This document shows positions 1 to 48,448 of a stretch of 48,448 nucleotides of DNA, one piece after another. How positions within the stretch are numbered: the first letter of the stretch is position 1; each line of letters opens with the position of its first letter. The translations under genes were made by a program, and so were the position numbers. Where the stretch lies: positions 1-48,448 of IMG/VR virus record IMGVR_UViG_3300007511_000038, one strand, 5' to 3'. The notes below the pieces were generated by a model, which saw only the letters and a program-made list of their open reading frames with translations, made no database searches and was not told the origin of the DNA. The DNA comes from a virus.

Positions 1-63
1 GTTTACGATTTATTTATTGATGACAAAAATATAAACGCAGAAACATTTTTTAATGGAGAATAA
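1..63 (+). CDS. C-terminal end of a gene truncated by the window start
   Basis: The first reading frame is open from base 1 to a TAA at 61-63 and would encode a 20-residue tail ending in NAETFFNGE. Its last codons (GGA GAA) double as the ribosome binding site of the next gene, whose ATG follows at 65, so the two genes look translationally coupled. Too little is present to name the product. The open frame is short enough to be chance, but the tight stop/SD/start arrangement matches the rest of this operon. Confidence 0.5.
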   Translation, partial: VYDLFIDDKNINAETFFNGE

Positions 64-64
64 A

Positions 65-382
65 ATGGATTTACAACACACAAAACTTTCAACAGAAGCA
101 ATGGGCGCGCTAATGATGTGCCTTCAAAAAAGTATTTTAGAGCAAACGGATATCGTTCCAATGCTGTTAAATTTAAAGTTCAAGGAAGCCGGCGGCGAAC
201 TATTCGTTCTCAACCCTCCCCTTGTGAAGTTTGGAGTAGAGGAGATCAGAGAGTCTACTTCCAATGCAGACTTCTCTTCTATGAACACTAAACAGCTTAA
301 AGCCATGGCAAAGCAACAGAATATTAAGGGATACAGTAAGATGAAAAAGACAGAGCTAGTCTCGGTCTTGAGTTCTAAATAA
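65..382 (+). CDS. Small protein with SAP/Rho-N-like C-terminus
   Basis: 105 residues. The N-terminal half (LSTEAMGALMMCLQKSILEQ) is predicted helical and resembles small conserved proteins I associate with T4-like phages of aquatic bacteria. The C-terminal 30 residues (LKAMAKQQNIKGYSKMKKTE) have the helix-extended-helix pattern of SAP or Rho-N-type nucleic-acid-binding domains: LKxMAKxxxIKGYSKMKKxELVxxL. I chose ATG 65 over ATG 53 because GGAGAA at 54-59 sits five bases upstream of 65 and no SD precedes 53. It heads a chain of overlapping genes leading to the late sigma factor, so a nucleic-acid-linked role is plausible but not shown. The start choice is fairly secure; the function is not. 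Confidence 0.75.
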   Translation: MDLQHTKLSTEAMGALMMCLQKSILEQTDIVPMLLNLKFKEAGGELFVLNPPLVKFGVEEIRESTSNADFSSMNTKQLKAMAKQQNIKGYSKMKKTELVSVLSSK

Positions 383-386
383 TAGA

Positions 387-644
387 ATGCCAATCTATTA
401 TTACAACTGCAAAAGCTGTAAAGAAGTCACAAAAGTTATGCACTCTATAACAGTGTGCTTAACTAATTGTGAGCATTGTGAGGAAAAGGACTCTCTAGTG
501 AGAGTTCCTTCACATTTTATTTCCTCTAGCAAACAAACCGGCTCCAAAGAGGCGGGCGATTTAGTTAAGGAAAAGATTGAAGAGTTCAAAAAAGATTTGG
601 ACGAGGAGAAAGAGAAGTTGAGATTAAAGGAATATGAAGCATGA
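387..644 (+). CDS. FmdB-like zinc-ribbon protein
   Basis: 85 residues. The N-terminus (MPIYYYNCKSCKEVTKV) followed by a second cysteine pair gives likely zinc ligands C8/C11 and C28/C31, with an extra C24 before the second pair. The aromatic Y-x-C-x2-C opening is the signature of the FmdB/CxxC-CxxC-SSSS zinc ribbons, and a serine cluster (SSSK) follows the ribbon as in that family. The last 35 residues are a charged helix (EKIEEFKKDLDEEKEKLRLK). Small zinc ribbons of this type recur in T4-like phages without a known function. The gene starts four bases after the previous stop and overlaps the next start in ATGA. Regulatory or protein-interaction function is inference. Confidence 0.8.
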   Translation: MPIYYYNCKSCKEVTKVMHSITVCLTNCEHCEEKDSLVRVPSHFISSSKQTGSKEAGDLVKEKIEEFKKDLDEEKEKLRLKEYEA

Positions 645-1000
645 GATACTTTTTAATAGGATCCGTGGTTCTTAACGCGGGGCTTTTAATGGCAGTGCTT
701 GGCGTCGTATACTTTTTCTTATATTTATCTATCCTGATTAATGTAGGTATGGGATGGTATATATATAATTTGATAGATAAAGTAGATTACGTCAATGAGG
801 ATGTAGAGAATATTTTATCTTCAGTTAATGGCTTATCAGACCACCTAGAAGCAATATATGAGCTGGAAATGTTCTATGGAGAGCCCGTTATACAAGCTTT
901 GATTGATCATATGAAAGACGTACAAGAAGAAATTCAATCTTATACAGAAAATAATAATATGGAAATTGTAGAAGAAGATGCCGAGAAAATCGAAGAATAA
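641..1000 (+). CDS. Small membrane protein with acidic cytoplasmic tail
   Basis: 119 residues. Two hydrophobic segments at about residues 3-22 and 24-44 suggest one or two membrane passes, followed by a long acidic helical region ending EEDAEKIEE. AAGGAA at 627-632 is a well spaced ribosome binding site, and the ATG overlaps the previous TGA. The last 23 bases overlap the start of the sigma factor gene, so translation of the two is probably coupled. I do not recognise a characterised family. Similar small membrane proteins near gene 55 exist in other T4-like phages by my recollection. No catalytic motif is visible. Confidence 0.75.
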   Translation: MRYFLIGSVVLNAGLLMAVLGVVYFFLYLSILINVGMGWYIYNLIDKVDYVNEDVENILSSVNGLSDHLEAIYELEMFYGEPVIQALIDHMKDVQEEIQSYTENNNMEIVEEDAEKIEE

Positions 1001-1658
1001 ATATTTTACCAAAGTTCACGAAGAAGCGATTATCAACTATACGTTAACGGAAGATAATAAAATTCGAACAGAACTATATATCGATTATATCGAGCCGGCT
1101 TTTAACGAAATGGTAGATAAGATAGTCTACACATATAAATTTACAACTCTTCCGAATATTGATGTCCTTAAAGAAGACTGTAAAATTTGGTTAACTACTA
1201 TTCTTGATAAGTTCGACCCACAAAAGAATTCAAAGGCATTCTCGTATTTCAGTGTTATTACGAAAAATTGGTTTATACATAAAGTTAAGAAAACCAGCAA
1301 AGACATAAAAAGAGAAGCACAAATTGATGAAGTTGCCGGCGAAGTTGTGCAAAAACATTTGTCTACAGTCAACCCCTACGAATCAGATCGTGATAAATTC
1401 GAATTTTGGCAACATTTATTCGCAGAGATCGATAGTTGGGACAAATTAAAATTAAAAGAAAATGAAAAAAAGGTACTTCAAGCTATAAAAATACTTTTCG
1501 AGTCGATCGATGAAATTGAGATTTTTAATAAAAAAGCTATTTACCTGTATATAAGAGAGATTACAGGGCTCAATACAAAACAGATTGTCAACAATCTTAA
1601 TAAGATTAGAACAAAGTACAGACAATTTAAAAAAAATTGGGATGAAGCTAAATTATGA
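978..1658 (+). CDS. 55: Late transcription sigma factor, T4 gp55-like
   Basis: 226 residues, longer than T4 gp55 (185). gp55 replaces the host sigma subunit on RNA polymerase and recognises the short late promoter (consensus TATAAATA), normally with gp33 and the sliding clamp. Here the segment DPQKNSKAFSYFSVITKNWF (about residues 80-99) corresponds to the sigma region 2 helix of gp55 proteins (KF.P...P.AFsYFt.I..n.fi). The N-terminal basic start MPRKSKNKYF and a helical C-terminal extension rich in Lys/Asn are also seen. The C-terminus ends basic (RTKYRQFKKNWDEAKL) and I see no hydrophobic-acidic clamp-binding tail of the kind reported for T4 gp55; the next gene has one. The gene overlaps its neighbours at both ends. 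Confidence 0.9.
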   Translation: MPRKSKNKYFTKVHEEAIINYTLTEDNKIRTELYIDYIEPAFNEMVDKIVYTYKFTTLPNIDVLKEDCKIWLTTILDKFDPQKNSKAFSYFSVITKNWFIHKVKKTSKDIKREAQIDEVAGEVVQKHLSTVNPYESDRDKFEFWQHLFAEIDSWDKLKLKENEKKVLQAIKILFESIDEIEIFNKKAIYLYIREITGLNTKQIVNNLNKIRTKYRQFKKNWDEAKL

Positions 1659-1948
1659 AAAAGCTAGAAAAATACCTTAACAGTGCGGTCGAAAATATAA
1701 AAAACGATAGGGCCATGGCATTAACACTACTAACAGATGTCATGAGAAACATTAATGCCGGCCATCAACACAAAGAATTAGGTCAAGTAGCTTCGAAGTA
1801 TTTAGAGACTCTTCAACGCTCTAATGAACAATTAGTTAAAGTATCAGCCTTGTTACAGAAATCAAATCCTGAATTTTCTGGATTTTCTGGAGCAGAGAAA
1901 GAGAATATCTATGATTTATTAGAGGCAGAAGAAGAAGATGACGCGTGA
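1655..1948 (+). CDS. Small helical protein with hydrophobic-acidic tail, possible late co-activator
   Basis: 97 residues, predicted all-helical, starting in the ATGA overlap of the sigma factor stop. Helices span roughly residues 3-30 and 38-68; the C-terminus is ENIYDLLEAEEEDDA, a short hydrophobic stretch followed by acids. Such a tail resembles the sliding-clamp-binding ends of T4 gp33 and gp55. Its position immediately after gene 55, and the absence of such a tail on this gp55, make a gp33-like co-activator an attractive but unproven reading. The sequence body does not look like gp33 to me. It overlaps the next gene by 11 bases. Confidence 0.75.
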   Translation: MKKLEKYLNSAVENIKNDRAMALTLLTDVMRNINAGHQHKELGQVASKYLETLQRSNEQLVKVSALLQKSNPEFSGFSGAEKENIYDLLEAEEEDDA

Positions 1949-4900
1949 TTTTGATCCATTAAATGATTTTGCTTACGGTGATTTAAATCCCCTAGAGAGA
2001 AACCCGGCCCAGAGGTATAAGCCAGGAAGTACTTCCGCGGTCGGTGCTCTAAGAGAAGTTAGCACTAAACAATATGAATCGAATACTCTTCTTGGCACGG
2101 GGCCCTATAAAGCTATTTGTTTACGGATTGAATCTGCAGCATACGGAGCAGAAACTCATGGCGGCGCGCTGTCACAAGTAAGCTGGTTGGATAGAATATA
2201 TTCTCCACAAGACTTGCCAGTGCCAGATATGTTCATAGAAATCAAAGCTCTCATCCCAGAAATTCACGGGTCTATGTATCCAACTCCTACGTCGCTGGGG
2301 CAGAATGGAGAACCAGATAATATAGCTATAAATAAATTTCCTACTTTTACAGCCAAAAGCAGAGACGTTGTTCTTCACGGAATTCCAAAACCAGGAGATA
2401 TTGTTTGGGTCGATTTTGGAAATAGAAAAACACTAAAAGATCCGATTTATTTAGGCCCTCTAAATTCCCAGCTAATGGAGACCATCACCGAGATCGCCGC
2501 TAGCGTAGCCTTCCAGTGCGGTGGCGGATTAAATATGCTACCATCTTCGGGAGACTCTTTGCGGTCTCCTCTTGGCACTAAAGAGACTGCAGAATCCGTT
2601 GGTAAGGTTGGCCCCAAAATGGCTCCAACTTTTAAACCCATTTCAATTCAGGAAGCCAAAGGGAAAATTCCCCAAGGGAAGGGGATGTTTTTTGGTAATT
2701 ACTCGCCGTCATTAGATATTCTTAAGTATGCCCCTGTCGCGACTGCCAAGAAAGCCGGCTTAAGCTGGGTAGCTATTAAGGCCGCACAGGTCATGAGAAG
2801 CGGAAAAATTCTGATTCAAGATAGAGATAAGTTAAAATCTGCAATTGATGTATACCATAAAAATGGAATTAGATGTTATATTTGGGGTTGGCCGGCCATT
2901 AAAACTGCAAATCGCCACGGGAAAGCTTTTAATACTAGCAAGTTTCTGGCCACATCGTTCGCCGTAGGAGATCCGGAAGATATTTTTATTAAAGAGATTA
3001 TTAAAAGTGCAACCGAGTGTGGAGCACTTGGCATTATAGCAGATCCGGAAGAGGACACTTATGTCAAGCCAACGACAGATACAGACTTTCCAAATAGCAA
3101 GGGCGAAGGACCCTCTAAAGAAGCCATCGAAAGATCTAAATACTTAGCCAATAATTTAAGCGCGCAATGTAAAAAATATGGACTAAGTTTAGGTTGTACT
3201 ACTGTACCGATCATACGAGCTTCAAATCCCATACAGCCTTGGGCAAAGGTTAGTGACTTTGCAATACCGCAGACATATTCAGCTTCTAAGTTTTATAATA
3301 CTCAAGAACATTGGACCAATAGTTATAACACTTTTAAAAAACTTGGATTTAAAAATATTATAGCCGGCATGGGCGCCTATGATGTAGGCTCGAAAGGAAG
3401 CGCTAAATATACAAAAACAGCAAATAGAATGAGATGGGAGCTTCACGCGGCTTATGGAAATATTACAGGTGGAGAGAAAATTGCATGGGCAAACGCAATC
3501 GTATGGTGGGAATGGGCTCATCTAAAGCATCATGATAGGTGGTCTGTTGTTGCAGAGCTAGGAAATCCAAACGGAAAAGATGAAGCGTCGCCAGACTCGG
3601 TTGAGCAAACGGTATCTCCGCCTATTAAAGATTCCGAGGGAAACTCTGGCGAAGGTACTTCTACTGTTGTTGTATCCACAGGCCCGACACTATCAGACAC
3701 ACCAAAAACGGAAGAAAAGGAAAGTAGTTCAGAAGTTGTAGAAGAATCGAAACCAGAAGATAAAAAATCATCCTCTGAAAAGACGATGGAATTAATGGAG
3801 CGCGCGTCAAAGGGCCCGGGCGGCACGCCTAGAAATTTTGAAGAAATACCACTGACGGATGAAGAAATCTGGAAACTAGCAATTCCGCCCCTAACAAAAA
3901 CTATGTTCGAAGGCAAGCGCGCGATGGCCAGTGCACAGACCGAAGTCGGCAGAAGAGAAGCGAAATGGCTTGAAGATACTAAAGCAGATATTAAAAGACG
4001 ATTGTTAGAATTTGCCGGTAAAAGTGATAAAGAAAAAGAAATTATTATATTAGAAGACAAATTGTTATCACTTAAAAAGAAAAAGAAATTTTTCGAGGAA
4101 GCCGTTAAGAATTCTCTTACCGAGGATGCAAAACGACAAAACACTTTAGTTCTAGCAAAAGTAAAAAACTTAATTAAAGTGACAGAAGAAAGTATTAAAG
4201 GGCTTAGTGAAGAAATTAAATCCGCCGGCCAAGCAAATGCTTCTACCCCTTCACAAACTGTCAATTGTGTTCCTGGTGCCGGCCCCGGGCCAGGAACACC
4301 CGGAGGCCCCGGCGACCCCGGCGTTAATCCTTACTCTCCTACCGCTCTTGCTCCATTTCCAAAATCGTCATTCCCAACGGCTACTAACGATAGTCTGGCA
4401 TTAGCAACTCCAGTGGATGAGAATCCGGGAAGACTTGGCAAAAAGTTTAAAGAAGGCATAACTCAGGTTATGATACATCAAAGTGGTAATCACACAGTAA
4501 AGGGAACTATGAGATCTCTACTCATGAAGAAGAAAGACGGCCAGCCGGCTCCATGTTCTGTACATTTTACTTGCGATTTAGATGGCAAAGTTAGACAACA
4601 CCTTCCTTTGGATACTATAGGTATTCATGCGAAGGGTCACAATCACATATCTATTGGTGTAGAAATGATTACTAGATATTTACCGGATTATCAAAGCTAC
4701 AGTCGTCCGGCAAATCAACCTGTTGTTAGCGGCGCTCAATTTCACAAAGGTTGGGTACCCAAGAAGTCCGGCAAAGGAATTCGGGTTGATCGCCGCCGGG
4801 ACGACGGCCGCTTTCGTCTGCCATCGCAAGCAGGGATGGAAGGGTGTTACCAGTTATCTAAATGGCTAGCCACAAAAATTGCAACCATTCCATGGAATGT

Positions 4901-5228
4901 TCTTGGCGATGAAGATAAGGGATTCTCTTGGTACGCGGCTGGCAAACTATCTCCAAAAAAATTTGAACACGGAGTAACAAGCCATTCCAGAAGTCAGAAA
5001 GATCGCGCGGACGGAATATTCACTGAGCATTATATAGCTTGTAGAAAAAACGGATGCTCTCCTGCAGATGCTTTTAATAGAACAATGGCCGCGGCCCAAA
5101 TGCCTAAAAATCCTTATGGCGCTACATTCACAAACATACATAAGCCGGGAGTGCCTTATAAGAAGTACGTACCCACTGATGCTAATAAGGCATGGTTTGA
5201 GGGCAAAACCAAAAAGAAGAAAGCATAA
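1938..5228 (+). CDS. Multidomain baseplate cell-wall hydrolase: OB-like, TIM-barrel-like and zinc amidase domains
   Basis: 1096 residues. Residues about 55-175 look like a gp5-type baseplate OB region (KPGDIVWVDFGNRKTLKDPI). Residues about 248-545 form an alternating strand/helix pattern typical of a TIM-barrel glycosidase: WVAIKA, GIRCYIWGW, LGIIADPEED (D369, E371, E372 are candidate acids), FAIPQTYS, IVWWEWAHL (E525). A Ser/Glu-rich linker (about 548-615) and a charged coiled coil (about 650-765) follow, then a Gly/Pro linker at 778-797. Residues about 838-1030 are an amidase_2-type N-acetylmuramoyl-L-alanine amidase: MIHQSG (H847), SVHFTCD, GIHAKG (H897), IGVEM and SHSRSQKDRADG (H1016, K1021) match the zinc and catalytic positions. 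It likely digests peptidoglycan during entry, as T4 gp5 lysozyme does. The TIM-barrel activity is inference. Confidence 0.85.
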   Translation: MTRDFDPLNDFAYGDLNPLERNPAQRYKPGSTSAVGALREVSTKQYESNTLLGTGPYKAICLRIESAAYGAETHGGALSQVSWLDRIYSPQDLPVPDMFIEIKALIPEIHGSMYPTPTSLGQNGEPDNIAINKFPTFTAKSRDVVLHGIPKPGDIVWVDFGNRKTLKDPIYLGPLNSQLMETITEIAASVAFQCGGGLNMLPSSGDSLRSPLGTKETAESVGKVGPKMAPTFKPISIQEAKGKIPQGKGMFFGNYSPSLDILKYAPVATAKKAGLSWVAIKAAQVMRSGKILIQDRDKLKSAIDVYHKNGIRCYIWGWPAIKTANRHGKAFNTSKFLATSFAVGDPEDIFIKEIIKSATECGALGIIADPEEDTYVKPTTDTDFPNSKGEGPSKEAIERSKYLANNLSAQCKKYGLSLGCTTVPIIRASNPIQPWAKVSDFAIPQTYSASKFYNTQEHWTNSYNTFKKLGFKNIIAGMGAYDVGSKGSAKYTKTANRMRWELHAAYGNITGGEKIAWANAIVWWEWAHLKHHDRWSVVAELGNPNGKDEASPDSVEQTVSPPIKDSEGNSGEGTSTVVVSTGPTLSDTPKTEEKESSSEVVEESKPEDKKSSSEKTMELMERASKGPGGTPRNFEEIPLTDEEIWKLAIPPLTKTMFEGKRAMASAQTEVGRREAKWLEDTKADIKRRLLEFAGKSDKEKEIIILEDKLLSLKKKKKFFEEAVKNSLTEDAKRQNTLVLAKVKNLIKVTEESIKGLSEEIKSAGQANASTPSQTVNCVPGAGPGPGTPGGPGDPGVNPYSPTALAPFPKSSFPTATNDSLALATPVDENPGRLGKKFKEGITQVMIHQSGNHTVKGTMRSLLMKKKDGQPAPCSVHFTCDLDGKVRQHLPLDTIGIHAKGHNHISIGVEMITRYLPDYQSYSRPANQPVVSGAQFHKGWVPKKSGKGIRVDRRRDDGRFRLPSQAGMEGCYQLSKWLATKIATIPWNVLGDEDKGFSWYAAGKLSPKKFEHGVTSHSRSQKDRADGIFTEHYIACRKNGCSPADAFNRTMAAAQMPKNPYGATFTNIHKPGVPYKKYVPTDANKAWFEGKTKKKKA
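4267..4299 (+). repeat. Perfect 10-base inverted repeat in the Gly/Pro linker
   Basis: GTGTTCCTGG at 4267-4276 pairs perfectly with CCAGGAACAC at 4290-4299 around a 13-base GC-rich loop. It lies inside the coding sequence where the amidase domain is joined by a Gly/Pro linker. No T-run follows, so it is not a Rho-independent terminator. Confidence 0.7.
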
Positions 5229-5242
5229 AATAGGATTTTAAT

Positions 5243-6286
5243 ATGAGCGAATTCGATAAAAAAACACCAGAAGAGCAACAAGCAATTATAGAGGCCTCCA
5301 CGGAGGATAGCAGTTCCGGTAGTATCTTTAGTATTTTTGGCGCCTCGCCAGCGACCCAGAGAATTAAAAAAGACGCTGTTGACAGAAGCAAGCTGTCTAG
5401 ACGTCGCAAAAGATATCTTGAAAAAACTGAAGGAACGACTGCTGCAGGCCGCGGCCTATATGGTGAAGAGAGCATTGAGCCAGATCCGCCTAGAACTCAA
5501 ACTTCATCTGAGACCGTCCGGAAAAAAGGCGGCGCGTACCATGTGATGGGCCGCGACCGACCCGGTAGTCGCAAAAGCGGCTACGGAGGTAAGGGTGATA
5601 CGCAGTGCGCCTCTATAGATCTGTATGTGGGCCCGCAGGGGGCAGACGTCGCAGAGGAAGATCCAACTACCGGCGAGAGCATAATGGTAGATCCAGACTT
5701 TACAAAAGACGCCGCAAGAATCTATATGTCTCAGAAAACAGACATAGACGACAATTTCGGATTGTGCCACGGATCCGTAGGGTGCCCGCCGGCCAAGTCT
5801 GCAGTGGGAATCAAGGCAGACGGCGTAAGAATGATCGGAAGAGAAGGAATTAAACTAGTAACAGCTACAGACGCGAGAAACTCACAAGGTGTTCTTGTAG
5901 ATGTTCCAGCTGGAATTGATTTAATAGCCGGAAATGATGATAGGGATCTACAACCTTTAGTTAAAGGGAGTAATTTATCTTTTGCCTTAGCAGAACTATC
6001 AGATGTTGTTAATTCTTTAAACGGAATATTAACAGGATTTTTGAATGAACAAATGGAGTTTAATCAACATGTTATGTTACACACCCATAACTCTCCCTTC
6101 TTTGGACTTCCCACTCTCCAATCAATAACACTAGGCCCTCCGGCCATGAAAACATTTTCTAGAAACCTCATGGTTCATCTTAGGGATTGCGCAGCTAACA
6201 AGGCTACTTTAAAAAATTGGATTTTTAACTACTGTAATCCAGCCGGCAAAAAATATTTTTGTAGTAGAAGTAACAAAACTAACTAG
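5243..6286 (+). CDS. Virion protein, probable baseplate spike-associated
   Basis: 347 residues. The first 95 residues are polar and basic (LSRRRKRYLEK) and look disordered. Residues about 115-215 contain short regular beta motifs: SIDLYVGPQG, ARIYMSQKTDIDDNFGL, SAVGIKADGVRMIGREGIKL. Such repeated A-x-x-hydrophobic-K strands are typical of phage spike or needle-type beta structures that follow an OB domain. Residues 240-270 are helical, followed by a His-containing segment (HVMLHTHNSPFFG, H277/H280/H282). It sits directly after the hydrolase with OB-like region, so a spike or hub partner is a reasonable guess. No enzyme motif is seen. Family name not known to me. Confidence 0.7.
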   Translation: MSEFDKKTPEEQQAIIEASTEDSSSGSIFSIFGASPATQRIKKDAVDRSKLSRRRKRYLEKTEGTTAAGRGLYGEESIEPDPPRTQTSSETVRKKGGAYHVMGRDRPGSRKSGYGGKGDTQCASIDLYVGPQGADVAEEDPTTGESIMVDPDFTKDAARIYMSQKTDIDDNFGLCHGSVGCPPAKSAVGIKADGVRMIGREGIKLVTATDARNSQGVLVDVPAGIDLIAGNDDRDLQPLVKGSNLSFALAELSDVVNSLNGILTGFLNEQMEFNQHVMLHTHNSPFFGLPTLQSITLGPPAMKTFSRNLMVHLRDCAANKATLKNWIFNYCNPAGKKYFCSRSNKTN

Positions 6287-6294
6287 AGAAAAAT

Positions 6295-7965
6295 ATGGCA
6301 CTAATACCAATTAAAGTCAGTTCTCATTCCGAGAACAAAAAATACGCAGATCCTGAAGTTTCCCCGCCTGTGGAGCGAGCCAAAGGTGCATGTTTCAGTA
6401 AAGCTGCAAGAAATTATCTTAAGCAAAAAGCTTATAGAAATCAGTATCTTGCAGAAGGAGAAGATTTTGAATATTCAGATGAGCTTGTTGAGAGTCTCAA
6501 GTCTTATTTAAATTCTCCACCACTTTATACTGATGCAGATATAATTGGTAACGTTGATTTTTACGATAAAGTTTTAAATGCTGTTTTCGTTGGTGTAGAT
6601 GGATATGAGGAAGGAGATATCTTAAACGCAACATTTAAAATTAGCAGTGAAGTATTTAGAAGCTTTCTAGGAGAGCAGGGGATTATAACTATAAAAGAGC
6701 CCGATCCTCCTCCTGCAGAAAAGCCCGCGGCCACATCAGAATCCTTCCATACCGTTGTAATAAGCCAGACTGGCATGCGCCTAGGTCTGCGAGACACGCC
6801 CGGTCAAGTGGGCTTGGAGAAGGGAGACCTGTTTTCTCCTGACGGAAAATCGAATTTATCGGATGTCCCTGTGGGCTCAGGAGGCGTCGGCGCTTTAAGA
6901 GGGCGCTTACCCATAGGTACCAAAGTTAAAGTGCTTCAGATAGGCAGCGGAGCAGGAGGAGCTTGGTCTCAAGTAGAAGTGTTAGATAGCTCTGACGCCA
7001 CACAAAACGGCAAGATAGGATTTGTTGATGCGTTTTATATAAAGCAACTTACGTCATCTGGGCAAGAGAAACTTCAAACGACTTCAGAAACTACAGCCGC
7101 GCCAGGAACAGTATTAGAAGTGGAAGATATGGTAATGGAGCAGCCTCCTATTCATATCGACGGAGAAGAATATAATTCACTTTCCAGTTATGTATCTTCT
7201 ATGGAGCCAACTCAGCTGTGGAGAGATCGACCCTCCTTATTGCCTTATAAGAATGACAAAGAGAAGAGGTTCGAGATGATGGTGGAGCTAGATTATTTTC
7301 CAGAAGTCGCGAAAAAGTCTGAAGGCGGTGAGGGGATTGAGTCTTACCAAGATGGAAAACTTCAAGAAGCTAGAACGGTAGCGATCAGAAGTTTATTACA
7401 GTATTATAATAGAAAATCAGATGACAATCGTGTCTATGAATTAATTACCACATATCAAAACGGCCCATATGATAATCACTTAGTGCAAGAACTAGAGTTT
7501 TATTCAGATGATAACCCTGAAAACCAGAAGGTCCAGTACTGGATGGCTATTCCGTATAGGTTTTTTGATCCACGAGTCCACCCTCCGGCCGTAGATTTGC
7601 CAATTAAAGAACTTATTAAAGCAGGCATGGTAAAACACCAGCTGGTTTTTAATGTTAAAGAGATCGAAGAGAGAATAAATAAATTAAAAACAATATTACA
7701 CGACACTATTAAGCCAGGAATGGATAGTTATAACGGCACTATTGAAAATGCACCGGATATAGAATTCCAAATTACAATGCTTGATGGTTTTATTTCCGCT
7801 ATGAGAGAGCACTTTTTTGAAAATGGCGTAAAATGGAGAGATGATGAAGAAGTCTGGTGGACAGATTTGGTTGAACTTGGTCTAGACAGCGATTTAAAAG
7901 TGGTTTATATAAAGTTTGGACCACAGGATGGAGAGACCGGTCAATGGAGACTTGGTGACGAATAA
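6295..7965 (+). CDS. Virion protein with SH3-like domain
   Basis: 556 residues. After an N-terminal region of about 130 residues and a Pro-rich linker (PDPPPAEKPAA), residues about 150-252 form a bacterial-SH3-like unit: TGMRLGLRDTPG, LPIGTKVKVLQIGSG, AWSQVEVLD, GKIGFVDAFYIK. This pattern (MxLRxxP, GTxVxVL, WxxVxV, GxVxxxYI) is that of SH3b modules, which often bind peptidoglycan or stabilise virion proteins. The remaining 300 residues are mixed alpha/beta with no motif I recognise. It follows the spike-like protein by eight bases and shares a one-base stop/start overlap (TAATG) with the next gene. Structural role is inferred from context. Confidence 0.7.
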   Translation: MALIPIKVSSHSENKKYADPEVSPPVERAKGACFSKAARNYLKQKAYRNQYLAEGEDFEYSDELVESLKSYLNSPPLYTDADIIGNVDFYDKVLNAVFVGVDGYEEGDILNATFKISSEVFRSFLGEQGIITIKEPDPPPAEKPAATSESFHTVVISQTGMRLGLRDTPGQVGLEKGDLFSPDGKSNLSDVPVGSGGVGALRGRLPIGTKVKVLQIGSGAGGAWSQVEVLDSSDATQNGKIGFVDAFYIKQLTSSGQEKLQTTSETTAAPGTVLEVEDMVMEQPPIHIDGEEYNSLSSYVSSMEPTQLWRDRPSLLPYKNDKEKRFEMMVELDYFPEVAKKSEGGEGIESYQDGKLQEARTVAIRSLLQYYNRKSDDNRVYELITTYQNGPYDNHLVQELEFYSDDNPENQKVQYWMAIPYRFFDPRVHPPAVDLPIKELIKAGMVKHQLVFNVKEIEERINKLKTILHDTIKPGMDSYNGTIENAPDIEFQITMLDGFISAMREHFFENGVKWRDDEEVWWTDLVELGLDSDLKVVYIKFGPQDGETGQWRLGDE

Positions 7966-10900
7966 TGGCGAAACAATATACAACAAATACTTTTAGCTTA
8001 GAAGACCTTAAAAGATTCAATAAATGGAAAAGCGAAAATCCTGATTATAATTTTGAAGCTGGGCCTGTTAGCGGAATCTTTACTGTCGAAGCGACTGCAG
8101 TTGATATAATGCCCGAAGTCTATAAGGGACTAAATGGCGGCAAAGGCTTAAAAGCTAACTCTCAATACTCGGTAGGAGACCTTTCAGTCACTCCAACTGA
8201 ACTAGATGTTCAAGCTTATTATGCGAAGTACCCTCACCACGATGAGAAATTATCTGAGGAAAAATATCAACAATATATTCAAGAACTTCAGAAGCCAGGT
8301 GGTACAACGTTAGATATAGACGAAAAACAACAAGAGGAAGAAGCCAAAGAATTGCCGGCAGATTCTCCCCCCGCTCCTATTAGCGGAATAGGCGACAAAC
8401 CCCAAACTAAAGACGCAAAATCTAAAGTCGGAGATCCCGATTCTGGCCACTTTCACTTTATTGAAGTTGATGAAGACGGCAACGGTAAAACTATATCAAC
8501 TCAAATTACTCTCAATGTAGAACAAAATATTCAATATGCACATGCACACAAGATTGAAAATTGGACAACAACGGTTGTTAACAAGGGCGCTGGAAACACG
8601 GAGGTGGAGCCTCACACTCACGAGCTTTGGACTAAAACACTCGGTAAAGACTTTGATCCGCAGGGTGTACAAAATCATAAGCCAATCGATTCCAAAGGAA
8701 AAGAGGAGGAGACCCCTGCGCAGAAAGAACCGTTATATAAGATAGTAGTAAAATTGGCATCTTATCCAGGCGAACCGGTAGACTATGTTTTTAAAGTATT
8801 CGTAAAAGAAACGGGCTCTCTTAAAGTTACAAAATTTATACCTAGCTCGCAAAAAACAGATTATTCCGAAGAGGAACTTAATGATGAAGCTTTTGTAAAA
8901 AGGCTTGGAATTGCTTATCTAAAAAGTCTATTTGAAGAATTTCCTAACTATGATTTAGATGATCAAGCCGGAATAATGCCGGTTATAAGCGAAGTCACCG
9001 AACCCGCAGAAGATACTCCGGCCGATGAAAAGGATATAGAAGAGGATATAGAAGAAGAGACTGGCAAAAAGCCAGTAAAAGAGATTGTATTCCCAGATGC
9101 TAGATACTCAGAGTTACTGCAAGTCGGCACCTCACACATAAATAGTAAGAGCCCATTTGATATAAAGACTGCCATGGGGTATATTCTATACTCTGATAAA
9201 ATGATTAGAGATCATGAGTCTGGAGATTTTGACTGGATGAAACTTTTGTCCAAGTATACATTTCCCACGGTTACTATCAAGCCCTCTGCGAAGACAGAAG
9301 CTGACACTAAAGATTTGGATAGTAAGTCCGCGAAGACGCAATCAGAAATAACAGAAGAAAATGCTCAATTAAATGACTCTCAGGCAAAACTTGATGCTTA
9401 TAACAAGAGAAAAAATGTTTCTATTTTTGCTGGGGATACTCTTTTTGGCAATATGGAGGGCGCAGTACAAAAAATGAGAGGCCCGGGCCTTAGCGTTGAG
9501 ACAGTGTTTGGTGAAGTAATTCATCAAATTAACTTAAGAACTTTTTTAATGAAGGCCATGGCGTGTTTAGTAGAAAAGATGAATCCTGGCGATATAGCCG
9601 AAGCACTTTGCAAATCACTAATAAAAGCTGCTATGGACGAGCTTGGCTTTGAAAAAGTAAAAGAGATATTACAAGAGATTAATCAAGCTCTTGGGAAGGG
9701 AGATAAAACTTTTACAGAAGATTTCAAAAAGAAGCTAGATGAAGCAGATAAAAGAATTAAAAATAAGTATCAGGACACTGGAATCGACGGAAAAGATCCG
9801 TTTTCTAGTCAAGCGAGGAGAGTATCCAAGGAACATTTAAGGAAAAATAAGGAACATGCAAAAATCCAAAAGCAAGAGATGGATAGATTTGTAGAGGATA
9901 TTAAAAATTTTGTTGATTTAAATGCTCTTTGTGAGAGGCTGGGCAAGTTTGTTAATAACGTTCCAAAGCTTCTATTTGCCCCCGGAGGATTGGCCAAGAT
10001 AAGACAATTTGAAATTCTTCCAAAACTTCCGTGGGAACATCTTCCGCTTCTAGAATTACCAAAATTTAATACAGAAGACATCATGAAAGATGTCCTGAAG
10101 GCTATAGAGCGAGCTATTAAACAATTAATCGTAGAATCGATTGTGGGTCTGATAAGGGGAGTAATGGAAGAAGTTATGCGTATGTGCGAAGATATAGATT
10201 CCAATATCTCTAAAGTAAATCCACAAAATATATTAAATACTCCTACTTTACCAGACCGCCATGGCGCCGCCAGCCCACTTAATTCCGATATTAATAAAGA
10301 CAATGCACCAGAATTATTAACAGGATTAGGGATTCCTCCAGAGCGCGCAAGAGATATCGTGGATATGCTTGATGGCCTGTCAGACTTTCTGAAGCCAAGT
10401 GAACTATGTAAATTACTTTCGGGCGACGCTAGCCTTGCATTATTAAGAAAAGTCCTCGTCAGAATTCAAGAAGAGTTCCCTAAATTATCATTGTACATTA
10501 ACGATCGCGGAGATGTATCTAAACTGTTTAAGAAATTGGGAGAAAGTGTTGATCAAACTTTCTGTGGTTCAATTGTTACTAGTATTTCATCGATTGTTGA
10601 TATGTGTGAAGACGTCGCGGACGATTCTTTACATGAGGGAGCTTTACGAAAGAAAGGATTTTCAGAAGACCAGATAAAAAAGATACTAGAGAACGACGCG
10701 CTCCAAAAGAAGGACGCACTAGAAAAGATGTCGGACATGTTTATAAATCCAGATTCTATGGTTGACACTCCTCCGACATTTTGCAGCCCTACAAGTCCCG
10801 GAATGGTTTCTGGAATTCCGGAAGCAATAGAACATAATATCGATAGGTATATGGACACTATCTTTGAACATATGGAAACGTCATATAGATTTGAAGTCGA

Positions 10901-13900
10901 GAGTGTAAAGCCGGCGATGGTGCACATTATTTCAAAGGACGTCGAAGGAGCAGCGCCCCTGCCCTTTGAAGAAGGCAAAGATTATCCCGTGGGGGCTACA
11001 ATAGAAATAAACGAGGAAGACGGCACTGCAACGATCACATCTGATCCCGAGCAACCGGTGATTGAGCGAAAGTTTCCCCAAGCCCCTTCCAGAGAAGTAG
11101 TGCCTAGTCTTAAAGCAAACTTGGAGTCAGGTCTTTTAGATGCAAACTTGATGACTTCTAAGTTAACCAGTAGAAAAGACAATAAATTTACAGATGAAAA
11201 GAAATATAATAATAGAACTGTTATTAAATTCTTAGGAAACAATTCTGGAGTGTCAGCATCTGATGTGGACGCTCTAGCGAAACAATTAAAAGATATTCCG
11301 GGAGACGTAGATGTCATCGGAGCAATAAAAAAGAATGTCAATTTTGATGTCGTTAGCCTAGATTTAAAAACAGCAGAAGAAAATATAATAAATTTAGAAA
11401 ATTCAGAAGAAGTAGATATTAAAAATGTCGCAACAATAAAAACAAATAAGAAAAAGTTTTTTAATCCTCTAGAAGACGAAGAAATAAAAACTATTACTTC
11501 AAAATATGAAGTAGAAGAAGAGATAGATCCTCAAGTTAAGGAATTGATTATAGATCTATTAAGTGAAGATTACCCAGACCAGGGAATAAAAGAATCTCTA
11601 TCTACACAGGGCGTTCTCAATTCATCTTTGCAATCTATTATATTTTCTAAATTAGTCTCAAGAAACATAAAGAAAGATCTTATTCCGCTGGTTAGTGAAG
11701 CAAATTCAGGACTAGAATCATGGAAAGGCATAATGACACTTTACATGAGTCAGTTTGAGGATCCGCTAAGAGAACTATATGAAAGATATCTTATGATAGC
11801 ATCTGCTGAGAGTGTGTTCAAAAAAGCAGCAGAGTCATCACTGTTAAAAGTAGAAAACTTTGATTTAATTGAACTCATACCTCCCGAGGATCCTGAGATA
11901 TTAAGTATTAATGATTGTGTTGCACCAAATTCTTCAGGTCAACTTCAGAGCGATGGCCTTCTTAGCTTTTCTAAATTAAAAGTAGAGACTAAAGATATTA
12001 TTAAATTAAAGTATTGTCTCAATAATGACGATGATGAGGACGCTATAGCCTCCTCCATGAAGGCTGCAGCTGCCTTGACAATCGTAAGATTGGGCCTAAT
12101 AGAGAGTGTTTTAAATTCTATATTTATTTTAACTCAAGTTGACATTGTTGCTGCTCTAACTGATGAGAAATATTTAAAACAATTCTTATATGATTTTGAT
12201 AACAAATTAAAAAACGATGGATTCGAATTTAGAAAGCTATTTTATGAAATATTAGTTAGCTATTTGAGCGATAAGTTAGAGCAAAACATAGAATTAGATG
12301 GCATTACAGAGGATACTTTAAATTCCAAGACTGCTTTAAAATATATATGTAAGAAATCTTTAATAGATTTAAGTTCTGAAGTCGAAATCTTATTAAAAGA
12401 AACCCCTCCGGATCCAGATATGGATTGGGGATTCAACACTTTTATGAATTTACATGTTCCTATAAATAAATTAGTTGATGCCCCGGGCGCGATGATTAAC
12501 ACAGCTTACGATGGCTACGGCAACACAGACAACTCAGCGCCTTTGACTGGCATATCTAATTTGCTTGGCAGTCATAAGATCGTTCCTGGCGTAGATTTGC
12601 CTATGAAAATGGTCTTCGAGAAAGAAGAACAACATGGTAATCCGAATATAATGAAAAATGATTATGTCTGGCGAGACCCGGCCGCCGGAGAAGACATACC
12701 AGGAATTTATACAAATGCGATTTATTCATCATTTGATTTTTCTGCTTCTTCTTTGATGACCAAAAAAATAAGCTCTGTCCCTTCTTTGATGACCAAAAAA
12801 TTAAGTTCTGACGGCGGGTTTTTCTTGCAAAAATATGCGAGAATTGAGTATGTTAGCCCCACAGCCATGTCGAGCCCTCATCAAATTTTTACTTGGCTAG
12901 ACCACGCAGACGATCCTAACAATGATTATAAGCATGAGATAGTCGCTATAGATGAACTCGAAAGAGCATTATACACAAAAGCTCTCGACTTGCCTGTAAA
13001 CGATTACAAATCAGACGATTTCGTAACAGTAGAAAATTCCGAATTTATTAAAGACCACATAAAAATACACTTTGGTATTAGGCTAATGTATGCACTGCCA
13101 AGTTTTGGAAACTCTAGAGGCACCCAAATAGAATCAAAAAGGCACGAAGCAGTCAAAAAATATGAAACCTTATTGGAATCTATACAAGGATTTAACCAAG
13201 AAGGTTTATATGAAAAAGAATTTTCTAAAGCCGCTTATAATCTAAGATCCGCTCCAGTAACAGTTCCTGCGTCTTTACTTAATATTGAAATACCAAATGA
13301 GGATACTCCCACTTCGCCCGACAGCACTGGAGGCATGAACTGGTCGCAACTACTCTCGTCAGCAGAATTTTCATATGTATATGACATTAATACAATTCCG
13401 ATTGTGTCTGTTGAGCGACCGCTAGAGCACCACCCACAAACATTTAAAACTCCAGGCCTAGGGCTTTCTGAATTTAACTCAACAACATTCGAATCATTAA
13501 GAGATTTTTTGAGAGGAACTAGCTACGCGGCAGATGGAGGATATGATTCTTCAGATTACGAAGAAGCTATAGTAGATAGATTTTATAAAGACGGAAGTAC
13601 TGTGAAAAAATCCTTTGGGTACTTTGATTCTCAATTTGAAAACCATCCGGATGGAAAGGAAGGTCTGATGGAAGACTTGAAAAACACTCCAGAGTATAAA
13701 TTAATTAAAGATTATATATTCCCGATGAAGACTACTGCAGGCGCCGCGGCCCAATATATTAATTTATATCCCAAATCAAATACCATAGATATGGATAATA
13801 TTTTCATTCAGACTAGAAGTAGTCTTGCTTCTTTGATAGATGTTCTTAATAACAATGATGACTATAGATATTCTCCGGACACTTCTAGTCAAAAAAGAGC

Positions 13901-14264
13901 GTCGTCTATGGTTTCAACTAATATGAGTCCAATTCCCAACTTGGCCGCTCTTGCTGCCAAAACAGTACCAACGATAATTAAGGGTATGGCGGAAACTATG
14001 GATCCAGCTTTTGGAATGGCCACCTTTATACAGACAGCTGCGGGTCTACCTCCCCACCTTGTTCCCCACTTAACTGTGGCGCTTCTGCCGCCGCCCATGT
14101 TCCCCCCGGTCTTCCCGACGCAAATATTTCCAATTACTCCTCTCGGAATGACAGCTGTGGCTCTAAGCATGCTAGATCCGTTTGGGGAACTATTGAAAAA
14201 GAAACATAATAGCAAAACTAAGAAAAAAGATTGTCTTGACGATGATTTAGAAGACGAAGAATAA
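7965..14264 (+). CDS. Giant virion protein (2099 residues) with triple HxH motif and hydrophobic Pro-rich tail
   Basis: A single uninterrupted frame of 2099 codons. Residues 160-220 carry three His-x-His pairs spaced about 30 and 24 residues apart (GHFHFIEVDEDGNGK; YAHAHKIENW; VEPHTHELW), which could bind metal as HxH sites do in T4 gp12. A long mostly helical middle follows, with the conserved-looking run LPKLPWEHLPLLELPKF near residue 680. Residues 2014-2070 contain no Asp, Glu, Lys or Arg and about twelve prolines, followed by a strongly charged end (KKK...DDDLEDEE). It precedes gp25 and gp6, so a baseplate hub or wedge component is likely. I cannot assign it to a named family. Confidence 0.75.
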   Translation: MAKQYTTNTFSLEDLKRFNKWKSENPDYNFEAGPVSGIFTVEATAVDIMPEVYKGLNGGKGLKANSQYSVGDLSVTPTELDVQAYYAKYPHHDEKLSEEKYQQYIQELQKPGGTTLDIDEKQQEEEAKELPADSPPAPISGIGDKPQTKDAKSKVGDPDSGHFHFIEVDEDGNGKTISTQITLNVEQNIQYAHAHKIENWTTTVVNKGAGNTEVEPHTHELWTKTLGKDFDPQGVQNHKPIDSKGKEEETPAQKEPLYKIVVKLASYPGEPVDYVFKVFVKETGSLKVTKFIPSSQKTDYSEEELNDEAFVKRLGIAYLKSLFEEFPNYDLDDQAGIMPVISEVTEPAEDTPADEKDIEEDIEEETGKKPVKEIVFPDARYSELLQVGTSHINSKSPFDIKTAMGYILYSDKMIRDHESGDFDWMKLLSKYTFPTVTIKPSAKTEADTKDLDSKSAKTQSEITEENAQLNDSQAKLDAYNKRKNVSIFAGDTLFGNMEGAVQKMRGPGLSVETVFGEVIHQINLRTFLMKAMACLVEKMNPGDIAEALCKSLIKAAMDELGFEKVKEILQEINQALGKGDKTFTEDFKKKLDEADKRIKNKYQDTGIDGKDPFSSQARRVSKEHLRKNKEHAKIQKQEMDRFVEDIKNFVDLNALCERLGKFVNNVPKLLFAPGGLAKIRQFEILPKLPWEHLPLLELPKFNTEDIMKDVLKAIERAIKQLIVESIVGLIRGVMEEVMRMCEDIDSNISKVNPQNILNTPTLPDRHGAASPLNSDINKDNAPELLTGLGIPPERARDIVDMLDGLSDFLKPSELCKLLSGDASLALLRKVLVRIQEEFPKLSLYINDRGDVSKLFKKLGESVDQTFCGSIVTSISSIVDMCEDVADDSLHEGALRKKGFSEDQIKKILENDALQKKDALEKMSDMFINPDSMVDTPPTFCSPTSPGMVSGIPEAIEHNIDRYMDTIFEHMETSYRFEVESVKPAMVHIISKDVEGAAPLPFEEGKDYPVGATIEINEEDGTATITSDPEQPVIERKFPQAPSREVVPSLKANLESGLLDANLMTSKLTSRKDNKFTDEKKYNNRTVIKFLGNNSGVSASDVDALAKQLKDIPGDVDVIGAIKKNVNFDVVSLDLKTAEENIINLENSEEVDIKNVATIKTNKKKFFNPLEDEEIKTITSKYEVEEEIDPQVKELIIDLLSEDYPDQGIKESLSTQGVLNSSLQSIIFSKLVSRNIKKDLIPLVSEANSGLESWKGIMTLYMSQFEDPLRELYERYLMIASAESVFKKAAESSLLKVENFDLIELIPPEDPEILSINDCVAPNSSGQLQSDGLLSFSKLKVETKDIIKLKYCLNNDDDEDAIASSMKAAAALTIVRLGLIESVLNSIFILTQVDIVAALTDEKYLKQFLYDFDNKLKNDGFEFRKLFYEILVSYLSDKLEQNIELDGITEDTLNSKTALKYICKKSLIDLSSEVEILLKETPPDPDMDWGFNTFMNLHVPINKLVDAPGAMINTAYDGYGNTDNSAPLTGISNLLGSHKIVPGVDLPMKMVFEKEEQHGNPNIMKNDYVWRDPAAGEDIPGIYTNAIYSSFDFSASSLMTKKISSVPSLMTKKLSSDGGFFLQKYARIEYVSPTAMSSPHQIFTWLDHADDPNNDYKHEIVAIDELERALYTKALDLPVNDYKSDDFVTVENSEFIKDHIKIHFGIRLMYALPSFGNSRGTQIESKRHEAVKKYETLLESIQGFNQEGLYEKEFSKAAYNLRSAPVTVPASLLNIEIPNEDTPTSPDSTGGMNWSQLLSSAEFSYVYDINTIPIVSVERPLEHHPQTFKTPGLGLSEFNSTTFESLRDFLRGTSYAADGGYDSSDYEEAIVDRFYKDGSTVKKSFGYFDSQFENHPDGKEGLMEDLKNTPEYKLIKDYIFPMKTTAGAAAQYINLYPKSNTIDMDNIFIQTRSSLASLIDVLNNNDDYRYSPDTSSQKRASSMVSTNMSPIPNLAALAAKTVPTIIKGMAETMDPAFGMATFIQTAAGLPPHLVPHLTVALLPPPMFPPVFPTQIFPITPLGMTAVALSMLDPFGELLKKKHNSKTKKKDCLDDDLEDEE
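12748..12813 (+). repeat. 33-base tandem duplication in coding sequence
   Basis: Two adjacent 33-base copies starting with CTTCTTTGATGACC (12748 and 12781) encode SLMTKKISSVP and SLMTKKLSSDG. The period is a multiple of three, so the frame of the giant virion protein is kept. A recent slippage or recombination event is likely. Confidence 0.85.
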
Positions 14265-14284
14265 TAATAAATACAAAATAAATA
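14265..14284 (+). promoter_or_regulatory. Possible gp55-type late promoter, two AATAAATA boxes
   Basis: The 56-base gap before gene 25 holds AATAAATA at 14266-14273 and again at 14277-14284. Each matches the T4 late consensus TATAAATA at seven of eight positions, and the ATG lies 37-48 bases downstream with SD AAGGA between. The region is AT-rich, so chance matches are expected; placement in one of the few intergenic gaps of a gp55-encoding phage is the main support. Confidence 0.4.
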
Positions 14285-14320
14285 AGATATTAATATTTAA
14301 GGAAAAGGATAAAACCAACA

Positions 14321-14713
14321 ATGAACGGAATATCGCCAAAATTACCACTAATGGTAGACGACGTTGATGGACATTATAACAACAATAAAACAATAAGAGA
14401 ATCTGTAACGCAGAACTTGAAACATTTACTGTTAACCAATAAGGGCGAGAAGATGATGGATCCGAGCTTTGGGGTTGGCTTAATGGCACATTTATTTGAA
14501 CCGCTCTTAACGTCATCTTTTCCTGATATAGAAACAGCTATAATTCAGCAAGTATCTAAATATCTTCCTTTTGTAGAAATAGTGGATATACGTTTTCAGA
14601 CAGGCAATCCAGATTTGGGCCAACCGCCAGAATTATTATCTGTAAGAGTTGATTTTGAAATAACACCTATCCGAGAATCTGCAATTTTAGTGATAAACTC
14701 CGACTTAAACTAA
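14321..14713 (+). CDS. 25: Baseplate wedge subunit gp25 (GPW/gp25 family)
   Basis: 130 residues, almost the T4 gp25 length (132). gp25 is the wedge protein that contacts the sheath and starts sheath assembly; it belongs to the GPW/gp25 lysozyme-like fold family. Visible family features are the early run TIRESVTQNLKHLLLTNKGE, which matches the helix and ''LL.T..GER...P.FG'' core, then MDPSFGVGLMAHLFEP (PxFGxxLxxxLFEP) and the C-terminal strand LLSVRVDFEITPI. Gene 6 follows 38 bases later, the conserved 25-6 (W-J in P2) order. The start has SD AAGGA about 10 bases upstream. Confidence 0.95.
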   Translation: MNGISPKLPLMVDDVDGHYNNNKTIRESVTQNLKHLLLTNKGEKMMDPSFGVGLMAHLFEPLLTSSFPDIETAIIQQVSKYLPFVEIVDIRFQTGNPDLGQPPELLSVRVDFEITPIRESAILVINSDLN

Positions 14714-14733
14714 TTAAATATTGAGCAGTTACA

Positions 14734-14749
14734 TCCCCAGGGGACCCCA
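14734..14749 (+). promoter_or_regulatory. SD of gene 6 inside overlapping GC palindromes
   Basis: The ribosome binding site AGGGGA (14739-14744) is embedded in TCCCCAGGGGACCCC. The G-run can pair with the C-run on either side (TCCC/GGGA with a three-base loop, or GGG/CCC), so the SD can be partly hidden in a small hairpin. Spacing to ATG 14752 is seven bases. Confidence 0.45.
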
Positions 14750-14751
14750 GA

Positions 14752-16554
14752 ATGGCCGGCAAAAAAAATGTTCCTATTAAATATACGGTAAGAGAATTCA
14801 ATAGTATAAAAGACTCTCTTGTAGAGTACGCAAAAAGATATTATCCCGACACATACAAAGATTTTAACGAAGCATCGTTTGGGTCTTTGATGTTGGACAC
14901 CGTTGCGTATGTGGGAGATATTATGTCTTTCTATCTAGATTTTCAAGCAAACGAATGTTTTTTAGACACAGCTTTAGAATATCAAAATGTTGTTAAATTA
15001 AGCAAGCAACTTGGATATAAATACCGTGGCCGGCCAACATCTCATGGAGAAATTAGCTTTTATATATTGTGCCCGTCAAATGATTCAGGTACAGCACCAG
15101 ATAGTGATTATATGCCTATCCTAAAGAGAGGTAGCCAGTTCAGCTCTACTGCCGGCAACAACTATATGCTAGTTGAAGACGTAAATTTTAACCACCCTAA
15201 CAACGAAATAGTAGTAGCCAAGGTCGATTCTACTACTGGAGCACCAACTTCTTATGCAGTAAAGGCTAAAGGAAAAATAATATCCGGACAATTAAATAGA
15301 GAGTCAATAGAGGTTGGCTCTTATGCGAAACTAAGAAAAATAGAGTTGTCAGAAGGATCAGCAATCTCAGAAATTATATCAGTAACTGATACTTTGGGTA
15401 ATCAATATTTTGAAGTAGAATATCTATCTCAAGATGTTATCTATAAGGAATTTACAAATCCCAACGACTCCGACTTAGAATCAGTCCCAAAGGTTTTAAA
15501 ACCAGTAGTAGTACCTAGAAGATTTGTCGTCGATCGTGAGCTTGGAAAGACATTCCTACAATTTGGATACGGATCAGAATCTGATCTAACTAGTGATCAA
15601 ATAGTAGACCCCGCCAATGTGTTGTTAAACCTACACGGCAAAGATTATATAACTGACTCTAGTTTTGATCCATATAACTTTACTAATTCCGATAAATTAG
15701 GTGTGTCTCCTTCGGACACAACTCTAGATGTTGTTTATAGAGCTAATAATTCTAATTCTGTAAACGCGCCAGTGAGTACGATAACACAAGTTACCGACCC
15801 AATAGTAAAATTTAAAAATGCTTTTAATCTGAGCACTACTAAAATGAGGAATGTCATAAACTCTATAGAATCTATTAACGAAACGCCTATTCTAGGAGAT
15901 TTGCAGTTTGTCGATTCTGCTGCACTAAAACAAAGAGCTTTAGGGTCTTTCTATTCGCAAAACCGGGCCGTAACTGCGCAAGATTATAAAACTTTAACAT
16001 ATTCTCTTCCTCCACAATATGGCGCCGTTAAGAGAGCTAATATTGTTTTAGACCAAGATTCTTTTAAAAGAAATTTAAATATGTATATAATTGTAGAGAA
16101 TACCCAAGGAAAGCTGACGACAGCTAATGACTCTATTAAACAAAATATAAAAACTTGGATTTCCAATTATAAAATGATAAATGATACCATTGATATTCTA
16201 GACGCTAGAGTCGTTAATCTTGGTATTGAGTTTTCTGTAGTAAGCGAACCAGACGTAAATAAGATGCAAGTTCTAAGAAACTGTATAACAGTACTCGAAA
16301 GTGAGTTTAAAAAAGTGCCAGAGATCGGAGAGCCCTTTCATATAACAAAAATTTATAGTATTTTAAACAAAGTCCCGGGAGTTATCGATACCTCCAACGT
16401 CAATGTCGTTCAAAAGACTGGAACAAACTATGCGGATATAAAATTCAATATATCCTCCAGCCTTACTAACGACAAGAGATATATTAATATTCCAAAAAAT
16501 GTAATTTATGAAATTAAATTTCCCGATAATGATATTAGAGGTACAATTAAGTAA
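14752..16554 (+). CDS. 6: Baseplate wedge subunit gp6
   Basis: 600 residues (T4 gp6: 660). gp6 (homologue of P2 gpJ and Mu Mup47) forms the inner ring that ties the baseplate wedges together. The N-terminus YTVREFNSIKDSLVEYAKRY followed by NEASFGSLMLDTVAYVGDIM and SFYLDFQANECFLDTA is the characteristic gp6 opening (DF.....G..LidllAyigd.ls.YlD..aNE.FL.TA). The middle strand pattern and the segment ALGSFYSQNRAVTAQDYKTL (residues about 398-417) match the conserved ''R.A.T..DY..L'' of gpJ/gp6 proteins. It lies between gp25 and a gp7-like gene and shares the TAATG overlap with the next start. Confidence 0.95.
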   Translation: MAGKKNVPIKYTVREFNSIKDSLVEYAKRYYPDTYKDFNEASFGSLMLDTVAYVGDIMSFYLDFQANECFLDTALEYQNVVKLSKQLGYKYRGRPTSHGEISFYILCPSNDSGTAPDSDYMPILKRGSQFSSTAGNNYMLVEDVNFNHPNNEIVVAKVDSTTGAPTSYAVKAKGKIISGQLNRESIEVGSYAKLRKIELSEGSAISEIISVTDTLGNQYFEVEYLSQDVIYKEFTNPNDSDLESVPKVLKPVVVPRRFVVDRELGKTFLQFGYGSESDLTSDQIVDPANVLLNLHGKDYITDSSFDPYNFTNSDKLGVSPSDTTLDVVYRANNSNSVNAPVSTITQVTDPIVKFKNAFNLSTTKMRNVINSIESINETPILGDLQFVDSAALKQRALGSFYSQNRAVTAQDYKTLTYSLPPQYGAVKRANIVLDQDSFKRNLNMYIIVENTQGKLTTANDSIKQNIKTWISNYKMINDTIDILDARVVNLGIEFSVVSEPDVNKMQVLRNCITVLESEFKKVPEIGEPFHITKIYSILNKVPGVIDTSNVNVVQKTGTNYADIKFNISSSLTNDKRYINIPKNVIYEIKFPDNDIRGTIK

Positions 16555-18158
16555 TGGCCATTAAAAGATATACTTCTAATAAAGATAACACCATAACAAA
16601 TGCCTTTGAATCAAATTTAACATCCCGCGGAACTGGTTCAAATATGGGAGCCTCTGATATTTTGGAGGTATTTTCTATATATGGGCAGGCATTACAACCG
16701 GAGTCAGATCAAGGTTCGGGATCCGGCGAAACAGCAGAGCTATCTAGAGTTCTTATACAATTCCCTATTAACGATATAAGCACAGACCGCGATAATGAAA
16801 CTATTCCTGTATCTGGCAGCGTCGACTTTTATTTAAGATTATATAACGCGCGCCATGGCCAAACTACTCCAAGGGACATAACATTCGTAATAGCACCGGT
16901 CTCTAAGACTTGGGAAGAGGGCTTCGGCCTAGACATGGACGAGTATAAAGATATAACTCGCGATCGCGAAGGCTCGAATTGGATGAAGTCCGCAGGAGAT
17001 ACTTCTTGGACAACTCCCGGCGGGGATTATTTAACAGCATCCGTAATAACCAAGACTCTAGAAAAAGGCACAGAAGACTTAGAAGTTAATATTACAGAAA
17101 TTGTGGAAGAATGGATCTCTTCAGATGGATATAGCAATTATGGTATTGGCGTACAACTAACTGGCTCTCAAGAAGCATATTTTTCTAGCTCAACAGGAGA
17201 TACAACTGGTTCTGTATTACATAATTTAGACGGCGCGCAAAGATCTTACTATACCAAGAAGTTCTTCGGCCGCGGCTCTGAGTTTTTCTTTAAGAGGCCA
17301 ACTGTTGAAGCTCGATGGGATTCTTCCAAAAAAGATCAGAGAGGAAACTCATTTTACAGTAGCTCATTGGCTTCGGCTACAGAAAATATTAATACACTTT
17401 ATTTTTATAACTACTTTAGGGGCCAGTTACGAAATATTCCTGGTATTGATTCTGGCGGCTCGCCTGTGTATGTGGAGATCTACCATACAGACGATGGCAC
17501 TCCAACAGGTTCGGCAATAACCCTTGTGCAGAGTGATTATGTGACTTCGACTAATCAAACGGTAGTAACTGGAGGTTATGTTTCTACAGGCATATATTCT
17601 GCTTCATTCGCTCTTACAGGTGGAACTTCTCCAGATAGCCTTCTACACGACGTGTGGATTAGTGGCAGCGCTACTGGTGTCACGTTACACACCGGAAGCT
17701 TTAAACCAAAGAGTCTGAAATCATCAAATTATAAGCCTTATCCAGAATATGTTACTACTATAACGAATCTTAAGTCGAAATATCACACTAGTGAGAATCC
17801 AACATTTAGGTTATTTATTAGAGAAAAAAACTGGTGCCCTTCGGTATATACCAAAGCAGTCGCAGCCCCAGACAGTGAGACTATAGAAGACGCATATTAC
17901 AAGGTGTTCAGAATAATTGATAATTTAGAGATCATAAACTATGGCACTGGGTCATCCACATCTCCACAAACGGACGGCGCCGCAGGTTCATATACTCGGG
18001 CATCTTACGATGTTTCTGGTAGCTATTTTGATTTAGACATGTCCACGATGGAACCTGGCTATATGTATGGTGTAAGGCTAGCTTATTACATAAATGGCTC
18101 ATATGTTGAACAGTCAGAAACATTTAAGTTTAGAGTTGAAGAGCTAGAAGAACAATAA
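16554..18158 (+). CDS. DNRLRE-like jelly-roll virion protein
   Basis: 534 residues. Residues about 1-250 resemble DNRLRE/TGF-beta-propeptide-like jelly-roll domains: SRVLIQFPINDIS, VDFYLRLYNARHG, APVSKTWEEGFGLD, WTTPGGDYL, VNITEIVEEWISS and NYGIGVQLTGSQE reproduce the order LxxFdls, LxLy, W.eG, Dvt..V..W and n.Gl.l. The second half (from about residue 280) is Ser/Thr/Gly-rich beta sequence, with KYHTSENPTFRLFIREKNW near residue 405. It lies between gp6 and the gp7-like giant, where no such gene is found in T4. A surface or baseplate-periphery role, perhaps carbohydrate binding, is inference. Confidence 0.7.
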   Translation: MAIKRYTSNKDNTITNAFESNLTSRGTGSNMGASDILEVFSIYGQALQPESDQGSGSGETAELSRVLIQFPINDISTDRDNETIPVSGSVDFYLRLYNARHGQTTPRDITFVIAPVSKTWEEGFGLDMDEYKDITRDREGSNWMKSAGDTSWTTPGGDYLTASVITKTLEKGTEDLEVNITEIVEEWISSDGYSNYGIGVQLTGSQEAYFSSSTGDTTGSVLHNLDGAQRSYYTKKFFGRGSEFFFKRPTVEARWDSSKKDQRGNSFYSSSLASATENINTLYFYNYFRGQLRNIPGIDSGGSPVYVEIYHTDDGTPTGSAITLVQSDYVTSTNQTVVTGGYVSTGIYSASFALTGGTSPDSLLHDVWISGSATGVTLHTGSFKPKSLKSSNYKPYPEYVTTITNLKSKYHTSENPTFRLFIREKNWCPSVYTKAVAAPDSETIEDAYYKVFRIIDNLEIINYGTGSSTSPQTDGAAGSYTRASYDVSGSYFDLDMSTMEPGYMYGVRLAYYINGSYVEQSETFKFRVEELEEQ

Positions 18159-18175
18159 AGCGGGATTTTTAATAG

Positions 18176-21100
18176 ATGAGTTTAAAAGACTTATTCAAGA
18201 ATAAAGGTAAAAAATATTTAAAGCCGACGACGAAATCTGAAATTGGAGATGAAATCGAATCGGCTGATTTAATAGATCCAGTTGTTGCAGATAAAGAAAC
18301 CTTTATCCCGCACATCGATTTCTCTTTGCCAGAAAACTTCGCTAGATACGGATCTGCTAAAAAATATTATACAGACGCTTTCTCTAGGATAACGGATCAA
18401 TTTCCTTACGACGGTACTCTAACAGAGCGCTCTGAATGGTTTGTATCTTCTTCTTATATAGACAAATGGATCTACGAAAACAAGTATCCTAGAACAAATG
18501 GATATGTGTGTTTCTCTCCCGAAGGCTGGGGGACGCGAAGTTCTTCCCATGAAGCCGCTGGCTACCACCTCGGCATGCCCGAGAATAAAGAGTACATCTT
18601 AATTAAAGGTGGCCCCAATGTTGACACCTCCAAAGACTACAAGAAAGAGGGATCCCGTTCTAACATATACAATGTAGATGAAAACAGAATTACAAACTTA
18701 AGGTTAAACGCGACATCTGGTTCTACTGTTGAGTTCTGGCTAAAAGTTGACGCCCTGCCAGATACAGGAGATGCTGGCGCTACTGATCGCATGACCGTAT
18801 TTGATCTATGGAACGGAATATCTGGTTCTAGCTCTGATTACGGACGATTCGAAATTTATGTTAATAACGACGGAACTGGCTCTAATGCCGCCTTTGGTAT
18901 ACATGCTATATCTGGCACAGTTGGCACCGGCGCTGAAGACGATGACTCCTTTACTGGATTCAATTCTGTAAGTGCTAGCTCTGCAAACGAAGGCCTGTTT
19001 ACTTCCCACACTCAAAATGATCTTTCAGACGGACTCTGGCATCATTACGCTATCGTACTTAAGAATACTGGTAGCAACCTTATCTCACAACTTTATGTTG
19101 ACGGAGAAAAGAAACAGACAATCACAAAAAGCTCTGAATCTTTAAATGAAATAGAAGGCAAGATGATTGCATGTTTGGGAGCGAATGTTGCATATCCAGA
19201 ATTCATACAAGACCCGGGAACTATCGATAGTGCCAATGGCCGCGGCCTGTCTAAGCTTTCTGCTTCGATGGATGAGTTTAGGTATTGGAAGACCGCTAGA
19301 ACTGAAAAGCAAATTGGCAGATATTGGTTCACGCAAGTAGCTGGCGGAACAAATAAAGATGATGCAAATATTGATTTGGGAGTTTATTACAAATTCAATG
19401 AAGGTATTATGGGCGACGCAGATACTGACAGTACAGTACTGGACTACTCTGGTCGTATAAGTAACGGTGCCTGGACTGTATCTACGGGAATGGTCGGCAG
19501 CACATATAGGGTAACGGGTTCCGCTATTGTTGAGGCCGGCGCTGCGAGCAAAGAATACAAAGACCCAATTATTTATGAGAATCACGATCAGGTAAAAAAT
19601 CAAAGAGAAGATTTAGAAGCTTCAGGGAGTAATTACGATGATACCAATGCCTCGTCTATATATCGCTCTATGCCGGATTGGATCGTACAGAATGATGCAG
19701 GTGGGGATAAGCACCTAGAAAACCTTACTCAGGTAATGGCGAATTACTTCGATACATTACACCTTCAAATTGAAGCACTCCCCAGGTTAAAAGATGTTGC
19801 ATATCATTCTGGTAGCCATAAACCTTATCCATTTAACGATAGAATATTAGAGAATTTTGGATTTAATACAGCCGACATGTTTTACGATGAGGACTTCTTA
19901 GAGAATTTCGATCAGAGAGATGATGATAGAGTTTTCAAAGAGACAATACATAATGTAAAAAATACAATTTATAACAATATCTACAATAACTTAATATACA
20001 TTTATAAATCGAAGGGTACGGAAAAATCATTTAGAAATCTAATACGTTGCTTTGGTGTTGACGAAGAATTTATTAAGTTAAATGTATATGCGAATAACAC
20101 CACATATACACTTGGAGATAGTTATAGAGAAACTGCAGTCAATAAAACATTAATTAATTTTAGCAGCGGTAGTAATCATGATGATACGGGAACCACTGGC
20201 TCTGTAGTATATCAATATACCGAAGCCGGCAATTCAAACTCTACTTCATATATATATGGATCTGCAGACGATTCTGGCAACGAAGTTTACGTACCTATTA
20301 CAACTGAGGCGGAAGTATATTTCCCTCTTAAGGCATCATCTAGATCTACTAGTTTTATTTCCCACCCTCATTATAGCTCTTCTTTATTCGGATGCCGTAC
20401 AGCAGAAGAGGATTCGGATGTTTATACAGTAGCAGATCCAGATTATGCTAACTTTACTGTATACTCTGTCAGAAAAGAATTAGACGAGCCAGGAGTATAC
20501 TTCCAACTTACTGGTACATATGTACCTGATATTACAAGTAGTTTTTTCGAAGATGTCTATGATAATGAAAAATGGAACTTCGGCGTAAGGTTTAGACTAG
20601 AGAAAGAACCATGGTCAAATGAGGTGAGCGGAACATATGCTTCCGGAAGCGACAATGACGTCATGGTTGAGTTCTATGGAGTAAATACTGAAGCCGGCGT
20701 GGTCAAAAGAGATTTCGCAATTTCTGGCACTTTGGATGACGCAGCTAATGATTATCTCTTCTCATCTCGCAAAAGATTCTTTGCCGGCGCTGACAGGACA
20801 AACTTTACAGGAGATGTTTTAACACCTTCAGATGTAAAATTTAGCTCACTTAGACATTGGGTCAGCAACGTTGACGATAACGAAATAAGAGCGCACGCCT
20901 TAGACATCAAAAATTACGGAGTCCGCGAGCCATTCCGCAGCGCACATCTTTTTGAAACGTCAACAGAAGGAATCCCAGTTCCAAAAATTGAAACGCTAGC
21001 TTTAAATTGGGACTTTAATAATATTACAGGTTCCGATGGCGACGGCGAATTCTTGGTGGCTGATGTTTCTTCAGGTTCTGCAACACTGACCGATAGATAT

Positions 21101-24100
21101 GGTTGGCTTGGAAATTCTTTGAAGAAGCAACATACAGCCCGCGGCTACGGATTCCCACCGGAGAAGAAGGGAGTCGTTGCAAAAACTTACATATCCACAC
21201 TAAAGCAGACAATACCAGAGAACATGCTCAGTTCTGAGATGGTAAAGGTTCTGGCCTTTGATGATGAAATATTTACAAGAGACAGTCGGCCCGTTAACTA
21301 TTTCTTTGCATTCGAGAAAAGCCCGTACCAAAACATTTCAGAAGAAATGCTTAATATTTTTGCTACTATTAAAGATTTCAACAACTTAATAGGCGAGCCA
21401 GTAAACAGATATCGTCAAAAATATAAAGATTTAGAGAAGTTACGAAATCTATTCTTTGAAAGAGTACAAAACACACCGGATGTCGAAAAGTATATTTCGT
21501 TCTACAAGTGGCTAGATTCTTCAATATCTGATATGTTGAGAAATCTATTTCCAGCTTCTGCTGATTTTGCAGAAGATGTTAGAACCATAATTGAAAGTCA
21601 CGTACTTGAGAGAAATAAGTATTGGACTAAGTTCCCAACGATGGAATTTAAAACTCAAGATCCTGAAGCCTCTATGAAGGGAGCCTCTGAGCTAAACTAT
21701 GATTGGAAGCATGGACACGCTCCTATATCTCAAAATGAAGCTGATAATTGTTTGTGGTGGAAGAAGCGCGCAGAAAGAGACAGGCAAGCTTTTGACGACA
21801 ACTCCGCCCTCGCGTCAGGCGACGATGGAGTAGACTCAAAAAAGAATGATATATTACAAGTACTTGTCACTGAAACTAGTGCTAGTAATCCTAAGCTAGC
21901 AAAATCGGACGGTACTGTCTATCAAGGCTCCAGCTATGCTATGCGTAGTTTGACAAGGCCTTATAAATTTAAAGCAGAAGCCATTACTACAAACAGAGCT
22001 TCCGACGAGAATAAAAAGAGTACATTATGGAAAACAGAAACAGGGTTTAGTTCTGATAAGTCTGTAACCATTTTGTCGACTAGCGTAATTGAAAAGAATG
22101 AGTGTAATGACAAACTAACACCCCACTCCGGGTCAAAACATAAGTATTCTTTTGAGGCTGCCAGCACCGGCGATAGTTCATATTTAGATGGCAATGGCGA
22201 ATTGTTAGCCCCATTCTCAATTATTAGCTCGTCGGTAACAAAGGGCTACGTTGAGGCACTGTCAACATTTAAATCAGGAGTCGAGATAGTTAATCACCAT
22301 GTCGATTCTTATTACGGAGAAGAACCACTTCAGGGCCCATTCACTGAGAAGTATGTCGGAGGCCAGCAACATAGGCACGTAGATATAAATTATGCGAGCC
22401 CACAGTCGCTGTCACAAAGAAAAGATCTAGACACCGATTCAGATCGTCCAGAAGCTTATCACCTAAGTATATCCTCGGGCCAGCTTACCGTACAAGACCC
22501 ATCAGATCATCACATAGAGAAGCCAAGAGCTAGATATTTCAGGGATGAAACAGCCAAACGTCCTGTAAACATTAGGAATATTAAGCAAACGACAGGATCT
22601 CTAGAAGGTTCTGTAACTGTTATAGGTAATTACGAACACAATTATCAGGTTGTACAGGCCCCGGGCCGGAACGTTAACAACCTTTGGTTTAGATCTGGTT
22701 CTACTGGAGCCGGCGGAGTGGACACATCAACGAAACTTTCTGATTGGGTTTCGGGTACTGTCGACTTTAGACTCCCGGACAGGTCAGAATATTCAGACGG
22801 TACAAGAAACAAGACAGTAATCGCAGAAAGGTTTTCTTCACCTGGCGGACCAGAGCAAATGGGCCGCGGCTATCTTGATGTAGAAACAGAGACATACTCA
22901 ATCTACAATACTATGAACTACAGAAACATGATTGTTCGTGAGTTCGTCGATGAGCACTCTTCAAAGATGTGCGAGCAATTCGGGCTACTAAAGGGAACAA
23001 CAATCCGCACTGTCGATGCCTCTCCCGAATCTGGCGAGGACGATTCTTATATAAATGACGCGTCCTGGCATAAAGTTAACAGGAATACGAGATACAGATT
23101 GGAAGCCGGCCAAGGTTTAACCCCAACAGCCGACGAAGACGATGGCCAGCACGTAACGGGAGCAGTACATGATAACGCTTTCGTTCGCCATATGATTCCT
23201 CAAAGCGATCGGCAGTATGCCTGGATTACTGCTTCTTTAGCAGATAGAGCGAATATTGGCAAGTCCGCGCCATTTGGTTATAGTATGACACAAGATGGCC
23301 TAATTTACAATGCTGCAGATGATAGCTGGAACAATCCTTTCACATGGGTAACCCAAAGTGACTTTGGTTCTTATACGGTCGATTCATCAACACAGCCAAG
23401 AATATTTGGAACGACCCAGGAATATTGGGAAACCACACTCTCCGCTAGCGTTCATAGATACATGCCCGGAAATTTTGCCGGCATTAACACACACATATAC
23501 GAGCCTATAGACGAAGCAAATAATCTTATAGGTACCACGGAGAGAGGACATTTTGAGCGCAATGACGGCTACCCGGCTTTTATAAATGCTGGAGATAATG
23601 CTTTTATCGACTATCAAGTATATAGCGGCTTTCAGGATGCTAGCGGGACTGCAGGCGTGGAGCGCGCAGGCGCCGAGTCTGCATTCAATACCCTTATGCT
23701 CCACAGAAATGGCCCTGGAGGCTATCCTACGTGGAAACAGGTACGTACAGCCCGCCATCCCGTTGCGAGGCATATGCGTAGAAATAATAGGCTTTCCGTG
23801 ATAACTAGCGGGAAGACCAGAGGATCTGCTTATTCGTGGCCAGACAACCTCACGCCCACACCCGGTACTTCAGAAAGAACAATGACTTCTTACACCGAGC
23901 CGGTTGTGAGCTTTAAGAGTAAGCCGATGATCCACTCGCTGCTAGTGGATGCCGATGACGGCGACGGTAATATCACACTAAAACATACTTATGCGAACAA
24001 CCTGACAACATATGCTAATAATGAACTGGTCAATAAAACAAATTCCAGTATTACAGAAAAGCAAGCATATGATCACCTAGTAGACCTGTATACTCCAAGA

Positions 24101-27100
24101 GGCGGAGTGCCGTTCGAACTTAATCCAATTAAGAAAATGAAGGCGTTCACTTATTCAGAAACTGTCTTCCCGAAGGACGAGTATGTAGGCTTGGCAAAAA
24201 CCCGCATGCGCCTAAAGTACTCTGAGGATACGGGCAGTACTGGGGATAATGGTATTGACAGGAGACAAAGGAGAACTTTCTGGAGAGATAAGAGAAGCGA
24301 TAGAGGTCTAACTGTTGATTCCTCTGAAAATTCTCAGGGCCACGTTGATATGGGTCAGGGAAGACCTTCTCTTACCGGTACACAGTTAAACATTTGGCCC
24401 CTCGGGCCGGCCGAATATGGCGAGGTAATACGCGATGATCTGTCGCCATATAGCTTAATGAGAGAAACATTTTTCGGAGAATTATGGCCCAGTGGCACTT
24501 ACGAGAGCTTACATACGACCGCATCCTTGTCATTTATGCGTTCTCTTGCCACTCCCTCAACCGGCGCCGCATCGCACGGTTTTACTTATGGTCACGAACC
24601 TTCAACGAAGATGCCACTTTATTCTGCTCATATTGAAGCAGGCAAAAATCCTTGGTATGATTCTTACGAAGATTATTCAGCCGATATCAAGCTTATTGGG
24701 CAGGGCTATTCTATCTTGCCAGAGTTTAGAATATCAGATCATATGGATTATTATATTGAATCCGGAGGAAACTTCTTAAAGACGAACAACAAAATATTAT
24801 CTTTAGATGGTACAGAAATAACGTCTTCTGCGACTGACGAGCTAGCCGCGGCCAATAAAGAGTTTTATGAAACATACTCACATTCTGATTTCATGCAGTA
24901 TTTCGGAAAAATATCAGATGATCACCAATCGTCTCTTTACAGGCCATCAAAAATTTCTTTAAAATTCTCTGGTATAAAGAAGTTATTGCCTTATAATGGA
25001 TTTTATCCGGCTCTTAGAAGCGTACAACTTGGAAGCCTGTTATCACAATCATTGGGGCCCTATATTGGAGGATCTGAGAAAACAGGAAGTCAGTATTTTG
25101 GTGGAGACCAACACGATTCAGAGTGGGCCGGCGTTGGAAACGTCGATGAAAAGGGCTTTTCTCCTCAAAGATTAAATGCCATGTTGCAGCCACTCATGGC
25201 CCCGGGCGTTTTCTTCAACTCTATTAAATCTGGAATTGCCGTAGATTATCCCGTCTTTAGTGATGAGGTGCCGACAGATGCTACTGCCGCTGCAAACGCC
25301 AAAGTGAACATCGCCCCTGTACATCTTTTTGTACCAGAGAGACCAAATTATAGAATTCCATTTGAATCCTTAGTAGATTTAAGATCCCTTGTACCTCAAA
25401 ATTCAAAAATATATTATAATGACCCACAGTTTGTCGGTTCCAGCGAGAAAGAGCATGGCTATGGCGATTCAAATCCTTCTTTCTTCGATCCTCTTGGTAT
25501 ATACATGTCATGGGATGGCGAGCTGCACAAGCCGCAATTTGAGATGGCCACAAATAACTTTTTGGGTGAAACTGTTAAATTTTTTCTAAAGGGCCAAAAA
25601 TTAAAGTCTTTTAAATCATCGCCACAAAAAGACTTCAAAACCATGGCTTCTGGCAACACATATTACATGGATATTGTTTTGTGGAAGACTGAAGATTTCG
25701 TGTTGAGTCAGGGTGGAGCACTGCGTTCTATAGGAAGCTCCCCGGGAGAAACGACTGCTTACGGTTCTATATATGGACCTCCGTACCGAGGACACCAGCC
25801 TGACGGCACGGGTGATGATCACGGGTTTGTCTCTCTCAGCGTCGAGAATCATGACCCACATTATGCCCCCCACACTCCTCCTTACTTCTATGGCAAGTCA
25901 ACGGCTAGAATATCTTTTATTCCCCATGAGGCGGATACAATGGGCACTGGAGAAAGCAGGCAGTTCAGTCTTAGTGAAATTTTGGCCGGCGCAGAGATAA
26001 CATATTTTAATGAACACGAACTATTAAATAAGTTAGCTGCAGAAGAGGCTACCGGACTCTTTACGGGCTCTCTAGACGGAGAATCTTTGCCACCGTCTAT
26101 GGAAGAGTGCATGGAATTATCATCTTCGCTTAACTTATTTGGTATTGAACGACGTAAAAAAGTCGAGTTTAAAGCTACACAAACTGGACAAGAAGAAAAT
26201 GAAAATTCTTACATACCAATTAAAATTTTCGAACCAGACAGTGATGAATACGACTCTTGGGTTATTTCTCCAAAATGGGAATGTCCTACAGTAAATGTAT
26301 CCTCCAGCAATGCTGTCGAGAAAACTAATGTTTTAAGTATCTGGAATAAATATGGCCAATTACCTGAAGAAAACTCTGGAATCTTTTTGGAAATTAAAGA
26401 AAGTTATCCTGAAATAATTAACATGCCGCGCGGAGGAAATGCCCTAACTAGGTCTTTGGCACAAGTGTGCGGATTCGAATCAACCACCCAGAGGATTGGA
26501 GAAATAGCAGATGAGAAAGAGATCTCTGAAGCTATCGTTGCAATTCCTTATTCTACAACTAGACTAAAAGGTCTAACAGTCCAAAAGAAAGGCTTCGGTA
26601 ATAAGCACTTCTATAGAATTGAAAAGGAGATGTTTAATATTCAGCGAGCCAATGTTGAGGCTGGCCAACCGGCAATTAAAGAAGGCCAAAAGGGCTCACT
26701 AATAAACATTGAAGAGACATCTATTTCAAAAATGATCAGGACTATGAAAAAATACGTGATCCCGCCGAGATTAGATTTCCTAAAAATAAAAAAATCAAAG
26801 GGACCACAGCCCGTACCGATTGCAATGTATTTCTTTGAGTTTACGCACACTCTTGACCAGGAAGACCTTTCGGATATCTGGCAGAACTTGATGCCCAAAA
26901 TTGCTATGAAAGCAGAAAAGCAAGATGTCGTTGTATCCCACGATGTATCGATGTATGATTTCTTCGGTGTTAACGGAGGCCCATTTAATCCAGACTCTTC
27001 GACCCCAAATGTTCGCTGGATGATATTTAAAGTAAAGAGGAAAGCGGAGCAGAGTTATTACAGCGTGACAGCAGACACTACAGATGACGATAGATTTAAG

Positions 27101-27286
27101 TTCGATTTCGGAGGAAAGGTCGCGAGACCAGATTATAGTTATAACTGGCCTTATGATTTCTTCTCTCTCGTTGAGTTGGCGAAGTTGGATACTGCTATCA
27201 CATTCGAGCCTAAGCCCGTTGCCTCGGTGATAAAACCTCCAATCTCTCCAAACTTCCTTTTGGGAACTGATGAGGAATCCGAATAA
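18176..27286 (+). CDS. Giant baseplate protein (3036 residues) with LamG domain, gp7/gpI-like segment
   Basis: One open frame of 3036 codons. Residues about 180-415 form a LamG/concanavalin-like jelly roll: TVEFWLKVDALP, GLWHHYAIVLKN, LYVDGEKK, MDEFRYWKTART and LGVYYKFNEG. Residues about 490-630 contain LENLTQVMANYFDTLHLQIE, KPYPFNDRILENFGF and YIYKSKGTEKSFRNLIRCFG; the last matches the ''KGT....+..L...G'' signature of P2 gpI, the counterpart of T4 gp7 that follows gpJ/gp6. The remaining 2400 residues are mostly beta-rich with no named domain. Order 25-6-x-this gene therefore fits a gp7-like wedge protein three times the T4 length (1032). The LamG part may bind glycans or hold fibres. The gp7 assignment is inference from a short motif and synteny. 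Confidence 0.75.
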   Translation: MSLKDLFKNKGKKYLKPTTKSEIGDEIESADLIDPVVADKETFIPHIDFSLPENFARYGSAKKYYTDAFSRITDQFPYDGTLTERSEWFVSSSYIDKWIYENKYPRTNGYVCFSPEGWGTRSSSHEAAGYHLGMPENKEYILIKGGPNVDTSKDYKKEGSRSNIYNVDENRITNLRLNATSGSTVEFWLKVDALPDTGDAGATDRMTVFDLWNGISGSSSDYGRFEIYVNNDGTGSNAAFGIHAISGTVGTGAEDDDSFTGFNSVSASSANEGLFTSHTQNDLSDGLWHHYAIVLKNTGSNLISQLYVDGEKKQTITKSSESLNEIEGKMIACLGANVAYPEFIQDPGTIDSANGRGLSKLSASMDEFRYWKTARTEKQIGRYWFTQVAGGTNKDDANIDLGVYYKFNEGIMGDADTDSTVLDYSGRISNGAWTVSTGMVGSTYRVTGSAIVEAGAASKEYKDPIIYENHDQVKNQREDLEASGSNYDDTNASSIYRSMPDWIVQNDAGGDKHLENLTQVMANYFDTLHLQIEALPRLKDVAYHSGSHKPYPFNDRILENFGFNTADMFYDEDFLENFDQRDDDRVFKETIHNVKNTIYNNIYNNLIYIYKSKGTEKSFRNLIRCFGVDEEFIKLNVYANNTTYTLGDSYRETAVNKTLINFSSGSNHDDTGTTGSVVYQYTEAGNSNSTSYIYGSADDSGNEVYVPITTEAEVYFPLKASSRSTSFISHPHYSSSLFGCRTAEEDSDVYTVADPDYANFTVYSVRKELDEPGVYFQLTGTYVPDITSSFFEDVYDNEKWNFGVRFRLEKEPWSNEVSGTYASGSDNDVMVEFYGVNTEAGVVKRDFAISGTLDDAANDYLFSSRKRFFAGADRTNFTGDVLTPSDVKFSSLRHWVSNVDDNEIRAHALDIKNYGVREPFRSAHLFETSTEGIPVPKIETLALNWDFNNITGSDGDGEFLVADVSSGSATLTDRYGWLGNSLKKQHTARGYGFPPEKKGVVAKTYISTLKQTIPENMLSSEMVKVLAFDDEIFTRDSRPVNYFFAFEKSPYQNISEEMLNIFATIKDFNNLIGEPVNRYRQKYKDLEKLRNLFFERVQNTPDVEKYISFYKWLDSSISDMLRNLFPASADFAEDVRTIIESHVLERNKYWTKFPTMEFKTQDPEASMKGASELNYDWKHGHAPISQNEADNCLWWKKRAERDRQAFDDNSALASGDDGVDSKKNDILQVLVTETSASNPKLAKSDGTVYQGSSYAMRSLTRPYKFKAEAITTNRASDENKKSTLWKTETGFSSDKSVTILSTSVIEKNECNDKLTPHSGSKHKYSFEAASTGDSSYLDGNGELLAPFSIISSSVTKGYVEALSTFKSGVEIVNHHVDSYYGEEPLQGPFTEKYVGGQQHRHVDINYASPQSLSQRKDLDTDSDRPEAYHLSISSGQLTVQDPSDHHIEKPRARYFRDETAKRPVNIRNIKQTTGSLEGSVTVIGNYEHNYQVVQAPGRNVNNLWFRSGSTGAGGVDTSTKLSDWVSGTVDFRLPDRSEYSDGTRNKTVIAERFSSPGGPEQMGRGYLDVETETYSIYNTMNYRNMIVREFVDEHSSKMCEQFGLLKGTTIRTVDASPESGEDDSYINDASWHKVNRNTRYRLEAGQGLTPTADEDDGQHVTGAVHDNAFVRHMIPQSDRQYAWITASLADRANIGKSAPFGYSMTQDGLIYNAADDSWNNPFTWVTQSDFGSYTVDSSTQPRIFGTTQEYWETTLSASVHRYMPGNFAGINTHIYEPIDEANNLIGTTERGHFERNDGYPAFINAGDNAFIDYQVYSGFQDASGTAGVERAGAESAFNTLMLHRNGPGGYPTWKQVRTARHPVARHMRRNNRLSVITSGKTRGSAYSWPDNLTPTPGTSERTMTSYTEPVVSFKSKPMIHSLLVDADDGDGNITLKHTYANNLTTYANNELVNKTNSSITEKQAYDHLVDLYTPRGGVPFELNPIKKMKAFTYSETVFPKDEYVGLAKTRMRLKYSEDTGSTGDNGIDRRQRRTFWRDKRSDRGLTVDSSENSQGHVDMGQGRPSLTGTQLNIWPLGPAEYGEVIRDDLSPYSLMRETFFGELWPSGTYESLHTTASLSFMRSLATPSTGAASHGFTYGHEPSTKMPLYSAHIEAGKNPWYDSYEDYSADIKLIGQGYSILPEFRISDHMDYYIESGGNFLKTNNKILSLDGTEITSSATDELAAANKEFYETYSHSDFMQYFGKISDDHQSSLYRPSKISLKFSGIKKLLPYNGFYPALRSVQLGSLLSQSLGPYIGGSEKTGSQYFGGDQHDSEWAGVGNVDEKGFSPQRLNAMLQPLMAPGVFFNSIKSGIAVDYPVFSDEVPTDATAAANAKVNIAPVHLFVPERPNYRIPFESLVDLRSLVPQNSKIYYNDPQFVGSSEKEHGYGDSNPSFFDPLGIYMSWDGELHKPQFEMATNNFLGETVKFFLKGQKLKSFKSSPQKDFKTMASGNTYYMDIVLWKTEDFVLSQGGALRSIGSSPGETTAYGSIYGPPYRGHQPDGTGDDHGFVSLSVENHDPHYAPHTPPYFYGKSTARISFIPHEADTMGTGESRQFSLSEILAGAEITYFNEHELLNKLAAEEATGLFTGSLDGESLPPSMEECMELSSSLNLFGIERRKKVEFKATQTGQEENENSYIPIKIFEPDSDEYDSWVISPKWECPTVNVSSSNAVEKTNVLSIWNKYGQLPEENSGIFLEIKESYPEIINMPRGGNALTRSLAQVCGFESTTQRIGEIADEKEISEAIVAIPYSTTRLKGLTVQKKGFGNKHFYRIEKEMFNIQRANVEAGQPAIKEGQKGSLINIEETSISKMIRTMKKYVIPPRLDFLKIKKSKGPQPVPIAMYFFEFTHTLDQEDLSDIWQNLMPKIAMKAEKQDVVVSHDVSMYDFFGVNGGPFNPDSSTPNVRWMIFKVKRKAEQSYYSVTADTTDDDRFKFDFGGKVARPDYSYNWPYDFFSLVELAKLDTAITFEPKPVASVIKPPISPNFLLGTDEESE

Positions 27287-28287
27287 TGTCATTTTTAGAT
27301 AGAAAAGAGCAAGTATTAGATACTCAGTTAACTCAGTACGGTAAAAGACTCTTGGCCCAGGGCAAGCTTAAGCCGGCTTATTATGCTTTTTACGATGACG
27401 ATATTATTTATGATCTAAATTGGACTGGTCTAGATGAAGAGCAGAATGATTCGGAGACCAGAATCAAAGAGGCAGTTAGACCAGAAGTTCAGTACGTATT
27501 TAGCGGTATCGAAACAAAGATAAAAGAACAAAACAAAACTATAACTTCTAATAACACTCAAGACTTAAAAGAGATACAAAATGAGGCGGATAGAGATTTT
27601 ATTGTGCCTCCCCTAGGGACAGCAGACCCTCACAGTTCATATATTCCAGCTTGGAATATTAACTTCTTAGAGGGACACTATACAGGTTCTGTTTCCCAAA
27701 CTTATAAAACAGGAAGTTTAGAATTAAAAATACCACAGATGGAAATAGATCTAGAGTATACAATAAAAGTCGGAGACGACGGAGAAGGCGTTCCTGAAGG
27801 CGGGAACGTAGACTGGACTGCACAGATGGTCAGCGGTGAAGACGATCATTCTTTCTTTAAATTCTCGGATGGGACAAATCATTTTCTAGATGATAGCAGG
27901 GGTAACTTGTTTTTGACAATCTTGGAAAAGAACTCGCATTTCTTAAATGAGAATTACGATATAGAAGTATTCGAGTTTAATGAGGACGATGAACTACACA
28001 GGTTAAGTTTTATGAAGGACGAGATTCTTGTTAGAGATGGCATACTGTTAGATAAACCAGAGAAACCAATCGTTAAAGATTTTGGCCCCGATTACGTTGA
28101 GTACTATTTTGATTTGCTTGTTGATAAAGAAATTGATAATGAAGTCTATTGTAATGTAATTAAAACGCAGGCCCTAGAGGATGCTTTTGTGGATGAAAAT
28201 ATATTTAATTGCGAAGACGTACTAACGTCAGAAGCAACTTCGGACATATATAGAATTTCCAAAGAGATTGATGAGGAGCCCTGTTAA
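27286..28287 (+). CDS. Virion structural protein, paralogue of the gene at 34696
   Basis: 333 residues. The N-terminus SFLDRKEQVLDTQLTQYGKR then GKLKPAYYAFYDDDIIYD is shared in outline with the protein at 34696-35673 (xFLDxxxxxLDxxLTxxGxxxLxxGxxKxAxxAFxDDxIxY). The rest is acidic and beta-rich. I associate this N-terminal motif with structural proteins of large environmental myoviruses, function unknown. The ATG overlaps the stop of the giant wedge protein by one base and its own stop overlaps the next start (TAATG), so it belongs to the same late operon. No catalytic or binding motif is visible. Confidence 0.75.
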   Translation: MSFLDRKEQVLDTQLTQYGKRLLAQGKLKPAYYAFYDDDIIYDLNWTGLDEEQNDSETRIKEAVRPEVQYVFSGIETKIKEQNKTITSNNTQDLKEIQNEADRDFIVPPLGTADPHSSYIPAWNINFLEGHYTGSVSQTYKTGSLELKIPQMEIDLEYTIKVGDDGEGVPEGGNVDWTAQMVSGEDDHSFFKFSDGTNHFLDDSRGNLFLTILEKNSHFLNENYDIEVFEFNEDDELHRLSFMKDEILVRDGILLDKPEKPIVKDFGPDYVEYYFDLLVDKEIDNEVYCNVIKTQALEDAFVDENIFNCEDVLTSEATSDIYRISKEIDEEPC

Positions 28288-31200
28288 TGAGTGCCATCAC
28301 TGAAACAGAAATATTTGGAAGCTTCTTACCTTTTCCGACTATAAAATCCATCACTCTAGAGACTGGCGGGAAAGAAGTTAAAGAGAAGAATCCGCATATT
28401 GATGAAAGCACCATGGCTGATGGTTCCGCAAATCCTTTTGGAGATCCCAAGTTCGTAGAGAAATCTGGTAAATTAAAGATAAGTGTCAATGCAGTTGTAA
28501 AAGACAATTTGTCTTTCTCAGAATCCCAGTTTGGATCTCAGTGGATGTCCAGCGATGCTAGCAAATTTGTCAATGTAGCGATAGTGCAAAGTACAAATGC
28601 GCAGTTGACAGACTTGATGCTGAAGAACGCAGATCTGGGTGCTGCTATGGGGTTCCCATACGGTTCAGCGCCATGGAGCAAAGTAATATCGGATAAGAAG
28701 GGCTTCGTCACAGGTCAAAAATATAAAATGACACAAAACGGACAAATATTGATCAACAGCTTGTCTTCAATATCGGAAGGAACAGAGGACAAAGTAGTTA
28801 AATTTGAAACATATGTAAATAATCACGGGGACACTGTAATAGAATATCCTATTAACTTTACGTTTAGTGTAGACGAAGAGAACCCAAGTCATCTGGCATA
28901 TTTTTGTATTGCGACTTTAGATTTTGATTTGCTAGCAACGGAATTCGACGTTAATCCGGAAGACATTACGGACTCTGTTTCATCTCTTCGAGAGATTTCA
29001 GAAATGAGCCATATAGTCGCCATCGATGGTGGAAATAATGTTTCCATCCAAAATAAATTTTTCTTAAAAGACGGCACTCCGTTCAACGGGCCGGTCCACT
29101 ATCACCCAGAAAACGGTTGGATGGCTGGCGCACAACACTCTGATCAGCCACATTCCCTCTTAGACTTGAAAAAAATAGCCAATACTGTAGTGAGAGACTT
29201 TAGATCTGCAGTACAGGAAGACATTGATTTAAGCGCTTTATATGATGCAGAAAGTGAAATTAATAAACTAATCAATAACTTAAGCACTACAAGCTATAGG
29301 AGCAAGGAACAAAAAAAGAAATCGTATTTATATGATTGTTTGTCCTACTCTGAACCTAGAGGCTTTGCTAACGGTGTTACAGGCCAGTGCGGGATCCTAT
29401 TTTCTCTAGACATGCACTCTATTGTAAAAGATAATTCCACTTTCCCGGGATTATATAAAATAGATAGTAATAATCTAAAGAGTGAGTTTACTACAAAATC
29501 AAAGATTAGGGAATTAAAATTATTCCAGCGGCAGATAAGAAAATCAAACAATACTAATGAGCTAGGTGTGAAAAATCATGTGTCTAAACCGATCCACGCA
29601 GACAAGCCACCTACACAAATTGGCTCTTTTAGCGACTATGGGTCGAAAGTCAATATAACCGAACAAGAAATATATTTTCCAGACATGCCCTTCGCTTCAG
29701 CTTTCGACCACATTCGAACGTTCACCTCCAAGAATGTACTTTATGGCGGTGAACATGAATATTTTATTGAGCTTGAGATCGAAGATGGCACCATTAAATA
29801 TTTTGCAAATAAAATTGAAAAGTTATACGAATTATTAGATGAACTAAAAATATATTATAATGATGCTACCAAATTGAGTACTTTTTATAATAACAATGGC
29901 CAAGCCTATCAAAAGAGTAATTTTAATATTTATTTGAACAAGTTTACAGAAGAGTGGATTAATAAAAAGAAAAATGAAGTACAAAATCCTGGAACATATA
30001 AATCTATTGAAAAGAGTATTAACAATAATTTAATCAAGGTTTATAAGATTCTAGCTAATTTGGGAGGTCAGACTGCGACATTCAAAGCTAAGGTATTGAA
30101 TATTATTAAACCCGAGACTGGCTCTCCTGCCGGCATATCAAAGATAATAAAGTTAGTTGAACATACCATTACCAAAATGAACGGTCTAGCCGGCATAAGT
30201 TCATATAATATATCCAATAACGGCATCGGAGCAAAGGGTTCGAACCAAGATATTACAGATAAGAAAGGTCTGCAAAATAAATCAAAGAGTCAAAGGTCTA
30301 CGTTTAAAGTAATTATTCCTCTTAATTCTAAGGTAGATCCAGGAGGAAACTTGGACGTCGGATATGATTATATATCAGAAAGAGCCGACGTGATAAAAGC
30401 TCCGCAAGCGCGTCATTGGCCAGAGACTGGATTAAAAATAATTGATAGCGAAACATTTTTAGGTAGAGTTAGTGACGAGAGCGCGAAATATTATGATAGC
30501 TCTGATTTTGATCAGGATGTGTCGAATAATAGAACGATCGGTGACACTCTCGGAAATACAGCTTTAAGCTATTTGACACCATCTAGAGTAAGAGTTGGCC
30601 ATCAGTTCGAAAATATAATCTTAAGCGGTTTAGCTGGAGGTTTTATTTCCACCGCGGTAAAGGCTAACTTTAGAAAGATTATGTTAAAGAGCATTAAATA
30701 TAATCTAGATGATAGAAATTTATTACCCACGGCGAAAGAAAATGATGAGATTCAGGATGCTATGCTTAAGGAATCTGATAATAAAGATTTATTAATGGAG
30801 TTGTTCTCTTCACCCGGCGTACAAATCACCCCCACATCAGATTCCTCATTGTTTGAGAGCCTTGTTGGGTTTATTAACGATGACGATGTTAGCGATGATA
30901 AGAAAAATAATCTAGAAGAAGAAATTGGCACTCTACTAAAAGAGGAATACAATGGAAGAAATCTAACTCCTCGTAAAAATCCCAATAGTTTATTTTTCAA
31001 TTTACTAGCAGTTATGTCCGACGATATAAAGCATAAAAAACCACTTGAATATTATGACTTTTCAAAATTAGTGCCAAAACCGGGGACTAGTGGTGGCCCT
31101 CCCAGCACATTAGCAAGTGTTGATTATAGCTTAATGAAATCAGAAGAACACATATATGATAAAATTTTAGAAAGTTATTCTGGAATCCCTGGCAATTTTT

Positions 31201-31583
31201 TGCAAAAATTACCAAATCAACTAAAATCACTTATAAAAGAATCGGATCCCAACTCTTTAACAGGTACGAAGGGCACTGGTCTTTTTAATGCCGGCACAAA
31301 AGACCCAAAAATATATTTACATGATTATGCTCCTTACTGGTTTCACTTCGAAAATATAGTACAAATACAGTATCTCGCTGGCTACGAACAAAATAATTAT
31401 TCAACCTATATTAATATGCCTATTTGGAAAACTTTAGATTTAGATTCATTTAATGATTTTCCGAAATCTAAAATACTTTGTAGAGTACAAAAGTACGAGA
31501 ATAAGCTTCTAGACATTCAAAGGCCCGAATTATTAGAGCTTCCTATTTACAATGAGTACTTTATATTAAACTTAGAAGAATAA
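28287..31583 (+). CDS. Virion structural protein with His cluster
   Basis: 1098 residues. A conserved-looking motif at residues 268-290 reads GPVHYHPENGWMAGAQHS followed by DQPH, giving H271, H273, H284 and H289 close together; such clusters could bind metal. N-terminal residues 1-60 include an acidic, Gly/Pro-containing stretch, and the middle (about 480-620) is helical and rich in Asn/Lys. The C-terminus is EYFILNLEE. SD GAGGAG lies about eight bases before the ATG. I do not know the family; similar proteins with this His motif occur in other large phage structural clusters by my recollection. Position between two paralogue-type structural genes supports a baseplate or tail role. Confidence 0.7.
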   Translation: MSAITETEIFGSFLPFPTIKSITLETGGKEVKEKNPHIDESTMADGSANPFGDPKFVEKSGKLKISVNAVVKDNLSFSESQFGSQWMSSDASKFVNVAIVQSTNAQLTDLMLKNADLGAAMGFPYGSAPWSKVISDKKGFVTGQKYKMTQNGQILINSLSSISEGTEDKVVKFETYVNNHGDTVIEYPINFTFSVDEENPSHLAYFCIATLDFDLLATEFDVNPEDITDSVSSLREISEMSHIVAIDGGNNVSIQNKFFLKDGTPFNGPVHYHPENGWMAGAQHSDQPHSLLDLKKIANTVVRDFRSAVQEDIDLSALYDAESEINKLINNLSTTSYRSKEQKKKSYLYDCLSYSEPRGFANGVTGQCGILFSLDMHSIVKDNSTFPGLYKIDSNNLKSEFTTKSKIRELKLFQRQIRKSNNTNELGVKNHVSKPIHADKPPTQIGSFSDYGSKVNITEQEIYFPDMPFASAFDHIRTFTSKNVLYGGEHEYFIELEIEDGTIKYFANKIEKLYELLDELKIYYNDATKLSTFYNNNGQAYQKSNFNIYLNKFTEEWINKKKNEVQNPGTYKSIEKSINNNLIKVYKILANLGGQTATFKAKVLNIIKPETGSPAGISKIIKLVEHTITKMNGLAGISSYNISNNGIGAKGSNQDITDKKGLQNKSKSQRSTFKVIIPLNSKVDPGGNLDVGYDYISERADVIKAPQARHWPETGLKIIDSETFLGRVSDESAKYYDSSDFDQDVSNNRTIGDTLGNTALSYLTPSRVRVGHQFENIILSGLAGGFISTAVKANFRKIMLKSIKYNLDDRNLLPTAKENDEIQDAMLKESDNKDLLMELFSSPGVQITPTSDSSLFESLVGFINDDDVSDDKKNNLEEEIGTLLKEEYNGRNLTPRKNPNSLFFNLLAVMSDDIKHKKPLEYYDFSKLVPKPGTSGGPPSTLASVDYSLMKSEEHIYDKILESYSGIPGNFLQKLPNQLKSLIKESDPNSLTGTKGTGLFNAGTKDPKIYLHDYAPYWFHFENIVQIQYLAGYEQNNYSTYINMPIWKTLDLDSFNDFPKSKILCRVQKYENKLLDIQRPELLELPIYNEYFILNLEE

Positions 31584-31586
31584 AAT

Positions 31587-34500
31587 ATGAGCGCATCAGA
31601 CCCAACTAAAAAAAATCAAAAAGTCCAAGGCGTCTCTAAGAGCGTACTAGTTGTCGACTATTTACCGACGCAAGCTACACTAGATACCCTGGATTACGTG
31701 TTACCATTTCAGGAATCCCTTAGCGAAACACCAGAATATGATAAAGATTCACAAGGGCCGTATACTTCTAAAACCAGCGATATGTTTAGATATCACACTA
31801 GAAGGTATTTTCGAGACTTCCCGAGTTCTTTAAAAAAAGAAGCGCCAAACTACTCAGTCGGCCCGCGGTTTTTTAATCCTTCAGTTTTCCCTGCACCAAT
31901 AATTGATCCACAAGGAGATTTTAAGATAGGCGATGAAGGCACTTTCCCCGACAATATAATTTGGGTGGAGACAAAAACTGATCCAAAGTATATGTTTTAT
32001 GATTCCAGGACTCCCGACGGCAATTCTAAAGCTACTTGGCTTAACATACGAGGAGGTCTTAACAATAAAAAGAATCCGAATTATTCTCCTCTTTGGGCAT
32101 TCTTATCAGGATATGTGCTGAAGAATCCTGGTAACGCAGATAACCTCCTTTCCCAACTAACAAAAATTCAGAGTATAGTTTTGGTTTACGATAAGTTTGG
32201 GGAAAATGTCCCGGGATTCGGGGGCGGCGGATATACTATAGATGAAAGAAACATTAACACGTATAGTGATTTTGAAAAATTCGTAAGAGGATTTTCTTCT
32301 GATACCGATTCTGTGAGAGTGGGTAGCTTGAATTTAGATAAGACAATGGGTGTGTACCATCTAGACCATACATGTGATTATGATTTTCCCCTATCTAAAG
32401 GAGAGATGGAAAAGGCCCAGATACCAGTTAAAACTTTGTATGCATCCCTGGGCGAAGAATATAATTTTTATGTTAATTCTTACGAAAAAGTATTGGCTGA
32501 TTATGAGTCGTGGAAGACAAGTGATTTAGAGCCAATTATGCCAAATATTTATGTAATGGCAGGATCAAATGCGTCCGCAAAAAAGCTCGATGAGCTAAAC
32601 TTATCTTATAAAAGGACTCTAACTCTTTTTGGTTCTACTGAATCCTCCCCATGGATCCCCAAAAAATTAAAGAACCTGACAAACTCCGGAGATAGAATAG
32701 ATTTTGGACAATATTTCTCCAATTGGGGGTCTGCGGTAACAACCAACAAACTTACTATATTAGGCAACTCCATGTCCCCTGGCAAAAATCTTGGTAGATT
32801 ATACAGGCAGAATAGAAATATCATTGTTCCTCCCTCTGAGGCGAAAAACATCGTGGAGTACTCAAAATTAAAGACACTCTTTCCTCTGTATACCGAAATA
32901 GAGTTCTCTACAGATACTAATAGTAAACTAGCGGAACCATTAATAAAATCAAATATGTGGACCTCTCTATTGTCTTATCTGATCAGAATCAACGACGAGG
33001 CAAGCTTCTCTGACAATGAAAGCACGGGCGCACCCGGAGAAACTTTGTATGGAGTAAAAACTTCATCATTGTTATTTAAGGGATACACACAACAAAATGT
33101 TGTTTCCAAAGAGAGCGACACTTATAATACCAAAATGCAGCAGATATCCACTAATGAATTTGACAAGTTTAGTGTCAAATCCATCGACGTCTTGGACTGG
33201 CTAGAAAGATCTTCTAAGCCCGGTAAATTTTTTGCAAACAAGACCACTAGTAAGATCAAGTGGACAAACAAAAAGTATACAATACTGGATCCCGACTCTA
33301 ATAAAGAGAATACTCTTTCAACGTATAATAAAAATCCAATTATGGAAAAAATTATGCAGGCCGGCTTCAAAGCCAAACTTAAGAAACTTATAAAAGAAAA
33401 TATGAGATCGTATGCCGGCGTTATTACCGGTGCAAAATGTTATAATGAGACCCTGTTCTACAAAATTGAAAAAAGAAATGCAGCATCAGGTAAGGTAATA
33501 CAAAATATTTGGTTTGTAAATAATCCAGAGATCGATGTAATAAATTACGTTGATACACAAGTAATGTATAACAAAGATTATGACTACAAAATATTCTCCT
33601 GGCAACTTGTTATCGGAAATAAATATAATTATGCACCGCCGACTATGGGAAGCTCGCTTCCCGACAGCGGTTTATCCGATAGTCCGGCCACACCCGGCTC
33701 CGTGGCTGTAGAAAGCGGCTTCGATAAATTTGTAGGTGAACTAGATTCTGAAAACGAATTCGCTGCGATGTTCGATGTCCTTAACATGCCCTCAATAAAA
33801 CTTATGGAGATGCCGTATTACGAGCCGGCGACCATCAAAGTACTGGATGACCCTCCGGTGCCTCCGGGCGCGACCCTAGTGCCTTATCGAGCAGTTTCAG
33901 ACAGAGTGCTGATAACACTGTCTCAAGAAACAGGCGAATACCTCTTCGATCCTATCCATTTAAATTCTGATGAATTCCAAAAGATCGAGGAGTATAGGAA
34001 AGCCAAAGGCTACGAATCAGACGAAAAAATATTATACAGGTCCGATGACTCTTTCGGAAATTTTGAAATTTTTAGAACAACAAAGCGACCGGTATCTTAT
34101 AGTAATTTCTCCGATAGTAAAATTATTGATTTAGCTCCCGGACGAGATACTTTTATAGACAACAATATATTACCAAATACGAAATATTATTATATGTTTA
34201 GAGTAATAGACAGGCATGGTCACATATCTAACCCATCTCATATTTATGAATTCGAATTGGTGAAAAATTTAGAATCAGTTTACCCTATAACAAATGTTCT
34301 TTATATGGAAGATTTGGAGAAAGAAGAAATATCGAAGTCAAAAACTCCTAAAAAATCTTTTAGAAAATACTTACGTATAACACCAGCCGAAACACAAATT
34401 AGCTTAAATTATAATGGCTTAGAGGGCGATATGTCCGATGCAGACAGTGCAACAGAGCTTATGCCAAATATAGGCTTTGAAGAAAACGGATTAATTGGAA

Positions 34501-34613
34501 AGAAATTTAAAATTAGATTAACTTCTAAACAAACTGGAAGACAGATGGATTTCAATCTCAGTTTTAAAGCTAGCTGGGATGGAAATAAGATAGTGAAATT
34601 TAACGAAGATTAG
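31587..34613 (+). CDS. Virion structural protein with fibronectin-like C-terminal region
   Basis: 1008 residues. It starts three bases after the preceding stop. Most of the protein has no motif I recognise. Residues about 850-895 (LPNTKYYYMFRVIDRHGHIS then NPSHIYEFEL) resemble the last strands of a fibronectin type III unit (L.P.t.Y.f.v.a.d..G..S.pS), with the first strands at about 765-790 (VPYRAVSDRVLITLS). Between these are charged insertions, so the module would be irregular. The last 110 residues end in beta-rich LTSKQTGRQMDFNLSFKASW. FN3-type modules are common on phage tails and may contact the cell surface. Structural role is inferred from neighbours. Confidence 0.65.
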   Translation: MSASDPTKKNQKVQGVSKSVLVVDYLPTQATLDTLDYVLPFQESLSETPEYDKDSQGPYTSKTSDMFRYHTRRYFRDFPSSLKKEAPNYSVGPRFFNPSVFPAPIIDPQGDFKIGDEGTFPDNIIWVETKTDPKYMFYDSRTPDGNSKATWLNIRGGLNNKKNPNYSPLWAFLSGYVLKNPGNADNLLSQLTKIQSIVLVYDKFGENVPGFGGGGYTIDERNINTYSDFEKFVRGFSSDTDSVRVGSLNLDKTMGVYHLDHTCDYDFPLSKGEMEKAQIPVKTLYASLGEEYNFYVNSYEKVLADYESWKTSDLEPIMPNIYVMAGSNASAKKLDELNLSYKRTLTLFGSTESSPWIPKKLKNLTNSGDRIDFGQYFSNWGSAVTTNKLTILGNSMSPGKNLGRLYRQNRNIIVPPSEAKNIVEYSKLKTLFPLYTEIEFSTDTNSKLAEPLIKSNMWTSLLSYLIRINDEASFSDNESTGAPGETLYGVKTSSLLFKGYTQQNVVSKESDTYNTKMQQISTNEFDKFSVKSIDVLDWLERSSKPGKFFANKTTSKIKWTNKKYTILDPDSNKENTLSTYNKNPIMEKIMQAGFKAKLKKLIKENMRSYAGVITGAKCYNETLFYKIEKRNAASGKVIQNIWFVNNPEIDVINYVDTQVMYNKDYDYKIFSWQLVIGNKYNYAPPTMGSSLPDSGLSDSPATPGSVAVESGFDKFVGELDSENEFAAMFDVLNMPSIKLMEMPYYEPATIKVLDDPPVPPGATLVPYRAVSDRVLITLSQETGEYLFDPIHLNSDEFQKIEEYRKAKGYESDEKILYRSDDSFGNFEIFRTTKRPVSYSNFSDSKIIDLAPGRDTFIDNNILPNTKYYYMFRVIDRHGHISNPSHIYEFELVKNLESVYPITNVLYMEDLEKEEISKSKTPKKSFRKYLRITPAETQISLNYNGLEGDMSDADSATELMPNIGFEENGLIGKKFKIRLTSKQTGRQMDFNLSFKASWDGNKIVKFNED

Positions 34614-34695
34614 AAAATGTGGTATTTAAAAAAATGAAACTTATTGAAATACAATACTAATTACTAAGAAGGAATATTTTTAAGAGGTACAAACA
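34614..34695 (+). other. 82-base leader, one of the longest non-coding gaps
   Basis: AT-rich gap with SD AAGAGGT (34681-34687) eight bases before ATG 34696. TACAAT at 34650-34655 is a weak -10-like box but I see no matching -35, and there is no good TATAAATA. No hairpin followed by a T-run is visible. A start of a separate transcript here is possible only from the gap size. Confidence 0.3.
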
Positions 34696-35673
34696 ATGGC
34701 ATTCCTGGACAATTCTGGCGACATTATTTTAGACGCAGTACTAACAGATACTGGAAGATTTAGACTAGCTAAGGGAGACGGCAGTTTTAAGATTGCAAAG
34801 TTTGCTTTTGGCGATGATGAAATTAACTATGAAAATTATGATAAGGATCATGCTTCTGGCAGCGCTTATTATGATTTAGAGATTTTACAAACGCCCGTGT
34901 TAGAGGCGTTTACTAATAACATGTCTTCTATGAAGTCTAAATTGGTCTCCATTCCGAGAACTAATTTGCTTTATCTGCCAATTCTTAAACTACAAGATAA
35001 GCAATCTACAACTAAGAAATATGATATCGGCGCCGCTTATGACACATATCTGGTGGCAGTCGACGAAGATACCGAGAAGCACGGATCCGGCACAGGTGAG
35101 ACTTGGCAGAGCGGATTCACTAACGTTGGAAGTAGTGATGGTGTCCTCAAGGGTAACACCGTAGGCGGCGAAGGCAACAGCTTCATTGAAGTACACCAGG
35201 GTCTAGACACAAGCGATATTAGCCCGTCATTCAAACTTGATGGGGATTTGGTCGAGAACCAATACATACTTGAGATTGACAATAGGCTCGGTTCTATCGT
35301 CGATACAAACGGAGCTAAAGCCCTAGTGTCTTATATCGACGATGATAATATCGCAAGTTATTACTTGTCAACAACGTCGAACAATAACTTTGTATCTACA
35401 AATACAGAAACCCTCCCAGTTGGAGAAACCGGCGCCGGCAACCAACAAACAATCACAGGCCCCCGCGGAACAATACTAAAATTTGCTATTCAAGCTGGTT
35501 TAGATTTAAATACTGGCACTACATTGTTTACAAAACTTGGCTCAACGTTTACACTTAATAGTACATGCTTTTATTACATTGATACCACAGTACGTGTAAC
35601 GGGCGCCACAACAGGATATCGACTAGATGTACCTGTTAGATTTATTAAGCGCAAGACAACATCTGCATGCTAA
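34696..35673 (+). CDS. Virion structural protein, paralogue of the gene at 27286
   Basis: 325 residues. The first 50 residues (MAFLDNSGDIILDAVLTDTG, then KIAKFAFGDDEINYENY) mirror the N-terminus of the protein at 27286. Residues 65-90 include QTPVLEAFTNNMSSMKSKL and are well ordered in appearance; the rest is a Gly/Thr-rich beta protein ending in RYDVPVRFIKRK-like strands (YRLDVPVRFIKRKT). It is separated from its upstream neighbour by an 82-base leader, unlike most genes here. I associate this N-terminal type with virion proteins of marine T4-like phages, function unknown. No catalytic motif. A trimeric or ring-forming tail component is possible. Confidence 0.75.
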   Translation: MAFLDNSGDIILDAVLTDTGRFRLAKGDGSFKIAKFAFGDDEINYENYDKDHASGSAYYDLEILQTPVLEAFTNNMSSMKSKLVSIPRTNLLYLPILKLQDKQSTTKKYDIGAAYDTYLVAVDEDTEKHGSGTGETWQSGFTNVGSSDGVLKGNTVGGEGNSFIEVHQGLDTSDISPSFKLDGDLVENQYILEIDNRLGSIVDTNGAKALVSYIDDDNIASYYLSTTSNNNFVSTNTETLPVGETGAGNQQTITGPRGTILKFAIQAGLDLNTGTTLFTKLGSTFTLNSTCFYYIDTTVRVTGATTGYRLDVPVRFIKRKTTSAC

Positions 35674-35696
35674 TATAAAAAACTAGAGGAAAAATT

Positions 35697-36809
35697 ATGG
35701 CAACCACTTTTAAATCATTTTTAAACAGCGATGTTACAGCTACCAGAACGCTTCTTCACGAAGCAATCCCATTGACTGGTACAATCGTATCAGGTACGTA
35801 TAGCGAAGAAAACATCAAGAACTTCTCACATGGAATGTTTCAGTCTGTTTACGACTACCCATACTTAAGTTCTTCTGCGAACCACGTTTTTGATTTAACT
35901 GTAGGATATTCTGCAGACTCTCCTTTCTCTTCTAGTGATGCAACACAGAACGCTAAAAAGATTAATATCTATAACCAGATGGCTCAAATCCTTGTTGGTC
36001 ATGACGAAAGTGGATCTATCAGGCAATTCGACAGAGACGGCGACTTAACAGGGGGAGAGAAGATGACATCATGCTTCTTCCTCAATCTGTCAAGACTCCT
36101 TACAAAAGATGAAATTAAGAAAGGCTCTCTAGAGATTACATTATTCTCAGGCAGTAATTACGGCGACACCACCCACGGCGGCGATAATATGATTCTTTAT
36201 GATACAAACGCCGCAAATGATTATAGAGTAAATTCTCCTGCAGGCGAATACGGAATTCTATACAAAGATTCTGGCTCAACGGGTTCGCCAACAGCGAATA
36301 CCGGCTATGGTTTAATTTACTATCAAGCTGGCATTGCAGTTATCACCTCCTCTGTTTTCGGAGACTGGAGAACAGAAGACGAGGATGATGACACCGATGG
36401 AGAGAATATTACAAACTATTTTGGACTAGGTGAAGGCGATGGCGCTACTAACGATGGGCTATACACAACAGTTATGGACTCCTTCTTCTCAGGCTCTATC
36501 TCTGGTTCTTGCGGAGGCTTTAGAAACAGATTAAGGAACATACAGTTCAACAATACTACAGAGTTAAACTCAACAATTTATTTCTGTAGAGCTAATCACA
36601 ATGAATTCAACTATAGTTCCAACCCAACTTATCTAGATAGTAGTAAACTTAGGGTTAAGAACACTTCATTAGATAATCCGGTATCTTATATTACCAGTGT
36701 TGGTCTATACTCGGCAGATAATGAGTTGTTAGCAGTTGCTAAGTTGTCGGAACCTCTTAAGAAGACACCAGAAACGGAGTTAACCCTTAGAGTTCGGCTA
36801 GATTATTAG
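35697..36809 (+). CDS. Virion structural protein, C-terminal paralogue of the next gene
   Basis: 370 residues, SD AGAGGA seven bases before the ATG. The last 40 residues (YITSVGLYSADNELLAVAKL, SEPLKKTPETELTLRVRLDY) align without gaps to the end of the protein at 36837-38003 (YISKIGIYDEDKNLIAVTKL, ATPLKKTNKREYTFKMKLDF). Other shared features are an internal KGSLEITLFSG segment (KGSASLKFYVTG in the partner) and a Gly/Thr-rich ''GY.LIYYQAG.AVITSSVFG'' strand region. The C-terminal pattern S.GlY...neLlAvakls.PlkK resembles what is seen in proteins at the edge of phage tails and in contractile injection systems. Function unknown. Likely a structural or fibre-attachment subunit. Confidence 0.75.
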   Translation: MATTFKSFLNSDVTATRTLLHEAIPLTGTIVSGTYSEENIKNFSHGMFQSVYDYPYLSSSANHVFDLTVGYSADSPFSSSDATQNAKKINIYNQMAQILVGHDESGSIRQFDRDGDLTGGEKMTSCFFLNLSRLLTKDEIKKGSLEITLFSGSNYGDTTHGGDNMILYDTNAANDYRVNSPAGEYGILYKDSGSTGSPTANTGYGLIYYQAGIAVITSSVFGDWRTEDEDDDTDGENITNYFGLGEGDGATNDGLYTTVMDSFFSGSISGSCGGFRNRLRNIQFNNTTELNSTIYFCRANHNEFNYSSNPTYLDSSKLRVKNTSLDNPVSYITSVGLYSADNELLAVAKLSEPLKKTPETELTLRVRLDY

Positions 36810-36836
36810 TTTTTATAAGGGTTAGAGGATACTATT

Positions 36837-38003
36837 GTGCCCTTATATAAATTTAAATCCAACGACATTATCTATAATAGAATAAAGACGACTCCGAAAG
36901 TCGACTTTAAGATATATGCCAGCAAGATATACTATAAGAATGCAGACCAATCTGTAGTCAACAACGATACACCTTCCGGCCATATCAATCTTCACGAGAT
37001 TAATGTAAATAGAGGAGGCGCAAATCTCGTTTATCCCTTCTTACCGAAAGGATCAGACTTGTCTTCTTTCAAGACAACAGGTGCTACTTCCTTTTATAAT
37101 TCCTCATACGGAGACGACATAAAGGGCTCCTATCCTCTAACAGCTTCTATTTCCAGAGAAGTACACACAACAGGTTCGACGAGAAGCAAGATAGACGCCT
37201 TGCAGAATGTGTTAAATTTTTACAAGCCCATCAGTGAACACTATGGATACGAAACTAACTATGGCAACAAAGCCCATCAGGCACTCAACCTACTGAGCAT
37301 CCCTTCAATATTTTATGGTAACTCCATAAAGAAAGGTTCCGCAAGTTTAAAGTTCTATGTAACCGGAACTCTCATAGGAGAGCTTCATGATAAGAATAAA
37401 AATGGTGAGCTTGTTCAGGTTGGGCCTACTGGCAGTGTTGAGTCTGGCTCTGTAGCCGGCGTAGTTCTTTATAATGAGGGGTTCATAATATTAACCGGAA
37501 GTTGGGATCTTACAGATGGCGCCCATACCATCGACTATAATAATGACGGCTCTCCAGTAGCCTCTTCTTGGCTTCAGTACGCTGTCGGCGCGAATGACGG
37601 TATACCAGAAGAGTCAGCCCCTGCAGGAGCCACCGCGCGCGCCTCTGCAAGCTACGATTTAACATTCGAAGGCTTGAATTATATACCAACAGTTACAATG
37701 TTCGCGCATGCTCCAAAAGGAGTGCTAAATAATTCTAGTAATCCCACCTTTGTACAGTCGGGCTCATATGTGACGGCGACTAGTTCTCTAAATTCATATG
37801 TAGAGAATGATCAGGTTCCTATTAAAAATATTGTATCTAGTTCATATACTGGATATGACGAAAGCTTCGAAAGAGAAACATATATTTCTAAAATTGGCAT
37901 CTATGATGAGGATAAAAACCTTATTGCCGTAACAAAATTGGCAACTCCTCTTAAAAAAACCAACAAAAGAGAGTATACTTTTAAGATGAAGCTGGATTTT
38001 TAA
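36837..38003 (+). CDS. Virion structural protein, C-terminal paralogue of the previous gene
   Basis: 388 residues, GTG start at 36837 with SD AGAGGA (36821-36826 region) about nine bases upstream; no in-frame ATG lies near. The N-terminal 150 residues (MPLYKFKSNDIIYNRIKTTP) differ from its upstream paralogue, while the region from KKGSASLKFYVTG to the C-terminal LATPLKKTNKREYTFKMKLDF matches it. The pair probably arose by duplication and then diverged at the N-terminus, which is consistent with proteins that bind different partners but share a fold. Its stop abuts the ATG of the resolvase gene, so the structural operon runs straight into the replication genes. No enzymatic motif. Confidence 0.75.
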   Translation: MPLYKFKSNDIIYNRIKTTPKVDFKIYASKIYYKNADQSVVNNDTPSGHINLHEINVNRGGANLVYPFLPKGSDLSSFKTTGATSFYNSSYGDDIKGSYPLTASISREVHTTGSTRSKIDALQNVLNFYKPISEHYGYETNYGNKAHQALNLLSIPSIFYGNSIKKGSASLKFYVTGTLIGELHDKNKNGELVQVGPTGSVESGSVAGVVLYNEGFIILTGSWDLTDGAHTIDYNNDGSPVASSWLQYAVGANDGIPEESAPAGATARASASYDLTFEGLNYIPTVTMFAHAPKGVLNNSSNPTFVQSGSYVTATSSLNSYVENDQVPIKNIVSSSYTGYDESFERETYISKIGIYDEDKNLIAVTKLATPLKKTNKREYTFKMKLDF

Positions 38004-38522
38004 ATGATACTCGGATTAGATGTTAGTACTAGCATCACAGGCGCCACTTTATTAGACAATGGCAAAATTGTTTTTTGTGAGGCTTGGGATACTAGAAAAC
38101 TTAAAACTATTTTTGAAAAAGCAGAATTTGTAAAAGAGAAATTAGAAGCTTTACCCGTTGGTGTCGAAGAGATTTTTATAGAAGAACCGTTTACGTTCTT
38201 TAAATCAGGCGGTTCTTCTGCCAAAACCATGGCAAAATTACAAGCGTTTAACGGAGTAGTATCATGGATGTGTTACGACATATATGGCATAGTGCCCAGC
38301 TATCTAACCGCAGGACAAGCGCGCAAACACTGTGGCATAACTGTTCCTCGCGGCACAAAAGCTAAAGAAAAAGTTTTAGAACATTTGTTGACAAACGAAG
38401 AAGAATTTGATATTCTTTATACAAGACATGGAAATCCCAAAGCCGGCGAGTACGACCGAGCAGATTCTTTGGTGATGGCCAAGGCAGGTTCTATAGTTTG
38501 TTGTCAGAAAGAAAAAAGCTAA
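38004..38522 (+). CDS. RuvC-like Holliday junction resolvase
   Basis: 172 residues, the size of E. coli RuvC (173). The RNase H-fold acidic residues are visible: GLDVSTSITGATLLD (D6), FIEEPFTF (E60/E61) and EYDRADSLVMAKAG (D151, D154). RuvC-type enzymes cut four-way DNA junctions; in a phage they debranch replicating DNA before packaging, the job T4 gives to endonuclease VII (gp49). The ATG directly follows the stop of the last structural gene, and the 3' end overlaps the primase start by 25 bases, so it is cotranslated with replication genes. Whether it prefers four-way or other branched DNA cannot be read from sequence. Confidence 0.9.
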   Translation: MILGLDVSTSITGATLLDNGKIVFCEAWDTRKLKTIFEKAEFVKEKLEALPVGVEEIFIEEPFTFFKSGGSSAKTMAKLQAFNGVVSWMCYDIYGIVPSYLTAGQARKHCGITVPRGTKAKEKVLEHLLTNEEEFDILYTRHGNPKAGEYDRADSLVMAKAGSIVCCQKEKS

Positions 38523-39439
38523 ACATACTCGTTGACATTCTAGGCAATAACTATAAGTCTGGCAATGAGCTTTTATTCTTCTGTCCAAAATGCGACCACC
38601 ACAAGCGAAAGCTATCTGTTAATATCGATAAAGACGCTTTTAAGTGTTGGATCTGTGATTATCACGGTAGGTCTATACGCCGCTTAGTCAGAAGGTACGG
38701 CAGCTTTAACCAAAGAAGCGAGTGGGATGAACTCACTGGCAGAGTAGATCTAGATTTATTTGGAGAAGACCTTTTTGAAGATGAACCAGAAAGAGAAGAA
38801 CAGAAAATTAAATTACCAGAGGCGTTTATATCCTTAACTAGTGCCTCACTACCAGTGCATGCGCGCCCTGCAATAAAATATCTCAGAAGCAGGGGTGTAA
38901 CAAACAAAGATATTACAAGATGGAAAATAGGCTATTGCCCTACCGGCGAGTATGCCGGCCGCATAGTCATCCCGTCATTCGGCACCTCCGGATACTGTAA
39001 TTACTTTGTGTCAAGAACCTACTCTAGCGAGTGGCCCAAGTATAAGAATCCTCAAGTAAGCAGAGATATAGTTTTCAACCATCTTTACGTAGATTGGGAT
39101 AGCGATTTAATATTGGTTGAAGGTGCCTTCGATGCTATTGTGTCAGGAGCTAATTCTGTTCCCCTTCTGGGCTCTTCGATCAGAGAGAACGCAGAATTAT
39201 TTCAGGAAATAGTAAAAAATGATACTCCTGTTTATATAGCTTTAGACCCAGACGCTGAAAAAAAATCAATGTATCTGGTCAATAGATTACTAGAGTATGG
39301 TATAGAAGTACATAAGATTAACATTTCTCCATATCCGGATGTAGCGGAGATGACAAAAGAAATTTTTAATAAAAGAAAAAAAGAAGCTGAATTAATGAAT
39401 ACAGATAACTATTTACTTAGAGCGATTAATTCTATTTAG
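38498..39439 (+). CDS. 61: DNA primase, T4 gp61 / T7-type with zinc ribbon and Toprim
   Basis: 313 residues (T4 gp61: 342). It makes RNA primers for lagging-strand synthesis. The N-terminal zinc ribbon is LLFFCPKCDHHK (C29, C32) and FKCWICDYHG (C50, C53). The RNA-polymerase-like part has IKYLRSRGVTNKDITRWKIG and GRIVIPS. The Toprim core shows LILVEGAFDAI (E208) and YIALDPDAEKK (D250, D252). I see only TTG codons at the 5' end (38498, 38501) in frame with no early ATG, so a TTG start inside the resolvase gene is likely; AAGG at 38481-38484 may serve as SD. The exact start is uncertain by a codon or so. No helicase domain is fused. Confidence 0.88.
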   Translation: MLSERKKLNILVDILGNNYKSGNELLFFCPKCDHHKRKLSVNIDKDAFKCWICDYHGRSIRRLVRRYGSFNQRSEWDELTGRVDLDLFGEDLFEDEPEREEQKIKLPEAFISLTSASLPVHARPAIKYLRSRGVTNKDITRWKIGYCPTGEYAGRIVIPSFGTSGYCNYFVSRTYSSEWPKYKNPQVSRDIVFNHLYVDWDSDLILVEGAFDAIVSGANSVPLLGSSIRENAELFQEIVKNDTPVYIALDPDAEKKSMYLVNRLLEYGIEVHKINISPYPDVAEMTKEIFNKRKKEAELMNTDNYLLRAINSI

Positions 39440-39465
39440 TAGAGTTTAAAATAGAGGAAAACAAA

Positions 39466-39585
39466 ATGAAAATATTAAAACTAACCTTACACAGGCTAAT
39501 AAACACATTTAATCTAAAGCATTGCTGCTGTTGCTGTGGTTGCTGCACATGTGAACATTGCCATGGAAGCTGCAATACGCTATGA
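39466..39585 (+). CDS. 39-residue cysteine-rich miniprotein
   Basis: ATG 39466 has SD AGAGGA (39453-39458) seven bases upstream and the frame ends at TGA 39583-39585, overlapping the ATG of the next gene. The product has an amphipathic basic helix (KILKLTLHRLINTFNLKH) followed by a block with ten cysteines in the last 20 residues: C20-C24, C26, C27, C29, C32, C36, plus H19, H31 and H33 (core CCCCCGCCTCEHCHGSC). The block is encoded by a TGC/TGT-rich stretch at 39523-39551. A metal-binding or membrane-associated role is possible. I recognise no family. It is below usual gene-calling length, but the RBS, coupling and composition support it. Confidence 0.65.
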   Translation: MKILKLTLHRLINTFNLKHCCCCCGCCTCEHCHGSCNTL

Positions 39586-39932
39586 ACATTACAGGTAAAA
39601 GACTTAATAAAATTATTAAAGAAGAATTGGATATTTTTCTTAATCAAGAAGGCGTCGAAGCCTCGGACGTTACAAATTTAAGAGAGCCGGTCCCTAGCGA
39701 CCCTGACGCCCTAGCTAATAATATTAAAATCGCTTCTAGAATTTTGGAAGAGCTAGTCGGCGGAGAATTGGCCGAACTTGCTGGCGTAACTAAGAAGCTA
39801 GCAGAAGCAGCACAAGCTCTCAGAGAAGTTCTTGACGAATTATCAGTTAAGAATCCAAATCATTTAGGCGATCACGAAGTCGAAGTTCCAACGCCACAGC
39901 CTGCTGCACCAGGAACTACAATTATTCCTTGA
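39582..39932 (+). CDS. Small helical protein of unknown function
   Basis: 116 residues from ATG 39582, which overlaps the miniprotein stop as ATGA; a TTG at 39558 in the same frame is the alternative but lacks an SD. Residues 5-20 (GKRLNKIIKEELDIFL) and 45-90 (SRILEELVGGELAELAGV, LAEAAQALREVLDEL) are amphipathic helices, followed by a Pro-rich C-terminus (EVEVPTPQPAAPGTTIIP). The ''ITGKRLNKIIKEEL'' opening resembles starts of other small phage proteins, possibly scaffold- or capsid-associated, but I cannot name one. It stands between the primase and the SbcCD-type gene; its last bases overlap the candidate promoter of the latter. Confidence 0.7.
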   Translation: MNITGKRLNKIIKEELDIFLNQEGVEASDVTNLREPVPSDPDALANNIKIASRILEELVGGELAELAGVTKKLAEAAQALREVLDELSVKNPNHLGDHEVEVPTPQPAAPGTTIIP

Positions 39933-39964
39933 CATAGCCCTGGTGTTATGGTAAGCTGGTTACC
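39929..39964 (+). promoter_or_regulatory. Candidate sigma70-type promoter with overlapping dyad, upstream of the recombination gene
   Basis: TTGACA at 39929-39934 is a perfect -35 box; 17 bases later TAAGCT (39952-39957) matches the -10 consensus at three of six positions. GGTAA (39950-39954) and TTACC (39960-39964) form a perfect five-base dyad around GCTGG that overlaps the -10 and would be suited to an operator or a short leader hairpin. Start would lie near 39964, leaving a leader of about 24 bases to ATG 39988. Confidence 0.45.
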
Positions 39965-39987
39965 TAGGATTGAGTATAGGGACAAGT

Positions 39988-42900
39988 ATGCGTTTTGCAC
40001 ACCTAGCTGACACTCATATTCGGAATCTCAAATATCACAGAGAGTACCGGGTAGTTTTCAGTCAGCTTTATGATCTTCTTCGAGAGAAGAAGGTTGATTA
40101 TATTATACATTGCGGAGATATCGCACACACAAAGACTCAGATTTCGCCTGAGTTTGTTAAAATGTGTTCTGATTTTTTCAAAAATCTAGCAGATATTGCT
40201 CCGACTTACATTATACCGGGCAACCATGACGGCAACTTGCGTAACAGCAGCCGTATGGATGCTCTGACGCCCATTGTAGAGGCTTTGGAGCACAAGGACC
40301 TACATCTACTTAAGAACTCGGGAGAAGAGCGCTTAGGGTGTATGGGGAGGAATGATATAGAGGAGTCTAATTTTGTATTGAACGTACTATCGGTCTTCGA
40401 TCGCGACAATTGGATTAAACCTACAGACGATTCTTCCGTGAATATCGCTCTTTATCACGGCGCAATCTCCAATTCCAAGACTGACCTAGGTTGGATCATG
40501 GAACACGGAGAAGATGAACTATCTATCTTCCAAGATTTTGATTATGCTTTCTTGGGAGACATTCATAAGACTAATCAGGTGCTTGATCACGATGGCAAGG
40601 TAAGATACCCAGGATCGACAGTTCAGCAGAACCATGGCGAGACTAACGATAAGGGTTTCTTACTCTGGGATATTGAAGACAAGGATAATTATGAATGTGA
40701 GCATATCTCAATTTCAAATCCTTCGCCTTTCATAACTATTGAGTTAACTCCAAAGGGCCGTATGCCCAAGAAAACAGTCGTTCCTGCAGGCGCACGCATC
40801 AGATTGATAACCAATACCAGTTTACCTCTAGATACCGTCAGAAAGGCTATAGAGGTGGCAAATACGAGATTTAAGCCAGAGTCCATTACCTTCTTGAACA
40901 AAGCAAACGGAAGATCTTCTGTGGAAGATATAGCAGGTTCCCTGGAAGAAGGAGATTTGAGAGATATAAATGTACAGGAGGAGCTAATTTCTGAATATCT
41001 GAAAGATCACGAAGTTACAGACGAAACTTTAGATCTTATATATAAGATGAACAGGAAGTATAACAATATTGTTGAGCAAGAAGAAGAGGTTTCTAGAAAT
41101 ATTAATTGGAATCTGAAAAAGCTTAAGTGGTCTAACTTGTTTAATTATGGAGAAGAGAATGAAATTGATTTCGAGAATGTAAATGGAATTATCGGCATCC
41201 TAGGAAAGAATTATTCAGGAAAATCTAGTATTGTTGACAGCCTACTTTACACTCTTTACAATTCAACCTCTAAAAACAACAGAAAGAATCTTAATGTAAT
41301 TAATCAGAACAAAGAGAGTTGTGAAGGAGAAGTGCAAATTTCAGTTGGCCACAACACCTATGTTGTGAGAAGGATTTCAGAGAAATATACTAAGAAGCTG
41401 AAGGGCGAGGTGACATTAGAAGCTAAGACAGATTTGGATTTCTTGAAAATAGATATTTTGACTGGCGAACAGAAGTCTCTTAATGGCTTAAGCCGCGCGG
41501 ACACTGACAAGAATATTCGTAAAATATTCGGAACGCTCGATGATTTTTTATTGACATCGATGGCCGGCCAGCTTAACTCTCTTTCTTTCATAGGCGAAGG
41601 CTCAACAAGAAGGAAAGAGATACTTGCTAAGTTTCTTGACTTAGAAATTTTTGAGAAAAAATTTAAACTGGCAAAAGAACAAAGTTCAGACCTCAGAGCA
41701 ACGAACAGAAAATTCCAAGATATTGATTTTAAAAAAGAAATTACCGAAGCAAGAAAAGAATTGGCCCTCAAAGAGATTCTTTCTGATAGAAAGAAGAAGG
41801 AATGTGTAGATTTTCAAAATGAAATAGAGTCTAAGACAGAATCTTTGAACGAATTAATCAATGCTATCGATTCTATACCTACGGAAATTATTGATATTAA
41901 ACAGGTTTTAGAAGAAATACAAAAAACTGAAGAAATGTCTACAAAAATTAAAGACGATAATAATTATTTAGTCAAAAATATCCACGAGGAAAAAGAATTA
42001 CTAGAAAAAATCAACAATTTTCTAAATCAATTTAATTTCGAAGATTTGCAGTCAAAATTAGATTTAAAATATGAAAATGAGAAACAGTTAGAAGAATTCG
42101 AGAAAGAATATGAAAAGCTAGAGATTCAGCTTAAGAACTATAATCAAAAAATTACTTCTCTAGAAGAAGTTCCCTGTGGGCCAGAGTTTTCTCATTGCAA
42201 ATTTATCAAAGACGCTTACACAGCAAAGGGTAAAAGCACTGAAACACAGGTGGCATTAGATAATCTATCCATAAACAAAAATGGACTGATAAAAAAAATA
42301 TCTGATACAAATTCCAATAAGCTTGTCGAGCATCTGGAGAAATATGAACAAGTTCTAGAGAGAAAAAATACGGTGGAGAGGAATATATCTAGCATGGAGC
42401 TTTCCTTGCAGAAGAATAAGACGAAACTAGTAAAAATCAAAACAGAGCTTGCATCTGTTAAAGAGAAAAAGATAGAATATCAACAAAACAAGGATGTTAT
42501 TGATAATCTAGAGAACCTTTTGCTACACAGGGGTAAACTACAAAATTCTCTAGACGAACTGAGAATTAAACATGAAAGATGTCAGAATGAATTAATGGAT
42601 TTATATAAATCTCATGGATCTTTAGAAGAGAAAATCAATACTTTAGTAGTATCAGAGGAGGAATACAATACTCTTCAAGAAGAATATTCTTCGGTAGACT
42701 TATATGCCAAATGTGTGCACAGCAACGGTATATCTTATGATATTATCAAGAAGAAGCTTCCTGTGATTAATAAAGAAATAGCAAAAGTTCTGGCCAATAT
42801 TGTTGAATTTGAAGTCTTCTTTGAGGACGATGGAAGAAAGCTAGACATTCTGATTAAGCATCCCAGGCACGAGGCTCGACCAATTGAGCTAGGCTCCGGA

Positions 42901-43167
42901 GCGGAGAAGACTATTGCTTCGATGGCCATTCGCTTGGCTCTGTTAAACGTATCTAATCTTCCCAAGGGCGATACATTTATATTAGACGAGCCTGGAACCG
43001 CACTAGACGAAGAAAATATGGAAGGGTTCATAAGAATCTTAGATATGATCAAGTCTCAGTTTAAAACTGTTATACTAATTTCTCACTTAGACTCGCTAAA
43101 AGATTGCGTGGACCAACAAATTATTATCGACAAAGATAGTTATGGCTACGCTAGCGTAAAATACTAG
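39988..43167 (+). CDS. 47-46: Fused gp47/gp46 (SbcD-SbcC, Mre11-Rad50 type) recombination nuclease-ATPase
   Basis: 1059 residues. Residues 1 to about 345 are a calcineurin-type phosphoesterase as in T4 gp47/SbcD: FAHLADTHIRN (D8, H10), HCGDIAH (D44), IPGNHDG (N79, H80), LYHGAI and FLGDIHK. Residues from about 385 on are a Rad50/SbcC ATPase as in gp46: Walker A GILGKNYSGKSS (about 402-414), long coiled coils, a hook region VPCGPEFSHCKF with cysteines six apart instead of the usual CxxC, signature ELGSGAEKTIAS (about 967) and Walker B TFILDEPGTALD (about 998). T4 gp47 (339) and gp46 (560) are separate genes. The complex processes double-strand ends for recombination-dependent replication and host DNA turnover. 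ATG 39988 with SD AGGGA is preferred over TTG 39970. Confidence 0.9.
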   Translation: MRFAHLADTHIRNLKYHREYRVVFSQLYDLLREKKVDYIIHCGDIAHTKTQISPEFVKMCSDFFKNLADIAPTYIIPGNHDGNLRNSSRMDALTPIVEALEHKDLHLLKNSGEERLGCMGRNDIEESNFVLNVLSVFDRDNWIKPTDDSSVNIALYHGAISNSKTDLGWIMEHGEDELSIFQDFDYAFLGDIHKTNQVLDHDGKVRYPGSTVQQNHGETNDKGFLLWDIEDKDNYECEHISISNPSPFITIELTPKGRMPKKTVVPAGARIRLITNTSLPLDTVRKAIEVANTRFKPESITFLNKANGRSSVEDIAGSLEEGDLRDINVQEELISEYLKDHEVTDETLDLIYKMNRKYNNIVEQEEEVSRNINWNLKKLKWSNLFNYGEENEIDFENVNGIIGILGKNYSGKSSIVDSLLYTLYNSTSKNNRKNLNVINQNKESCEGEVQISVGHNTYVVRRISEKYTKKLKGEVTLEAKTDLDFLKIDILTGEQKSLNGLSRADTDKNIRKIFGTLDDFLLTSMAGQLNSLSFIGEGSTRRKEILAKFLDLEIFEKKFKLAKEQSSDLRATNRKFQDIDFKKEITEARKELALKEILSDRKKKECVDFQNEIESKTESLNELINAIDSIPTEIIDIKQVLEEIQKTEEMSTKIKDDNNYLVKNIHEEKELLEKINNFLNQFNFEDLQSKLDLKYENEKQLEEFEKEYEKLEIQLKNYNQKITSLEEVPCGPEFSHCKFIKDAYTAKGKSTETQVALDNLSINKNGLIKKISDTNSNKLVEHLEKYEQVLERKNTVERNISSMELSLQKNKTKLVKIKTELASVKEKKIEYQQNKDVIDNLENLLLHRGKLQNSLDELRIKHERCQNELMDLYKSHGSLEEKINTLVVSEEEYNTLQEEYSSVDLYAKCVHSNGISYDIIKKKLPVINKEIAKVLANIVEFEVFFEDDGRKLDILIKHPRHEARPIELGSGAEKTIASMAIRLALLNVSNLPKGDTFILDEPGTALDEENMEGFIRILDMIKSQFKTVILISHLDSLKDCVDQQIIIDKDSYGYASVKY

Positions 43168-43178
43168 GAGGAAATAAA

Positions 43179-43766
43179 ATGAAAATATGGTTTGCTAAGA
43201 AGTTTTACAAAGTCGCTTATCTCTGGTGGTCGTACTGGAGCAAAGTCTACAGGTTACTATATCATAGCAAGTATCGTAAGGTCGAACTAGAAAAGAATAT
43301 GTCTTTGAGTGAGGTAGAATCCGGCCTAGGCAGATTACGATGGGCTCCTGACACTTGGAAAGAATTGTGGGACGCTTGTGGTTCTCCTCAAAGAGTTCAG
43401 CATGAATTGGATGAAATGGCGGCAGGAAAGCCATGGCCACACACTCAGATGGATTGTGATGATTTTGCAGTGTGGGCCGCCAATACTATTAAGTCTTCAC
43501 TCTACCCGCGTATATTTACATTTTCTTGGATCGATGAAGACGGTCATTTGCGCGGGCACGCGATGTGTTTACTGAGACAGAAGGACGGTAGAATTTTTCA
43601 TACAGGCAATTGGAAAACCTCTCAGCCGTACAATAATCTCTTAGAGGCTTGTGAGCATATAATGACTCGCAGAGGAGCAAAAGAAGCAATTTGTTGGGGC
43701 CTTTTCGATAAGGATCTCAAATTGTTAACCTCTGGCCCGGGCCTTCCGTCCGAAAAAATTAGCTGA
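43179..43766 (+). CDS. Transglutaminase-like / cysteine-peptidase-like protein
   Basis: 195 residues, SD AGGAGG at the preceding stop. A Cys-His-Asn set is visible: QMDCDDFAVWAANTI (C93), LRGHAMCLLR (H127) and FHTGNWKTSQP (N144). The DCDDFA motif followed by GHA is typical of bacterial transglutaminase-like cysteine peptidases and related papain-fold enzymes. The N-terminus (MKIWFAKKFYKVAYLWWSYW) is hydrophobic and basic and may be a membrane anchor or an uncleaved helix. It lies directly before the holin and spanin-like genes, so a peptidoglycan cross-link or peptide hydrolase (endolysin) role is plausible. Amidation or cross-linking of host proteins is the alternative. The activity is inferred from the motif only. 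Confidence 0.8.
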   Translation: MKIWFAKKFYKVAYLWWSYWSKVYRLLYHSKYRKVELEKNMSLSEVESGLGRLRWAPDTWKELWDACGSPQRVQHELDEMAAGKPWPHTQMDCDDFAVWAANTIKSSLYPRIFTFSWIDEDGHLRGHAMCLLRQKDGRIFHTGNWKTSQPYNNLLEACEHIMTRRGAKEAICWGLFDKDLKLLTSGPGLPSEKIS

Positions 43767-43770
43767 TCTT

Positions 43771-43798
43771 CCTCCTCAAATCTACTTATAGTAGGAGG
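43771..43798 (+). promoter_or_regulatory. Hairpin that can sequester the holin ribosome binding site
   Basis: CCTCCT at 43771-43776 is the exact complement of the SD AGGAGG at 43793-43798, and an inner ACT (43784-43786) / AGT (43790-43792) stem closes the loop TAT. The outer six base pairs would hide the SD of the holin gene starting at 43807. An alternative inner stem CTACT/AGTAG (43782-43794) also covers the SD edge. Confidence 0.6.
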
Positions 43799-43806
43799 TA
43801 AATCTT

Positions 43807-44004
43807 ATGAGCGATGAAACAAAGGCAGTCTTAGATAATTTATTGTCTAAGCTAACTAGTAGAAAGCTAATGGTGTGGATGACCGCAACTGGTCTCGCAC
43901 TATTCGGTGCTCTTGACTCATCCGATTGGGTCGCTGTGGCTCTGGTGTACATTGGTTCCGAAGCAGCAGTGGACTTTGCTTCTGTGTGGAGGCACGGAGG
44001 ATGA
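43807..44004 (+). CDS. Putative holin
   Basis: 65 residues. SD AGGAGG lies eight bases before the ATG. A short polar N-terminus (MSDETKAVLDNLLSKLTSRK) is followed by two hydrophobic segments, VWMTATGLALFGAL (about residues 23-36) and WVAVALVYIGSEAAVDFAS (about 41-59), ending WRHGG. The ''LTSRKxxV..a...l..g.....W......YIG..A.VD'' pattern resembles small holin-like proteins of many phages. Holins make the membrane lesions that start lysis. It lies between the Cys-peptidase-like gene and two spanin-like genes; its stop overlaps the region of the next start. Classification as a holin is inference from size, topology and context. Confidence 0.75.
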   Translation: MSDETKAVLDNLLSKLTSRKLMVWMTATGLALFGALDSSDWVAVALVYIGSEAAVDFASVWRHGG

Positions 44005-44009
44005 GTTGG

Positions 44010-44417
44010 ATGGCAACTAAGATTTTCTTAAAGAAGGCATGGTCTTTCACTAAGAATTACTGGTATATTCCAGCAATCTTAGTTGCCATTCTTATTACTT
44101 TCTTCACTACAAAGACAAATAATGAGAAGCTATTGAGCATAATAAAGAAGGCCACCGAAAATCATAAAAAAGAAATTGATATCATAAACAATCTTCACGA
44201 AGAAGAAATAAGAAAAAGAGATCAATTAATAAAAGAACACGCAGAAACTCTTGAAATTCTAGAACAAGAGTATCATTTAAAACTTAGCGAATTAGATAAA
44301 AACAAAAAGAAAGAAGTAGATAATATTATTAAGAAATTTGACGGAGATACAGAATCTTTAGCAAAAGAATTAAGTAAAAAGTTTGGAGTGACTTATGTAC
44401 CAAAAGATGAAAACTAA
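44010..44417 (+). CDS. Inner-membrane-anchored coiled-coil protein, i-spanin-like
   Basis: 135 residues from ATG 44010. GGAGG at 43996-44000 is nine bases upstream of this ATG but abuts the alternative ATG 44001, so 44010 is preferred (the 43926 start lies inside the holin gene). One transmembrane segment (YIPAILVAILITFFTT, about 20-35) is followed by a charged coiled coil to about residue 110 (KRDQLIKEHAETLEILEQ). This N-in/C-out topology with a periplasmic coiled coil is that of Rz-type i-spanins, which disrupt the outer membrane last in lysis. It overlaps the next gene by 23 bases, as in i-/o-spanin pairs. Confidence 0.7.
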   Translation: MATKIFLKKAWSFTKNYWYIPAILVAILITFFTTKTNNEKLLSIIKKATENHKKEIDIINNLHEEEIRKRDQLIKEHAETLEILEQEYHLKLSELDKNKKKEVDNIIKKFDGDTESLAKELSKKFGVTYVPKDEN

Positions 44418-44859
44418 ATTACTAGCTTTATTTTTAAGCATCATGATGGCCACAGTACCATCATTGGCAATTGCTCAAGAAGAAGGTAGAATTACCAATT
44501 TGGAAGAGGGGGACGAAGCTCCGTATAAGGGAGTTTTGTTAGATACAAATTCGGCAGCTAGATTGCTAGCCGAAGAGGAGTACAAACAAATTGAATGTAA
44601 TCTTAAGATTAATTACGAAACACAAAAAATTATTGCACAGCATGCGCTGGAAATGGGAAATGTTCAAAGCGCGCTTGATTCACTTAAGGAACAGAATAGA
44701 TCGATTCTTTCGATAAAAGATTCAGAGATTCTTCGCCTACAGGAATTGGCTTTAAAGAATCCGAATGATAACGCCAACTGGTGGTTTGCCGGCGGCCTTG
44801 TCGCTGGTATTGTCACATCTATAGCTATTTTTTATGCTGCGGTGGAAACATCAAAATAA
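44395..44859 (+). CDS. Signal-peptide protein with C-terminal transmembrane segment, lysis-cassette partner
   Basis: 154 residues; ATG 44395 has SD GGAG (44385-44388) six bases upstream and overlaps the upstream gene. Residues 5-28 (KTKLLALFLSIMMATVPSLA) form a signal peptide with likely cleavage after AIAQ. The body has the motif APYKGVLLDTNSAARLLAEE, a helical region, and a single hydrophobic segment near the C-terminus (WWFAGGLVAGIVTSIAIFYA, about 128-147). There is no lipobox cysteine, so it is not a standard o-spanin lipoprotein. Similar APYxGVLLxxxxAARLLAE proteins lie near lysis genes in phages by my recollection. A periplasmic protein with inner-membrane anchor that pairs with the i-spanin-like protein is likely but unproven. 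Confidence 0.7.
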   Translation: MYQKMKTKLLALFLSIMMATVPSLAIAQEEGRITNLEEGDEAPYKGVLLDTNSAARLLAEEEYKQIECNLKINYETQKIIAQHALEMGNVQSALDSLKEQNRSILSIKDSEILRLQELALKNPNDNANWWFAGGLVAGIVTSIAIFYAAVETSK

Positions 44860-44873
44860 AGGGGGTATAGAAT

Positions 44874-47800
44874 GTGGCGAAATCGACTAAAGGATCTATT
44901 GGAAGTTATAGCAGAGGCAAGCTAGAGAAGATCATTGATGATCGCGTAGACACTTCTGCTGCCGGCAGCGCATTTACAAATATTGCTGTTTCTGGCCAGA
45001 GCACCGTTGTTTCAGATGGCGCTACTGATACTTTAACTCTTGCGGCTGGCGACAATGTAACTATTACTACTAATGCCGGCACTGATACTGTTACAATATC
45101 TGCAGCTTCCGACTCAGTATTCAAAACTATATCAGTTTCTGGCCAGTCAGATGTAGTAGCCGATTCAGCAACAGACACGTTGACACTTGTTGCCGGCTCT
45201 AATATGACCATTACTACTAATGCGTCTGGAGATTCGATTACTTTTGCTTCTTCGGGGGCCGGCGGAGGTGACACAGCCATAACCGGTACGCTTGACGTAA
45301 CTGGTATAGCGTCACTACAGGGCGCAGTCGAGATAGTCGGCGCAGCAGACTTAGCCAGCACTTTAATAGTCGCCGGCGCCACTATAATTAACGATAATGC
45401 TGCTATTTCTGGCACGCTTGACGTAACCGGCGCGACATCTCTGCAAGGTGCAGTGGAAGTAGTCGGCGCAGCAGATCTGGCAAGTACTTTAATAGTCGGC
45501 GGAGCAACAACATTAAATGGCAAGTTCACCGGCTCTAATGGTTTCGACTTGCAAGACGGAGGCTCATCCCTTATAAAAGGCGATGACACCAATGGAATTG
45601 TATTTGGGAGCAACTGGACCGCCGCAAGTAAAACTTGTGCCAACCTTGGCACGGTAACAACTGCTGATATCAATGGTGGCTCGATTGACGGAACTACTAT
45701 TGGTGCAGCCTCCGCTCAAGCAGGAACATTTACTGCTATTGTAGGAACAAGCGCAGCCGTTTCTGGCACGCTTGACGTAACTGGCAACACTTCTTTGCAG
45801 GGAACTCTAGAAGTTGTCGGAGATTCCACATTAAACGGAGCAGTGAATCTAGGAAATGCTGCTTCGGATATCACAACGGTTGTCGGTAAGCTCACAGCCT
45901 CGAATGGCCTCTCAGTAACGGGAGACGTAAGCTTCGATAACGCTTCATTTACAGGTGATGTGACTCTGGGCGATGCAGTCACCGACGTAACAACTGTCAC
46001 AGGCCAGCTAACAGCTTCGAATGGACTAAATACTACAGCAGCCACCGTTACAGACGGGCTGACTGTCTCTGCCGGCACAACAGCAGTACAAGCTTTGACA
46101 GCCACAACTATATCAGGCTCCAGTACACTGCAGGTCGGCGGGACTGCCGACTTTGATGATAACGTCACCATGGATAATAATCTTACGGTGTCGGGTATAA
46201 CAACCCTAGCCGGCCAACTTACCGCTTCTAACGGAATTAATACTACAGCGGCTACAGTTACAGACGGGCTAACAGTTTCTGCTGGTACAACAGCAGTGCA
46301 AGCTCTGACAGCCACAACTATATCAGGTTCTAGTGCACTGCAGGTCGGCGGGACGGCTGACTTTGACGGCAATGTTACTATGGATAACGACCTTGCTGTG
46401 GCCGGCACAACAACTGTAGTAGCTATCACCGCATCAAACGGTGCTACTATAACAGGAAGTTTGAGAGTAAAGGATGAAGCAGAATTTGCCAATGAATTAT
46501 CGGGAACGACAATCAGAGCTACTGCAATATATCTCAACGATGATCTAATCACCGCTGGCGTAGACACTAGCGGCAACAATACTTGGACAGGCACGAATAC
46601 ATTCTCCAGTAAACTTACCGCTTCGAACGGGATGATGATAACAAATCATCTAGTGGCTGACAATGGCACTATAACTGTCACTGGTCAACTTACCGCTTCG
46701 GCCGGCGCGACTATTACGGGCAGTGCGCGCTTTGCCAATGAGGTCGAGATAGCAGATACACTAGATGTCACGGGAAATACGTCAATCGGCGGAACATTGT
46801 CAGCGGGGGTCACTAACTTAACTACACTCACAGCGTCTAACGGAATCGCTATTACGGGAAGTTTGAGAGTAAAAGACGAAGCAGAATTTGCTAGTGAATT
46901 ATCAGGCACGATAATTAGGGCTACTGCAATATATCTTAATGACGACGCGATTACTGCTGGCGTGAATACGGGTGGAGATAATACTTGGACAGGCACTAAC
47001 ATATTCTCCAGTAAGCTGACCGCATCAAATGGTATGATGATAACAAATCATTTGTTAGCTGATGACGGAACTGTCACTATCTCAGGGCAACTTACTGCAT
47101 CCAGCGGCGCAACAATTACAGGTAGCGCGCGCTTTGCAAGCGAAGTAGAGATGGCGGATACGCTAGATGTCACGGGAAATACTACGATAGCCGGAACATT
47201 ATCAGCAGGAGTGACAAATGTAACTACGCTTACTGCATCTAACGGAATAGCAATCACTGGAAGCCTCAGAGTAAATGACGAAGCAGAGTTCGCAGGCCCC
47301 GTCGATATAAACTCAGGATATATAGATGGAGTGTATCTTGGAACGAGCACTGCCATTCCTCAGTTAACTGCTAGCAGCCTTCTTGTTGACGGAGATTTTC
47401 AAGTTAATGCATCTGCAAAGATAAGTTCGCTAGCACAAGACCTCAATGTCAACGGTTACAATGTAACAAATGTAAGCCAGCTTGATGTTGACGGCAACTT
47501 TGATTTTGATGGAGACCTAGACGCAGATGTCGATAACTGGAATGTTACTGCAACAACTTCTTGGTCTACAACTCTCAATGGAAGTATGACGGATCCCCAA
47601 GCCTACTTTAAAGATGGCGACGGAACAACTGTTCTGGCTGTTAATCCCATGCCAAATCCCGCAGCAAGAGGATTAAATCTCTATGCTGCCACTAAAGCAT
47701 ATTTCGGCATTAACGGTATGAACCAAAGCGGCTCTATCGGTTGTGAAGACGACAAAACACAACTTATTATTAGTGGGACAAACGGTATCGATGTTTCAGG

Positions 47801-48448
47801 AAGCACAAACTTCGCAGACAGCGTGTTTATTTCTGGCACCTTAGACATTAGTGAGTTTGACAATCAACCAGATACTCCGGACGCAGATAAAATAAAAGTA
47901 TTTGCGAGAACAGGATCTTTATTTATTATAAATGATCTGGGAGAAACAACAAAGATTGGTTCTGGTACTGGCGGCGGAGGCGGAGGCTCTACATCTCCGG
48001 GCGGTTCTGATACACAGATACAGTTTAATGATGGTGGCTCGTTCGCTGGAGATTCAGGTCTAACATATAACAAAACGACAGATACCTTATCAGTAACTAA
48101 TCTTACTTCTTCAAATGGAATATCTGTTTCTGGCAGCTTTAAAGTAAACGATCGCGTTGAGATTGGCGGATATCTAGGAGTGGGAGTCTCGGAAGAGGAA
48201 GTTACTCATGGAATCACTTTGCCTAACAGCAGCGGAGTTGACGGTTCAGCAAAAGCAAATGCCTTCATAACCTACTCTTCAATAAGATATAAGTCGGATG
48301 TCAAAGAAATCCAGGATCCTTTAGGTAAAATTGCACAGCTAAGAGGCGTAACTTATAATTGGATCGATTCAGGCAAGTCTGATGTTGGATTAATTGCTGA
48401 AGAAGTTAGCAAGGTAATGCCTGAAATTGTATCTTTCGAGCCTAACGG
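44874..48448 (+). CDS. Tail fibre protein with repeat modules and C-terminal S74 chaperone domain (truncated by window end)
   Basis: A GTG start (44874) with SD GGGGG opens a frame that runs to the window end without a stop (1191 codons seen). The N-terminus AKSTKGSIGSYSRGKLEKII is typical of such fibres. Then come repeats of the TDTLTLAAGDNVTITTNAGT type (two 49-residue units), TGTLDVTGIASLQGAVEIVG units (42), GQLTASNGLNTTAATVTDGL units (70), and GSLRVKDEAEFANELSG units (134). The end shows YSSIRYKSDVKEI, IAQLRGVTYNW and DVGLIAEEVSKVMPEIV, the intramolecular chaperone (peptidase S74) domain that trimerises fibres and then cleaves itself off. It would bind the host receptor. The gene is incomplete. 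Confidence 0.92.
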   Translation, partial: MAKSTKGSIGSYSRGKLEKIIDDRVDTSAAGSAFTNIAVSGQSTVVSDGATDTLTLAAGDNVTITTNAGTDTVTISAASDSVFKTISVSGQSDVVADSATDTLTLVAGSNMTITTNASGDSITFASSGAGGGDTAITGTLDVTGIASLQGAVEIVGAADLASTLIVAGATIINDNAAISGTLDVTGATSLQGAVEVVGAADLASTLIVGGATTLNGKFTGSNGFDLQDGGSSLIKGDDTNGIVFGSNWTAASKTCANLGTVTTADINGGSIDGTTIGAASAQAGTFTAIVGTSAAVSGTLDVTGNTSLQGTLEVVGDSTLNGAVNLGNAASDITTVVGKLTASNGLSVTGDVSFDNASFTGDVTLGDAVTDVTTVTGQLTASNGLNTTAATVTDGLTVSAGTTAVQALTATTISGSSTLQVGGTADFDDNVTMDNNLTVSGITTLAGQLTASNGINTTAATVTDGLTVSAGTTAVQALTATTISGSSALQVGGTADFDGNVTMDNDLAVAGTTTVVAITASNGATITGSLRVKDEAEFANELSGTTIRATAIYLNDDLITAGVDTSGNNTWTGTNTFSSKLTASNGMMITNHLVADNGTITVTGQLTASAGATITGSARFANEVEIADTLDVTGNTSIGGTLSAGVTNLTTLTASNGIAITGSLRVKDEAEFASELSGTIIRATAIYLNDDAITAGVNTGGDNTWTGTNIFSSKLTASNGMMITNHLLADDGTVTISGQLTASSGATITGSARFASEVEMADTLDVTGNTTIAGTLSAGVTNVTTLTASNGIAITGSLRVNDEAEFAGPVDINSGYIDGVYLGTSTAIPQLTASSLLVDGDFQVNASAKISSLAQDLNVNGYNVTNVSQLDVDGNFDFDGDLDADVDNWNVTATTSWSTTLNGSMTDPQAYFKDGDGTTVLAVNPMPNPAARGLNLYAATKAYFGINGMNQSGSIGCEDDKTQLIISGTNGIDVSGSTNFADSVFISGTLDISEFDNQPDTPDADKIKVFARTGSLFIINDLGETTKIGSGTGGGGGGSTSPGGSDTQIQFNDGGSFAGDSGLTYNKTTDTLSVTNLTSSNGISVSGSFKVNDRVEIGGYLGVGVSEEEVTHGITLPNSSGVDGSAKANAFITYSSIRYKSDVKEIQDPLGKIAQLRGVTYNWIDSGKSDVGLIAEEVSKVMPEIVSFEPN
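44991..45284 (+). repeat. Two 147-base (49-residue) tail-fibre repeats
   Basis: Units start at 44991 and 45138 with TCT GGC CAG and encode SGQSTVVSDGATDTLTLAAG and SGQSDVVADSATDTLTLVAG. The period of 147 bases is an exact codon multiple, and the second unit ends where the next repeat family begins. Confidence 0.85.
45285..45536 (+). repeat. Two 126-base (42-residue) tail-fibre repeats, third partial copy near 45765
   Basis: Units start at 45285 and 45411 (G-T-L-D-V-T-G) and share SLQGAVE-V-GAADLASTLIV. A further partial unit (GTLDVTGNTSLQGTLEVVG) lies at about 45765. Confidence 0.85.
46002..46421 (+). repeat. Two 210-base (70-residue) tandem tail-fibre repeats
   Basis: Units start at 46002 and 46212 with GQLTASNG and differ at about 9 of 70 residues by my reading. 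Shared core: TVTDGLTVSAGTTAVQALTA. Confidence 0.9.
46455..47293 (+). repeat. Two 402-base (134-residue) tandem tail-fibre repeats plus a partial third
   Basis: The GSLRV codons recur at 46455, 46857 and 47259, exactly 402 bases apart. The two full units differ at about 18 of 134 residues, with many additional synonymous differences; the third copy follows only to EAEFAG before diverging. Confidence 0.9.

Follow-up and report, generated by a model that had tools for sequence, protein, structure and literature searches.

The locus examined here raises the question of whether a frame encoding only 39 residues, crowded with cysteine codons, is a gene at all and, if so, what its product could do for a phage. 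It lies in the window, by which we mean the whole stretch of 48,448 nucleotides of viral DNA that was analysed (positions 1 to 48,448 of IMG/VR record IMGVR_UViG_3300007511_000038). Translation of positions 39466-39585 gives MKILKLTLHRLINTFNLKHCCCCCGCCTCEHCHGSCNTL, confirming a preliminary description of a 39-residue miniprotein with ten cysteines (20-24, 26, 27, 29, 32 and 36), the first five of them consecutive. The good Shine-Dalgarno sequence and the stop/start overlap claimed in that description are also present: GAGGA lies 7 nt from the ATG, with a counterpart of at least 4 nt before 72 of the 73 family members that have enough upstream DNA, and the following frame opens with an ATG at 39582 that overlaps the TGA stop (39583-39585). 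The features of the locus are as follows.

38498 to 39439, plus strand: DnaG-type primase, the upstream neighbour (phrog_47, E 3e-38; TTG start as listed)
39454 to 39458, plus strand: Shine-Dalgarno sequence GAGGA, read from the sequence
39466 to 39585, plus strand: miniprotein gene including its stop, 39 aa and 10 Cys, supported by homologs and a profile match
39466 to 39519, plus strand: N-terminal basic amphipathic segment M1-K18, with the conserved His9 within it
39520 to 39546, plus strand: core HCCCCCGCC (H19-C27), delimited by the alignment of 65 sequences
39547 to 39582, plus strand: variable tail, in which the final three Cys (C29, C32, C36) lie at spacings that differ across the family
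39582 to 39932, plus strand: downstream neighbour of 116 aa, starting MNITGKRLNKIIKEEL, its ATG overlapping the miniprotein stop; read from the sequence

The order in the window is thus primase, miniprotein, one small gene and then a fused SbcD-SbcC protein. The 116-aa product of the small gene (39582..39932) matched no family. The fused protein (39970-43167) is a single chain of 1065 aa in which an SbcD-like phosphoesterase is joined to an SbcC-like ATPase, whereas gp47 and gp46 are separate proteins in T4. Elsewhere in the window, adjacent genes for 370 and 388 aa (35697-38003) belong to one sequence cluster, and many relatives keep this pair 5' of their RuvC-like and primase genes; a weak match to a phage late sigma factor was found at 978-1658 (phrog_234, E 1e-4).

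It is nearly certain that the miniprotein frame is a real gene; its product belongs to a family of very small proteins not described before. A search for relatives of the primase, made without regard to the miniprotein, yielded 19 loci, and a miniprotein homolog lies directly 3' of the primase in four of them (L002, L007, L008 and L010). Scanning IMG/VR DNA with the back-translated HCCCCCGCCxC alone gave 59 contigs, in all of which the Cys block is preceded by the N-terminal segment MKxxLHxLxNLFN or a truncated or diverged form of it. Two scans with the N-terminal segment, one of them making no requirement for the second His, the Gly or the later Cys, recovered 51 and 54 stretches, which came almost entirely from the same loci, with the full Cys block behind. 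Each part of the protein therefore predicts the other, which would not be expected of a chance repeat. The pattern scans yielded about 75 miniprotein loci (the protein of L090 ends at a contig edge) and 65 distinct complete proteins. In the window itself, the DNA pattern of the Cys block occurs once, against none in 100 shuffles, and the family profile matches the miniprotein in its own record at E 5.4e-14, a value to which the window sequence contributes as a member of the profile.

Alignment of the 65 complete proteins gave the consensus MKxxLHKLxNLFNxxHCCCCCGCCxCxxCxGxC. H19, C22, C23, C24 and C27 are invariant, C20, C21, G25 and C26 are conserved at 90% or more, and two His reach at least 90%. 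The total number of Cys is 10 in 57 proteins, 9 in three, 11 in four and 12 in one, and the last two or three are spaced CxxCxxxC, CxxxCC, CCC or otherwise. Pooled over 56 close pairs, pN/pS is about 0.10, a ratio partly shaped by the pattern scans; in the N-terminal codons outside the first scan it is 0.36, an upper bound, with synonymous sites saturated. Between the window and its nearest relative, L022 (the same contig as L002, which was found via its primase), we counted 12 synonymous differences over 22.5 sites and 5 nonsynonymous differences over 94.5 sites. The preliminary description had tied the gene to conservation of the frame in close relatives and to purifying selection, and both were found, the former in primase-selected homologs as well as in the pattern-scan family. 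Conservation, Shine-Dalgarno sequences and purifying selection together support the view that the miniprotein is translated and selected. The shortness of the frame and its repetitive codons could have suggested a chance ORF, but against 65 distinct conserved proteins with these two further properties the probability of such an origin is practically nil, and conservation at the sequence level already refutes it. The supposed tendency of the Cys tract to change copy number was not borne out, since the five-Cys run is present at fixed length in 63 of the 65 members. Both TGC and TGT are used at every Cys codon across the family, and this mixture gives no sign of slippage in the tract.

A gene for the major capsid protein gp23 is present in 31 of the 36 records examined, which are mostly miniprotein carriers; the carriers are therefore T4-like, and the miniprotein is widespread in uncultured T4-like phages. 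The nearest named relatives of the gp23 of L213 are Flavobacterium phage immuto and Microcystis phage Mel-JY01, at about 45% identity. Presence is patchy, as a profile search found the miniprotein in 5 of the 19 primase-selected records. The same type of search found none in eight named or deposited phage genomes, of which five contain CCCC runs that proved on individual inspection to be chance frames, and 396 genomes from a single bacterial phylum likewise gave no miniprotein, in a search run without a positive control. A loose CCCCCGCC pattern applied to bacterial genomes gave unrelated frames only among the loci listed, at least 80 in number. Two bacterial small ORFs with Cys runs, MKIKAKKVEKIKPTVAAGCCCCCGCC (Bacillus, L155) and MSLIQPATPSLFSGCCCGCCCCCCGCCCVD (Buttiauxella, L156), bear no sequence relation to the miniprotein and are perhaps peptide precursors.

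The gene is present in a single copy in most records and has many different neighbours; it is therefore a stand-alone accessory gene found in many positions, outside the primase unit. The primase is directly 5' in 12 of 73 miniprotein loci, and other upstream contexts include an M50-type protease-like gene, a Pol III alpha-like gene and genes near lysis functions (identities assigned by eye). The replication-module setting of the preliminary description thus holds at the window locus but not as a family trait, and the suggested modulation of an adjoining primase or nuclease finds no backing in the remaining loci, where the gene stands beside unrelated genes. A late-promoter motif (TATAAATA) was sought upstream of 71 miniprotein genes and found before none. 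Seven loci (L025, L046, L049, L060, L066, L072 and L075) share an identical 22-nt leader (cgtaaaagcggaggaataaaaa) 5' of the start codon, with differing proteins. A second copy exists in G023, where a degenerate tandem version, MKKILNKKHCCCCCGCCKWPIPLRYFAHLL, lies immediately 5' of the intact gene (L215, 140000-150000). Many other small proteins of these phages begin with one of two N-terminal tags, MKITKxxLxxIIKE(E) (n=84) or MKxLLxEWRKFLxE (n=22), seen at 39582-39932 and in L002-L092, L211 and L212. Their (L/I)xE cleavage site and their likeness to T4 capsid-targeting propeptides suggest that the tagged proteins may be head proteins, injected in large variety.

What might such a miniprotein do? 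Compared with Pfam, PHROGs and NCBIfam, the 65 members gave no meaningful match, and allowing E values up to 1 brought only sub-threshold matches, to AT_hook in two members and three stray ones to two other families. No curated metallothionein model of Pfam or NCBIfam was among them. The PDB contained neither a sequence nor a fold match, and the miniprotein thus remains unassigned in these four resources, as first described. A tblastn search of annotated phages also returned no match, probably because the Cys run was masked as low complexity. A search of the available literature found no phage metallothionein; the miniprotein may already be listed in the small-phage-gene catalogue of Fremin et al. 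2022.

Metal binding is the leading idea. We propose, with the scales about evenly balanced, that the miniprotein is an accessory protein of T4-like phages working as a metal-thiolate protein with a docking helix. The simplest interpretation is a metal-thiolate cluster, because the number of Cys is held, their spacing is loose and the Cys domain is nearly free of aromatic residues; indeed, a total of 10 in most members despite varied tail spacing is more in keeping with a required number of ligands than with disulfides in a set arrangement. Inside the host, where the cytoplasm is reducing, the ten Cys and the two conserved His would enclose a small number of Zn(II) or Cu(I) ions. The cyanobacterial metallothionein SmtA is reported to bind 3-4 Zn(II) (PMC10612145), and by analogy with SmtA-type proteins each miniprotein might hold 3-4 Zn. 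The short basic helix would then dock the metal knot on a protein, on the inner membrane or, in variants with an AT-hook, on DNA. Such a tethered metallothionein or zinc-clip could withdraw or buffer metal during infection, or cap a host metalloprotein. Across the family the N-terminal part is amphipathic (mean moment 0.61, z about 2.0 against permuted residues) and basic (mean +2.5), which suits a docking role. The 20-residue basic amphipathic helix of the preliminary description therefore stands as to its character, but its length is nearer 12 residues, the AlphaFold model, of low confidence (pLDDT 59.5) and from a method that cannot place metals, having a helix at residues 4-15. No metal-handling gene was recognised next to the miniprotein, and no conserved neighbours that could indicate a pathway were found across its loci.

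The same helix, present in nearly all members, could also lie on the inner membrane while the Cys block cross-links or oligomerises, aiding lysis or superinfection exclusion. A short membrane protein, holin-like by eye, adjoins the miniprotein in L034, L073 and L078, and an Rz-like gene follows it in L034, L078 and L084, the window member of that cluster having an Rz-like match as well. We nevertheless consider a membrane-active peptide unlikely: lysis genes are distant from most copies, there is no hydrophobic stretch of transmembrane length, helix hydrophobicity is about 0.06 in the window and consensus segments, and the fixed total of ten Cys is left unexplained. Five loci carry a C-terminal AT-hook-like RRRGRPRK, and the Pfam AT_hook match in two members, weak and below threshold, reaches E 0.18. 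A zinc-knot regulator that acts on DNA, and that shows this openly where an AT-hook is present, could account for these tails, but they are absent from all other members, among them the window miniprotein, which has no RGRP core with basic flanks; we therefore hold this role to be distinctly improbable. Yet another function would lie in the codons themselves, with ribosomes stalling at the Cys codons to sense cysteine supply and control the next gene. As described in PMC9031893, Cys-codon runs in mycobacterial short ORFs act in this way (Canestrari et al. 2020), and the ATGA overlap with the next gene would fit. Such a leader peptide is largely refuted and, in our view, extremely improbable, because amino-acid conservation spans the entire peptide, the downstream genes vary among loci, and the surroundings of the ORF show neither a plus-strand terminator nor an Rfam match, their RNA folding being unremarkable (z +1.19).

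The tags of neighbouring genes, MKITKxxLxxIIKE and MKxLLxEWRKFLxE, resemble T4 capsid-targeting propeptides, and the N-terminal helix might accordingly be a non-cleaved tag that directs the Cys-rich protein into the head, from which it would enter the host along with the DNA. For T4, residues 1-10 are enough for capsid targeting, and targeting can survive a change that abolishes cleavage (PMC9026906). The hydrophobic register of the tags (K2 and positions 4, 5, 8, 11 and 12) is found in 95% of miniproteins and in 3 of 792 other ORFs, but in a test formulated after both groups had been seen; moreover, residue-level similarity to the tags reaches only the 85th percentile of other ORFs, and the family consensus lacks a gp21 cleavage site, (L/I)xE, at the end of the helix. 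Packaging in the capsid thus seems to us a clearly low-probability role. A metal-thiolate miniprotein that is itself packed through its non-cleaved helix, then injected to seize or deliver host metal at the onset of infection, would combine the two ideas and is very improbable as a whole.

Uncultured T4-like phages thus carry a widespread family, with a five-Cys run, ten Cys in total and an amphipathic helix, that has no match in the libraries searched. If the metal-thiolate proposal is true, phages own a metallothionein-like tool, and phage-host competition for metal becomes testable with a peptide short enough for synthesis. The family also illustrates how masking can hide such proteins, with 0 matches by tblastn in annotated phages against 59 contigs by DNA patterns in IMG/VR.

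Metallothioneins are small and Cys-rich, with about 15-35% Cys, and SmtA has 56 aa. The miniprotein resembles them, especially the bacterial SmtA type, in its very small size, its Cys content of about 30%, its combination of His with Cys and an aromatic-poor Cys domain (one Tyr among 66 sequences, with one conserved Phe in the helix), and the family, at 31-49 aa and mostly 10 Cys, falls within the metallothionein range of size and Cys content. It differs in being shorter than SmtA, in its separate basic amphipathic helix, in being phage-encoded and in having no sequence match, its C5GC2 run being unmatched by the metallothionein models searched. We do not file it as a metallothionein because the sequence test failed despite this compositional likeness. 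With the mycobacterial polycysteine attenuators it shares a short ORF, consecutive Cys codons and another gene downstream, but those are leaderless regulators, whereas the miniprotein has a Shine-Dalgarno sequence, a wholly conserved protein and an inconstant downstream gene. From the internal head proteins IPI-IPIII of T4 it differs by its Cys-rich body and the absence of a cleavage site; like them, it is a small accessory protein of T4-like phages, and its N-terminal hydrophobic register resembles the capsid-targeting-like tags of neighbouring genes.
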